A DNA stretch of 41,250 nucleotides from a virus. A program made the position numbers and the translations under genes. The notes under the pieces are model-generated. The model had not been told where the DNA came from, did no database searches, and was given only the letters and a program-made list of their open reading frames with translations. The stretch lies in the IMG/VR virus record IMGVR_UViG_3300038682_000061, positions 1 through 41,250 of that record; one strand, given 5' to 3'. Each line of letters starts with the position of its first letter. Positions within the stretch are counted from its first letter, which is position 1. Positions 1 to 41,250 of the stretch are shown here, in pieces.

Positions 1-17
1 GTTTCCCAGTCACGATC
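1..17 (+). other. Amplification primer sequence (left end)
   Basis: The first 17 bases, GTTTCCCAGTCACGATC, are exactly the reverse complement of the last 17 bases of the window. I recognise this as the tag primer commonly used in random-primed virus amplification. It is not phage sequence. The G-run just after it (19-25) is probably also affected by mispriming. Confidence 0.9.
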
Positions 18-202
18 AGGGGGGGCTGGCTCAATTACCAAGTCTTGCACAACCTATTGCTTCAGCAACAGGTAATATTGGTCAGACTTTGGCACAAGGT
101 CAAATTGCTTCGGCTCAAGCTAGTCAAGATACAAGTCAAAATCAATTTGGTAATTTAATGGGGGCAAGTAATTTAGGTATGCAAATTTGGGGAATGTTTT
201 AG
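18..202 (+). CDS. DNA-ejection protein, C-terminal fragment (continues from right edge)
   Basis: An open frame runs from the primer to TAG at 200-202. It reads GGLAQLPSLAQPIASATGN and then a Gln/Ala/Ser-rich tail ending in GMQIWGMF. This is the C-terminal part of a phage ejection (injection) protein whose N-terminal part starts at 40803. The right-edge fragment ends in NQQMSGL, and joining it to GLAQLPS gives a natural sequence with only a few bases uncertain at the primers. In P22-like phages such proteins are packed in the head and enter the host envelope with the DNA. The next gene starts 9 bases downstream with AGGAGG between. The fragment status is clear; the exact role is inferred from composition and gene order. 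Confidence 0.8.
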
Positions 203-211
203 GAGGACATA

Positions 212-1012
212 ATGCCATTTCAATATACTCCAGTTAATTATCAACAACCTGTTCAACCCATTGAGTACACACCGACTCAACAACAAAATCAGCAACAGGA
301 TTCTCCTAGCATGGGTGGCATTCAGGATATTCTTGAAATGTTCAAGGATACTCCTACTACCGAGTCTTTACCTAGTTCCACGGTTAGTACCACGGGGGTA
401 GGGTCCGGGCTAGGTTACTCAGGAAGTAGTGCTTTTGGGGTTGCTGATGCTGCCAGTGTATTTGGCGAGGGTGCTAATATAGCGGGTAGTGGGTTTGAGG
501 GCTATGGCGTAGCTGACCCTTCAAGTGTATTCGGCAGTGAGTCTCTGAGTTCAGCCAGTAGTTCAGCCAGTAGTTCAAGCGGCTCTAGTTTCCCTATTGC
601 TGGTATTGTTATGGCAGCTATTGCGGCACAACATGGGCTATCTAAGGACACTGATACTGAGGTTGAGGGTGTTAGAACTAAAGATGCTTTTGAAGGTCAT
701 TTCGCAACTGAGCCTTGGTTAGCGTGGGCGCATGATAAACTTGGCATGGAACCCACTGAAGGTGAGAAGTTTGATGCGGCCTTTAAGAACAAAGATTATG
801 AAACTGCTATTGAGCGACATCCTGAAGCATTTTCTTATTGGGCTGACCCTGCAACATCTGTAGCTGCTGATGGTCTTGAAGCATTAGGTATGGACAAAAA
901 GACTGCTGACTGGTTCAACCCAGTGGGTAAAGTAGGCGAGTGGGCCGGTGATGCGGCCTCCATTGGTGGTGTGAGTGGCAAACTCGGTGGTTTCCTTGAT
1001 AAAGTATTTTAG
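212..1012 (+). CDS. Putative DNA-ejection (internal virion) protein, 266 aa
   Basis: The start codon follows AGGAGG (201-206) at good spacing. The N-terminal 40 residues are Gln/Pro-rich, the middle is Ser/Gly-rich low complexity, and residues about 127-139 form a short hydrophobic segment (FPIAGIVMAAIAA). The C-terminal half holds Trp-containing helical stretches (EPWLAWAHDKLGMEP) and a Gly/Ala tail. It is the second of four consecutive genes between the GNAT-like gene and the tailspike, the slot that in P22 holds ejection genes 14, 7, 20 and 16. Pore-forming ejection proteins often have such membrane-active and low-complexity segments. No sequence motif fixes the function, so this is a positional call. 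Confidence 0.6.
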   Translation: MPFQYTPVNYQQPVQPIEYTPTQQQNQQQDSPSMGGIQDILEMFKDTPTTESLPSSTVSTTGVGSGLGYSGSSAFGVADAASVFGEGANIAGSGFEGYGVADPSSVFGSESLSSASSSASSSSGSSFPIAGIVMAAIAAQHGLSKDTDTEVEGVRTKDAFEGHFATEPWLAWAHDKLGMEPTEGEKFDAAFKNKDYETAIERHPEAFSYWADPATSVAADGLEALGMDKKTADWFNPVGKVGEWAGDAASIGGVSGKLGGFLDKVF

Positions 1013-1020
1013 GAGTTGTT

Positions 1021-2400
1021 ATGAACGGTAATCCATTTTATGTAAAACCTGGTAATAACTTTGGTAAGGGATTGACTGGACTCGCTAGTACAGTGGGTCA
1101 GATTGGTCAGCAGAAGAAGAAAGAAGCTGCTGAAGAACAGAAGAAGAAAGAATACGCTGAAGCTGTTGATATGGCAATGAAAGCCTATAACTCTGGCGAT
1201 CCTGATATGATTGCAGCGGTTAATATTAAATATCCTAAGATTTCACAAGATATGAAATTAACTCAGAATGCTCAACACCGTAACGAGCGTTTGAAAGGTG
1301 AATACGATACAAATCGTAGAGCATTCATTGCTAACCCATCTGAAGATAACTTCTATAAAGCCGTTAACTCATGGGAAAAGTCACGGCTTTATAGTGGTGC
1401 TGACCCTGATAAAATTGCAGAGCAGAAGCAGAAGCAGATTGAGCAATTCAATAAAGACCCTGAATTATATCAAAAGAAGATTCTTGCTGAAGAAGCAGCC
1501 ACCGACACCGAATGGTATTTGGATTATAAGAAAGCAATGGGGGAAGGTGAAGATTCCGATAACCGAAGTGCTCTTATGAAAGAATACCGACTCGCTAAAG
1601 ATGAGGGGTATGCTGGTGATTTTGTAGCTTACCAGAAAGAATTTAAGAATCTTGGTAAGTCTACAGGTGGATTTCAAAAGGGGTCGACATTCGTAGTACG
1701 AAATGCTGATGATTCTGTGTCACTGGTAACTCCCAAATTTAATCCTAACACTGGGGAACTTGAAGCGTCTACTGCACCATTACCTGAAGGTTCGGAGCTT
1801 ATATCAGAACTCGGTGAAACAATTGGTGAACGGCAGGCCAGGGAAATCAACACTGCTGGTGGTAAAGAAGCTACAACCCAAGCAGCTAAGGCTTCTTCTG
1901 AATACGCAGAGCAGGCTAAAGTAATTACAGAGGGTCTTGTCGATCTAAATGATGCAATTGTGGCGTTAGATGAGGGTGCGGAAACTGGGTTCATTGACCA
2001 GTATTTACCAAGTTTTAGAAAATCAACTGTTGCATTTGAAAATGCTGCTAGTCGAATGGGCTTATCGATAATCGCTTCTGGAAAGTTTGGCCCTCTCTCG
2101 GAAGGGGAGATGAAACTTTCCATGACTACGGCAGTTCCTCGGTCAATGAGTCCTGAAGCAACTAATCAATGGCTTATTGACAAACGTGGTGCTCAGACTA
2201 AATTGAGAAATCATTTGAACGATTTAGCATACCGTCTGGATATGGAGGGCATGACTAGGGGTAAGTTGGCGAGACAGCTTCGACGTGAAGATAAACTTGG
2301 TGTTTCTACTGAGGATATGATAGCCACAATGGAGGCTAATCGTGGAATGTCTTACGATGAAATCATTGACGCAATTGAGCGTAGACAAGGAGCTAAATAA
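1021..2400 (+). CDS. Putative DNA-ejection (internal virion) protein, 459 aa
   Basis: It begins 8 bases after the previous gene with AGGAG upstream, and its stop overlaps the next start as TAATG at 2398-2402. The protein is highly charged and mostly helical, with a Lys/Glu-rich coiled-coil-like segment at about residues 31-47 (QQKKKEAAEEQKKKEYAEA) and further heptad-like stretches. No transmembrane segment is obvious. Length, position and coupling to the 794-aa gene fit a P22 gp20-like ejection protein. No enzymatic motif is visible. Confidence 0.6.
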   Translation: MNGNPFYVKPGNNFGKGLTGLASTVGQIGQQKKKEAAEEQKKKEYAEAVDMAMKAYNSGDPDMIAAVNIKYPKISQDMKLTQNAQHRNERLKGEYDTNRRAFIANPSEDNFYKAVNSWEKSRLYSGADPDKIAEQKQKQIEQFNKDPELYQKKILAEEAATDTEWYLDYKKAMGEGEDSDNRSALMKEYRLAKDEGYAGDFVAYQKEFKNLGKSTGGFQKGSTFVVRNADDSVSLVTPKFNPNTGELEASTAPLPEGSELISELGETIGERQAREINTAGGKEATTQAAKASSEYAEQAKVITEGLVDLNDAIVALDEGAETGFIDQYLPSFRKSTVAFENAASRMGLSIIASGKFGPLSEGEMKLSMTTAVPRSMSPEATNQWLIDKRGAQTKLRNHLNDLAYRLDMEGMTRGKLARQLRREDKLGVSTEDMIATMEANRGMSYDEIIDAIERRQGAK

Positions 2401-4784
2401 TGGCAGGTGTTAATCTCCTAGCTCCCGAACCTTCTGATGAACAACCTGCCTCAATAGGTGACACTCCTCGTGAAGGGAAGGGTCGGAATCTTTTAGCTCC
2501 TGAACCGTCACAAGAGCCAGTTATTGAACAACCTGTTGCGGCACCTGTTCCACAACCACAGGGTCCAAACTTCTCAGACAAGTTCGAGCAGTACCGAACA
2601 GGTCAAATGTCACCTGAAGTATCTGCTGACTTTGAAGAGCTACTTAAGCGTAAGATGCCCCAAATGTTCCATGACAAGGGTTTCAAAGAAGCTGAAATGC
2701 CTGTTCCTGAGATGATAAGCCAGTCAGTCACAAATCTCCCAAGTAGTGCTAAAAGTGTTGCTGGTGATTTTTACCAAATGGTTAGACACCCTATCGATAC
2801 TGTTGAAGCACTTGGTAAAACAGCTCTTGGTGGTGTCGAGAAGATATTACCTGAAGAAGGGTTTATAAGCACCACTGGTGAGCATGAAGAGTATTTTGAT
2901 TCAGTGGTTGAGGGACTTAGTGAGAGATATGGGTCTACTGAGAGATTTAAACGAGCTGTTGCTGAGAATCCTGCTGAGATAGTTGCAGCAGCGTTCACAG
3001 AGTTTCTAGCTCCACGTGGTGTTCAACTCGCTAGGAAAACCGCACTCAAGCGGGCTATTGACAACACTGAAATTACACAGTTTTATGATAAAACTGGAAA
3101 ACTGTTACCAGAGGTTGAGGCGAGTATTAGTCAATCTGGAATCCCTCGTGAAGAATTAATGGATATTCTACCTGAGAATATCAACATGATTGAAGACGGT
3201 AGTAAGATTCTCAGTAAGGCTGGTAAGAAAACAGGTGTTGATAAAGCAGTAGGTGAGATTGCAGAAGAAGTGATGCCTTCGGGCGAAGTAATTGAGGCTG
3301 CCAAACTACTTGAGTTAGATTCTCAAATTCTCCCGCAGTATGTGTCAGATAACCCAACCTTCATTGGTGTGGCTAAAAGCCTTGATAAAGTTCCAGGTTC
3401 CATTATGTCAAATAGAACCAAATCATTTATTGTTGATTTGTCTGAAAAGGCTGATGACACACTTATTAAATTTGGTGATATTAAAGACAAGACGACTATT
3501 TCTGATAACTTCAGGTTGAAGAGTAGAGCCATTATTGACGATTTAGACGATCAAGCTGGCAAACTCTATGATGAAGTTGGAACCAATGTTCCAAAGAACT
3601 CACCTGCCATTACTGATAATATTATTGAATTACTAAATAAACAGGCCGATGACTTAGGTGGTGTTGATAAACTGAATCCTGCTCAAAAGAAACTATTGAA
3701 TGAGCTTTCAGGCACGACAGTTGTTAAAGAAGCTGCCAGTGACCTGGTGGGTCCTAGTGGCAAACCTATCGGTAAAGCTGTTACCGAAGTAGAACCTCCA
3801 ACATACGGCCTTTTGGAACTTCGTCGTAAGGAGATTGGTAAGGCATTAAAGGGTAAGGAAAGCACATTCGGGTCTATGGAAGAAGGTCAGCTTAAACAAC
3901 TTTATGGTGCTCTAGCGGAAGATCAGAAAGATACTCTTAAAGGAATTGACGATGATCTTCTTAATAAATACACAAGTGCTAATTCGTTAACAGCTCAACG
4001 ATTCGGGATACAAGATCAGTTGGTTGATGCACTCGGTAAAGACCTTATTGGGTCGATTACAGCTAATGCAAAAACTGCTATTAAAACTTTACCAAATGAC
4101 CCTAAAGCGTTTGATAAATTATTAAAGTCAATGCCTGATGAAATTGGTACTACTGCCAAAAAAGAAATAATTGTATCAGGTATAGACGACATTCTTTATT
4201 CTGGTGCAAAGCGTGAGTTTAACCCACAAAATTTCAGTTCCTTCATGGAAGGACTACGGAAGAATAAAGGTTCTTACACCAGACTCCAGAAGGAACTCGG
4301 TTCTGAAACAATGGAACGTCTTGAGGCTATATCAACTCTGACTGATCGAATTAATAAGGTTAAGGGTGTATCGAAAGTCGATATTGATAAAGTACCTGGG
4401 ATGATTGGTAGAGTGCTCCAGACAGTTGGTAGGAGTGCCACATTCAAGGTGTTGGGTAGAGCAGGTGGTACAGTATCATTCGGTGAAGCTAGATCAATTT
4501 TTGATCTAATCCCATTTGGTAAAGGTTACAACAAAGCTGCTGCTGACGCACTGCTCACAGACCCACGTTTCATGCAGACTCTTGAGAAAGTAGCAGCAGG
4601 TCGATTGGATACTGCGAAACAGGTTAAAGAAGCTGAGAAACTACTCACCCGTAGTAAGAAATATAAAGATTGGCGTAATACCCTCAGCTCAGGTGCTAAG
4701 TCTGAAATCGCTAGATTAGGAATTATTGGTTATCTCGGTAAAGAGGCAACTGAAGATCAAACCCAAGAGGAGAATACAGAATGA
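2400..4784 (+). CDS. Putative large DNA-ejection protein (gp16-like position), 794 aa
   Basis: It starts at the A of TAATG and overlaps the tailspike start by 4 bases (ATGA, 4781-4784), so all these genes look translationally coupled. The N terminus carries a repeated short motif, NLLAPEPS at residues 5-12 and again near 30-37, followed by a Pro/Gln-rich linker. The rest is charged and helical, with Gly/Ala-rich segments near the C terminus that could insert in membranes. In P22 the largest ejection protein, gp16 (about 609 residues), lies in the same place just before the tail genes. This one is longer. I see no lytic transglycosylase motif. Confidence 0.6.
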   Translation: MAGVNLLAPEPSDEQPASIGDTPREGKGRNLLAPEPSQEPVIEQPVAAPVPQPQGPNFSDKFEQYRTGQMSPEVSADFEELLKRKMPQMFHDKGFKEAEMPVPEMISQSVTNLPSSAKSVAGDFYQMVRHPIDTVEALGKTALGGVEKILPEEGFISTTGEHEEYFDSVVEGLSERYGSTERFKRAVAENPAEIVAAAFTEFLAPRGVQLARKTALKRAIDNTEITQFYDKTGKLLPEVEASISQSGIPREELMDILPENINMIEDGSKILSKAGKKTGVDKAVGEIAEEVMPSGEVIEAAKLLELDSQILPQYVSDNPTFIGVAKSLDKVPGSIMSNRTKSFIVDLSEKADDTLIKFGDIKDKTTISDNFRLKSRAIIDDLDDQAGKLYDEVGTNVPKNSPAITDNIIELLNKQADDLGGVDKLNPAQKKLLNELSGTTVVKEAASDLVGPSGKPIGKAVTEVEPPTYGLLELRRKEIGKALKGKESTFGSMEEGQLKQLYGALAEDQKDTLKGIDDDLLNKYTSANSLTAQRFGIQDQLVDALGKDLIGSITANAKTAIKTLPNDPKAFDKLLKSMPDEIGTTAKKEIIVSGIDDILYSGAKREFNPQNFSSFMEGLRKNKGSYTRLQKELGSETMERLEAISTLTDRINKVKGVSKVDIDKVPGMIGRVLQTVGRSATFKVLGRAGGTVSFGEARSIFDLIPFGKGYNKAAADALLTDPRFMQTLEKVAAGRLDTAKQVKEAEKLLTRSKKYKDWRNTLSSGAKSEIARLGIIGYLGKEATEDQTQEENTE

Positions 4785-7006
4785 GTCTTGTAACCCTTGA
4801 AATGCCATATTTCCCTGACCCTACAGCAGGTCGTCCAATCTTCAACGGTTCCATTTACATCGGTGAGCCTGACACTGACCCTGAAGTAGCAGGGAACCAG
4901 AAAACAGTTCTACTACGACAAGAGAATGGTGTTGACGTTCCAACTACCCAACCTATATCGACTGGCGCAGGTGGTGTCCCTCTATATAATGGATCACCTG
5001 TTCAGATTATAGTAGAAGGTGACTACTCTTTAAAGCTTTTAAATCAGTTAGATGTTCAGGTTTATTACTCACCAAATAGTTATGTGTTAGAAGAAATGAT
5101 AAACCAATTGGAAACAGTTGGTATTTATCAGCCTTTTGATAATGTAGCATTGATGGTCACTGAGTCATTGCCTGATGGTATCATTGTCGAGACTAAAGGG
5201 TATTACACCGCAGGAGATGGCGGGCAAGCTCGGTATCTTATCAAGACCGCCGTTGATTACGGAGCTACACCAGATGGATACGGCGATCACACGCTGGCTA
5301 ACGGGAATGTAGCGGTGCTGCAAGCTGGATTAGATGGTAGCACGCAGTACCACGTAAAACAATTTGGAGCAGTTGGGGATGGTACCACTCTTGACCATTT
5401 ATCAATAACCGCAGCCGGTGCAATGTTGTCAAGCGGAGATACTTTAGACTTTGGAACCGGTACTTTCAATATTGAAAAAACTGGAACACCGACAAGCCCG
5501 TTTGGTCATAGGATTCTTGATCTAAATGACCTTGAAGATATAACAATAAAAGCATCAAGAGCAAAGATTGTTGCAACCCATGACATTTCAACCGATGGTG
5601 GTTTGATGTTTATATGGGGGAATGCTATTAGAACGTGTAATATCCACGGGTTCGACTTTGAAATGACATTTTCTGGTGTTCATACTGGCTCCACCCAATA
5701 CCCATTTTGCGGGGCTATTTTTGGACAAGGGGATGACGGGGTATATACTAGCGATCAACTGAATCAGAACTGGACTATAACTGACTGTACTTTTAAGTTG
5801 TACCATCCATATGGGCAGTATGCCCAATCTGGCTCTGCTTATAATGGCGACCCGAACAATGGTTTTAAGATATTCCCTGTGTTCTGTAATGGGCCATTCA
5901 GTGCAACTTCTTTTGAAAATCAATCAACAGGGGTAACGATCTCAAATTGCACTTTGAAAGACGGCCACAACGGATACGGCTTCTGGACATGGGCGGTTAA
6001 TGATGTAAAATATTTCGGAAACAGGGCCGAGTCTTTTGTAGGTAAACAGTCGGATCAGGCTGGAACAGTTAGTGGTATTGGCGAGCCAATGATTAGGTAT
6101 CACCAGTTCCATACTTCTGGCTTAAGTATCGTAGGTAACTACTTTAGGTCAAAACCGTGTAGTGAACGGACTGTTGCTGGCATGGAAGGTGACTCACGGT
6201 TTATCGATTACAACACTAATTTACTTGGTGACTACCGGTATGGTAACTGTGAAATTACAGGGAATACCATTATAGGCGGTAAAGGAGATGCAGCTAATAC
6301 TTTTACTGATTCATATATAAACCTGTATGCATATGGTGCAATAAGCGTTTCGGCTAATACGTTTGACAGCACCTCCGAAACTAGCAATGAATATAGCAGT
6401 ACAGGTATTAGTTGGAACTCCGAGGCTCTTGGGGGACAGGGTGTCGCAACCCTATCCATTACTGCCAATACATGGTCAGCTAATTGCGACCCTATGGAGA
6501 ACATAAGTATTTCTAACGGAGCAACTACTGCTGCAAATAGACGGTTGAAACAATTAGTAGTGCAAGGTAATACCTCTCTTGCACAAGCTCAACACTTTAT
6601 AGGGATGAGTAATGTTTCTACTACCTACGGTGTTCAAGATATCAACATCTCGAACAACCTAGTCTCAGGCGAGTTTAACACAACTTTTGACAAGACTAGC
6701 TCCAACTCTAGGGCGATTGAATGTCATAGCTCCGAAGCAACTGATATCGCACAAGTCAATGAAAACATTGTACGTGATAAATATTATGCTTTTGAATCAG
6801 GGCACTTCGGGTTATTTATTGCAAATGACAATGAGATTAGTGGTGTAACGACAGAGTACTTGGGGACAATCCCTCGTTTTAGAACACGTCGTAACAATGC
6901 ACCTAGTGCAGCTGCACCAGATGGTTCGGAATATATTAGGTTGGATGGTGTCGCAGGGTATGTTCTTTACATACGTGAAGCTGGTACGTGGGTAGCAATT
7001 GGTTAA
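4781..7006 (+). CDS. Tailspike protein with P22-type head-binding domain
   Basis: Residues about 1-110 match the P22 tailspike head-binding domain: PRP-like DPTAGRPIFNGSIYIGEPDT, then ANQ-like GNQKTVLLRQENG, then QPISTGAGGVPLYNG and the YSLKLL strand. In P22 this domain docks the trimeric spike to the tail hub. From about residue 190 (VKQFGAVGDGTTLDHLSI) a typical pectate-lyase-like beta-helix begins, with repeated N-x-I/F and SNC/TNC turns, as in spikes that bind or cleave surface polysaccharide. The last 40 residues (GSEYIRLDGVAGYVLYIREA) form a small C-terminal domain. At 741 aa it is somewhat longer than P22 gp9 (667). The receptor cannot be inferred. Confidence 0.9.
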   Translation: MSLVTLEMPYFPDPTAGRPIFNGSIYIGEPDTDPEVAGNQKTVLLRQENGVDVPTTQPISTGAGGVPLYNGSPVQIIVEGDYSLKLLNQLDVQVYYSPNSYVLEEMINQLETVGIYQPFDNVALMVTESLPDGIIVETKGYYTAGDGGQARYLIKTAVDYGATPDGYGDHTLANGNVAVLQAGLDGSTQYHVKQFGAVGDGTTLDHLSITAAGAMLSSGDTLDFGTGTFNIEKTGTPTSPFGHRILDLNDLEDITIKASRAKIVATHDISTDGGLMFIWGNAIRTCNIHGFDFEMTFSGVHTGSTQYPFCGAIFGQGDDGVYTSDQLNQNWTITDCTFKLYHPYGQYAQSGSAYNGDPNNGFKIFPVFCNGPFSATSFENQSTGVTISNCTLKDGHNGYGFWTWAVNDVKYFGNRAESFVGKQSDQAGTVSGIGEPMIRYHQFHTSGLSIVGNYFRSKPCSERTVAGMEGDSRFIDYNTNLLGDYRYGNCEITGNTIIGGKGDAANTFTDSYINLYAYGAISVSANTFDSTSETSNEYSSTGISWNSEALGGQGVATLSITANTWSANCDPMENISISNGATTAANRRLKQLVVQGNTSLAQAQHFIGMSNVSTTYGVQDINISNNLVSGEFNTTFDKTSSNSRAIECHSSEATDIAQVNENIVRDKYYAFESGHFGLFIANDNEISGVTTEYLGTIPRFRTRRNNAPSAAAPDGSEYIRLDGVAGYVLYIREAGTWVAIG

Positions 7007-7020
7007 CTAAAGGAGAAATT

Positions 7021-7182
7021 ATGGACTATAAAAAAGAACTAGTAAACTTAGAAGCTGAACTCGATGCAGAGTTCGGGAAGATGAAACGCTTATTCATGCA
7101 AGGGTGGATGACTAAACCGGCGTGGGCTAGGGCGGCTGTCTGGTTCTTAGCTGGTGTTGTTACTGCTCTGGCTCTAAGATGA
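7021..7182 (+). CDS. Small single-span membrane protein, 53 aa (possible holin or spike-lysis partner)
   Basis: I chose ATG at 7021 because AAAGGAGA lies just upstream; a start at 6988 would run back into the tailspike. The N-terminal half is charged (MDYKKELVNLEAELDAEFGK) and the C-terminal half is one hydrophobic span (AAVWFLAGVVTALALR). It overlaps the endolysin start by 4 bases (ATGA, 7179-7182), which suggests coupled translation. A tiny membrane protein right before an endolysin could be a holin or pinholin, but a better holin candidate lies at 10241. Role uncertain. Confidence 0.6.
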   Translation: MDYKKELVNLEAELDAEFGKMKRLFMQGWMTKPAWARAAVWFLAGVVTALALR

Positions 7183-7532
7183 GTCACTTCCAACGTAAAG
7201 AGTACGCCTGTAAATGTGGGTGTGGATTCGATACGGTTGACTTTGACCTTCTACGCCTCTGTAATGAGGTTCGAGAGTTCGAGGGTGACGCTGTGATAGT
7301 ATCCAGTGGGTGTAGATGTCTTGACCATAATAACAAAATAGGTGGTGTGCTTGGCTCACAACATACTCTTGGCAGGGCTGCTGACCTCCATGTGAGTGAC
7401 CCCTGGAAGACTCACCAATACCTTTGTAGACAGTACCCTAACCAGTATGGATTTGGGGTTTATGATAACTTTGTGCATGTTGACACTCGAACCAATGGTC
7501 CTGTAAGATGGGATAAAAGGAGTAAAAAATGA
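7179..7532 (+). CDS. Endolysin, peptidase M15 family (D-Ala-D-Ala/L-Ala-D-Glu peptidase type)
   Basis: This 117-aa protein shows the zinc-peptidase signature of the M15 family: SQHTLGRAADLH at residues about 60-71 (the H and D of SxHxxGxAxD) and a second His in FVHVDTR at about 98-104. The N terminus has a Cys cluster (CKCGCGFD) and VSSGCRC, as in the M15_3 group of phage lysins. The length is normal for this group. It cuts peptidoglycan stem peptides to free progeny. It has no signal peptide, so it needs a holin. It is coupled to the membrane peptide upstream and overlaps the next gene by 4 bases. Confidence 0.88.
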   Translation: MSHFQRKEYACKCGCGFDTVDFDLLRLCNEVREFEGDAVIVSSGCRCLDHNNKIGGVLGSQHTLGRAADLHVSDPWKTHQYLCRQYPNQYGFGVYDNFVHVDTRTNGPVRWDKRSKK

Positions 7533-7915
7533 AATTAGTGTTATTTTTATTTACCTTGCTAATGACTCCTGTGTTTTGCACAGCGTCAAGTGTTGATCTA
7601 TGGTCATTGTATCAAGAGGAGTTGACAGATACCTCCCCAATAGTAACCGCTATTATTGATACTAAAAACGTTGAGGATATTATGGTCGATGTTGTCACAG
7701 ACAAGGGATCTACTATTGTGATAACACCAATTCTCAATAGTTCTGGTACTCCCGTTTTAACAGACCCTTCCGACACAGTTACCATCTCCAATGGTGGTGG
7801 GTCAGAACGAGTAGTTTACAGTCGAATCATGGCACCAAGAGCTAAGGTTGTTGTGACTAAAACTGAAGCTGGTGATACTTCAGACTTCGTTTTATCAATA
7901 AGGGGGAATAAATGA
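7529..7915 (+). CDS. Secreted hypothetical protein with signal peptide, 128 aa
   Basis: The first 20 residues, KLVLFLFTLLMTPVFCTAS after the Met, form a Sec signal peptide (basic n-region, hydrophobic core, small residues at the cut). VFC is a poor lipobox, so lipidation is possible but not convincing. The remainder is beta-rich (DIMVDVVTDKGSTIVITPI, GSERVVYSRIMAPRAKVVV) and might be one small beta-sandwich. ATG overlaps the endolysin stop (ATGA at 7529-7532) and GGAG is upstream. It opens a run of three exported proteins between the endolysin and the holin. No known family recognised. Confidence 0.7.
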   Translation: MKLVLFLFTLLMTPVFCTASSVDLWSLYQEELTDTSPIVTAIIDTKNVEDIMVDVVTDKGSTIVITPILNSSGTPVLTDPSDTVTISNGGGSERVVYSRIMAPRAKVVVTKTEAGDTSDFVLSIRGNK

Positions 7916-8943
7916 GATACTTATTAGTTCTACTTCTTATTTACTCAACGCCATGTTTGGCTATCACGGAAGTTGGTCAGGGGACGGGTGGTAGTGGTGG
8001 TACACAGTTTGATGCAACCGCAAACAGTGTTGCTGGTTTCGATGGTTCAGCCGATACTACTACATATGGTGCAGGTGATAGTCTTCCGTTTGCAATAGAT
8101 ACTATTCTACCAGATACAGCCCCAACCGAAGAAGGGCAACTCACCCTCGATGCCAGCAACAATAGTCTACGGTTTATGACCGGCGGAACCATTTATACGT
8201 TGGCTGGTACAGGCGGCGTTACCACATACAGCCTAACAGTTGATATGGTTGATGGAAATGGGACAGACCTATTTACCTACGACTCAACTGACTACACCAC
8301 CGACCAGACATTCAGCGGGTTAACTGCTGATGCCACGTTTACCGTTACTGCTGACACAGACAGAGAGGTTAGCTGTACTGGTACAGGCTTGACGGATAAC
8401 ACAGGAGGTAGCTATACGGCTAATACTGACACGGCTAGTGTTACGGCAGCATGTACCTATAGTGATGCGGTGTCATGCACCCCATCGTCGCTTATTCACC
8501 AGACGGTAACAGATGACTATACACGTCCAGTATTGACTACTGGATCAACTATTGGGCAGTCCTTCACAATCTCGACGGAAACAACGCTAGCCAAAATATC
8601 TCTCGATATGTCTAACTTTGAGGATGCTGTCTTTACCCTGCGTGTGGGGACTGGCGCAGACTTGACGACTTATACGGAAGAGATCACAGGAGAATACACA
8701 GGGACAGATGCTCAGGCGGTTGAGTTTGTATCTTCCTCTAACCCGACGTTAACTGCTGGTACTTGGTATATAGGCGTGAGGGTAGTGTCTGGGACTGATG
8801 TTGATGGGTGGCTGCGAGGCTCTAACGTGGCGACAAACTACACTGGTGGGCAGACTATCTCAGGTGATGGTGGCACAACAGATTGGAATATGGACAGTAC
8901 CTATGACTATGACTTAGGGTTTGAGGTGCACGAATGCCAGTAA
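7912..8943 (+). CDS. Secreted hypothetical protein, 343 aa, beta-rich
   Basis: It starts with a clear signal peptide (MRYLLVLLLIYSTPCLA) with a likely cut after CLA. The mature part is Gly/Thr/Ser/Asp-rich and nearly free of Lys, as in extracellular beta-sandwich proteins. Residues about 100-165 look like a repeated immunoglobulin-like or cadherin-like strand pattern (SLTVDMVDGNGTDLFTYDS). The C-terminal 145 residues resemble a jelly-roll domain (ISLDMSNFEDAVFTLRVGT, AGTWYIGVRVVSG). Four Cys are spaced as if for disulfides. The start overlaps the previous stop (ATGA), and the end overlaps the next start by 10 bases. Function unknown; surface or glycan binding is a guess. Confidence 0.65.
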   Translation: MRYLLVLLLIYSTPCLAITEVGQGTGGSGGTQFDATANSVAGFDGSADTTTYGAGDSLPFAIDTILPDTAPTEEGQLTLDASNNSLRFMTGGTIYTLAGTGGVTTYSLTVDMVDGNGTDLFTYDSTDYTTDQTFSGLTADATFTVTADTDREVSCTGTGLTDNTGGSYTANTDTASVTAACTYSDAVSCTPSSLIHQTVTDDYTRPVLTTGSTIGQSFTISTETTLAKISLDMSNFEDAVFTLRVGTGADLTTYTEEITGEYTGTDAQAVEFVSSSNPTLTAGTWYIGVRVVSGTDVDGWLRGSNVATNYTGGQTISGDGGTTDWNMDSTYDYDLGFEVHECQ

Positions 8944-10232
8944 TTTTACTTGTTATTTTCGCCTTGTTAGCCCCCACACTGTCACTGGCAACCCCTAGTA
9001 TATCTGGCGTAGATGGCTCCATCTCTAACGGAGCATTAATAACGATTACAGGTCTTGATTTTGGGGTAAAGTCTCCAGCAGTACCTTTGTTTTTTGATAA
9101 CTTTGAGGGTGGGTCTGATGGCTCTTACCTCCATATTATTGACAGTACGAACTGGACAAATAGGTATGATGGGGCTGAGTATAGTAGCGACACGGCCTAC
9201 TCCGGCTCCTTATCAGCGTATAATATTGTGCAGGACGGAGATCAGGGCACTGGCGAAGGGTTTGATTCGTCGTTTGTTACATTCTCCCCAACCACAGAAG
9301 TCTACGCTACATATATGTTTAAGCATGTTGGAACAGATTACACTACCGGGGTTGAAAAGCAGTGGCGGCTAACTGCGTATGGGAGTGCGTATAGCGGCAC
9401 AGGTCGTGTAGCGTTCTCTGATTCCTACCTATTCCACAACCCCGGCACAGGTGACGTATACCTACAGACCGACGATGATGGAGAGCCTAGAGAGTTTGTG
9501 TCCACTGAATATGGGTCGAGCGACTGGAAACGTCTACAAGTCCACACCGCATATTCAGTGCCAGCAGGGGCGGCAAATGGGTATATCTATGCGACTTACG
9601 GGGAGGAGGATAAGAGGTATGAGGGGCTGGTAACACGTTCCACTGGCGAGACTTACGAGTTTACGCAGCTCTTACTTGGCCTGATGCAAGACGAGGACAG
9701 CTTGGGTACAGGTGACATACACCAGATGTACATAGATGATGTCTATATTGATAATACACAGGCCCGTGTAGAGCTGTGCGATAGTGATACGTGGGGGAAT
9801 GGCTCTAACTGTGCGCCCCAGCCCCCAGTAGCGTGGAGCAATACAGGCACTGATGTTACAGTTAATGCAGCCGGGTATAGTGACGGAGACACAGCATATC
9901 TATTTGTAATCGACAGTAGTGGTGCTGTAAGCCCTGCGTATACAGTAGTAATAGGGGACACCACTACCTGTTACCCAGACCTCGACAACGATCTGTACCC
10001 CGGCACTGGGTCGGAGAGTGTAGAAACTTGCAGCACTAACTACTACGAAGCTAGTCATTTTACAGCAATGACAACTGACTGCAACGACAACAACGCAGCT
10101 ATTAACCCCGGCGCTACTGACATTTGTGGTAACGGGGTGATTGAGGATTGTGTTGCAGATGTACCATGTTCATCAACAGCGATTAGGACTGGAACAACTA
10201 GCACGAGGGCAGGATCAACGGTGTTACGATAG
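8934..10232 (+). CDS. Secreted multidomain protein with MopE-like metal-binding repeats, 432 aa
   Basis: A signal peptide (VILLVIFALLAPTLSLA, cut near residue 19) is followed by an IPT/TIG-like strand region (PSISGVDGSISNGALITITG). Next comes a long beta-sandwich, about residues 50-275, with acidic turn sequences. The C-terminal part is Cys/Asp/Asn-rich: CYPDLDNDLYPG and then DCNDNNAAINPGATDICGNG. That is the putative metal-binding motif seen in MopE-type and deltaproteobacterial surface proteins, where D/N residues coordinate calcium or copper. The C-terminal 18 residues are Thr/Arg/Ser-rich. Such domains are unusual for phage lysis regions. The DNA looks more GC-rich than the structural genes, which suggests acquisition from a bacterium. 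Confidence 0.65.
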   Translation: MPVILLVIFALLAPTLSLATPSISGVDGSISNGALITITGLDFGVKSPAVPLFFDNFEGGSDGSYLHIIDSTNWTNRYDGAEYSSDTAYSGSLSAYNIVQDGDQGTGEGFDSSFVTFSPTTEVYATYMFKHVGTDYTTGVEKQWRLTAYGSAYSGTGRVAFSDSYLFHNPGTGDVYLQTDDDGEPREFVSTEYGSSDWKRLQVHTAYSVPAGAANGYIYATYGEEDKRYEGLVTRSTGETYEFTQLLLGLMQDEDSLGTGDIHQMYIDDVYIDNTQARVELCDSDTWGNGSNCAPQPPVAWSNTGTDVTVNAAGYSDGDTAYLFVIDSSGAVSPAYTVVIGDTTTCYPDLDNDLYPGTGSESVETCSTNYYEASHFTAMTTDCNDNNAAINPGATDICGNGVIEDCVADVPCSSTAIRTGTTSTRAGSTVLR

Positions 10233-10240
10233 GAGAGATT

Positions 10241-10774
10241 ATGGATTTCAATTTTAAAAAAATAGCCGCAGATATTGCGTCAATCGCTCCAGGGTTAGGA
10301 GCTGCTATCGGTGGTCCTACAGGTGCAACAGTCGGTCTTGGGATTAAAACCCTCGCCAAGTTCTTTGGGGTCGATACCCAAGCTGCTGACGCTAAAGCTC
10401 AACTTGATGGTGCGCTTGAACGCATGACACCTGATCAAGCCATTGAGCTAAAAGCTCTTGATAAGCAATTTATTATGAGCATGAAGAAACTTGAGGTTGA
10501 TGTATTTAAACTTGAGATAGAGGATAAAGACAGTGCCAGAGAGATGCAACAATCGACCAATAGTTTTGTCCCCTCAGCTTTAACTTTCGTACTCGCTATT
10601 GTTGCAGGGTATCTTGTGTACCAAGTATTCAATAACCAGTTATCAGGCATAGACAAAACTTTGGTCGGTACTGTAATTGGTTATGTTTTCAGTGAATTAA
10701 AACAAGCTACGTCATTTTGGTTCGGCTCGAGTAAAGGCTCACAAGACAAAACAGTTCACTTAGGTAAGAAATAA
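10241..10774 (+). CDS. Holin, 3-TM GTA-type
   Basis: ATG follows GGAGAG. The protein has an N-terminal Gly/Ala-rich hydrophobic stretch (residues about 14-38, APGLGAAIGGPTGATVGLGI), then a helical linker (LEVDVFKLEIEDKDSAREMQ), then two further hydrophobic spans near residues 112-132 (ALTFVLAIVAGYLVYQVF) and 140-160. This linker-plus-two-spans layout is typical of the holin family described as having 3 TMs for gene-transfer-agent release. It should form the membrane lesion that lets the M15 endolysin out. The stop overlaps the next start as TAATG. Confidence 0.75.
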   Translation: MDFNFKKIAADIASIAPGLGAAIGGPTGATVGLGIKTLAKFFGVDTQAADAKAQLDGALERMTPDQAIELKALDKQFIMSMKKLEVDVFKLEIEDKDSAREMQQSTNSFVPSALTFVLAIVAGYLVYQVFNNQLSGIDKTLVGTVIGYVFSELKQATSFWFGSSKGSQDKTVHLGKK

Positions 10775-10884
10775 TGGGTCGTTGTCCCCATTGTGGTCAT
10801 ACTCTTGGACCAAATGGCTGTCCGTATTGTCATAAATATGTGTTTAACTCTTCATTAAAATCTGGTACATTGGTTTTAATATGA
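10774..10884 (+). CDS. Mini zinc-ribbon protein, 36 aa
   Basis: It starts within the holin stop (TAATG, 10772-10776). The first half is two closely spaced zinc knuckles, RCPHCGH and GCPYCHKY, and the second half is Ser/Leu-rich with a hydrophobic end. Coupled translation and four intact Cys support a real gene. Function unknown; such tiny ribbons usually bind nucleic acid or partner proteins. Confidence 0.6.
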   Translation: MGRCPHCGHTLGPNGCPYCHKYVFNSSLKSGTLVLI

Positions 10885-10909
10885 ACTGAATCAATAATGG
10901 AGATCTTGG

Positions 10910-11251
10910 ATGACACCACCTTCTAAAACCGAATGTATAAATAGTCAGTTCTGTACAGCGCATGAATTTAATACTGCGGAGTTAAATAAACATCGGGGTT
11001 ATTGGAAATTAGTAATAACCTTTTCAGCAACATTTATGAGCGCATTAATCGCGTTTGGTGCTTGGCAAGTTAACCAAACTCAAACAATGCGCTCAATGGT
11101 TGCCAGTTTAGATAGCACCGTCGCTGCTCTGGTGGCAGTGTCTCAAGAGCAGCGACATAACACTGAGATCAGGTTGGATAAAATGGACTCACGTCTTGAC
11201 ACAATGTCAGCTTGGTATTTGAGAGATGATTTAAATTACCCAACAGAATAA
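10910..11251 (+). CDS. Membrane protein with one span and coiled coil, 113 aa
   Basis: GGAG lies 7 bases before the ATG. The N terminus (about 30 residues) has two Cys and is probably cytoplasmic. One span follows (LVITFSATFMSALIAFGAW, residues about 33-51), then a heptad-like coiled coil (VASLDSTVAALVAVSQEQRH). This shape fits a lysis accessory protein such as an inner-membrane spanin-like component, or a holin regulator, at the end of the late operon. No lipoprotein partner was found. The last 16 bases overlap the end of the convergent helicase gene. Confidence 0.6.
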   Translation: MTPPSKTECINSQFCTAHEFNTAELNKHRGYWKLVITFSATFMSALIAFGAWQVNQTQTMRSMVASLDSTVAALVAVSQEQRHNTEIRLDKMDSRLDTMSAWYLRDDLNYPTE

Positions 11252-12651
11252 TTCCTGTTATTCCTATATTGCTTAATCGCAGACCGTAGACCATTTTGAG
11301 TATGTGCTTTCTCCTCAAGAGCTAATAGTTGTGCTTGGTCAAGAGTATCTTTAGTGGTGATTCGATGACAGATCACGGGCTTCCCTTGCCCTTGTCTCCT
11401 AATACGAGCATTGAACTGCTCATATAAATCCAAACTCCACGTTAAACCAAACCATACTAAAGTGTGACCATTCTTCTGTAACCCGTCAACACCATGACCC
11501 ATGCTTGCAGCATGACCGATCATCAATTTACAGCTACCTTCTTTCCAGCGACTCATTGCATTGTTCAACTGACTCTCAGTTTTACAAGCAGTGAGATTAA
11601 TTGGGTCAAGGTGTTTAAAATATTTCATAATACGTTCTGCATCGGAACGGTAAGCGTAGGAACAGAGGATGGGGGAATCACCAGATTCTTCAACAATATC
11701 ACTCAAAGCCTCTAATTTCAGATCATGAATCGATTCCCACATTGGCATGCCAGCGACAGGATACATCGCACCATTACTAAATTGGAGACATTTGTTAGTC
11801 AAAGATGCCTGGTTGAACACTTCCACTTCAGAACCACTGTCCAATTGAATGAAAAACTCTTTCTCCATTCGGTTATACATCTCTCGGAGGTTATCAGGCA
11901 ACTCCACATCAATATCATTATAAATTATGTCAGGTAATGGATTATAATCCTCAGCAGACATCTCTAAAGTAATATCACCAATCAATTCCTTTATTTTACT
12001 TTCAGTATCCTCAAATGGAACTTCTTTATAAGGACCAACCTTGTAATAGAATCTATGCTTAAACGCAGTCTTGGACGTACCAAGTCTCTGACCTTTATCA
12101 AGTACCAGGAATTGACCATGCAGGTCCTTATATCCATTGGATGCGGGAGTACCAGTTAATCCTGTAGTCCACTTCATATAGGGTAGAATCTTCTTAATAG
12201 CCCTTACTCTCTTAGTGGCACTATTCTTCATTTTGGATAACTCATCCCATACCAGTCCATCGAAAGGTAATGGTTTTTTCTTCTTGATAAAATAAGTATC
12301 CAGTGTTTCAGATAACCAGCGAAGGTTCTCATAGTTGATTAAATAAACATCTGCTTTTTTAATCAATGCTCTAACTCGCTGGTCCTTGTTCCCAGAAATC
12401 ACACTAAATGTCATATCTCTGGTATGTGACCACTTTTCAGCTTCTTGTCTCCACACCAACCTGACTACACGAATAGGTGCTACAACAAGAACCCCATTTA
12501 GGAATCCACTATTTAACAAATGACCAATGCTGGTTAGAGTTATAGAGGTTTTCCCTAACCCCATATCAAGCCACAAAGCCGAGTTGGGTTTAGTACATTG
12601 AAAATTTACAGCTTTTTTCTGGTAATCATATAAATCACTAACATTTAACAT
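11236..12651 (-). CDS. SNF2-type DEAD-box superfamily II helicase
   Basis: This 471-aa protein has the superfamily II order: Walker A WLDMGLGKT (residues about 27-35) after the DYQKKAV Q-like motif, then VVAPIRVVRLVW (Ia), a DEAD-box variant WDELSKMKN near 134-142, motif III GLTGTPASN near 163-171, and motif VI EQFNARIRRQGQG near the C terminus. It uses ATP to move on DNA and lacks an extra nuclease domain. Similar SNF2-like helicases occur in many phage replication modules. AAAGGA precedes the start. It is the last gene of the long minus operon, and its 3' end overlaps the late operon's last gene by 16 bases. Confidence 0.88.
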   Translation of the reverse strand: MLNVSDLYDYQKKAVNFQCTKPNSALWLDMGLGKTSITLTSIGHLLNSGFLNGVLVVAPIRVVRLVWRQEAEKWSHTRDMTFSVISGNKDQRVRALIKKADVYLINYENLRWLSETLDTYFIKKKKPLPFDGLVWDELSKMKNSATKRVRAIKKILPYMKWTTGLTGTPASNGYKDLHGQFLVLDKGQRLGTSKTAFKHRFYYKVGPYKEVPFEDTESKIKELIGDITLEMSAEDYNPLPDIIYNDIDVELPDNLREMYNRMEKEFFIQLDSGSEVEVFNQASLTNKCLQFSNGAMYPVAGMPMWESIHDLKLEALSDIVEESGDSPILCSYAYRSDAERIMKYFKHLDPINLTACKTESQLNNAMSRWKEGSCKLMIGHAASMGHGVDGLQKNGHTLVWFGLTWSLDLYEQFNARIRRQGQGKPVICHRITTKDTLDQAQLLALEEKAHTQNGLRSAIKQYRNNRNYSVG

Positions 12652-12662
12652 TCAGTAATCCT

Positions 12663-12911
12663 TTAACAAATAGACCATCCGCAAACACAATGAATGCAAC
12701 CACCCTCACGCCTGGTCAACAATAAACATTCAGGACAACGACCAAGAGATTCAATATAATTATTAATTTTATTCTTTAATTTTGTTGTGCTTTTACCCGT
12801 GAACATTAATGTTTCCAAGTCTCTTGTGGATATGTGAGCTTTCATGGCGAGAGTCCACAAATCCATTTGTTCTATTTTTAGTATAGACTTTACCTGATTT
12901 TGAGTATTCAT
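12663..12911 (-). CDS. Small HTH-like protein with C-terminal zinc ribbon, 82 aa
   Basis: The N-terminal 50 residues look like a small helical or helix-turn-helix unit (DLWTLAMKAHISTRDLETLM). The C terminus carries a Cys-rich ribbon, CPEC, then GCIHCVCGWSIC. It lies directly upstream of the helicase in the same direction, with an 11-base gap. Such an arrangement suggests nucleic-acid binding, perhaps gene control, but no family was recognised. Confidence 0.6.
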   Translation of the reverse strand: MNTQNQVKSILKIEQMDLWTLAMKAHISTRDLETLMFTGKSTTKLKNKINNYIESLGRCPECLLLTRREGGCIHCVCGWSIC

Positions 12912-12919
12912 AATAACCT

Positions 12920-13087
12920 CTACCAGAATCCAAGGAAATTACCAACGCCGTGTATTATCCCAATTGGGAAGAACATTGCACCAGCTATTAAGAAACCCCA
13001 TAGTTCCTGGGTGAAACAAGTGAATAAATGGTTACACCATCCTAGAAAACATGCGATATAAACTAAAATTACTAATAGATCACCCAT
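12920..13087 (-). CDS. Small two-span membrane protein, 55 aa
   Basis: ATG at 13087 is preceded by AGGTTAATC (with GGAGG a little further upstream) and the frame ends in TAG at 12920-12922. The product has two hydrophobic spans: LLVILVYIACFLGW (residues 4-17) and LWGFLIAGAMFFPIGIIHG (29-47), with a short CNHLFTC link. It fills the only gap between its neighbours in the same orientation, which supports it as a gene. Function unknown. Confidence 0.6.
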   Translation of the reverse strand: MGDLLVILVYIACFLGWCNHLFTCFTQELWGFLIAGAMFFPIGIIHGVGNFLGFW

Positions 13088-13089
13088 GA

Positions 13090-13590
13090 TTAACCTCCAT
13101 ATTTACTTGGTGTTATTAACTCTTCAAAGTAAGGTAGCGTTTCCACAAAATCGCAAAATATCTGCCAATCTGGATGCCTATGTGCTCTCCTAGCAAGATA
13201 CATTCTGCGGAGAGTTTGGTAGCTGACCATCACCCCACGATCATAAATTTTATCTGGTAGGTCTTTTTGCTTTTGCTCTGCTAGTTCCACTCCCACTAGA
13301 CCTGACAGCTCATTGTGCATTGACGATGATGTACTCAAGTCCTCCATTAAATCTCGATAAGTCATTAACTCAATCATAAAACCAACACCGAATGTTAGCT
13401 TCATCCAGACCATGATACCCCTGGCAAACTTTCCATGATCATCACCAGCCAGTACAAGTTTACCACCGAGTCCCAGATCATCCTCAAAAGTATGGTTTCC
13501 TTGTCGTGTCTTTGGGTAGCGCATATACTCCAGCGATTGTATTAATCCTGCAATATGGTCAAGCCTTATTTGTAGCGGTTTATAGTGCAT
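13090..13590 (-). CDS. Hypothetical protein, possible ThyX-like fold, 166 aa
   Basis: The centre reads GDDHGKFARGIMVWMKLTF, then TYRDLMEDLSTSSSMHNEL. This pattern (GD-H-KF-R-I, then TY, then S-S-MH) resembles a family of short phage proteins that I remember as annotated in the thymidylate-synthase-complementing (ThyX) superfamily. I did not see the classic RHRxxSxNExSxRY motif, so flavin-dependent thymidylate synthesis is not shown. It has many Arg/Tyr residues near the C terminus (YQTLRRMYLARRAHRHPDW). It sits 2 bases from its downstream neighbour. The family call is tentative. Confidence 0.5.
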   Translation of the reverse strand: MHYKPLQIRLDHIAGLIQSLEYMRYPKTRQGNHTFEDDLGLGGKLVLAGDDHGKFARGIMVWMKLTFGVGFMIELMTYRDLMEDLSTSSSMHNELSGLVGVELAEQKQKDLPDKIYDRGVMVSYQTLRRMYLARRAHRHPDWQIFCDFVETLPYFEELITPSKYGG

Positions 13591-13592
13591 AA

Positions 13593-13823
13593 CTAAATCC
13601 TATAGTAAGTGCCACGTTGCTTCTTAACTGGTGGCGTTATGGTGTGAGCTATTTTGGCTATTTCTTCCCTACTGAGGACACGAACAGGGGGAAGGTTGAC
13701 CCTACCTATCTCTTCCATCTCTTCCATCGTCCTACCACGTTTCTGCTTATCCCTTACACGCCCACATTCAAAGCATATTGGTCGTTCTCTGTTTGACTCT
13801 TTACCACAGTATTTACATATCAT
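13593..13823 (-). CDS. Zinc-ribbon protein, 76 aa (paralogue of the 14966-15268 product)
   Basis: It has two zinc knuckles, CKYCG and CFECGRV, then a basic RGR-containing linker and a C-terminal tail with PPVRVLSREEIAKIA. The gene at 14966-15268 has the same order: CRECG, CRPCAR, RGR, then PPVKIYSRKEIELIA. They are clearly related although the DNA differs. The start overlaps the end of the upstream gene by 11 bases. A small nucleic-acid-binding or recruitment role is plausible; function unknown. Confidence 0.65.
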   Translation of the reverse strand: MICKYCGKESNRERPICFECGRVRDKQKRGRTMEEMEEIGRVNLPPVRVLSREEIAKIAHTITPPVKKQRGTYYRI

Positions 13824-14145
13824 TATCGTTCTCCTCTATTAAAAACTCATACACCTCAGTTGCGAAGCGTTCTGGGTCTGTTAAAAATAGAGTCATCTGT
13901 TCTACCATCCAAAGTGGATGGTAACTTACCATAAACTCTTTCAACTTACCGAACCCTTCCCAAGTGAAGAAGTCGTTGTTTAAAACCTGTTCACAGGAAT
14001 TTTCCAATATCATTAGTGTGCCGCACTTAATACATTTAATTGTCATAGGAATGTGTAGGCTGTCACCCAATACTTCCCCACATTCATGCCAACACTCACC
14101 CATGGCTTCGGTGAGGTATTTGTTTATTTCTTCTTTAGTCACCAT
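13813..14145 (-). CDS. Hypothetical phage protein with Cys motif, 110 aa
   Basis: AGGAGG precedes the ATG. The protein contains CWHEC near residues 18-22 and CIKCG near 37-41, and a C-terminal segment (DPERFATEVYEFLIEE). Similar small proteins with a CWHEC or WH start and an F-x-TWEGFG segment (here FFTWEGFGKLKEF) are common among phages and some are grouped with the ABA-sandwich proteins. No biochemical function is known to me. Confidence 0.6.
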   Translation of the reverse strand: MVTKEEINKYLTEAMGECWHECGEVLGDSLHIPMTIKCIKCGTLMILENSCEQVLNNDFFTWEGFGKLKEFMVSYHPLWMVEQMTLFLTDPERFATEVYEFLIEENDNDM

Positions 14146-14169
14146 TCTTATTTTCCTCCTGACACATCA

Positions 14170-14670
14170 TCACCAAGCACTGTAAATTAAATAGTCATTT
14201 TCCCAATCAAACGACCGATAAATATGAACGAGATTGAAGATGGCATACTCATATTTCCAAGATGGCGTAATGAATCCGTCAGGATGCTCTTCATCAAGGT
14301 AGTAAGGCTTTAAGTCAAATCGGCTATCCCACTCCTGCTGCTTCGACTCAAGATAGGCTTTGCCAGACTTCAATGACTCAAGATATGATTTGATGGTGCT
14401 GTGATAGTCTCCAATCAAACTTTTAAGTTCTTCTTTTGACATGATGTAGAATTCTGCTTCACACTCTTCTTCAATATCAAACGAGTAGAACGGTGCTTCA
14501 CCTTTGGTGAAATCAAAATATTTACCAAGCCCATATAATTCAGTGTGAAAATCTGGATAGTAGCATGACGAATCTTCAGGCAGCATCGCTTCAACCTCTT
14601 TGGCAGACTTGCCTTCGAACCGAACTTTTTCAGCTTTGACCACCTTCCCTAATCTTGATCTGTATCCCAT
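14170..14670 (-). CDS. Hypothetical protein, 166 aa
   Basis: The product is acidic with many Tyr residues and a central helical stretch (SYLESLKSGKAYLESKQQEW). It has no signal peptide, transmembrane span or Cys motif. GGGAGAA lies before the ATG, inside the end of the upstream gene. It is part of the string of small minus-strand early genes that vary between related phages. Not recognised. Confidence 0.6.
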   Translation of the reverse strand: MGYRSRLGKVVKAEKVRFEGKSAKEVEAMLPEDSSCYYPDFHTELYGLGKYFDFTKGEAPFYSFDIEEECEAEFYIMSKEELKSLIGDYHSTIKSYLESLKSGKAYLESKQQEWDSRFDLKPYYLDEEHPDGFITPSWKYEYAIFNLVHIYRSFDWENDYLIYSAW

Positions 14671-14952
14671 TTAATTCTCCCTCTTGGCTCGTACTGCATC
14701 GGCTAATGAGTAACACCCTTTAGTGTCCTCAAAACCCCTCTTACTGTCATGGTGGTTGTCACAAAAATGCTGCCATATAACTAACCACTCCTCAGCACAC
14801 CGAGCTAGTTGGGCTTTTAGCTTATCGTTCAACTCCATCAAATCTGCACATGCTTCTTCTGCTTCGTTACGTTCTTCTTCTGCCAGTTTGTGTTGTTTTC
14901 GCCAGTAGCTCGCATTCTTTACAGGTAGACCTGCTTTATTTGTTTCACTCAT
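14671..14952 (-). CDS. Hypothetical coiled-coil protein, 93 aa
   Basis: Residues about 15-55 form a strong coiled-coil-like helix (RKQHKLAEEERNEAEEACAD). A short C-terminal part follows with CDNHHDSKRGF and two Cys. GGAG precedes the start and the stop is 1 base from the next gene. Small phage proteins of this build (helix plus WQHFCDNHHD) are common and uncharacterised. Confidence 0.6.
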   Translation of the reverse strand: MSETNKAGLPVKNASYWRKQHKLAEEERNEAEEACADLMELNDKLKAQLARCAEEWLVIWQHFCDNHHDSKRGFEDTKGCYSLADAVRAKREN

Positions 14953-14965
14953 TATCCCATCTCCA

Positions 14966-15268
14966 CTAAAATCCGCTTACATATTTATATTTCTGCAACC
15001 TTCTCGGCACTGACAACTGACTAGCGATTAACTCTATTTCTTTTCTGCTGTAAATTTTAACCGGTGGAGCGCTACTCATTGCTGCCATTTGCCGGATATT
15101 CCGGCCCCGGTCTGCCTGTTCTTTGATTCTGGCGCATGGCCTGCACCGCACCCTTGTTCCTGATTTCTCGCTTGTGTCATAAGTAAATGAAACGCCACAC
15201 TCTCTGCATACCCCGTTGCGGGTTATCATGCTACCAGGGCTTTCGCTCCACAATCCTTTGGTTTTCAT
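14966..15268 (-). CDS. Zinc-ribbon protein, 100 aa (paralogue of the 13593-13823 product)
   Basis: The zinc ligands are CRECG and CRPCAR, separated by an ordered loop (SFTYDTSEKSGTRVR). The tail PPVKIYSRKEIELIASQL repeats the tail of the 76-aa protein encoded at 13593-13823. A GGAGGGC site lies 6 bases before the ATG. Its DNA looks more GC-rich than the neighbouring AT-rich genes, so the two copies may have separate histories. Function unknown. Confidence 0.62.
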   Translation of the reverse strand: MKTKGLWSESPGSMITRNGVCRECGVSFTYDTSEKSGTRVRCRPCARIKEQADRGRNIRQMAAMSSAPPVKIYSRKEIELIASQLSVPRRLQKYKYVSGF

Positions 15269-15337
15269 CTTTTGCCCTCCGTGTTTCTCTTTTTATTTAT
15301 AGCCGCATTATTTAAAAATCAATAGGTTGGCCGACAT

Positions 15338-15381
15338 TAACAGCGGGATAGGCTGCAAGCTGCGCTGGCTATCCCTTGTTA
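15338..15381. repeat. Imperfect long inverted repeat, terminator-like or attC-like
   Basis: TAACA (15338-15342) and TGTTA (15377-15381) flank GGGATAG (15345-15351) and CTATCCC (15369-15375), all paired, with a 17-base loop that contains GCTGCAAGCTGCGCTGG. Only a 1-2 base bulge breaks the outer and inner stems. It lies at the 3' end of the gene at 15379-15654 (the outer arm includes its stop codon). No T-run follows the stem in either direction. The TAACA/TGTTA ends recall integron attC sites, but the element is short and core bases do not fully fit. Confidence 0.5.
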
Positions 15382-15654
15382 TATGCTTTCTAAATATTCA
15401 GCAGCCTGCCCCGCGCTAACTTTCCCAACTCCATTGCACTCGAAGCAATCACCACCGCCAGGTACTTTAAAGTTTTCATCGTGTCCACAAACAGGGCAAC
15501 CCAATCTACGTATTTCTCCGCCAATAGCACCAATGAAGCCGTGGTCAGGGTTATCGCAAGTTTCCTTTCCGTCCCCGCCACAAACAGGGCATTTAACAAG
15601 GCACTCAACGCGGACAGAACTTACCCCTGCTTTTTCTCGAATAGTGTCTACCAT
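15379..15654 (-). CDS. DnaJ-like zinc-finger protein, 91 aa
   Basis: I use ATG at 15654 because AAAGGA sits upstream; the longer form begins at a GTG at 15669. It carries three CxxCxGxG-type knuckles: CPVCGGDG, CPVCGHD and CFECNGVG, as in the DnaJ/HSP40 zinc-finger domain, with no J domain. Such free zinc-finger proteins could bind unfolded protein or nucleic acid. The region is GC-richer than neighbours and is followed by the 44-base inverted repeat. Confidence 0.6.
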   Translation of the reverse strand: MVDTIREKAGVSSVRVECLVKCPVCGGDGKETCDNPDHGFIGAIGGEIRRLGCPVCGHDENFKVPGGGDCFECNGVGKVSAGQAAEYLESI

Positions 15655-15678
15655 TTTGTATCCTTTCACCGCTGCCGG

Positions 15679-15882
15679 TTAGCTTGGTTCGTTAGCCTCT
15701 GCGCAATGTTTAGCTACACTCTTTGCTACCGCTTCAATCTTATCTGGTAATAAAATTTTATTCTCCTGTATTGCAACAATCTCTTTACTAAGCCTCTCAA
15801 TTTCAGTAATTAACCATCTAATGTCATCATCGGATAGCTCGTTATATGTTTCGTACCTAAAGCACACAGCCTCTATGTCCAT
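15679..15882 (-). CDS. Hypothetical protein, 67 aa
   Basis: A short acidic, helical protein (DDDIRWLITEIERLSKEIVA) with one N-terminal Cys and one near the C terminus. A purine-rich GGATGGAAA precedes the ATG. It lies in line with other small early genes. No family recognised. Confidence 0.5.
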   Translation of the reverse strand: MDIEAVCFRYETYNELSDDDIRWLITEIERLSKEIVAIQENKILLPDKIEAVAKSVAKHCAEANEPS

Positions 15883-15894
15883 TTTCCATCCACT

Positions 15895-16122
15895 CTATTT
15901 CAATATCGTTATGTCAGACAGTGACAACTCAAAGAGTTGCAAGTCTGCTCCAATGAACCTTGCTCTCTCAGGTGCTAAATCAAGCCCGTGGTACGCTGAC
16001 AGGTATTCTGCTTTCGCTACTCCCTCATTAGCTACATCAACACGCCACATGATGTAGCTGACAGACACCATCACTGCGATCCACATGATGAAGAATACTT
16101 TACACGCTTCATAATAGGTCAT
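15895..16122 (-). CDS. Small single-span membrane protein, 75 aa
   Basis: I place the start at 16122 (MTYYEACK) because GAGGGGGTG lies upstream; a start at 16167 would overlap the DUF3310 gene by 59 bases. One transmembrane span (VFFIMWIAVMVSVSYIMWRV, about residues 9-28) is followed by a soluble C-terminal part. The gene still overlaps the end of the DUF3310 gene by 14 bases. Function unknown. Confidence 0.55.
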   Translation of the reverse strand: MTYYEACKVFFIMWIAVMVSVSYIMWRVDVANEGVAKAEYLSAYHGLDLAPERARFIGADLQLFELSLSDITILK

Positions 16123-16432
16123 TCGCAGCACCCCCTCTTTCTGTTCTTCTGTCAGGGATGAACTCATCTGTCAGAGGCGGCTCCTCGATCACAGGGAGAT
16201 CGACCTCGCGGCTGTTAAGCTCACCTTGAATCAGCTCGATATAGTGCTTTGCTTTGCTCCAATCTTCCATCCGGTCTTTCTTTTCACGCCAGACGTACTT
16301 GGTGACGTTGAACTTCAAGACCCCAATAAGTTCTTCCGTTGACATGTTCACCAACATAAACTCCATTGGTTGGATTTTCATGTCCTTATAGTGGCTTCCT
16401 CCGACTTGTGTTTCCAGTGCTTCATTGTTCAT
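16109..16432 (-). CDS. DUF3310 protein
   Basis: The N-terminal part has the DUF3310 signature: QVGGSHYKDMKIQPMEFM, then LKFNVTKYVWREKK and EDWSKAKHYIELI. The family is widespread in phages and was described as protein of nucleotide-kinase neighbourhoods, with no proven activity. The length of 107 aa is slightly longer than the domain; the C-terminal 35 residues are charged. The start overlaps the upstream stop (ATGA). Confidence 0.85.
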   Translation of the reverse strand: MNNEALETQVGGSHYKDMKIQPMEFMLVNMSTEELIGVLKFNVTKYVWREKKDRMEDWSKAKHYIELIQGELNSREVDLPVIEEPPLTDEFIPDRRTERGGAANDLL

Positions 16433-16884
16433 TTCGCTAGCTCCCTCTTCTGTGCAGTTAATATTTCAATTTCAGTCTCTAGCCGTGTCCAGACTCGCTC
16501 TCCAGCTCTGATTGCTTCGTAGCTGTCAGCATGGTGGTAACATCGGAATATGCGCCCCATTGCCCTAAATTGTTTTGGTGATAATGGAAGTTCTTCCATG
16601 CAGAAGAGGATCAGATTCAGGGCAATATGTTCGTAACTAATACCCTCAGTCTTACAGATGGAATCGAATACATCCTCCATTGCCAGCAGAGCAGTTTTGG
16701 CATCTTCTATATGTTCATTTTGAATGTTTGGTATTTTAAGTGCAGCTTCTAACAAGATACTATCAGCAGTATTGAAACACTGGACAGCTTTTCTGGTGTG
16801 CCGTGTTGGTTCAGCCTTGGCTAATACTCGTAGGCCACCGATAACAGCAGCTAGGTAAACATTTTGTTTTTGTTGTATGTTCAT
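16429..16884 (-). CDS. Hypothetical protein, 151 aa
   Basis: I select ATG at 16884 because AAGGAG is 7 bases upstream; a start at 16905 would bury that site. The protein is nearly all helical, with an Ala/Leu-rich N terminus (NVYLAAVIGGLRVLAKAEP) and amphipathic helices later. It is the first gene after a promoter and a hairpin leader. No family recognised. It overlaps the DUF3310 gene by 4 bases. Confidence 0.6.
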   Translation of the reverse strand: MNIQQKQNVYLAAVIGGLRVLAKAEPTRHTRKAVQCFNTADSILLEAALKIPNIQNEHIEDAKTALLAMEDVFDSICKTEGISYEHIALNLILFCMEELPLSPKQFRAMGRIFRCYHHADSYEAIRAGERVWTRLETEIEILTAQKRELAK

Positions 16885-16922
16885 GAATGACTCCTTCAAT
16901 AACAATTAACGGTTTAAAAATT

Positions 16923-16961
16923 CCCCGATGGCACCAGGAGGAGGTAAACCAACCATCGGGG
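16923..16961 (-). promoter_or_regulatory. Leader hairpin with CCUCC loop and U-run (attenuator or RBS-masking element)
   Basis: CCCCGATGG (16923-16931) and CCATCGGGG (16953-16961) pair perfectly over 9 bp. On the minus strand the loop reads TTGGTTTACCTCCTCCTGGTG in two parts, with CCTCCTCC that could pair with the AAGGAG ribosome site of the gene that starts at 16884. AATTTTT follows the stem on that strand, as in an intrinsic terminator. It sits between the promoter at 16983-17011 and the gene, so it should be transcribed in the leader. Confidence 0.55.
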
Positions 16962-16982
16962 CATCAACAACTCTTGAAATAA

Positions 16983-17011
16983 AATCTAACAGAGACTGAT
17001 ATAACTGTCAA
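16983..17011 (-). promoter_or_regulatory. Sigma70-type promoter for the 16884 gene
   Basis: On the minus strand, TTGACA (17006-17011) is followed by a 17-base spacer and TAGATT (16983-16988), with TGT giving an extended -10. The -35 box overlaps the last bases of the VRR-NUC gene. This would feed the small early genes below 16884 in addition to read-through. Confidence 0.6.
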
Positions 17012-17307
17012 CCCACAAAAGTAATCTTTTTGTTATTTAATTGATCAACTAATTCTCGACCACCTTCGACACTATCAACAACGAAAACCAAACAACCTTG
17101 TTTTCTAAGTTTACCATGTTCTCGAAGCTGACCTTCCGTGGGTTTCTTACCAGTTCTCTTAAACTCGATGAATATCACCACACCATTTGGATTTATGAAT
17201 ATCTGATCAGGAACAAAGATATGACCAGGTGATGTCCACTTACGAGTCAACCAACCATGAGACTCCGCATATCGTTTAACCGATTTTTCGATATCTTTTT
17301 CAAGCAT
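17008..17307 (-). CDS. VRR-NUC domain nuclease
   Basis: The 99-aa protein is a stand-alone VRR-NUC (PD-(D/E)XK superfamily) domain. The catalytic set is visible: VPDQIF (PD motif, about residues 32-37), VIFIEFKRTG (E and K, about 44-53) and the following TEGQ. Such small nucleases are common in phage replication modules and may act on branched DNA. Its start overlaps the stop of the radical SAM gene as TAATG. Its first codons (MLEKDI) are repeated 907 bases upstream in front of that gene, which points to a rearrangement. Confidence 0.85.
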   Translation of the reverse strand: MLEKDIEKSVKRYAESHGWLTRKWTSPGHIFVPDQIFINPNGVVIFIEFKRTGKKPTEGQLREHGKLRKQGCLVFVVDSVEGGRELVDQLNNKKITFVG

Positions 17308-17309
17308 TA
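17291..17309. repeat. Direct repeat copy 1 (19 bp)
   Basis: ATATCTTTTTCAAGCATTA, identical to 18198-18216. On the minus strand it reads TAATG plus the first codons of the nuclease gene. The two copies are 907 bases apart and enclose the radical SAM gene. Confidence 0.9.
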
Positions 17310-18182
17310 TATCCTATCTCCTCTATAATCTTGGTATTCTTCCCAAGTCATTGAGCGAAATAATTGTTTTGTATTGACCCATCTAGCAAATCTACGGAGT
17401 TCTCTAGCAGGTTCCTCACTTGTTTCAAAATTACGAAAGGGTTGTGCGAACGGATCACACTTCAAACCTTTTAAAAATTTCACTCTTTCTAATGCGGAAT
17501 TAATGTCATCTATTAGAGTATAAACTGAATATTGAGCTGGAGTTACATTATACCAGCGTAACAATTCTACTGCTTTATGAATAGGTTTGATCATTGCTTC
17601 AGAATCACAAGCTAATCTCAATGGGGATCTCCATTTTAATTTGGATAACAATTTAACCACTGAAACATCTATCAGTCTTGCATCTAATCCTTGGTTAAAG
17701 TCAACTTTAATTTTCGTTTTCCCAAGTTTTTCTATTTGTTTTAAACCATGTTCACAAGCAAGAACATTATTATCAAGAAAAACTACCTCATCATGTTTAA
17801 CAAATTCCTCGTATTCGGAGTTACCTCTTATAGAACCCTCTTTATCTGGAACAACACACCATGAGCATTTACGAGGACAGCCTCTTGTTAAAAATCCAAT
17901 AGAATAGTTTAAGTTATACAAATTATAATCTGGACAAATGTGTTCAATATCATCAGGTAAATAATTATCAGATTTATAACCAGTACCTCCTATAATAGTA
18001 TTTCTGGGGAGTTTTTGCTTCTCCGTATATGTAAACACCGACGATGCGAAACAAAGATCGTATTGTTTTTCAGAATTATATAATTCTACATTAAACCCAA
18101 GGTTCTTATAAAAAGAGGATATTTTCATAAGAACGAGATTCGGGAAATTAGTTTTGTCAATATCAATTAATCCAATATTCAT
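17307..18182 (-). CDS. Radical SAM protein of unknown substrate, 291 aa
   Basis: The iron-sulfur cluster motif CPRKCSWC (CxxxCxxC) lies near residues 101-108 after FLTRG, as in radical SAM enzymes. GGTGYKSD upstream and the barrel-like strands after it (VVFLDNN, KVDFNQGLDARL) fit a partial TIM barrel that uses S-adenosylmethionine to make radicals. No SPASM or twitch Cys cluster is seen. It starts with ATGA overlapping the mini-ORF stop and ends with TAATG at the nuclease. The DNA is visibly more AT-rich than the polymerase gene. The substrate is unknown; RNA or DNA modification are possibilities. Confidence 0.8.
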   Translation of the reverse strand: MNIGLIDIDKTNFPNLVLMKISSFYKNLGFNVELYNSEKQYDLCFASSVFTYTEKQKLPRNTIIGGTGYKSDNYLPDDIEHICPDYNLYNLNYSIGFLTRGCPRKCSWCVVPDKEGSIRGNSEYEEFVKHDEVVFLDNNVLACEHGLKQIEKLGKTKIKVDFNQGLDARLIDVSVVKLLSKLKWRSPLRLACDSEAMIKPIHKAVELLRWYNVTPAQYSVYTLIDDINSALERVKFLKGLKCDPFAQPFRNFETSEEPARELRRFARWVNTKQLFRSMTWEEYQDYRGDRI

Positions 18183-18214
18183 CGCACTGACTTCTTTATA
18201 TCTTTTTCAAGCAT
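18179..18214 (-). pseudogene. Remnant of the VRR-NUC gene start (11 codons)
   Basis: ATG at 18214, in TAATG with the polymerase stop, reads MLEKDIKKSVR and then stops. The intact nuclease starts MLEKDIEKSVKR. The match, partly exact at DNA level, indicates that the nuclease gene once followed the polymerase directly and that its 5' end was left behind, or was copied, when the radical SAM gene arrived. Confidence 0.7.
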
Positions 18215-18216
18215 TA
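18198..18216. repeat. Direct repeat copy 2 (19 bp)
   Basis: Identical to 17291-17309. It covers the polymerase stop and the first codons of the nuclease-gene remnant. Recombination between the copies would remove exactly the radical SAM gene and rejoin polymerase to nuclease in the same TAATG coupling. Confidence 0.9.
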
Positions 18217-20043
18217 GTTTAACCCCAACACAAGTTTTTCACATTCTTGAACATACCAATCGTAATCAATCGGCAGTTTCCCATAATCGTTTATGTCATT
18301 ACAGACACAAACACCCCATCCAGTATTGATTCCAATCTTGCGCCATTTGGTAGGATTCTTTTTAAGTGGTGGCATGTGTTTAATCAACGGGAGGCCACCC
18401 TTAGCGATATAATATCTGGTGTTATTCTGGAGCTGGTGATCTTCACCAAGTGACAGGTAACTGCTTCTAGGTACTTTAGTTCTCAACATGAAGTCATACT
18501 TATTCTCATGTGATTCAATAGCTTCTCGGATATTTACACCATCGAGTAACGCTTTCTCAGCAACCTTCTTAACTACCAATGCTGAAGCATTTTGATGGTA
18601 ATCCACATTATACTCATAAACACCCTTACGTTTAACCTTACCGTCTTCATATACAGCGATATAGTTATTAACATCTCGGATAAACATATGAGAATACCGA
18701 GCTTCTTCCAGCTCAAGTCTTGTGAACTTCTGCCAGTTCTCACAAATCTGCTTAACTTTATCTTGGAATGACTTATGTACCTTAACAGTCAAACCATCTG
18801 TATTAATCTGGATTAGTTTCAACGAATCAATCGTCATCAACTTCTCTGCCAACATACATAATAGAAATTGACCATTGAGGGTTATCTGCATGGTGAACAA
18901 CGGGTCATAAAACACGGAGAATTTATCATTTGACGCACCATAAGTACCATTGAGGGCTAACTTAAGCATGGCGTTCTCAGCAGTCCCTTTAGCGTAGGTT
19001 TTACGCATCTCATAAACATCCTTATAAATCTTACAAAAATGTTTACCGAGATGTTCAGGGAAGAATCCATTTGCAATAGCGAGATTTGGATAATAGCTGG
19101 CAACATCCAGATCGATTACATCACCATCATCATCTGACTCAACTATCTCAGAGTCAATGGATCCGTGAATACCACCTGTACCGAAGTCAAACTGGAATCC
19201 TTTGATAGTAGCACTCAGGTCTTTAAAGACACCTTTAGTCTCTTTGAGCTTCTGCTTCTTTAACCAATCCAGAACCCTATTAAACTCAGGATGATTAAAC
19301 TCAATCTCTGGTAGAATAGCCTGACTCAGATCAATAACAGGTCTGATTGTTTGACGAGGTTGACGACCGTTTGATCCATAATCATATAACTGCATACCAT
19401 ACTTCTCTAACTCCATCTGGAAGTAACCCTTGCCAATTTTGGTGTCATTATGATTCATGAAATCACGATCATATTTTTCAGTAAGTTGTCTACGGAACTC
19501 TATTTTCTCAAGAGACTCATTATAGAATTTCTTAGTAGCTCTAACATCACCATGGAGATTATAGAACCTCAACTCATCCATTTGTTCTGAGGTTAACCGA
19601 GTACCCGGTTTAAAAGGTAAGTCAGATATGTCATCCATCTTCATGTTAAATTCAAGAGCTTTAAGGCTGGTCATACGAGCTTTGTTATCGAAGTGCCATA
19701 TTTTGAATAGGTCTAACTGTTTCACATAACGATCTGATGGGTAGACCATATGAGCAAACTTGTTCTCTGCTGTGATAATGGCGTGTGCTTTCTGGTAGAG
19801 GGTATTAGCATCCGACTTACCCATTTTAATCAGTTGGTGTAGAACAGGATAGTCGAAACCTTCATTATTGAACCCAATCATCTCAGAGTTCTGTGACCGC
19901 AACATTGTTAGAAAATCAATTAATTCCTTAGACTGATTCACACGATCACTGATCTCAAATAACCAGGTAAATGGGGCATCAACTGCTTCAACAGCTAATG
20001 TGAAACAGTTGGGATAAGTCTCAATGTCATAGATAATATTCAT
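18214..20043 (-). CDS. Family B DNA polymerase with 3'-5' exonuclease
   Basis: At 609 aa it has an exonuclease N terminus: DIET at residues 6-9 (Exo I), GFNNEGFDYPVL at 57-68 (Exo II) and YNLHGD at 161-166 (Exo III). The polymerase motifs are DLDVASYYPN at 311-320 (motif A), KLALNGTYG at 361-369 (motif B) and INTDG at 413-417 (motif C, with NTD rather than the usual DTD). A variant NTDG motif C is known from several phage family B enzymes. It is the replicative polymerase of this phage. Its start overlaps the upstream stop by 4 bases (20040-20043), and the stop overlaps the nuclease remnant. Confidence 0.9.
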   Translation of the reverse strand: MNIIYDIETYPNCFTLAVEAVDAPFTWLFEISDRVNQSKELIDFLTMLRSQNSEMIGFNNEGFDYPVLHQLIKMGKSDANTLYQKAHAIITAENKFAHMVYPSDRYVKQLDLFKIWHFDNKARMTSLKALEFNMKMDDISDLPFKPGTRLTSEQMDELRFYNLHGDVRATKKFYNESLEKIEFRRQLTEKYDRDFMNHNDTKIGKGYFQMELEKYGMQLYDYGSNGRQPRQTIRPVIDLSQAILPEIEFNHPEFNRVLDWLKKQKLKETKGVFKDLSATIKGFQFDFGTGGIHGSIDSEIVESDDDGDVIDLDVASYYPNLAIANGFFPEHLGKHFCKIYKDVYEMRKTYAKGTAENAMLKLALNGTYGASNDKFSVFYDPLFTMQITLNGQFLLCMLAEKLMTIDSLKLIQINTDGLTVKVHKSFQDKVKQICENWQKFTRLELEEARYSHMFIRDVNNYIAVYEDGKVKRKGVYEYNVDYHQNASALVVKKVAEKALLDGVNIREAIESHENKYDFMLRTKVPRSSYLSLGEDHQLQNNTRYYIAKGGLPLIKHMPPLKKNPTKWRKIGINTGWGVCVCNDINDYGKLPIDYDWYVQECEKLVLGLN

Positions 20044-20795
20044 AGATTACCTTTAATTATCTTGTTGTAATGGATAATATTGAAAGAATCCCCCATTAAT
20101 TCTTCCACAGAGAACCTACGTTCTAAGTCTTTCACTGTTTCATACCCCCTAAAACCTGGGTTATTTGTGTGCCTATCATCCCAATCAAGCATTTTTGCCC
20201 ACAACTCTGGATATTCTCGCCGGAGAGTTCGAAGCTCGCCAAGCCTTTGCAATGGACAACAAAAGCAACTTACCCTGCGAAAGTGATCGTAAAGCCCCCC
20301 CCAATCAAACCCGTGTTTTTTACAAATAGACAATGCCTGCGGTTCGTCAATGTCCCATTCGATTAATGGGTATCGCTGGTTCATGTCGCTGGCTGACTTG
20401 CTGTTTGCTCTATGCGCTTCATCTGCCGCAAAGCCGATACAAGAAACATAATTATCAACCGTCTTTAAAACTCTGCGGATAGCATTAGTTTTTTCCCGCG
20501 TACACCATCGGCGCATCGGCGAAGGCCAACTATGCCCAATGCGGTATATTTCACCGGTGTCTCTTTTTGGGACAGGCTTTTCGAGCATGAAATATTCAAA
20601 GTTTTCTTTTGGGTAAACTCTTATAATTTCAAGCCCTGTGTACCTCTCGAACTTATCCCAATGCTCCAACATCTGCGGAAATTCCCAACCGGTATCAAAT
20701 GCCACAACGGAATGAATATTTTCACCACGCTCAAGCATTTCAAGTGCCATTGCTGTTGAGTCCTTACCACCTGAGAATGAAATAATATTTTTCAT
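20040..20795 (-). CDS. PAPS reductase family (PP-loop) protein
   Basis: The PP-loop SGGKDSTAM at residues 8-16 binds ATP or an adenylylated substrate, and later Cys residues (CTREK, CFCCPLQRLGEL) resemble those of phosphoadenosine phosphosulfate reductase-like phage proteins. The classic reductase C-terminal CGIH is absent, so sulfate reduction is unlikely. In phages such proteins are often tied to DNA or tRNA sulfur chemistry or other nucleotide modification, which is unproven here. The length of 251 aa is usual. It directly precedes the polymerase with a 4-base overlap. Confidence 0.8.
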   Translation of the reverse strand: MKNIISFSGGKDSTAMALEMLERGENIHSVVAFDTGWEFPQMLEHWDKFERYTGLEIIRVYPKENFEYFMLEKPVPKRDTGEIYRIGHSWPSPMRRWCTREKTNAIRRVLKTVDNYVSCIGFAADEAHRANSKSASDMNQRYPLIEWDIDEPQALSICKKHGFDWGGLYDHFRRVSCFCCPLQRLGELRTLRREYPELWAKMLDWDDRHTNNPGFRGYETVKDLERRFSVEELMGDSFNIIHYNKIIKGNL

Positions 20796-20851
20796 AATGA
20801 ATTACCCTGTATGAGAAATGAGGCATACTTTAAACCGGCATGCCAGCGGCT

Positions 20852-20891
20852 CAACCTACTTAATGATGGGAGGGGTCATGTTATTAGGTTG
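20852..20891. repeat. Intergenic inverted repeat
   Basis: CAACCTA (20852-20858) and TAGGTTG (20885-20891) pair, enclosing 26 bases with further partial pairing around GGGAGGGG. It lies in the 97-base gap between the PP-loop gene and the DUF2815 gene, which reads minus. No T-run follows, so it is more likely an RNA processing or control hairpin than a terminator. Confidence 0.4.
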
Positions 20892-20892
20892 A

Positions 20893-21567
20893 TTACTGCA
20901 TAAATGGTGGTAAGCCCATATCACCACCCTGTTCCTGCTGGACAGGTTGTTCAGCAACAGCACCAAATAAATTAGAAGCATCTGGAGCACCTTCACCGAA
21001 AGCATCATCATCTTTGAAAAACTGGATAGCAACCAGGTCACAACGAACACCACGTCCAAAACTGTTCTCTTGTAACCAAGGGCGAACAGCAGCATTAACA
21101 CGGCAACCACCATACATCTTACGGGTCAGTTGTTGGTACGCCATTGTGTTATCACTGTCCACTGGTGAACCGTCAAGCTGGATAATCTGTGGACGTTTCG
21201 CACCAGCAGTTGAAGATTCTGCTTCAAGGTAAGTAGTACAACCTGCTGTAATGTACATGTTGTTCTCATAACCATCGTAGATCTTGAAGGTCTTCTTATT
21301 AACCTTGTCGGAACCTTCACCGAAACAACGAAGTTTACGATCCTGACCGATCATTTGGAGAACATTGTCTGCCTTATCTTTCCACTTCTCGGCGGCCATT
21401 TTACTAACTTCATTCATGAACTGCTTGAGTCCCTGGTGGTCTTTACCCATGATGAACTCTGCATTGTAAGATACACGCAGTTTACCGTCATTGGTGGTAT
21501 CCTTTTGTGGCTCGATTAGGTGTGGGAATGACAATCTAACATTTGACAACATAATTAACTCACTCAT
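20893..21567 (-). CDS. DUF2815 protein, single-stranded DNA-binding-like
   Basis: The opening LSNVRLSFPHLIEP and the following pattern match DUF2815, a phage family with an OB-like fold and SSB-like role. The C terminus is acidic, then Gln/Gly-rich, and ends in MGLPPFMQ, which resembles the protein-interaction tip of SSB proteins. At 224 aa it is slightly longer than the domain. AAGGAG precedes the start. Its position beside polymerase and nuclease supports a role in coating DNA during replication or recombination. Confidence 0.85.
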   Translation of the reverse strand: MSELIMLSNVRLSFPHLIEPQKDTTNDGKLRVSYNAEFIMGKDHQGLKQFMNEVSKMAAEKWKDKADNVLQMIGQDRKLRCFGEGSDKVNKKTFKIYDGYENNMYITAGCTTYLEAESSTAGAKRPQIIQLDGSPVDSDNTMAYQQLTRKMYGGCRVNAAVRPWLQENSFGRGVRCDLVAIQFFKDDDAFGEGAPDASNLFGAVAEQPVQQEQGGDMGLPPFMQ

Positions 21568-21595
21568 GGTTTAACTCCTTATTAGTAACGAGTGA

Positions 21596-22867
21596 TTACG
21601 ATAACCAAGATGGAAGCACATCTTCCACTGGTTCACTAACATCCCCGAACATCGGGGAAGCATTCAGTATAACACATTCACGGTGATCTGACTCACTAAC
21701 AACAGTGAGCTTGCCTGTTTTCTTAACAACGTACTCTTCATTCATCCGGTCTAACTGGCGTTTACTCAACTGCTTCTCATCACCATTACGCTTAACCCAT
21801 TTGAGTTTATTAGCTTTTGATGGCGATACTAATTTAGTAACATAAATCTCAGTTTTAGGGACACCCATCTTCTTAAGTTTCTCAGCAATCTCATCATCTG
21901 AGAATCCCCATTGTTTACTGCCACGACCATGCACAACCTTCAGACCTGGGATGTCCTTACCAGCTTCAAACCGACGCATTGCTTCTTTCTCAGCAACCTC
22001 AATCATCTGCTTGAGCATTGGGGCAGCTTCAATGATCGATTGGATCTGATCATCACTTAACTCATTAGTCTCAGTGTTCGACAACTCAACAACCTTCTCC
22101 AAATTGTCAAAACTGATACCGGATTCCTTCATCACATTGTTAGCTCGTGCTGCACAATTAGTGTGTGAGCAGAACTTACACCACTCACCAGCATAATGCT
22201 TAGCATCTGGCTTATCAGTTGCCTCAGCACGATCCTGGAACCAGCCAACTTGCTCACGAATCCATGTAGATGTTGTCTGCCATGAGTTAATGGGTTCTAA
22301 ACCCTTGAACTGCAACTTCGGTTGAATAATGGTCAACTGTACCCTGAACATGTGACCAGGGTCACTATGTTGCATAACCGGTTCAATGGCATATAAGGTC
22401 ATCTGAAGATTCTCTTCAGGGTCTACTGGAAACATCCCATCTTTGTAGTCAATAATCTCGATGAATGTCGATGTGATAATCTGAACATCACCTGTTCCCC
22501 TGAGGTCATTCCGACCCATGTACTGACCAGGATCGAGTTTCTTCTCAGCAACAATCTCAGGTAAGTCAGTCTCAGTGGTCAGTTCATCATAACGCTTCCA
22601 GATATACTCAAGAGCTACATTAACCCGCTCAATGCGATCCTGCTTGACTGTGAACTTACCATCATGGTCTGAAAGTTCCTCATTCAGGAATGGTTCAGCA
22701 TCCCTAAGTCGCATGTTGAGACACTGCTCAAGTAATGTATGACTGTGGGTACCATCGATAGCCGCTGGCCCCGATTTACGCTCAGGATAATTAGCTTCTT
22801 CTGATGGGGAAGCTGGGCAGTTAGCCCATCTGTGAGCTGCTGATGGTGATAATCGTGTGTGTCCCAT
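21596..22867 (-). CDS. DUF2800 protein, RecB/Cas4-like nuclease
   Basis: The 423-aa protein begins LSPSAAHRWANCPASP, the N-terminal Cys motif of DUF2800. The PD-(D/E)XK residues are visible as GTGDVQIITSTFIEIIDYKDG (D, then E and D-x-K), and a Cys trio follows (WCKFCSHTNCAAR) that with the first Cys could hold an iron-sulfur cluster as in AddB/Cas4. It should be an exonuclease or endonuclease in phage recombination or replication, paired with the SSB-like DUF2815 as in many phages. AAAGG precedes the start within the upstream gene's end. Confidence 0.85.
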   Translation of the reverse strand: MGHTRLSPSAAHRWANCPASPSEEANYPERKSGPAAIDGTHSHTLLEQCLNMRLRDAEPFLNEELSDHDGKFTVKQDRIERVNVALEYIWKRYDELTTETDLPEIVAEKKLDPGQYMGRNDLRGTGDVQIITSTFIEIIDYKDGMFPVDPEENLQMTLYAIEPVMQHSDPGHMFRVQLTIIQPKLQFKGLEPINSWQTTSTWIREQVGWFQDRAEATDKPDAKHYAGEWCKFCSHTNCAARANNVMKESGISFDNLEKVVELSNTETNELSDDQIQSIIEAAPMLKQMIEVAEKEAMRRFEAGKDIPGLKVVHGRGSKQWGFSDDEIAEKLKKMGVPKTEIYVTKLVSPSKANKLKWVKRNGDEKQLSKRQLDRMNEEYVVKKTGKLTVVSESDHRECVILNASPMFGDVSEPVEDVLPSWLS

Positions 22868-22871
22868 AACG

Positions 22872-23321
22872 TTAACCTTTCAGAGCTTCAATACCATTAT
22901 AAAGAGCCTGATAGTCTTTCGGATCAATATCATTAATGTTCTGGTACTTGAGTGCAGTTAGAACCTCTTGGATGCCAGATCCTTTTTGTGGGCCAAGTTC
23001 CTTGTAAGCACCCATGACATAAGCAATCATGGATTTACTGTCATCGAATGGTACATTGGTAGCTTCAACTACTTCTTCAGGTTGTTCCTCAAGAACAGGC
23101 GGTGCTGGCATTTCTTCTTGTACTGGTTCAGGTTGTTCCTCAACCACTGGTTCAGGCTTAGGCTCAACTTTCTTAGCTGCTTTCTTTGGAGCAGGTTTAG
23201 GCTTAGGTGCTTCAACAGTTTGAACCGGAGCTTCGGTTTGAACTACAGCACCACCAGCTAATTTGGCTAACGCATTTGCTGCTTCTTCATAACTCTCGAA
23301 ACTTAACTTAACTTCAATCAT
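22872..23321 (-). CDS. Hypothetical Pro/Glu-rich linker protein, 149 aa
   Basis: ATG at 23321 (MIEVKL) is preceded by AAGGAGAG. A start at 23417 would overlap the RHH gene and lacks a ribosome site. Residues about 35-95 are a low-complexity Pro/Glu/Val/Lys segment (VEAPKPKPAPKKAAKKVEPK, then PEPVVEEQPEPVQEE). A small helical domain follows (residues about 100-149) that resembles domains seen in other phage DUF2815-neighbour genes. It may tether or recruit replication proteins. Function unknown. Confidence 0.65.
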   Translation of the reverse strand: MIEVKLSFESYEEAANALAKLAGGAVVQTEAPVQTVEAPKPKPAPKKAAKKVEPKPEPVVEEQPEPVQEEMPAPPVLEEQPEEVVEATNVPFDDSKSMIAYVMGAYKELGPQKGSGIQEVLTALKYQNINDIDPKDYQALYNGIEALKG

Positions 23322-23322
23322 T

Positions 23323-23526
23323 TTACTCTCCTTCGCTAACGTTGTTGGTGAGATCGAACAGACCCATCTGTTCTTCAGTTGGAATGATCTTGACACGATC
23401 CTGTACAAATGCTTCAATTAAAGTTCTCAGCATTATACTAGGCTTGCCAAATTTGGAGGCTTTGTTATCAAAAGCATCCTTGAGTTCTGCATTAATTTTA
23501 AGATGTATTACAGTTTGTTCTGGCAT
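23323..23526 (-). CDS. Ribbon-helix-helix DNA-binding protein, 67 aa
   Basis: The N-terminal strand QTVIHLKINAELKDAF followed by two helices (KASKFGKPSIMLRTLIEAFV) is the pattern of Arc/MetJ/CopG-type regulators. It is the first gene of the long minus operon, with an operator-like dyad spanning its promoter, so it may repress itself and the operon. It lies divergent to the methyltransferase. A role in switching between early and late gene expression is plausible but unproven. Confidence 0.7.
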   Translation of the reverse strand: MPEQTVIHLKINAELKDAFDNKASKFGKPSIMLRTLIEAFVQDRVKIIPTEEQMGLFDLTNNVSEGE

Positions 23527-23549
23527 CTTTTTCTCCTTTCGTTTGAAGC

Positions 23550-23579
23550 GACACTATCAAAAGAAAATAACAGTGTCAA
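23550..23579 (-). promoter_or_regulatory. Early promoter with overlapping operator dyad
   Basis: On the minus strand, TTGACA (23574-23579), 17 bases, then TAGTGT (23551-23556), with TGA in front of the -10. A perfect inverted repeat GACACT / AGTGTC (23550-23555 and 23572-23577) covers both boxes. A dimeric repressor bound here would block RNA polymerase; the RHH protein it controls is the obvious candidate. Confidence 0.65.
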
Positions 23580-23674
23580 CACTAAATTTAAGAAAAAGTG
23601 ACTTGACGTGATTTTTTATATAATGTATTTATACTTTAAAATTAACTGAATTATGTAAACAGGAGGATTAAAGT

Positions 23675-24622
23675 GTGGATATTACCAAAGAATCACCAAC
23701 TATCGTTTCTCTTTGCTCAGGCTACGGGGGGATCGAACTCGGTCTTGGAAGAGTGTTTGGAGAACTCTCCGTCCTCGCTCATGTGGAGATCGAAGCCTTC
23801 GCAGTTGCGAACTTGGTTAACAAGATGGAAGCGGGACTTATGGCTCCAGCACCTATCTGGACGGATGTTAAAACCCTCAATGCGGGACTCTTTCGAGGAC
23901 ATGTTGACATCCTTACTGGTGGCTATCCATGCCAACCATTCAGTGCAGCAGGTAAGCGACAAGGGGCAGACGACCCACGACATCTGTGGCCTCACATCAG
24001 GACTATCATCAGAGATTGCCAACCAGAATACTGTTTCTTTGAAAACGTCGAAGGGCACATATCGCTTGGACTCTCCACAGTCATCGCCGACTTGGAAGAA
24101 GATGGTTACAGAACAACGTGGGGAATATTCTCAGCGGAAGAATGCGGCGCACCGCACAGAAGGAAACGGGTGTTCATCTTGGCCAACCGCAGCAGCGAGG
24201 GATTTCAAGGGTTGCGGCAACGCAGTAGACAGGAAAGACGGGAAGCACCGACTGGATACGCTGGAGGCTGTAGTCAAGTTTGGCCTTCACGCCCCGGACA
24301 ACCCCAACACGAATGGGAAGCCCCAAGAGTCGTGGGCAACACCAAACACAATGGACATGCTACCACCGAAAACCGGGGAAGCGTTGGCAAGGAACAAGAA
24401 AAAGGGCGGTTGTCGGAATCTTCGGGAAGACGTGAACAAGCCACCGACAACTGGCAAGTTGAATCCCCGATGGGTGGAAAGCCTGATGGGAGTTCCGATT
24501 GGCTGGACTATGCCGAGTTGTGTGACAATCGAACTGATGAACTGCGACTACTTGGAAACGGAGTAGTCCCTGCTACTGCTGAATTGGCGTGGCGAACATT
24601 ATACAAAAGGTTAAACAAATGA
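23675..24622 (+). CDS. C5 cytosine DNA methyltransferase, alpha chain
   Basis: The 315-aa product has motif I SLCSGYGGIELGLG (12-25), motif IV GGYPCQPFS (82-90, catalytic Cys86), motif VI ENV (123-125), motif VIII RRKRVFILA (162-170) and motif X GNGVVPATAELAW (294 to 306). A motif IX is not seen in this frame. The region between VIII and X is odd, rich in Arg, Gly, Ser and Gln, because a second conserved frame overlaps it. The start is GTG at 23675, 8 bases after AGGAGG. It methylates cytosine to a 5-methyl form, probably protecting phage DNA against restriction; the target is unknown. It stops in ATGA with the primase gene. Confidence 0.9.
   Translation: MDITKESPTIVSLCSGYGGIELGLGRVFGELSVLAHVEIEAFAVANLVNKMEAGLMAPAPIWTDVKTLNAGLFRGHVDILTGGYPCQPFSAAGKRQGADDPRHLWPHIRTIIRDCQPEYCFFENVEGHISLGLSTVIADLEEDGYRTTWGIFSAEECGAPHRRKRVFILANRSSEGFQGLRQRSRQERREAPTGYAGGCSQVWPSRPGQPQHEWEAPRVVGNTKHNGHATTENRGSVGKEQEKGRLSESSGRREQATDNWQVESPMGGKPDGSSDWLDYAELCDNRTDELRLLGNGVVPATAELAWRTLYKRLNK
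23901..24566 (+). CDS. Overlapping-frame methyltransferase beta chain (+1 frame of the alpha gene)
   Basis: The frame is open throughout 23673-24566; I give ATG at 23901 (MLTSLLVAIHANHSVQQ, 221 aa) as the likely start, while 23865 and 23880 are alternatives. The C-terminal half contains SSWPTAAARDFKGCG, then RLDTLEAVVKFG, and ends LNPRWVESLMGVPIGWT plus a short Cys-containing tail. The last piece resembles C5-methyltransferase motif IX, which the alpha frame lacks. This is the arrangement of M.EcoHK31I and M.EaeI, whose beta chain is encoded in another frame within alpha and supplies motif IX. No strong ribosome site is seen at the start. Expression is inferred from protein pattern, not shown. 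Confidence 0.6.
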   Translation: MLTSLLVAIHANHSVQQVSDKGQTTHDICGLTSGLSSEIANQNTVSLKTSKGTYRLDSPQSSPTWKKMVTEQRGEYSQRKNAAHRTEGNGCSSWPTAAARDFKGCGNAVDRKDGKHRLDTLEAVVKFGLHAPDNPNTNGKPQESWATPNTMDMLPPKTGEALARNKKKGGCRNLREDVNKPPTTGKLNPRWVESLMGVPIGWTMPSCVTIELMNCDYLETE

Positions 24623-27111
24623 ACATAGCAACCATGTTACAACATCCATCATCCATTGACCATTACATCCGCAACAACTGGAAATTGGTTCCTATTCCAT
24701 TCGGTTCTAAGGGGCCGATGCACAAGAACTGGAATAAGATTGAAAGTTGTTTACAAATCGCTTCAGACTTACCAGATAACCATGGTATCGGTTTAGCACA
24801 TGCCTATTCTGGGACAATGGCATTGGACATTGATGAATGGGATGTTGCGGTCATTGAACTGGAGAAACAGGGTATATCACTTGACGAACTATATGAAGAT
24901 CAGGATGCGGTCATCATAGACTCAGGCCGTACAGGTCACGGTAAACTTCTCTATCAGATGCCATTTGGATTAACTCTCCCATCAAAGAAACTCATTGCTG
25001 AAAAAGATGGTAAGAAGTTCAATTACCTCGACTTCAGATGTGCCACATCAAATGGGTTAACTGTTCAGGATGTGTTACCACCATCCGTTCATCCCGATAC
25101 CGGTAAACCTTATAAGTGGGCAGGTCGTGGGTCCTGGAGCAACCTACCAGTCATCCCTGATTCACTCCTCACCTTCTGGCAATCATTAATTGAAGAAGAT
25201 AACACCCCAGATATTCATGATGGTGAATTGACAACATCATGGTCAGAGATTCAGTCAGTATTATTCCATATTTCACCTGATTTAGATCGTGATGAGTGGG
25301 TTAAGGTTGGCATGGCTCTCCATCATGCAGGTTATCAGGATAAGACATTAGACACTGCATTTGCATTATGGGATGAATGGTCTTCACAATCGGAAGAGAA
25401 GTACAAAGGTCCTAAAGACCTAATGCGCTCATGGCGCTCGTTTAATCCAGGTAACGGCATCACCATCAGTACATTATTCTACATTGCAAATGAGCACGGC
25501 TACACCAGACCTCAACCTTCAGCAGAGCACCTCTTCAGTGCAATTAACGAAAACCCTGATGATTTACTAGCTCCACTGGACCTCATCAACGGTTCAAAGA
25601 TGAAAGCTCCTGAACTGGACCTGTCAATGTGGCCTGACGTATTAGCAACCAGAGCACAAGAGATTGCAGACCAGGTGGGTTGCGATCCCATCGTGCCATT
25701 ATATGCAGGCATTGGCGCTTTGTGTGGCGTTGTCGATGCACGCACAAGATTGGAACTGTTACCAGGATTTAAAGTTGCACCAGTTTTATGGATGATGACA
25801 GTAGGAGCACCGGCGGATAAGAAAACCCCTGGTTCAGCTCCAATGATGACTATTCTGAATCAACTTCAGAAAGAAGATTTCGATCGTTACAAGCACGATG
25901 TTATCCAGTTCAAAGCACAAGAAGCTGCTTACGCTTCAGCACATAAAGCCTTTACCGAGTTCCACTCATCACCTGAGGCAATATTATCTTCAGAAGAAGG
26001 ACCAACGCTACCAGACGAACCACAAACACCAATCCCGCTTAAATTATCGGTATCAGATATAACCTCACAGAAACTTGTCCGTTCAGTAGCAGATCGTCCC
26101 CATGGTGTTATCTGTTATCTTGATGAAATGAACTCCTGGTTCAACAAGGTTATGGATAAGCGTTCAGGGGAAGACCGATCGTGTTGGGTATCCGCTTTTG
26201 AAGCTGCACCGTATTCAATGGAACGTGTCGGAGCTGGATCCATTTACTGTGACAATTTCGCAGTATCAATTTATGGTAACGTGCAACCAAAGGTTTTAAG
26301 TAACTGTATCAGTAACCTCGATGATGATGGACTGATCCAGCGCTTCATACCTGGTATTCTACGGACTAAAAAGACAAAAAAGGGCAATCCAGTACCAGAT
26401 TATCTAACATCTAAAGATCAGTGGGAGAACGCTATCAGAGTTGCTTTCTCCATACCACCTATGAATTACACTCTCTCTTCAGAAGCATATTCAGAGTTTC
26501 GCCAGTTCCAGCAATGGTATGAGGATACCAAACAAGAATACGTTCTTATAAAGATGGATGATACTTTTATGTCAGCATTCGGTAAGATTGAAGGAATGAC
26601 TGGCAGACTAGCATTACTGTTCCACCTATTGAATAATCCCATGAATCCTTCAGTTTCCCTTCAGACGATAAAACAGGCCATTGCTGTAGCCAAAGAGTTC
26701 CTGGTCCCAACTTATAAATATGTTTATGGTGAATTAACCGGTCAATCAAACGAGCAATTAGAAAACTGGATAGCACAGCATATTCTATATAACTCCGAAT
26801 GGATGGAAACCTTTACAATATCAGACCTTAAGCGGTCCGCACGTCGCAAACTACCAGCTAACACAAATAAGGCTTTCCAAGAAAACTTACTACAGACGGC
26901 ACTATATCCACTGGAACAGGCTGGATGGATTAAACAAATAGAAGACACCGCCAAAACAACAAAATACGCCATTAATCCTGCTGTATACGAATCATTTAAG
27001 GAACACCGGCAAAGGGTTATAGAAGTTAAACAAAAACACCTAGACCATATATACCGCTATGCCAATGATAAAGATGGTAAGCGGAGACTGATAAAAGGTT
27101 ATCAGGATTAG
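24619..27111 (+). CDS. Primase-helicase: Prim-Pol N terminus, PriCT-2 and DUF3987
   Basis: I use ATG at 24619, which forms ATGA with the methyltransferase stop; a start at 24589 would be a GTG-type extension. The N-terminal 190 residues form a Prim-Pol fold, with MALDIDEWD near 63-71 (acidic catalytic pair) and TGHGKLLYQMP near 108-118. A PriCT-2 unit follows (SPDLDRDEWVKVGMALHHAG). From about residue 330 the DUF3987 helicase-like region begins (IVPLYAGIGALCGVVDARTR), with a degenerate Walker A GAPADKKTPGSAP. The C-terminal 90 residues look like a small winged-helix end. This 830-aa enzyme should open and prime replication. Transcription ends at the terminator at 27173-27204. Confidence 0.85.
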   Translation: MNIATMLQHPSSIDHYIRNNWKLVPIPFGSKGPMHKNWNKIESCLQIASDLPDNHGIGLAHAYSGTMALDIDEWDVAVIELEKQGISLDELYEDQDAVIIDSGRTGHGKLLYQMPFGLTLPSKKLIAEKDGKKFNYLDFRCATSNGLTVQDVLPPSVHPDTGKPYKWAGRGSWSNLPVIPDSLLTFWQSLIEEDNTPDIHDGELTTSWSEIQSVLFHISPDLDRDEWVKVGMALHHAGYQDKTLDTAFALWDEWSSQSEEKYKGPKDLMRSWRSFNPGNGITISTLFYIANEHGYTRPQPSAEHLFSAINENPDDLLAPLDLINGSKMKAPELDLSMWPDVLATRAQEIADQVGCDPIVPLYAGIGALCGVVDARTRLELLPGFKVAPVLWMMTVGAPADKKTPGSAPMMTILNQLQKEDFDRYKHDVIQFKAQEAAYASAHKAFTEFHSSPEAILSSEEGPTLPDEPQTPIPLKLSVSDITSQKLVRSVADRPHGVICYLDEMNSWFNKVMDKRSGEDRSCWVSAFEAAPYSMERVGAGSIYCDNFAVSIYGNVQPKVLSNCISNLDDDGLIQRFIPGILRTKKTKKGNPVPDYLTSKDQWENAIRVAFSIPPMNYTLSSEAYSEFRQFQQWYEDTKQEYVLIKMDDTFMSAFGKIEGMTGRLALLFHLLNNPMNPSVSLQTIKQAIAVAKEFLVPTYKYVYGELTGQSNEQLENWIAQHILYNSEWMETFTISDLKRSARRKLPANTNKAFQENLLQTALYPLEQAGWIKQIEDTAKTTKYAINPAVYESFKEHRQRVIEVKQKHLDHIYRYANDKDGKRRLIKGYQD

Positions 27112-27172
27112 CAGAATATAGGTAAAAATAGATTGTTTTGGTAAATGTATGTAGTTGGTAGGTTAAACGATA

Positions 27173-27204
27173 AAAAGCCCTTAGAATTGAATCTAAGGGC
27201 TTTT
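27173..27204. terminator. Bidirectional intrinsic terminator
   Basis: A 13-bp perfect stem, AAAAGCCCTTAGA (27173-27185) and TCTAAGGGCTTTT (27192-27204), with loop ATTGAA. T-runs lie on both strands. It separates the plus-strand primase gene from the convergent XRE regulator at 27248. Confidence 0.9.
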
Positions 27205-27247
27205 CTGTTATCTATGTTTTATGGTTCGCCTGCGACGTTGGAACAAT

Positions 27248-27484
27248 TCAAGAATTAATAGAAGTATTTCCATGTTTGGCCTCGTCGATTAGTTGGTTAT
27301 GTATGTCCGGTGCAATAACAGCTAACATTTCCAAAACATCAATCAACTTGATCAATGCGGCACTTGGCGTTCTATCGCCTGATAACCATTTGACAACCGT
27401 TGCCGGTGGCACTCCTAGATAACAGGCCAAACCCTTATTACTTAACTTGTTGGCCTGTTTAATTGCTTTCAATCGCTCTTGCAT
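27248..27484 (-). CDS. XRE-family helix-turn-helix regulator, 78 aa
   Basis: Residues about 5-55 form an XRE/Cro-like fold: RLKAIKQANKLSNKGLACYL, GVPPATVVKWLSGDRTPS. The recognition helix is TVVKWLSG. It is the last gene of the minus block that starts at the CCCANTGGG-marked promoter, and GGAG precedes it. The C terminus is helical and acidic. It could act on the CCCANTGGG or TGTGACAA repeats, which is untested. No CI-type peptidase domain is present. Confidence 0.75.
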   Translation of the reverse strand: MQERLKAIKQANKLSNKGLACYLGVPPATVVKWLSGDRTPSAALIKLIDVLEMLAVIAPDIHNQLIDEAKHGNTSINS

Positions 27485-27720
27485 ATTAATACTCCATTAT
27501 CTTTACAACGTTGTTTAAATGACGTGGAAAATGTATTTTTCCAGTCGCCCCTCAATACCAAGTTTTCCCAACTTCTACTTAAGAATTTTAATAAATCTTG
27601 TTCTGGTAGATAACCTATAAAAACTCTTGTACCGTTTGGCTCGGTGTACTTGTGAACGTTAACAAGCTTACTATCCTTAAGCCCTAAATCGTATTGTCTT
27701 TCAAAAGTAAATGTTTTCAT
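27469..27720 (-). CDS. Hypothetical protein, 83 aa
   Basis: ATG at 27720 follows GGGG at a suitable distance; the 12-residue longer form runs into the 42-aa gene. The protein is basic and mixed alpha/beta (KTFTFERQYDLGLKDSKLVN, then TRVFIGYLPEQDLLKFL). One Cys is near the C terminus. It overlaps the XRE gene by 16 bases. Not recognised. Confidence 0.55.
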   Translation of the reverse strand: MKTFTFERQYDLGLKDSKLVNVHKYTEPNGTRVFIGYLPEQDLLKFLSRSWENLVLRGDWKNTFSTSFKQRCKDNGVLICKSD

Positions 27721-27829
27721 AGTAATACCCCATTTTAGGCAATGTTTCGTTAACAAATACTTGGAATAAATACCAAGCTATATACAAGCATAGCAGGCAA
27801 TATAGTGTGTTCTGTATAACTGTTTTCAT
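27701..27829 (-). CDS. Small membrane protein, 42 aa
   Basis: ATG at 27829 follows GGGAG. The product is one hydrophobic segment, LYCLLCLYIAWYLFQVFV (residues 9-26), with a short charged start and a Tyr-rich tail that overlaps the next gene in another frame by 20 bases. It lies in line between the two neighbours. Function unknown. Confidence 0.5.
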   Translation of the reverse strand: MKTVIQNTLYCLLCLYIAWYLFQVFVNETLPKMGYYYENIYF

Positions 27830-27848
27830 AATCTTAGTTCTCCCATTA

Positions 27849-28118
27849 TTAATAGCTAAATTTTTTATTACCGAACAACTCCCGACGTTGGTTATGAAAA
27901 AATTTTCTTGCGTCGGTCAAAGTATCAAAGCATTCCCAAAACAACCGCCATTTGTTGTTGTGGTCAAAACCGAAAACTTTCCAGCAGCAACTATCATGCG
28001 ATAATTCAAGTTTTACATTGTTATGTTCTGCAACCTGTAAATAACCGCAGTAAAAAGAATAAGCGGATAATTCGCCGTTTTTGTTTCTAAACTTGTTTTT
28101 CTCTTTTGGTAGTTTCAT
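27849..28118 (-). CDS. Hypothetical protein, 89 aa
   Basis: A basic, aromatic-rich protein with three Cys (YCGY and SCCW) and a C-terminal basic helix (TDARKFFHNQRRELFGNKKF). The start overlaps the upstream stop (ATGA). No transmembrane span and no known motif. Not recognised. Confidence 0.55.
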   Translation of the reverse strand: MKLPKEKNKFRNKNGELSAYSFYCGYLQVAEHNNVKLELSHDSCCWKVFGFDHNNKWRLFWECFDTLTDARKFFHNQRRELFGNKKFSY

Positions 28119-28315
28119 TTTATTAAATCTCCCATACTTTTAGGTGTTACGTGGTTTCCCCACCAATAATTTAACCAACTATCAACGATACCGTTTCCAT
28201 ATTTATACTTTATACCGAGTAAAATTCTATGTGAATCGCTGACAACAGGTGATTGATTTTCACAATAGTCGAGGTATTCAACCATTTCTTTATTAAGTGA
28301 TTTGATATTGATCAT
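28115..28315 (-). CDS. Hypothetical protein, 66 aa
   Basis: An AGGGA site precedes the ATG. The protein has an N-terminal helix (SLNKEMVEYLDYCENQ) and a Trp-rich end (DSWLNYWWGNHVTPK). It is coupled to the downstream gene by ATGA. Not recognised. Confidence 0.5.
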   Translation of the reverse strand: MINIKSLNKEMVEYLDYCENQSPVVSDSHRILLGIKYKYGNGIVDSWLNYWWGNHVTPKSMGDLIK

Positions 28316-28320
28316 AATAT

Positions 28321-28638
28321 TTATCCCTTCTTTACCCGGTTAAGTCGTTTGATAGCTGTTACAATCTCTGGCGACTTGCAAATATTGACCAGGTTAATTT
28401 TTAAAGACAACCATTTGTAGTCCTTTGCGGTTAATACATTGTGACGACATTCGTAGATATCCCGCCAGTCATAACCGGCCTCAAAGATTAAAGCATTGGT
28501 ATTGCTACTGTGCGGCGTATCAATTAACAAGCTGTTACCGGTACGTGTATTAGTGATACGTGACAACCAGTATCTATTTCCATAACTATCAACTTTGTAA
28601 GAATGCTCAACGATTATCTTAATTTGATGTTTTGACAT
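28321..28638 (-). CDS. Hypothetical protein, 105 aa
   Basis: GGAGAAG lies before the ATG. The N-terminal half is beta-rich (KIIVEHSYKVDSYGNRYW), the middle carries GYDWRDIYECRHN, and the C terminus is a basic helix. It is part of the small minus-strand block. No family recognised. Confidence 0.55.
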   Translation of the reverse strand: MSKHQIKIIVEHSYKVDSYGNRYWLSRITNTRTGNSLLIDTPHSSNTNALIFEAGYDWRDIYECRHNVLTAKDYKWLSLKINLVNICKSPEIVTAIKRLNRVKKG

Positions 28639-28651
28639 AATTCTACTTCTC

Positions 28652-28714
28652 CTATTTAGTTAGGTGTAATGCTGCAATAACGATAAAAAAGAATAACAGG
28701 ACCAAACTATCCAT
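28652..28714 (-). CDS. Tiny membrane peptide, 20 aa
   Basis: It starts in TAATG with the 29-aa peptide stop and reads MDSLVLLFFFIVIAALHLTK, one hydrophobic span. The coupling and the position between two genes in the same direction support expression. Similar to toxin-like or regulator membrane peptides only in build. Confidence 0.4.
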   Translation of the reverse strand: MDSLVLLFFFIVIAALHLTK

Positions 28715-28803
28715 TATATCACCACCATAAATGGCTGGCTTATGGTTCGCAGCTCTTGAGCTGTTACGGTGTAGGTTCTGTTGTTGATCATTATTTTATA
28801 CAT
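28714..28803 (-). CDS. Small hypothetical protein, 29 aa
   Basis: ATG at 28803 is preceded by GGGAGAG, right after the second CCCANTGGG motif (28813-28821). It reads MYKIMINNRTYTVTAQELRT and ends QPFMVVI. It is the first gene after the promoter at 28854-28883. Function unknown. Confidence 0.45.
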   Translation of the reverse strand: MYKIMINNRTYTVTAQELRTISQPFMVVI

Positions 28804-28853
28804 AATATCTCTCCCACTGGGTTAGTTGTTGGTTTTTGTAACTGGTAGGTAAG

Positions 28854-28883
28854 GTTATATCCCATTGGGTTGCTTTGTGTCAA
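28854..28883 (-). promoter_or_regulatory. Promoter with CCCANTGGG operator in its spacer
   Basis: On the minus strand, TTGACA (28878-28883), an 18-base spacer and TATAAC (28854-28859). The spacer contains CCCAATGGG (28861-28869 on the plus strand as CCCATTGGG). A second copy lies at 28813-28821 before the first gene. It is the best example of family A acting as an operator. Confidence 0.65.
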
Positions 28884-29392
28884 TGGTTTAATACATAAAA
28901 ATGTAAATAAAGTTATTCTTTTTATCCTGTTTAGCAATATCAACTACTTAGAGCATAAATGATACTATGTATTATAATGTGTGACAACTGTGTCTTTAGA
29001 TTTGAGATATGGGGTAAAAACCCACTGGGTAAAAATAGGTTTGACAAGTGCACAGGAAAGATACCTTTGTCACACATGAGGATACAACGGGGACAAATGA
29101 TACATTGTATCCTTTTTACCTGTTATCCCATTGTCTATTGATATGTGACAATATGACAGAATCACCATACCCCAACGGGATACCCTGCCCCATTGTGCAA
29201 TGTTACATAATGTGTAGCATTTGTTAACTGTGACAAAGTAGCACTATTCCCCACTGTATCTATTAACCCATTGGACAATGCTGGTTGACCTGGTTGATCA
29301 GGTTATCGAGTGCCTTTGTCACAGTATCCCACTGGGTTCTATTGATTGAGCTGGCTGGTCGGCTGGACCAAGGGGGGGGGGACCCCTGAATC

Positions 29393-29425
29393 GAGTTACC
29401 TGCGGAGGCTTAGGGGAGGTAACTC
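29393..29425. repeat. Inverted repeat beside a ten-G run
   Basis: GAGTTACCT (29393-29401) and AGGTAACTC (29417-29425) pair over 9 bp with a 15-base purine-rich loop (GCGGAGGCTTAGGGG). A run of ten G (29372-29381) followed by ACCCCT sits just upstream and can form a second hairpin. The long G-run may be a source of sequencing error. Confidence 0.55.
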
Positions 29426-29603
29426 AGACCCTACATAACTTTTTTAGAACTGGGAACCCAATGGGTTATTCAATCCTTTACTAATTTAACCAGTAGAAAC
29501 ATCGACCTTCCAGAAAAATATAAAATAAAAATTTTGAAAATGAGAACCCATTGGACAAGTAGAAACATCTATTCCTGATACCACGTGCACCATCCATTAC
29601 CCC

Positions 29604-29631
29604 TTGATAAGTATTTAACATTTGGTATATG
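29604..29631 (+). promoter_or_regulatory. Possible late promoter
   Basis: TTGATA (29604-29609), 16 bases, TATATG (29626-29631) with TGG in front as an extended -10. It is 45 bases before the terminase ATG. A family B motif (TGTGACA, 29648-29654) lies just downstream, where a bound repressor would block it. Confidence 0.4.
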
Positions 29632-29675
29632 TTGGTGTAGACTCACGTGTGACATATTATAATATGGAGGATTTT

Positions 29676-30305
29676 ATGGAACCTGACCCAAGCAACCCAG
29701 ACAACCAGCATAACCAACATAACCCGCATGAACCACCTGAAGAGATTAAACGAGCTAAACAGCTTAACTATATGATCAACCATGGTCAGCTACCTGCTAC
29801 TTCCCCGTTACCTGATTGGTTATCTGCTCAACCGCCTGCTATCCCGCATGGTGTGGCAGCGTTAACTCGTGAGCAGCGTGAACTGATGCACATGGATTTT
29901 GGTAATATATTTAGTTATTTTCTTGAGTGTTTGGTAGAGGGTGAAAATATTTGGAAGATATTTGAGGATGACCCACGCGGTTATACGTTCTCACAATTCA
30001 TGCGATGGGTGTTTGCTGACCCTGAACGTGAGAATGCTTATAACAAAGCGGCTGAGATGAGTGCGGAGTTGTTGCAGCATGAGCTGATACCGATAGCAGA
30101 TGGTATTGATACGATAGAAGAGATTGATAGGGCTAAATTGCGAATAGCTACACGTAAGGATGTGATGGCGTATCGTAATAAGAAGAAGTATGGGAATATT
30201 AAACAGGTTGAGCAGAATATTAATATAAACGTCCAAGAGGCGATGCAGGAAGCGGAGAACAGGATAATCGAGATTAACGAGGACAACACCTATGGCGAAG
30301 AATAA
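29676..30305 (+). CDS. Terminase small subunit
   Basis: I use ATG at 29676 (MEPDPSN), 5 bases after GGAGG; upstream starts at 29622 are not supported by a ribosome site. The first 60 residues are Asn/His/Pro-rich and probably disordered. From about residue 90 the pattern is that of Sf6 gp1-like small terminases: TFSQFMRWVFADPERENAYN, then a helix leading to DRAKLRIATRKDVMAYRNKKKYG. It recognises the packaging site and starts headful cutting with the large subunit, whose gene it overlaps by 14 bases. Confidence 0.85.
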   Translation: MEPDPSNPDNQHNQHNPHEPPEEIKRAKQLNYMINHGQLPATSPLPDWLSAQPPAIPHGVAALTREQRELMHMDFGNIFSYFLECLVEGENIWKIFEDDPRGYTFSQFMRWVFADPERENAYNKAAEMSAELLQHELIPIADGIDTIEEIDRAKLRIATRKDVMAYRNKKKYGNIKQVEQNININVQEAMQEAENRIIEINEDNTYGEE

Positions 30306-31824
30306 TGGACCGAGTAGTAATGAGCAGGAGCTTATTACTAGGATATTGAGCTTCAAGTATGACCCTTTGGGGTTTGTCATGTATGCGTTTCCGTGGGGTA
30401 AAGATGGGACACCGTTGGCTAAGATTAAGGGTCCGAGGTCTTGGCAGAAGAAGGAGTTTATTCGGATTCGTGACCACTTGCGGGGTAATGTACGCCTAAT
30501 GGAGATGGGTTTACCTCCTGTCCCGTTGTACTTGGCGATTAGTTCTGGTCGTGGACCTGGTAAGTCTGCGTTTTTGGCGATGTTGAACTTATGGGTTAAG
30601 TCATGTTGGATAGGGGCGACTGGGATTATTACGGCTAATACTGAGTCGCAGTTGCGATCGAGAACAATGGCGGAGCTTGGTAAGTGGCACATACTGATGA
30701 TAAACAGCCATTGGTTTGAGAAGAACAGTATGAGTCTGCGTCCACGTAAATGGTTCAGTGACCTGATAGAGACTCAGTTGAAGATGGACACTCAGTATTA
30801 CTACATTGAGGCTCAGTCGTGGAGTGCTGACAACCCTGATGCGTTTGCTGGGGCGCACAACCAGGTTGGGATGATAGTGTCGTTTGATGAGGCATCGGGT
30901 ATTGACGATCCAATTTGGAACGTAACGGAGGGATTTTTTACAGATGTTAGTCCGTTGCGGATATGGGTGGCAATATCGAACCCTCGACGGAACACGGGAC
31001 GGTTTTTTGATTGTTTCCATAAGGACAGTGAGTTCTGGGAGCATCGTTATATTGACAGTCGAACAGTGGAGGGTGTAGATGCCGGAGTCTATCAACGGAT
31101 TGCAGACAAGTATGGTGAAGACCATGACATTACCCGTATTGAAGTTAAGGGGGAATTTCCGAGAACCGGTAGTAATCAGTTTATCAGTCGGGAAATCGTT
31201 TCGGATGCGGCAGAGAGACTTGTTGATACAGATGGGGATTATCCCCTGTTGATGGGGGTTGACGTTGCCAGGTTTGGTGATGACTCCAGTGTGATTAGGT
31301 TCCGCAGGGGTCGGGATGCCAGGTCGATACCCACTAATCGATACAAGGGTTTGAACACAATGGAGCTGGCTGATGAGGTTGCTGGCTTGATTAATGAGAT
31401 GAACCCTGATGGAATATTTGTTGATGGTGGTGGCGTAGGTGGTGGTGTTGTAGATAGGTTGAGACAACTCGGATACAAAATTATAGAGGTTCAATCGGGT
31501 GAGAAGGCGAGGGATTCTGAAAAGTATTTGAATAAGCGGGTTGAGATGTGGGGTGAAATGCGGGACTGGTTAATGTATGGCGCAATAGAAAATAATCAGA
31601 ATCTTGTTGACGACTTGACTGGACCTGAATATAATGTTGACCTACGTGGTAGATTAAAGTTAGAAACCAAGGATAATATGAAGAAGCGTGGGTTGGACAG
31701 TCCTGACGATGCTGACGCCCTTGCTCTAACTTTTGCGGTTCCAATACCAATGAGGAATAACCGATCTATGACAAATTCATATCACCAGATGCCAGCGCCA
31801 ATTAAGGTTATGGGTAAACGATAG
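30292..31824 (+). CDS. Terminase large subunit
   Basis: The ATPase N terminus has a Walker A SSGRGPGKS at residues 84-92 and a Walker B MIVSFDEAS at 194-202. The nuclease half shows GVDVARFGDDSSV near residue 320 and FVDGGGVGGGVVDRL near 376, then SPDDADALALTFA near 475, the acidic RNase-H-like set. At 510 aa it is of usual size (P22 gp2 is 499). It translocates DNA into the procapsid and cuts it by headful. A long antisense frame lies across it and is treated as spurious. Confidence 0.93.
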   Translation: MAKNNGPSSNEQELITRILSFKYDPLGFVMYAFPWGKDGTPLAKIKGPRSWQKKEFIRIRDHLRGNVRLMEMGLPPVPLYLAISSGRGPGKSAFLAMLNLWVKSCWIGATGIITANTESQLRSRTMAELGKWHILMINSHWFEKNSMSLRPRKWFSDLIETQLKMDTQYYYIEAQSWSADNPDAFAGAHNQVGMIVSFDEASGIDDPIWNVTEGFFTDVSPLRIWVAISNPRRNTGRFFDCFHKDSEFWEHRYIDSRTVEGVDAGVYQRIADKYGEDHDITRIEVKGEFPRTGSNQFISREIVSDAAERLVDTDGDYPLLMGVDVARFGDDSSVIRFRRGRDARSIPTNRYKGLNTMELADEVAGLINEMNPDGIFVDGGGVGGGVVDRLRQLGYKIIEVQSGEKARDSEKYLNKRVEMWGEMRDWLMYGAIENNQNLVDDLTGPEYNVDLRGRLKLETKDNMKKRGLDSPDDADALALTFAVPIPMRNNRSMTNSYHQMPAPIKVMGKR

Positions 31825-31832
31825 AGGCTAAT

Positions 31833-33959
31833 ATGCTCGAACTTGAAGAAATTAAAGAGAAGCATGATAAGGCTTATAGCACTAATCAAGTGACCCGTGA
31901 ACGTGGTTCTGATGATTTGGTGTTTTACTGGATTACCCAATGGGATGATCAATTACTAGAAGGTTCACAGCTTGCTTACCGTGGCGAGTTCGATGTCTTG
32001 CGGAAAGCAGGTCGGGATATTATGTCCGACTTGACCATGAATCCAATTCAGGTTGACTTCCACCCTAAAGATGAGAATCGTAAAGGTGCTGCTGATGTAC
32101 TGGATGGGATGTATCGTACAGATTCAGTTAACAACCTTTCTCTCGAAGCATTTAATAATGCGCAGACTGAGGAAATTGTTTGTGGATTTGGCGCATGGGA
32201 ACTTTACACTGAATATGAGTCTTTAAGATCTGAGAGTAACAACCAAGTAATTCGTCGTAGACCTATCTACGAGGCGAACAACACTGTATTTTTTGATCCC
32301 AATTCACGATCCCTTGATAAACATGATGCTAATTACTGTTCTGTCATAACAGCATACTCCCCTGATGGTTATAAAGAGTTTTATGAGGAATTAACTGGTG
32401 AGGAGTGTGATGAGATTACTCCTGAATCATTTAAGACCCCTGAACAGTCATTCGCTTTCCCGTGGATTGAGGGTAAGGGTGAGAAAGTTTATATCGCTTC
32501 TTTTTATTATCGTGAGAAAATTAAAGATAAAATCATCACCATGTTAAATCCTGTTGGTCAGGAAACAAGTTTGTTTGAATCTGACCTTGATGATGTTATG
32601 GATGATATGTTGGATGGTGGATATGAAATAATCAGTGAGAAAGAGGCTGAGCGGTATCAAGTAACTAAATATATTTGCTCGGGTCGTGAGATTATTTCTG
32701 ATCAGATTATACCGGGTGAACATATTCCTGTTATACCCGCCTACGGTGAACATGCTGTTGTCGAGGATGAGGAGCATTGGGAGGGAATTACCCGGTTAGC
32801 TAAAGACCCTCAAAGATTACGGAACTTCCAGTTATCTTATTTGGCCGATATTGTATCCCAATCTCCACGTAATAAACCAATTTTCAATCCTGAGCAGATT
32901 GCAGGGTTTGAGCACATGTACCAAGAGAATGGTGCAGATAACAATTACCCATACTTGCTCCAGAACCGCGTTGCTCAGGATGGCACACCTTTACCAATTG
33001 GCCCTGTTGCTCAAATGCCTGAGCAGAACGCCCCTAGTGCTCTGATTCAGTCTATTCAGTTATCACGACAAGCTATTGAGGATGTTGCGAATCCTGGCAC
33101 ACCGCAGGACTTAGCTGACCCTGATATATCAGGTCGTGCTGTTTATGCTCTACAGAACAAGATTGATAAGCAATCTACCGTTTATCAGGACCATATGAAA
33201 TCTGCTAAACGTCGTGATGGTGAAGTTTACGCATCAATGGCTGCTGCGATTTATGATGTCCCACGTCCTGTAACATTGACAAAACCGGATGGTACTCGGA
33301 TGAGTGCCAAAATGATGGAAACAGTTGTCGATGGTGAGACTGGTGAGATTGTTGTTCTGAATGATATTTATAATCAGGAATTTGAGGTCTATTCTGAGAT
33401 TGGTCCATCATACTCCTCCAAGAAAGAACAAACTGTTGACCGGTTGATTAATATGATCCAGATGATTCAGCCCGGTGATCCAATGCAACGAGCAATCATT
33501 TTGAAACTTGTTGAGTTATCTGATGGTGTTGACCTTAAAGATATTCGGGATTATGCTCGTAAACAGTTAGTGCTCAATGGGTTTAGAGATCCTGAGACTG
33601 ATGAGGAAGTTAAACTTCTGGCTCAAGCTCAACAGGCTGGTAATAAACCATCTGCTGAGATGTTATTGGCAATGGCCGAGATGGAGAAAGCTAAAGCTGA
33701 TCAAGCTAAGGTCCAGTTGGACACTCAGAAAGCTGGCCTTGAGCTTCAAGTCAAACAGCAGAAAACTCAAATCGATATGTTCAATGCTCAAACCAAACGG
33801 ATCGATACTCAAATTGACGCACAAGAAGCGGGTGCTGATATTAATATGACTCGTGTTGACACACTTGGTAAACAGATCGATAACCAAATGAAAATTCGTG
33901 AGTTTAAGAAACCTGAAAATAAATCAGATGCCGAATTGATGCAGTCAGTATTCGGCTAA
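31833..33959 (+). CDS. Portal protein, P22 gp1-like
   Basis: At 708 aa (P22 gp1 is 725) it has the P22 portal pattern: N-terminal helix, then RKAGRDIMSDLTMNPIQVDF, YRTDSVNNLSLEAFNNAQ, and VFFDPNSRSLDKHDANYC. The last 110 residues form a long helical, Gln/Lys/Ala-rich stretch (AQAQQAGNKPSAEMLLAMAE) like the barrel of the P22 portal. It forms a dodecamer at one vertex for DNA passage and tail docking. GAGG precedes the ATG. Confidence 0.92.
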   Translation: MLELEEIKEKHDKAYSTNQVTRERGSDDLVFYWITQWDDQLLEGSQLAYRGEFDVLRKAGRDIMSDLTMNPIQVDFHPKDENRKGAADVLDGMYRTDSVNNLSLEAFNNAQTEEIVCGFGAWELYTEYESLRSESNNQVIRRRPIYEANNTVFFDPNSRSLDKHDANYCSVITAYSPDGYKEFYEELTGEECDEITPESFKTPEQSFAFPWIEGKGEKVYIASFYYREKIKDKIITMLNPVGQETSLFESDLDDVMDDMLDGGYEIISEKEAERYQVTKYICSGREIISDQIIPGEHIPVIPAYGEHAVVEDEEHWEGITRLAKDPQRLRNFQLSYLADIVSQSPRNKPIFNPEQIAGFEHMYQENGADNNYPYLLQNRVAQDGTPLPIGPVAQMPEQNAPSALIQSIQLSRQAIEDVANPGTPQDLADPDISGRAVYALQNKIDKQSTVYQDHMKSAKRRDGEVYASMAAAIYDVPRPVTLTKPDGTRMSAKMMETVVDGETGEIVVLNDIYNQEFEVYSEIGPSYSSKKEQTVDRLINMIQMIQPGDPMQRAIILKLVELSDGVDLKDIRDYARKQLVLNGFRDPETDEEVKLLAQAQQAGNKPSAEMLLAMAEMEKAKADQAKVQLDTQKAGLELQVKQQKTQIDMFNAQTKRIDTQIDAQEAGADINMTRVDTLGKQIDNQMKIREFKKPENKSDAELMQSVFG

Positions 33960-33960
33960 T

Positions 33961-34031
33961 GCAAGCTAGGTGAATCCCTAGTGCTACAGAGGCGACCTGT
34001 CAGTGGGTTTACACTGATCGACCGAAAGGGT
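33961..34031 (+). ncRNA. Candidate structured leader RNA before scaffold gene
   Basis: The 79-base gap between portal and scaffold folds as consecutive hairpins: GCTAGG (33965-33970) with CCTAGT (33977-33982), ACAG (33986-33989) with CTGT (33997-34000), TCAGTG (34000-34005) with CACTGA (34012-34017), and a short CC-GAAA-GG GNRA-type hairpin (34022-34029). Two CGACC repeats lie at 33993 and 34019. It may control scaffold translation, or process the mRNA. I do not recognise a known family. Confidence 0.45.
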
Positions 34032-34038
34032 TTAGGAA

Positions 34039-34998
34039 ATGTCAGAAGAAGAATCTGTGCAGACAGAAGAATCTGTTGAGGTTGAAGCTGAAGAAGTTGA
34101 GGAGATTGAAGAATCTCTTGAGACTGATGAAGTTGAAACCGAGGATCAAGTACCAGCGTGGATGAGTGAAGACAGTGATGAAGAAGAGTCAGAGTCTTCT
34201 GAAAATGTCCCAGTTGGTGCCCTGTTACGGCAAAAGTCAAAAGTCAAAGCCTTACGTGGTGAGATGACTGAGAAGGATGATGAACTTGAGCGTCTAAGGC
34301 GTGAAAATGAGGAACTTAAGGCTTCTAAAGCGGTTCCAGTTGCTACTGAGCGACCAAAGCGACCCCGACAGCTTGATTTTGAAACCGACGAGGATTACGA
34401 AGCAGCTCTTGATAAGTATGAAGATGATCGTGAGCAATGGCGTGAATCTAAGACTCAGACTACTTCACAGGTTAAACAGCAGCGTGAGCAATTCGAGAAG
34501 CGAGTAAGTGAAGATGTTGACTCTCATTACGAGAGGGCTGAAAAACTCGTTAAAGAGAATAGCATTAAACCGGAGGTTTATAAAAAAGCTGACACTGTTG
34601 TTCGACAGACTGTTGACTCTGTAATGCCCCAAATGGGGAGTGTTATTGTAGATAATCTGATTTCCATACTAGGTGAAGGTTCTGAGAAGGTGATGTTCTA
34701 TCTAGGACGTAATAAATCAGCTCTTAGCCAATTCACCATGTTATTGAATGAGGATAAGAGTGGTTTGAGAGCAACTGCCTATCTTGGTAGAATCTCAAGT
34801 CAAATCGAGGGTAACGTGAAGAAAACAAGTCGTGCTCCCGCTCCTGCGGTTAATCCTAAAGGTGATGCTGTTAGTGGAGTGAAGGTGGGCACATTGAAGA
34901 AAAAATATGACGCTGCCCATAAGAAAGGTGACACTTCGACCGCTTTTAAGTTTAAACGAGAAGCTAAGAAGGCTGGTCACGACACTTCTGGTTGGTAA
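34039..34998 (+). CDS. Scaffolding protein
   Basis: 319 aa (P22 gp8 is 303). Residues 1-60 are very acidic (EESVQTEESVEVEAEEVEEI). A Lys/Glu-rich coiled coil follows (MTEKDDELERLRRENEELKA), then a charged middle and a basic C terminus (KKKYDAAHKKGDTSTAFKF, then KREAKKAGHD), the usual coat-binding helix-turn-helix of P22-type scaffolds. It directs coat assembly and leaves the head during packaging. It lies directly before the coat gene, as in P22. The ribosome site AGG is weak, which may matter for the leader RNA. Confidence 0.88.
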   Translation: MSEEESVQTEESVEVEAEEVEEIEESLETDEVETEDQVPAWMSEDSDEEESESSENVPVGALLRQKSKVKALRGEMTEKDDELERLRRENEELKASKAVPVATERPKRPRQLDFETDEDYEAALDKYEDDREQWRESKTQTTSQVKQQREQFEKRVSEDVDSHYERAEKLVKENSIKPEVYKKADTVVRQTVDSVMPQMGSVIVDNLISILGEGSEKVMFYLGRNKSALSQFTMLLNEDKSGLRATAYLGRISSQIEGNVKKTSRAPAPAVNPKGDAVSGVKVGTLKKKYDAAHKKGDTSTAFKFKREAKKAGHDTSGW

Positions 34999-35012
34999 AA
35001 GGAGAATAAAAA

Positions 35013-36275
35013 GTGGCTTTAACTACTGGTAAAACTATTGAGCTTATTTTTGAGAATGCTATTGAGACTTATGAGAAGCAGGACCAACTGCTTCCATTGG
35101 TTGACTTTGAACAACCTGATCCTGCGAAAATGCAGAATGCAGGTGACGTTGTTTGGCGCTCAGTCCAACAACATGCCCCAATCATCTCTGGTTGGGATTT
35201 AACTGGTGATGAACAAGACATCATTGAAGAAACTTATCCTTCAATCCTCGGCACTCCTACCAATGATTTGGTTAAACAACGTGCTGATAATATGCGGGAT
35301 GAGCAGTTCTGGAAGCGTCGGGGTATTGAGTCCGGTCGTCGTCAGGCAACCGAGCTTAACAGCACTATTGCAGATCGTATTGCTGTACAGGGTTCACTGT
35401 TCTACAACAGTGCCGCTACCAGTGGTTATGATTTCATTGGTGAAGCACAGGCTATTATGAACGAGCGTCAGGCTTATAAGTCCGATCGTTGCTTCGTTCT
35501 TAATGATCGTGATAACTTGACATTCGCTAGTGATTTGGCCGGTCGTCAGACTCTTCAGGGTCGTCCTGAAGAAACCTGGTCAAAGGGTCAAATTGGTGCA
35601 AATGTAGCCGAGTTTGATGTGTTCACTGGTTCTTATCTACCCACTATCACTGGTGGTGCAAGTCCTGATACTACTGTAACTGGTAATCAGAGTTTTGCTC
35701 CTGAAGCGGGTACAGTTAATACTGCTACTGGTGTTGTCACTAACGTTGACTATCGTACTGCTGACATCCCTGTTGCTGCTTCTGGTGGATACAATGTTGG
35801 TGATAAGGTAACTATCGGTGCTGTTCAGTCAGTAGGTCTTGCTGATAAGAACCCCACTGGTCAGCTAATGACTTTCACCATCGTTGCTAAACCTGACGCA
35901 ACTACTATCACTGTGTACCCTAAACCAATCGCTGCTGATGATGCTGCTCTGGATGACACCGAGAAGGCATACGCCAACATTGATACCACTATTGCAAACG
36001 CTGACGTGGTTGCTCGTCTGAACACCGATGCGAGTAAGAAAGCTAACTTGTTCTGGGACAAGAGTGCAATCGAGGTTCTTGGTGGAACTATTCCAGCTAA
36101 CTTGTTTGCCGACTTCGGTGGTAACAAAGTTCTCAGTGAGACTTTGAGTAACGGTTTGGAAATGTACATGTTGTATGATGGTGACATTGTAACTATGGAC
36201 TTCCGGTTCCGTATCTTTACATGGTATGGTGTAACTGTTCGAAACCCACAAAACTGTGGTCTTGCCGTACTCTAA
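35013..36275 (+). CDS. Major capsid protein, P22 gp5-like with inserted domain
   Basis: GTG start after GGAG. The 420-aa protein aligns with P22 coat (430 aa) by pattern: GWDLTGDEQDIIE, DEQFWKRRGIESGRRQ, then TGNQSFAPEAG. The inserted I-domain region includes GGYNVGDKVTIGAVQSVG and ITVYPKPIA, and AYANIDTTIANADVVARLN matches P22 AYANVNTSL. The C terminus keeps the final strands (FRIFTWYGVTVRNPQNCG). It forms the T=7 icosahedral head. A strong hairpin after the stop should reduce transcription beyond it. Confidence 0.95.
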   Translation: MALTTGKTIELIFENAIETYEKQDQLLPLVDFEQPDPAKMQNAGDVVWRSVQQHAPIISGWDLTGDEQDIIEETYPSILGTPTNDLVKQRADNMRDEQFWKRRGIESGRRQATELNSTIADRIAVQGSLFYNSAATSGYDFIGEAQAIMNERQAYKSDRCFVLNDRDNLTFASDLAGRQTLQGRPEETWSKGQIGANVAEFDVFTGSYLPTITGGASPDTTVTGNQSFAPEAGTVNTATGVVTNVDYRTADIPVAASGGYNVGDKVTIGAVQSVGLADKNPTGQLMTFTIVAKPDATTITVYPKPIAADDAALDDTEKAYANIDTTIANADVVARLNTDASKKANLFWDKSAIEVLGGTIPANLFADFGGNKVLSETLSNGLEMYMLYDGDIVTMDFRFRIFTWYGVTVRNPQNCGLAVL

Positions 36276-36284
36276 TATTATTCA

Positions 36285-36308
36285 GGGGAGAGCTTAATCG
36301 CTCTCCCC
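36285..36308 (+). terminator. Hairpin terminator or attenuator after the coat gene
   Basis: GGGGAGAGC (36285-36293) and GCTCTCCCC (36300-36308) pair perfectly with loop TTAATC. Only a weak T-rich tail (ATTTCT) follows, so it is probably a partial terminator or an mRNA-stabilising end that gives more coat than tail mRNA. Confidence 0.75.
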
Positions 36309-36328
36309 CATTTCTAAAGGTAACACTA

Positions 36329-36607
36329 ATGGCTACGATTCTTTGGAAAGACGGGGAGTCTCAACAATTTGATACAAAAAAGGTTCAGAGTGCCCTTGCT
36401 TCAGGTTGGTGTGTGACTGACGAAAAAGTGGTTGATGACCCTGTTGATATCAGTGATAAAACGAGTCAAGATTTCAGCATTAGGGTTGCAGAACCAATCA
36501 TTGAAGGTTTTGAAACCATTGATGAAGTTGAGAAATTTTGTATTGGTGATGAGCGCAACGGTATCCAAAAAGCAGCGTTGAAGCGCATTACTGATTTATG
36601 TGAATAG
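36329..36607 (+). CDS. Hypothetical small virion or assembly protein, 92 aa
   Basis: ATG at 36329 follows AAAGG; the longer frame back to 36221 overlaps the coat gene and the hairpin. The protein is acidic: MATILWKDGESQQFDTKKVQ, DDPVDISDKTSQDFSIRVA, EVEKFCIGDERNGIQK. It lies between coat and gp4, a slot that in related phages holds a small protein of unknown role. No motif seen. Confidence 0.6.
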   Translation: MATILWKDGESQQFDTKKVQSALASGWCVTDEKVVDDPVDISDKTSQDFSIRVAEPIIEGFETIDEVEKFCIGDERNGIQKAALKRITDLCE

Positions 36608-36615
36608 GAGCAAAC

Positions 36616-37320
36616 ATGTCTCTCAAGATCGATATTATTAACAATGCTTACAAACGGGCAAGAATTAGCGGTCTAACTGTTCAACCGACTGGTGAGGATG
36701 TCCAGTTGGCATTGGATCGTCTTGAGAGCATGGTTGCTGAATGGGACTCCATAAATATTGACATTGGTTATAAATTTGAAACAACTCCTGACCCTAACAC
36801 TCCCCACAATGTTCCAAGGAAATACTGGAACGCTTTGGAGACAAATCTAACACTCCGTATTCTAGCTGATTTCAATAAACAAGTGCATCCAACACTCATG
36901 GCTGAACAGCGCACTTCGTACTCATCAATGATTGCGTCAACTGCACAAGTTAATAGAGCTGCATACCCATCAAGACAGCCTGTTGGTAGTGGTAATAGAC
37001 TCGCAGGTAGATCAAGACGTTATTACGGGGAGGATTCAACATTACCTGTATCAAGTGCTATTGAAAAACTACAGGTTGGTGAAATTAACGATTACACTTA
37101 TAGTTTTGCTGATTACCTTTTACAGTCTGAGACTATTTCAACTTATTCAGTTGTGGCAGGTGATGGTCTTACACTACTAAGTGAGGTTCTTGTATCATCT
37201 GTTATCAGTTATCAACTTGAGGCGGTGAGTTCGCAGATAAGTACAACTCTTGAAATTGAGATTGAGACAACCGGTGGGCGAAAAGAAAAACGGACTATTT
37301 ATTTCGAGGTTTCGGAATGA
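36616..37320 (+). CDS. Tail accessory/head-completion protein, P22 gp4-like with C-terminal extension
   Basis: The N-terminal 135 residues follow P22 gp4: AYKRARISGLTVQPTGEDVQ, ALDRLESMVAEW, and a near-identical AYPSRQPVGSGN (P22 AYPSRMPTGSGN). Gp4 is the first tail factor that binds the portal after packaging. P22 gp4 has 166 residues and this one 234, because an extra beta-rich unit follows (YSFADYLLQSETISTYSVVA, then TLEIEIETTGGRKEKRTIYF). That unit resembles a small immunoglobulin-like module found in other phage structural proteins. It overlaps the gp10-like gene by 4 bases. Confidence 0.85.
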   Translation: MSLKIDIINNAYKRARISGLTVQPTGEDVQLALDRLESMVAEWDSINIDIGYKFETTPDPNTPHNVPRKYWNALETNLTLRILADFNKQVHPTLMAEQRTSYSSMIASTAQVNRAAYPSRQPVGSGNRLAGRSRRYYGEDSTLPVSSAIEKLQVGEINDYTYSFADYLLQSETISTYSVVAGDGLTLLSEVLVSSVISYQLEAVSSQISTTLEIEIETTGGRKEKRTIYFEVSE

Positions 37321-38717
37321 AAGTTAATATCATAAAGGGTGATAAAGTTGGTGAGAATACCGACTACCGTGACAACTTGCCTGTTAATATGTACGGAGTC
37401 GAGAAGGTAATTTTTGGCTCAGTTGGTTACATGCGTTGTTACCCAGGCTTAACCAAAATCGCAGATGGTGTAGGTACGGATAGGGGTGGTTTCTATAATG
37501 ATCGTCAAGAAGAGCATTTCAGGGTTTCAGGTCAGAAACTCATTACGGTGGCTACTGATGGAACAGTTACCGAATTAGGTACCGTATCTGGGACAACTCA
37601 GGCTCGACTATGCTACAGTTTTAACACTCAAGCTGTAATTACAGATGGTAATATGTATCTGTATGACCCTGCTGGTGGGTTTAGACAAGTTACAGACCCG
37701 GATCTGGGCAGTCCAATTGATGTTGTATGGGTGGACGGTTATTATTTCCTAACCGACGGTGAGTATATTTATCACACTGACATCAGCGATGAGGAATCCA
37801 TTGATCCTTTAAAATTCGCAACTGCTGAGTTCATGCCTGATGCTTCACTTGGTTTGGGTAAAACTCAAGATAATAAAGTCATAGTTTTTGGTCGATACAC
37901 CATTGAGTATTTCGTAGATTCTGCTACTGAAAACTTTGCGTTCTCTCGTGTTGAAACTAGAGCGCAAAAAATTGGTATTGTTGCGACTCATGCTAAATGT
38001 GAAGTCGGTGGAACATGGTACATCACAGGGGGTCGTAGAAATGAATCAGTTGGTGTTCATAGAGTAGGTTTAGGTGCGACTGAAAAAATATCATCTCGTG
38101 AGGTTGATAGAGTCCTTGCTCAGTACACCGAACCTGAATTAGCTGACATGCGAATGGAGTCTCGTAAAGAACGGGATATGACGTTCGTTATCCTCAGATT
38201 ACCTAATGAAACATTATGTTTCAATGAGAATCTAGCGTCTGTTGCCGGTATTGAATCAGCATGGTCTATTCTGAAGACAGATATTACAGGTGATACTAAG
38301 TATCGTGGGGTTAATGGAACCTATGACCCTAGAACGAACCAGTGGGTTTATGGTGACAATATTAATGGCAACATTGGTAAACTGGATGAAGAAGTATTTA
38401 CACATTATGACCAAAAGGTTGAATGGTTGTTATACACACCATTCCTGAAGTTGGAATCGACTTCCCTTGATGAAATTGAGATTCAGACCATCCCTGGTCA
38501 CACTATCGACAATGATGCCACTGTCGCGGTATCCTTGACTATGGATGGTTTAACGTATAGTAAAGAGTGGTTCCAAATGTATGGCGAACCTTCTGATTAC
38601 AATCAACGATTCATTATCCGCAGACTAGGTTACGTTAACAATTGGATAGGTTTTAAATTCAGAGGTGTAACCACATCACGTATGGCATTCGCTGCGATGG
38701 ATTTACGTAATGGGTAA
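37317..38717 (+). CDS. Packaged DNA stabilization protein, P22 gp10-like tail hub
   Basis: At 466 aa (P22 gp10 is 472) it shares the gp10 pattern: KGDKVGENTDYRDNLPVN, GYMRCYPGLTKIADG, then a propeller-like repeat set (VVWVDGYYFLTDGEYIYHTD, KVIVFGRYTIEYFVDS). The last 80 residues have LEIQTIP-like strands. Gp10 forms the hub that holds tailspikes and needle below gp4. The start overlaps the gp4-like stop by 4 bases; its end overlaps the next gene by 8. Confidence 0.9.
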   Translation: MKVNIIKGDKVGENTDYRDNLPVNMYGVEKVIFGSVGYMRCYPGLTKIADGVGTDRGGFYNDRQEEHFRVSGQKLITVATDGTVTELGTVSGTTQARLCYSFNTQAVITDGNMYLYDPAGGFRQVTDPDLGSPIDVVWVDGYYFLTDGEYIYHTDISDEESIDPLKFATAEFMPDASLGLGKTQDNKVIVFGRYTIEYFVDSATENFAFSRVETRAQKIGIVATHAKCEVGGTWYITGGRRNESVGVHRVGLGATEKISSREVDRVLAQYTEPELADMRMESRKERDMTFVILRLPNETLCFNENLASVAGIESAWSILKTDITGDTKYRGVNGTYDPRTNQWVYGDNINGNIGKLDEEVFTHYDQKVEWLLYTPFLKLESTSLDEIEIQTIPGHTIDNDATVAVSLTMDGLTYSKEWFQMYGEPSDYNQRFIIRRLGYVNNWIGFKFRGVTTSRMAFAAMDLRNG

Positions 38718-39141
38718 AACTACTGAAGAATTGAGAGGTTTGGTCCTAAGTGCTGTTGAGCTTAAGAATTTGACTCAATGGCCTTCTGCTTTAGTTGAAG
38801 ATTACCTGAATTTGATTGACAACCTTATCAATATTTCAGAAGCAGTTGACACCAAAAGTGGCATTATTAAACAGACGGTAATTGTGTCAACATCTCCATA
38901 CACACCAACAACAGAAGATCAGGTTATTTTTGTTGATACTGATTCTTCACCAATAAGCATCTCATTACCTGTTGGGGTTGAGGGAACCGATTATCGGATA
39001 ATTAATGCGGGGAGTTCTGGTAATAATGTGACAGTTATCCCAGCATTAACTGATAAATTGTTTGGTGAGAACGCTAGTGAATACATGATAGATTCGGAAG
39101 TGTTTGACATGGTGTTCAATGCTGACAAAGGGTGGCACTGA
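38710..39141 (+). CDS. Candidate tail needle (gp26-position) protein, 143 aa
   Basis: It follows the gp10-like gene directly, as gp26 does in P22. The first 50 residues are helical (TTEELRGLVLSAVELKNLTQ, ALVEDYLNLIDNLINIS), like the N-terminal plug of a needle. The rest is a beta-rich tip-like domain (TPTTEDQVIFVDTDSSPISI, NNVTVIPALTDKLFGE), as in a phage fibre head. It is shorter than P22 gp26 (233). The role is inferred from place and build. Confidence 0.5.
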   Translation: MGKTTEELRGLVLSAVELKNLTQWPSALVEDYLNLIDNLINISEAVDTKSGIIKQTVIVSTSPYTPTTEDQVIFVDTDSSPISISLPVGVEGTDYRIINAGSSGNNVTVIPALTDKLFGENASEYMIDSEVFDMVFNADKGWH

Positions 39142-40475
39142 TGAGTATTATAAGAGAAGTAAATCTTGGTGGTTCATCGGAAGTACGAGTGAATAATACA
39201 GGAATTGATCCTATTCCAGTGAATCTTGATCGAATTTACGGCAAGGGGTTGAATCAAGACTACTGTGATATTGACGGTTTTACTGGTGAGATAACTGATT
39301 TTTTTGAAGACTTAAAAACAACAAGCATTAACACTTCAACAGATAATCCTAAAGTTCTCAAATTCTGGCTTAATCGTACCACACGTATAAACCAAATTGG
39401 ATTTGGGTGTGATGACTTGGGTTATGACTTCTCTAACATAGTATTCAAGGCATTGGGTTCTGGTGAGGAGGTTCGTTATACTAAAGACCTATCTAGTGAC
39501 AGTACCAAACGAAATAGTTATCTGTTAGAGCTACCTGATTTAGCTTTAAATGGCTTCATAATTGAGTTCCACACGGTTGATCCAGTGGGCCTATCAAATC
39601 TTGTGCTGTTCAAAGTAAACAGTGTGTTAGCCAGCTTGCAGGCATCCAACCCTGATGATGATGTTGTTCCAATCGGAGCATCTGATTCTGGCAACCTTAA
39701 GATAACGGATGCAGAGAGTGGTTTAGCTATAGCTAAAGGTGAAGTAGTTGGTTCAACATTTATCCATAAATTCGGTGGTGCTCCCGACTTCGACGAGGGT
39801 GACGGTCAAGTAACCATATGGGATGGGGCTGATGACAGCGGTATTGATGAAATGCTTTATAACTACTCTACGACCAATGATATTGACAGCCTGTCGAGTG
39901 ACAGCGCTTCTGATACCGTTGATATCGAGGTTCAGGGATTAGATGTTGATTATAATGTAGTTGTACAGACTGTCACTTTAACCGGGCAAACTCGTGTAGC
40001 ATTAACAACTCCATTGATGAGAGTATTCAGGCTAAAGAATGTCGGCTCAGTTAACCTAGTTGGTGATGTTTATTGTTACGTGAACACAGCGATATCAGGT
40101 GGAGTACCTGTAGATACAACTAAGGTTAGGGCAATAATCCATTTTCCAAACAATCAAACACTGATGGCGGTCTATACCATCCCTGCCGGGTACACTGGCT
40201 ATATGCGAGACTGGTACGCTGCAACTGCCGGGTCGTCGAAAGATAGCAACTACCCTATAAGGTTAATGGCTCGTCCCCTTGGTCAAGTATTCCAGTTAAA
40301 ACACATTGCGGCTTTAAGTGACTCAGGTACAAGTCAAATTCAGCACAAATATGAGGAGCCTGAAGTTTTTGCTGAGAAGACTGATATCGAACTTAGGGCA
40401 GCAATGCTAGCAACAGGTGGTACCGGAGCTGCTGTAGCCGGTGGGTTTGACATTGTACTGGTGGCAAATGTTTAA
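39141..40475 (+). CDS. Putative virion protein, 444 aa, beta-rich
   Basis: ATG at 39141 overlaps the previous stop (TGATG). The protein has N-terminal strands (IREVNLGGSSEVRVNN), a jelly-roll-like middle (FSNIVFKALGSGEEVRYTKD) and a later TATWWAG-like half (GEVVGSTFIHKFGGAPDFDE, then YTIPAGYTGYMRDWYAATAG). Its place between the needle and ejection genes suggests a head decoration, tail knob or fibre component. Not recognised as a known P22 protein. Confidence 0.55.
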   Translation: MSIIREVNLGGSSEVRVNNTGIDPIPVNLDRIYGKGLNQDYCDIDGFTGEITDFFEDLKTTSINTSTDNPKVLKFWLNRTTRINQIGFGCDDLGYDFSNIVFKALGSGEEVRYTKDLSSDSTKRNSYLLELPDLALNGFIIEFHTVDPVGLSNLVLFKVNSVLASLQASNPDDDVVPIGASDSGNLKITDAESGLAIAKGEVVGSTFIHKFGGAPDFDEGDGQVTIWDGADDSGIDEMLYNYSTTNDIDSLSSDSASDTVDIEVQGLDVDYNVVVQTVTLTGQTRVALTTPLMRVFRLKNVGSVNLVGDVYCYVNTAISGGVPVDTTKVRAIIHFPNNQTLMAVYTIPAGYTGYMRDWYAATAGSSKDSNYPIRLMARPLGQVFQLKHIAALSDSGTSQIQHKYEEPEVFAEKTDIELRAAMLATGGTGAAVAGGFDIVLVANV

Positions 40476-40800
40476 ACATGTTATCGGTGGTACAGGTGGT
40501 CTACCGACAAGTGAGAACTATTTGAATTTCCAATGGGTAAGCCCTGAGTGTAATATTTTATTCTCGGTGACTCAGATGGGTAAGGCACTAAGTTGTCATT
40601 TTACCTCAGATAAGTCAGGTTTACGACACTTGAGGCAAGCAATCAATGAATTTGCTGTTTTTTGCTTCGATATATTCCCTTGGTCGTGTATGATAATAGC
40701 TAGAGTGAATCGTAGAAGTGTTGGTAAATTAATAACAAAATGCGGTTTCGAGAGATTAGTTGGAAATGGGAACAACGTGGTTTATATAAGAAGGAGATAA
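40468..40800 (+). CDS. GNAT-like protein, phage internal-protein type, 110 aa
   Basis: ATG at 40468 overlaps the upstream stop. The C-terminal half resembles the acetyltransferase fold seen in short internal virion proteins of podoviruses (T7 gp13-like): DIFPWSCMIIARVNRRSVGK, LITKCGFERL, then VVYIRR. The acetyl-CoA P-loop (R/Q-x-x-G-x-G/A) is missing, so it is probably not a working enzyme and may act in assembly. It precedes the ejection gene, which has AGGAGA before its ATG. Confidence 0.55.
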   Translation: MFKHVIGGTGGLPTSENYLNFQWVSPECNILFSVTQMGKALSCHFTSDKSGLRHLRQAINEFAVFCFDIFPWSCMIIARVNRRSVGKLITKCGFERLVGNGNNVVYIRRR

Positions 40801-40802
40801 AC

Positions 40803-41233
40803 ATGGGTGACATTGGTGGATTTTCAGACCCGTTTGGTATCATTGGTGGGGGTAATGATGATGCTGCTGAAGCATCTATTGAAGCATCACAATTACAAGC
40901 TGACTACCAGCAACAGGCTCTTGATTATTTAATGCAGCGTGAGGAGCTTCCACAGGAGCTTCGTGAAGACTCACTTCGTCAAATTGCAGGGACTTATGGT
41001 GTCGAAGGTGGCACAGGCTCTCAACAGGAGATGATTGATCGAGCTAAAGGGTCTGCTCTATATTCTAATATAATGGGTGGTCAACAGGCTGGTGAAGAAG
41101 CGATTCTTCGTAATGCTGCTGCAACAGGCGGCCTTCGGTCTGGTAATGTTCAAGAGAATCTCTACGATTACAATACACAACTTCAGAATCAGGCATTGCT
41201 CCAATCATATAACCAACAAATGAGTGGTTTAGT
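40803..41233 (+). CDS. DNA-ejection protein, N-terminal fragment (continues at left edge)
   Basis: AAGGAGA precedes ATG at 40803. The 143 visible residues are Gln/Ala-rich and helical: AAEASIEASQLQADYQQQAL, LRQIAGTYGVEGGTGSQQEM, GEEAILRNAAATGGLRSGNV, then LQSYNQQMSGL. This is typical of a head-packed ejection protein. The frame runs into the primer at 41234. The left-edge fragment (18-202) continues it, so the whole gene should encode about 200 residues. Confidence 0.8.
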
Positions 41234-41250
41234 GATCGTGACTGGGAAAC
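41234..41250 (-). other. Amplification primer sequence (right end)
   Basis: GATCGTGACTGGGAAAC is the reverse complement of bases 1-17. It marks the end of the amplified molecule rather than a phage terminus. Apparent codons across it should be ignored. Confidence 0.9.

Follow-up and report, generated by a model that had tools for sequence, protein, structure and literature searches.

We identified, in a 41,250-nucleotide stretch of viral DNA (IMG/VR record IMGVR_UViG_3300038682_000061; referred to here as the window), a locus that very probably encodes a heterodimeric phage DNA (cytosine-5) methyltransferase, the two chains of which would be made from the same DNA in two frames by way of one shared Shine-Dalgarno sequence (Table 1). 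Based on its portal, head-binding tailspike, and replication genes, the window is from a P22-like podophage. According to the mechanism that we propose, a ribosome bound at the single Shine-Dalgarno would be able to initiate at either member of an overlapping pair of start codons (GTGTG in the window; usually ATGTG), with the first start giving beta and the second, 2 bases further on, giving alpha. Alpha would contribute cofactor binding, catalysis (motifs I-VIII), and motif X, beta would contribute an array of target-recognition modules and motif IX, and the two would assemble into one complete enzyme that most likely protects the DNA of the phage from host restriction by methylating it. The output of the two subunits would be tied together by their dependence on a common binding site. 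The first-pass annotation had proposed that a single locus yields a C5 methyltransferase of two subunits, with a protein of the +1 frame contributing motif IX, and this proposal is supported by the stop codon counts, the location of motif IX, and the homologues of beta. We also consider it likely that the locus represents a widespread phage and bacterial family in which a conserved ambiguous start makes both subunits from almost fully overlapping frames, with the working half of each chain written over the extra half of the other and with a swappable module array readable in both frames.

Table 1. Features of the predicted two-chain methyltransferase locus in the window
Feature	Coordinates	Strand	Remarks
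Shine-Dalgarno AGGAGG, common to both frames	23661..23666	+	Distance to start 14 (beta GTG) and 16 (alpha GTG)
Beta subunit (predicted), 297 aa, GTG 23673 to TAG 24566	23673..24566	+	+1 frame, nearly the whole of alpha
GTGTG, overlapping start codons	23673..23677	+	Beta GTG 23673, alpha GTG 23675; ATGTG in most relatives
Alpha subunit (predicted), 315 aa, GTG 23675 to TGA 24622	23675..24622	+	C5 methyltransferase catalytic domain (motifs I-VIII) and motif X
Alpha motif I (SLCSGYGG)	23708..23731	+	
Alpha motif IV (GGYPCQPFS)	23918..23944	+	Catalytic Cys
Alpha motif VI (ENV)	24041..24049	+	
Alpha motif VIII (HRRKR)	24155..24169	+	
Beta module 1, type T11 (WPTAAARDFKG...)	24180..24332	+	Putative target-recognition module
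Beta module 2, type T0 (WATPNTMD...NLRE)	24333..24458	+	Putative target-recognition module
Beta motif IX (LNPRWVESLMGVPIGWT)	24459..24509	+	Alpha-synonymous sites almost frozen here
Alpha motif X (LRLLGNGVVPATAEL)	24542..24586	+	
ATGA, alpha stop overlapping the start of the next gene (primase/helicase)	24619..24622	+	

Motifs I, IV (PCQ), VI (ENV), and VIII of C5 methyltransferases occur in this order in alpha, within a Rossmann catalytic domain and as invariant columns, and the alpha frame of the window also contains motif X (DELRLLGNGVVPATAE). The ten C5 motifs are not all found in one chain: motif IX is missing from alpha, where neither inspection of the sequence nor a profile comparison with single-chain relatives detected it, and is present in the +1 frame, where the C terminus of beta consists of LNPRWVESLMGVPIGWT followed by 18 residues. 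In the profile comparison, for which three Mycobacterium phages, one Gordonia phage, and one Streptomyces plasmid served as the single-chain reference set, alpha aligned across motifs I-VIII (3.9e-52), and the alignment of beta was confined to motif IX (7.5e-6). Database searches with both translations, a check suggested in the first-pass annotation, matched alpha to PF00145 at 4.1e-36 over residues 9-181 only; the earlier description of alpha as having motifs I, IV, VI, VIII, and X and no motif IX was confirmed. Beta matched the public phage family phrog_1008 ("DNA methyltransferase") at 5.6e-21, and phrog_1008 was matched by 41 of the 41 aligned beta relatives. We obtained no match for beta in Pfam or NCBIfam, or in the PDB by sequence search with beta alone and as a profile, and its N-terminal half had no relative outside gene pairs of the same kind. 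The AlphaFold model of alpha was good over most of residues 1-177 and the C-terminal helix, was of low confidence at residues 178-293, and matched M.HhaI and M.HaeIII over ~170 columns only, i.e., over the catalytic half; for beta, AlphaFold gave no fold (pLDDT 52.6). These data suggest that alpha is the catalytic half and beta the target-reading half of one DNA methyltransferase that would be active as a heterodimer.

Internal stops in the +1 frame were counted in 43 non-redundant relatives (<95% nucleotide identity) and compared with shuffles using each gene's own synonymous codons, in which the alpha protein and the codon usage were kept. No stop was found, while about 330 were expected (140, 25, 61, and 104 in alpha codons 2-80, 80-125, 125-175, and 175 to the end of beta, respectively). 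In shuffles of the window alone, the probability of finding no stop in the same four regions was about 0.02, 0.74, 0.28, and 0.3, respectively; because these values are mostly non-significant, a single sequence could not have settled whether beta is real. The fourfold-degenerate third positions of alpha are second positions of beta, and these sites differed in 18-32% of comparisons in codons 1-80 and in 5% at motif IX. In the stretch where conservation of beta is loose, the values were 55% (codons 81-100) and 49% (codons 101-120), and they reached 64% past the end of beta. Codons 81-120 and 301-317 were used as within-gene controls because the next gene, which would have been a shared-neighbour control, was not found in the five relatives examined. 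Across the catalytic half, changes synonymous in both frames were enriched 2.8- to 9.2-fold over expectation depending on the region (332 pairs with 80-98.5% identity), with enrichments of 5.7-fold in codons 2-25 and 9.2-fold in codons 26-50; because the relatives share ancestry, these conservation comparisons are not independent, and we attach no single probability to them and place most weight on the stop counts, which cover many diverse lineages. Altogether, the results show that both frames are under purifying selection and that beta is selected from its first codon.

The first-pass annotation had named +1-frame stops in relatives, a complete motif IX in alpha, and beta homologues limited to DNA copies of alpha as grounds for abandoning its proposal. 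The 43 relatives lack such stops, the profile comparison places motif IX and nothing else in beta, and the homologues of beta are more than DNA copies of alpha, since the protein pattern of beta is kept where that of alpha varies and beta outlasts alpha in eight relatives, where it reaches motifs IX and X. The comparison of synonymous change in each frame, which it had also suggested, gave the same answer, with frozen fourfold sites and enriched doubly synonymous changes.

An internal control is provided by eight relatives (L045, L192, L222, L223, L238, L245, L250, and L263) in which the alpha gene is cut off no more than about 50 codons past motif VIII, and beta continues past this end through motifs IX and X. 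Across the module region, the alpha frame contains 4-25 stops per locus in the seven of these relatives that were counted and none in 43 loci with full-length alpha, for which 178 were expected with the beta protein held fixed. In the sample studied, the overlap is kept clean where alpha encodes something downstream and not otherwise. Motif X was always present on one chain or the other among the sampled loci.

The beta start codon overlaps the alpha GTG by one base in 64 of 72 loci (ATGTGG in most, GTGTGG in the window, and TTGTGG in L027) and is located 5 bases upstream of that of alpha in three more (L067, L068, and L087). In a separate scan using the beta alignment as the query, the beta start was recognisable in 71 of 80 loci, and was ATG in 68, with the alpha start 2 bases past it in 64 and 5 bases past it in 6. 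Many alphaproteobacterial loci have the same M(x)W[LI] beginning in a slightly different arrangement, in which the alpha start precedes that of beta by up to 4 bases (e.g., ATGAATGACATGG). The pattern MW[IV][LIM]P at the beta start is held while alpha codons 3-5 vary and the upstream DNA differs among relatives, and the beta start and the Trp are invariant in the 41-row alignment. Among 117 distinct dual-start sites, 73 have a Shine-Dalgarno match of at least 4 bases, and 44 (about 38%) lack one. At the 73 sites, the distance from the 16S 3' end to the beta start, using the distance-to-start metric as defined in PMC9841429, is never <12 and has a mode of 12 (25 of 73 sites), with ties in the distance search resolved towards 12. 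In E. coli, AUGUG is used in both frames at 12/14 spacing in vitro and in vivo, and GUGUG is used in both frames at 12/14 and beyond (PMC9841429). The window, with two starts two bases apart behind one Shine-Dalgarno at 14/16, falls within this permissive range. Based on the E. coli rule (PMC9841429), which may not be that of the host, the 5' start, i.e., that of beta, should be favoured at the GTGTG of the window. The selection on both frames suggests that both are translated and that both starts are used in the host. The +1 frame is open for 297 codons and includes motif IX as originally noted, but its coordinates needed correction in that beta begins 2 bases before alpha.

In the +1 frame of the window, an N-terminal region is followed by two modules resembling target recognition domains (TRDs) and then by motif IX. 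Among relatives, the segment between the catalytic half and motif IX contains 1-5 units, each about 26-65 residues long and opening with W[PA]TP or a similar sequence. The 112 units comprise 21 recurrent types and 31 single ones in varied orders and numbers: the array in the window is T11-T0, L068 has T0 before T11, and T0 is present at different array positions in 15 of the 43 relatives. Each module is also stop-free in the alpha frame. Because, within a unit type, the third position of beta differs most (0.43 versus 0.19 and 0.15), beta is the leading frame in the modules and alpha largely a stop-avoiding passenger. The place of the WPTP modules and their swapping suggest that they determine the target sequence, their likeness to TRDs being one of position and pattern only.

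We considered other explanations for the open +1 frame. Beta might be translated only from an internal start, as is the 23-kDa beta of M.EcoHK31I, in which case the open frame over the first 80 codons would be a by-product. Although internal-start relatives exist (phage fTaEco01, with a separate coding sequence 88 bases inside alpha, and phage Shelly, with its "g55 internal gene") and in-frame ATGs are also present deeper inside the beta gene of the window, constraint over the first 80 codons is, in the class to which the window belongs, as strong as over the remainder, with no stops versus 140 expected, differences of 0.18-0.32 at fourfold sites, and the 5.7- and 9.2-fold doubly synonymous enrichments in codons 2-25 and 26-50; together with the beta start and Trp that are invariant in 41 rows, this makes an exclusively internal start unlikely. 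The conserved second start and the constraint that the +1 frame shows ahead of motif VIII would be left unexplained by programmed ribosomal frameshifting that fuses alpha to the +1 frame in one long chain. Such a +1 shift after motif VIII would join a complete enzyme with motifs IX and X in the eight relatives with a shortened alpha, but their alpha genes end at different places with no shared context seen, and the common form would need two opposite shifts; we regard frameshifting as quite improbable.

Less probable still is that beta is made and conserved as something other than a methyltransferase subunit, e.g., as a regulator or an anti-restriction protein. The N-terminal half without a known relative and the structure prediction without a fold are in agreement with this possibility, which does not account for the conserved C5 motif IX being in beta and not in alpha, or for a motif X that moves between the chains yet stays present. 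Several stretches are non-significant in the window alone, as expected if the +1 frame were open by chance or codon bias; the probability of this explanation is negligible, and it is ruled out by the stop counts in 43 relatives, the substitution pattern, and the loci with a shortened alpha.

A two-chain methyltransferase read from a shared start has parallels in known systems. M.EcoHK31I is a C5 methyltransferase for YGGCCR, the second chain of which has a mass of 23 kDa, starts inside alpha, and is encoded in another frame of the same gene, with both chains being required in vitro. This enzyme already provides a precedent for a two-chain split in which beta holds motif IX: its larger chain has motifs I-VIII and X, and motif IX is found on the smaller chain alone (PMC3404938). 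The window locus has the same motif division and also encodes beta in another frame of the alpha gene, but its beta starts 2 bases before alpha, shares the ribosome-binding site, spans nearly all of alpha, and belongs to a type with a variable module array. Hence, of the M.EcoHK31I-type layout suggested in the first-pass annotation, the split into two polypeptides stands, while the nesting of beta inside alpha does not. No record named EcoHK31I was among the hits obtained.

The enzymes of phages fTaEco01, Shelly, and R23.9 (Lacticaseibacillus) similarly encode WPTP-type modules and motif IX by way of the +1 frame over alpha, and some annotators have recorded the overlap. Unlike in the window, beta of fTaEco01 and Shelly opens about 90-185 bases inside alpha, with +1 stops upstream. 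The E. coli Kagunavirus fTaEco01 has L094:1104-1928 and the internal L094:1192-1884, annotated as "putative methyltransferase," and Paenibacillus larvae phage Shelly has L100:1492-2529 and the internal L100:1676-2380, which is the gene annotated as internal. In M.AquI, alpha has motifs I-VIII and beta motifs IX-X; the eight relatives with a shortened alpha have this division, with frames that still overlap over the catalytic half, while motif X of the window, unlike in M.AquI, is on alpha. The multi-specific phage C5 methyltransferases of SPbeta and phi3T have several target-recognition domains in tandem in one enzyme, as does, putatively, the window enzyme, in which, however, a second chain bears the array and the alpha frame runs through the same DNA. 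A single Shine-Dalgarno that serves overlapping or adjoining starts, with two frames being translated, is also found at pqiA and narQ of E. coli and rnpA-rpmH of Thermus (PMC9841429). At pqiA and narQ, no role is known for the second product (PMC9841429), whereas both products here appear to be conserved subunits of one enzyme. Kohl et al. termed the use of an ambiguous start for overlapping products novel, with rnpA-rpmH as the only bacterial case known to them (PMC9841429). In the openly accessible literature (subscription literature and the original EcoHK31I paper being outside the search), we found no description of the shared ambiguous start, the near-complete overlap selected from the first codon of beta, the breadth of the family, or the dual-frame module arrays.

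Using the beta alignment as the query, we identified at least 518 related stretches in IMG/VR, and the gene-pair class is present across hundreds of viral contigs as well as among Alphaproteobacteria, Verrucomicrobiota, and Bacteroidota. A genome scan with the single beta sequence found no relative. A genome scan with the alpha alignment gave 514 hits, the best 80 of which were mostly from Alphaproteobacteria and otherwise from Verrucomicrobiota, Bacteroidota, and a small number of MAGs that were of other groups or unplaced. Among these best 80 of 514, motif IX was in alpha at none of the pattern-readable loci and in the +1 frame at most of them, and several loci missed by the pattern (Bacteroidota and Rhizobiales) have a variant motif IX in the +1 frame. 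A variant of motif X seen among relatives is DELRLLGN. Kagunavirus, Paenibacillus, and Lacticaseibacillus phages have internal-beta forms, and mycobacteriophages have single-chain ones. In a 47-row phylogeny of the catalytic domain, the deep branches were mostly weak, there was one very long branch, and no order of the single-chain, internal-beta, and shared-start forms emerged. In a Woeseia MAG homologue (L108:2090-2710 and upstream), the ATGTGG start seems to be in an altered frame arrangement.

Most of the gene annotations that we inspected lack beta. In Acinetobacter phage ABMM1 (L184) and Leptospira interrogans plasmid p2 (L186), only half of the enzyme is annotated because motif IX is in the +1 frame of a single annotated DNA methyltransferase. 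Annotation that keeps one of two overlapping genes would, in such cases, omit half of the enzyme, and probably the half that decides which sequence is methylated. To our knowledge, bacteria and double-stranded DNA phages seldom have long same-strand overlaps in which each gene yields a functional product, and two-frame initiation at AUGUG has been demonstrated mainly with reporters. If our interpretation is correct, the family would represent a natural, deeply conserved use of such initiation for two subunits of known relation, with hundreds of sequences for evolutionary analysis and the shortened-alpha relatives as internal controls.

The gene following alpha encodes a Prim-Pol/PriCT_2/DUF3987 primase-helicase, and the ATGA overlap suggests translational coupling. 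Directly upstream of the methyltransferase is a small divergent gene (23323-23526, minus strand) that by eye resembles a ribbon-helix-helix regulator and has no Pfam match. A PAPS-reductase-like gene (20040-20795, minus strand; PF01507, phrog_424) adjoins the DNA polymerase of the podophage. A second 297-codon open frame (30601-31494, minus strand), antisense to a terminase-like gene (30292-31824), is probably mechanical. No restriction gene was recognised among the neighbour genes examined. The window contains 7 YGGCCR sites and 41 GGCC sites, with 56 of the latter expected, a mild scarcity that gives no indication of the specificity of the enzyme. Over the whole window, CGCG occurs 8 times versus 33.5 expected and GATC 119 times versus 177 expected, which may reflect host restriction.
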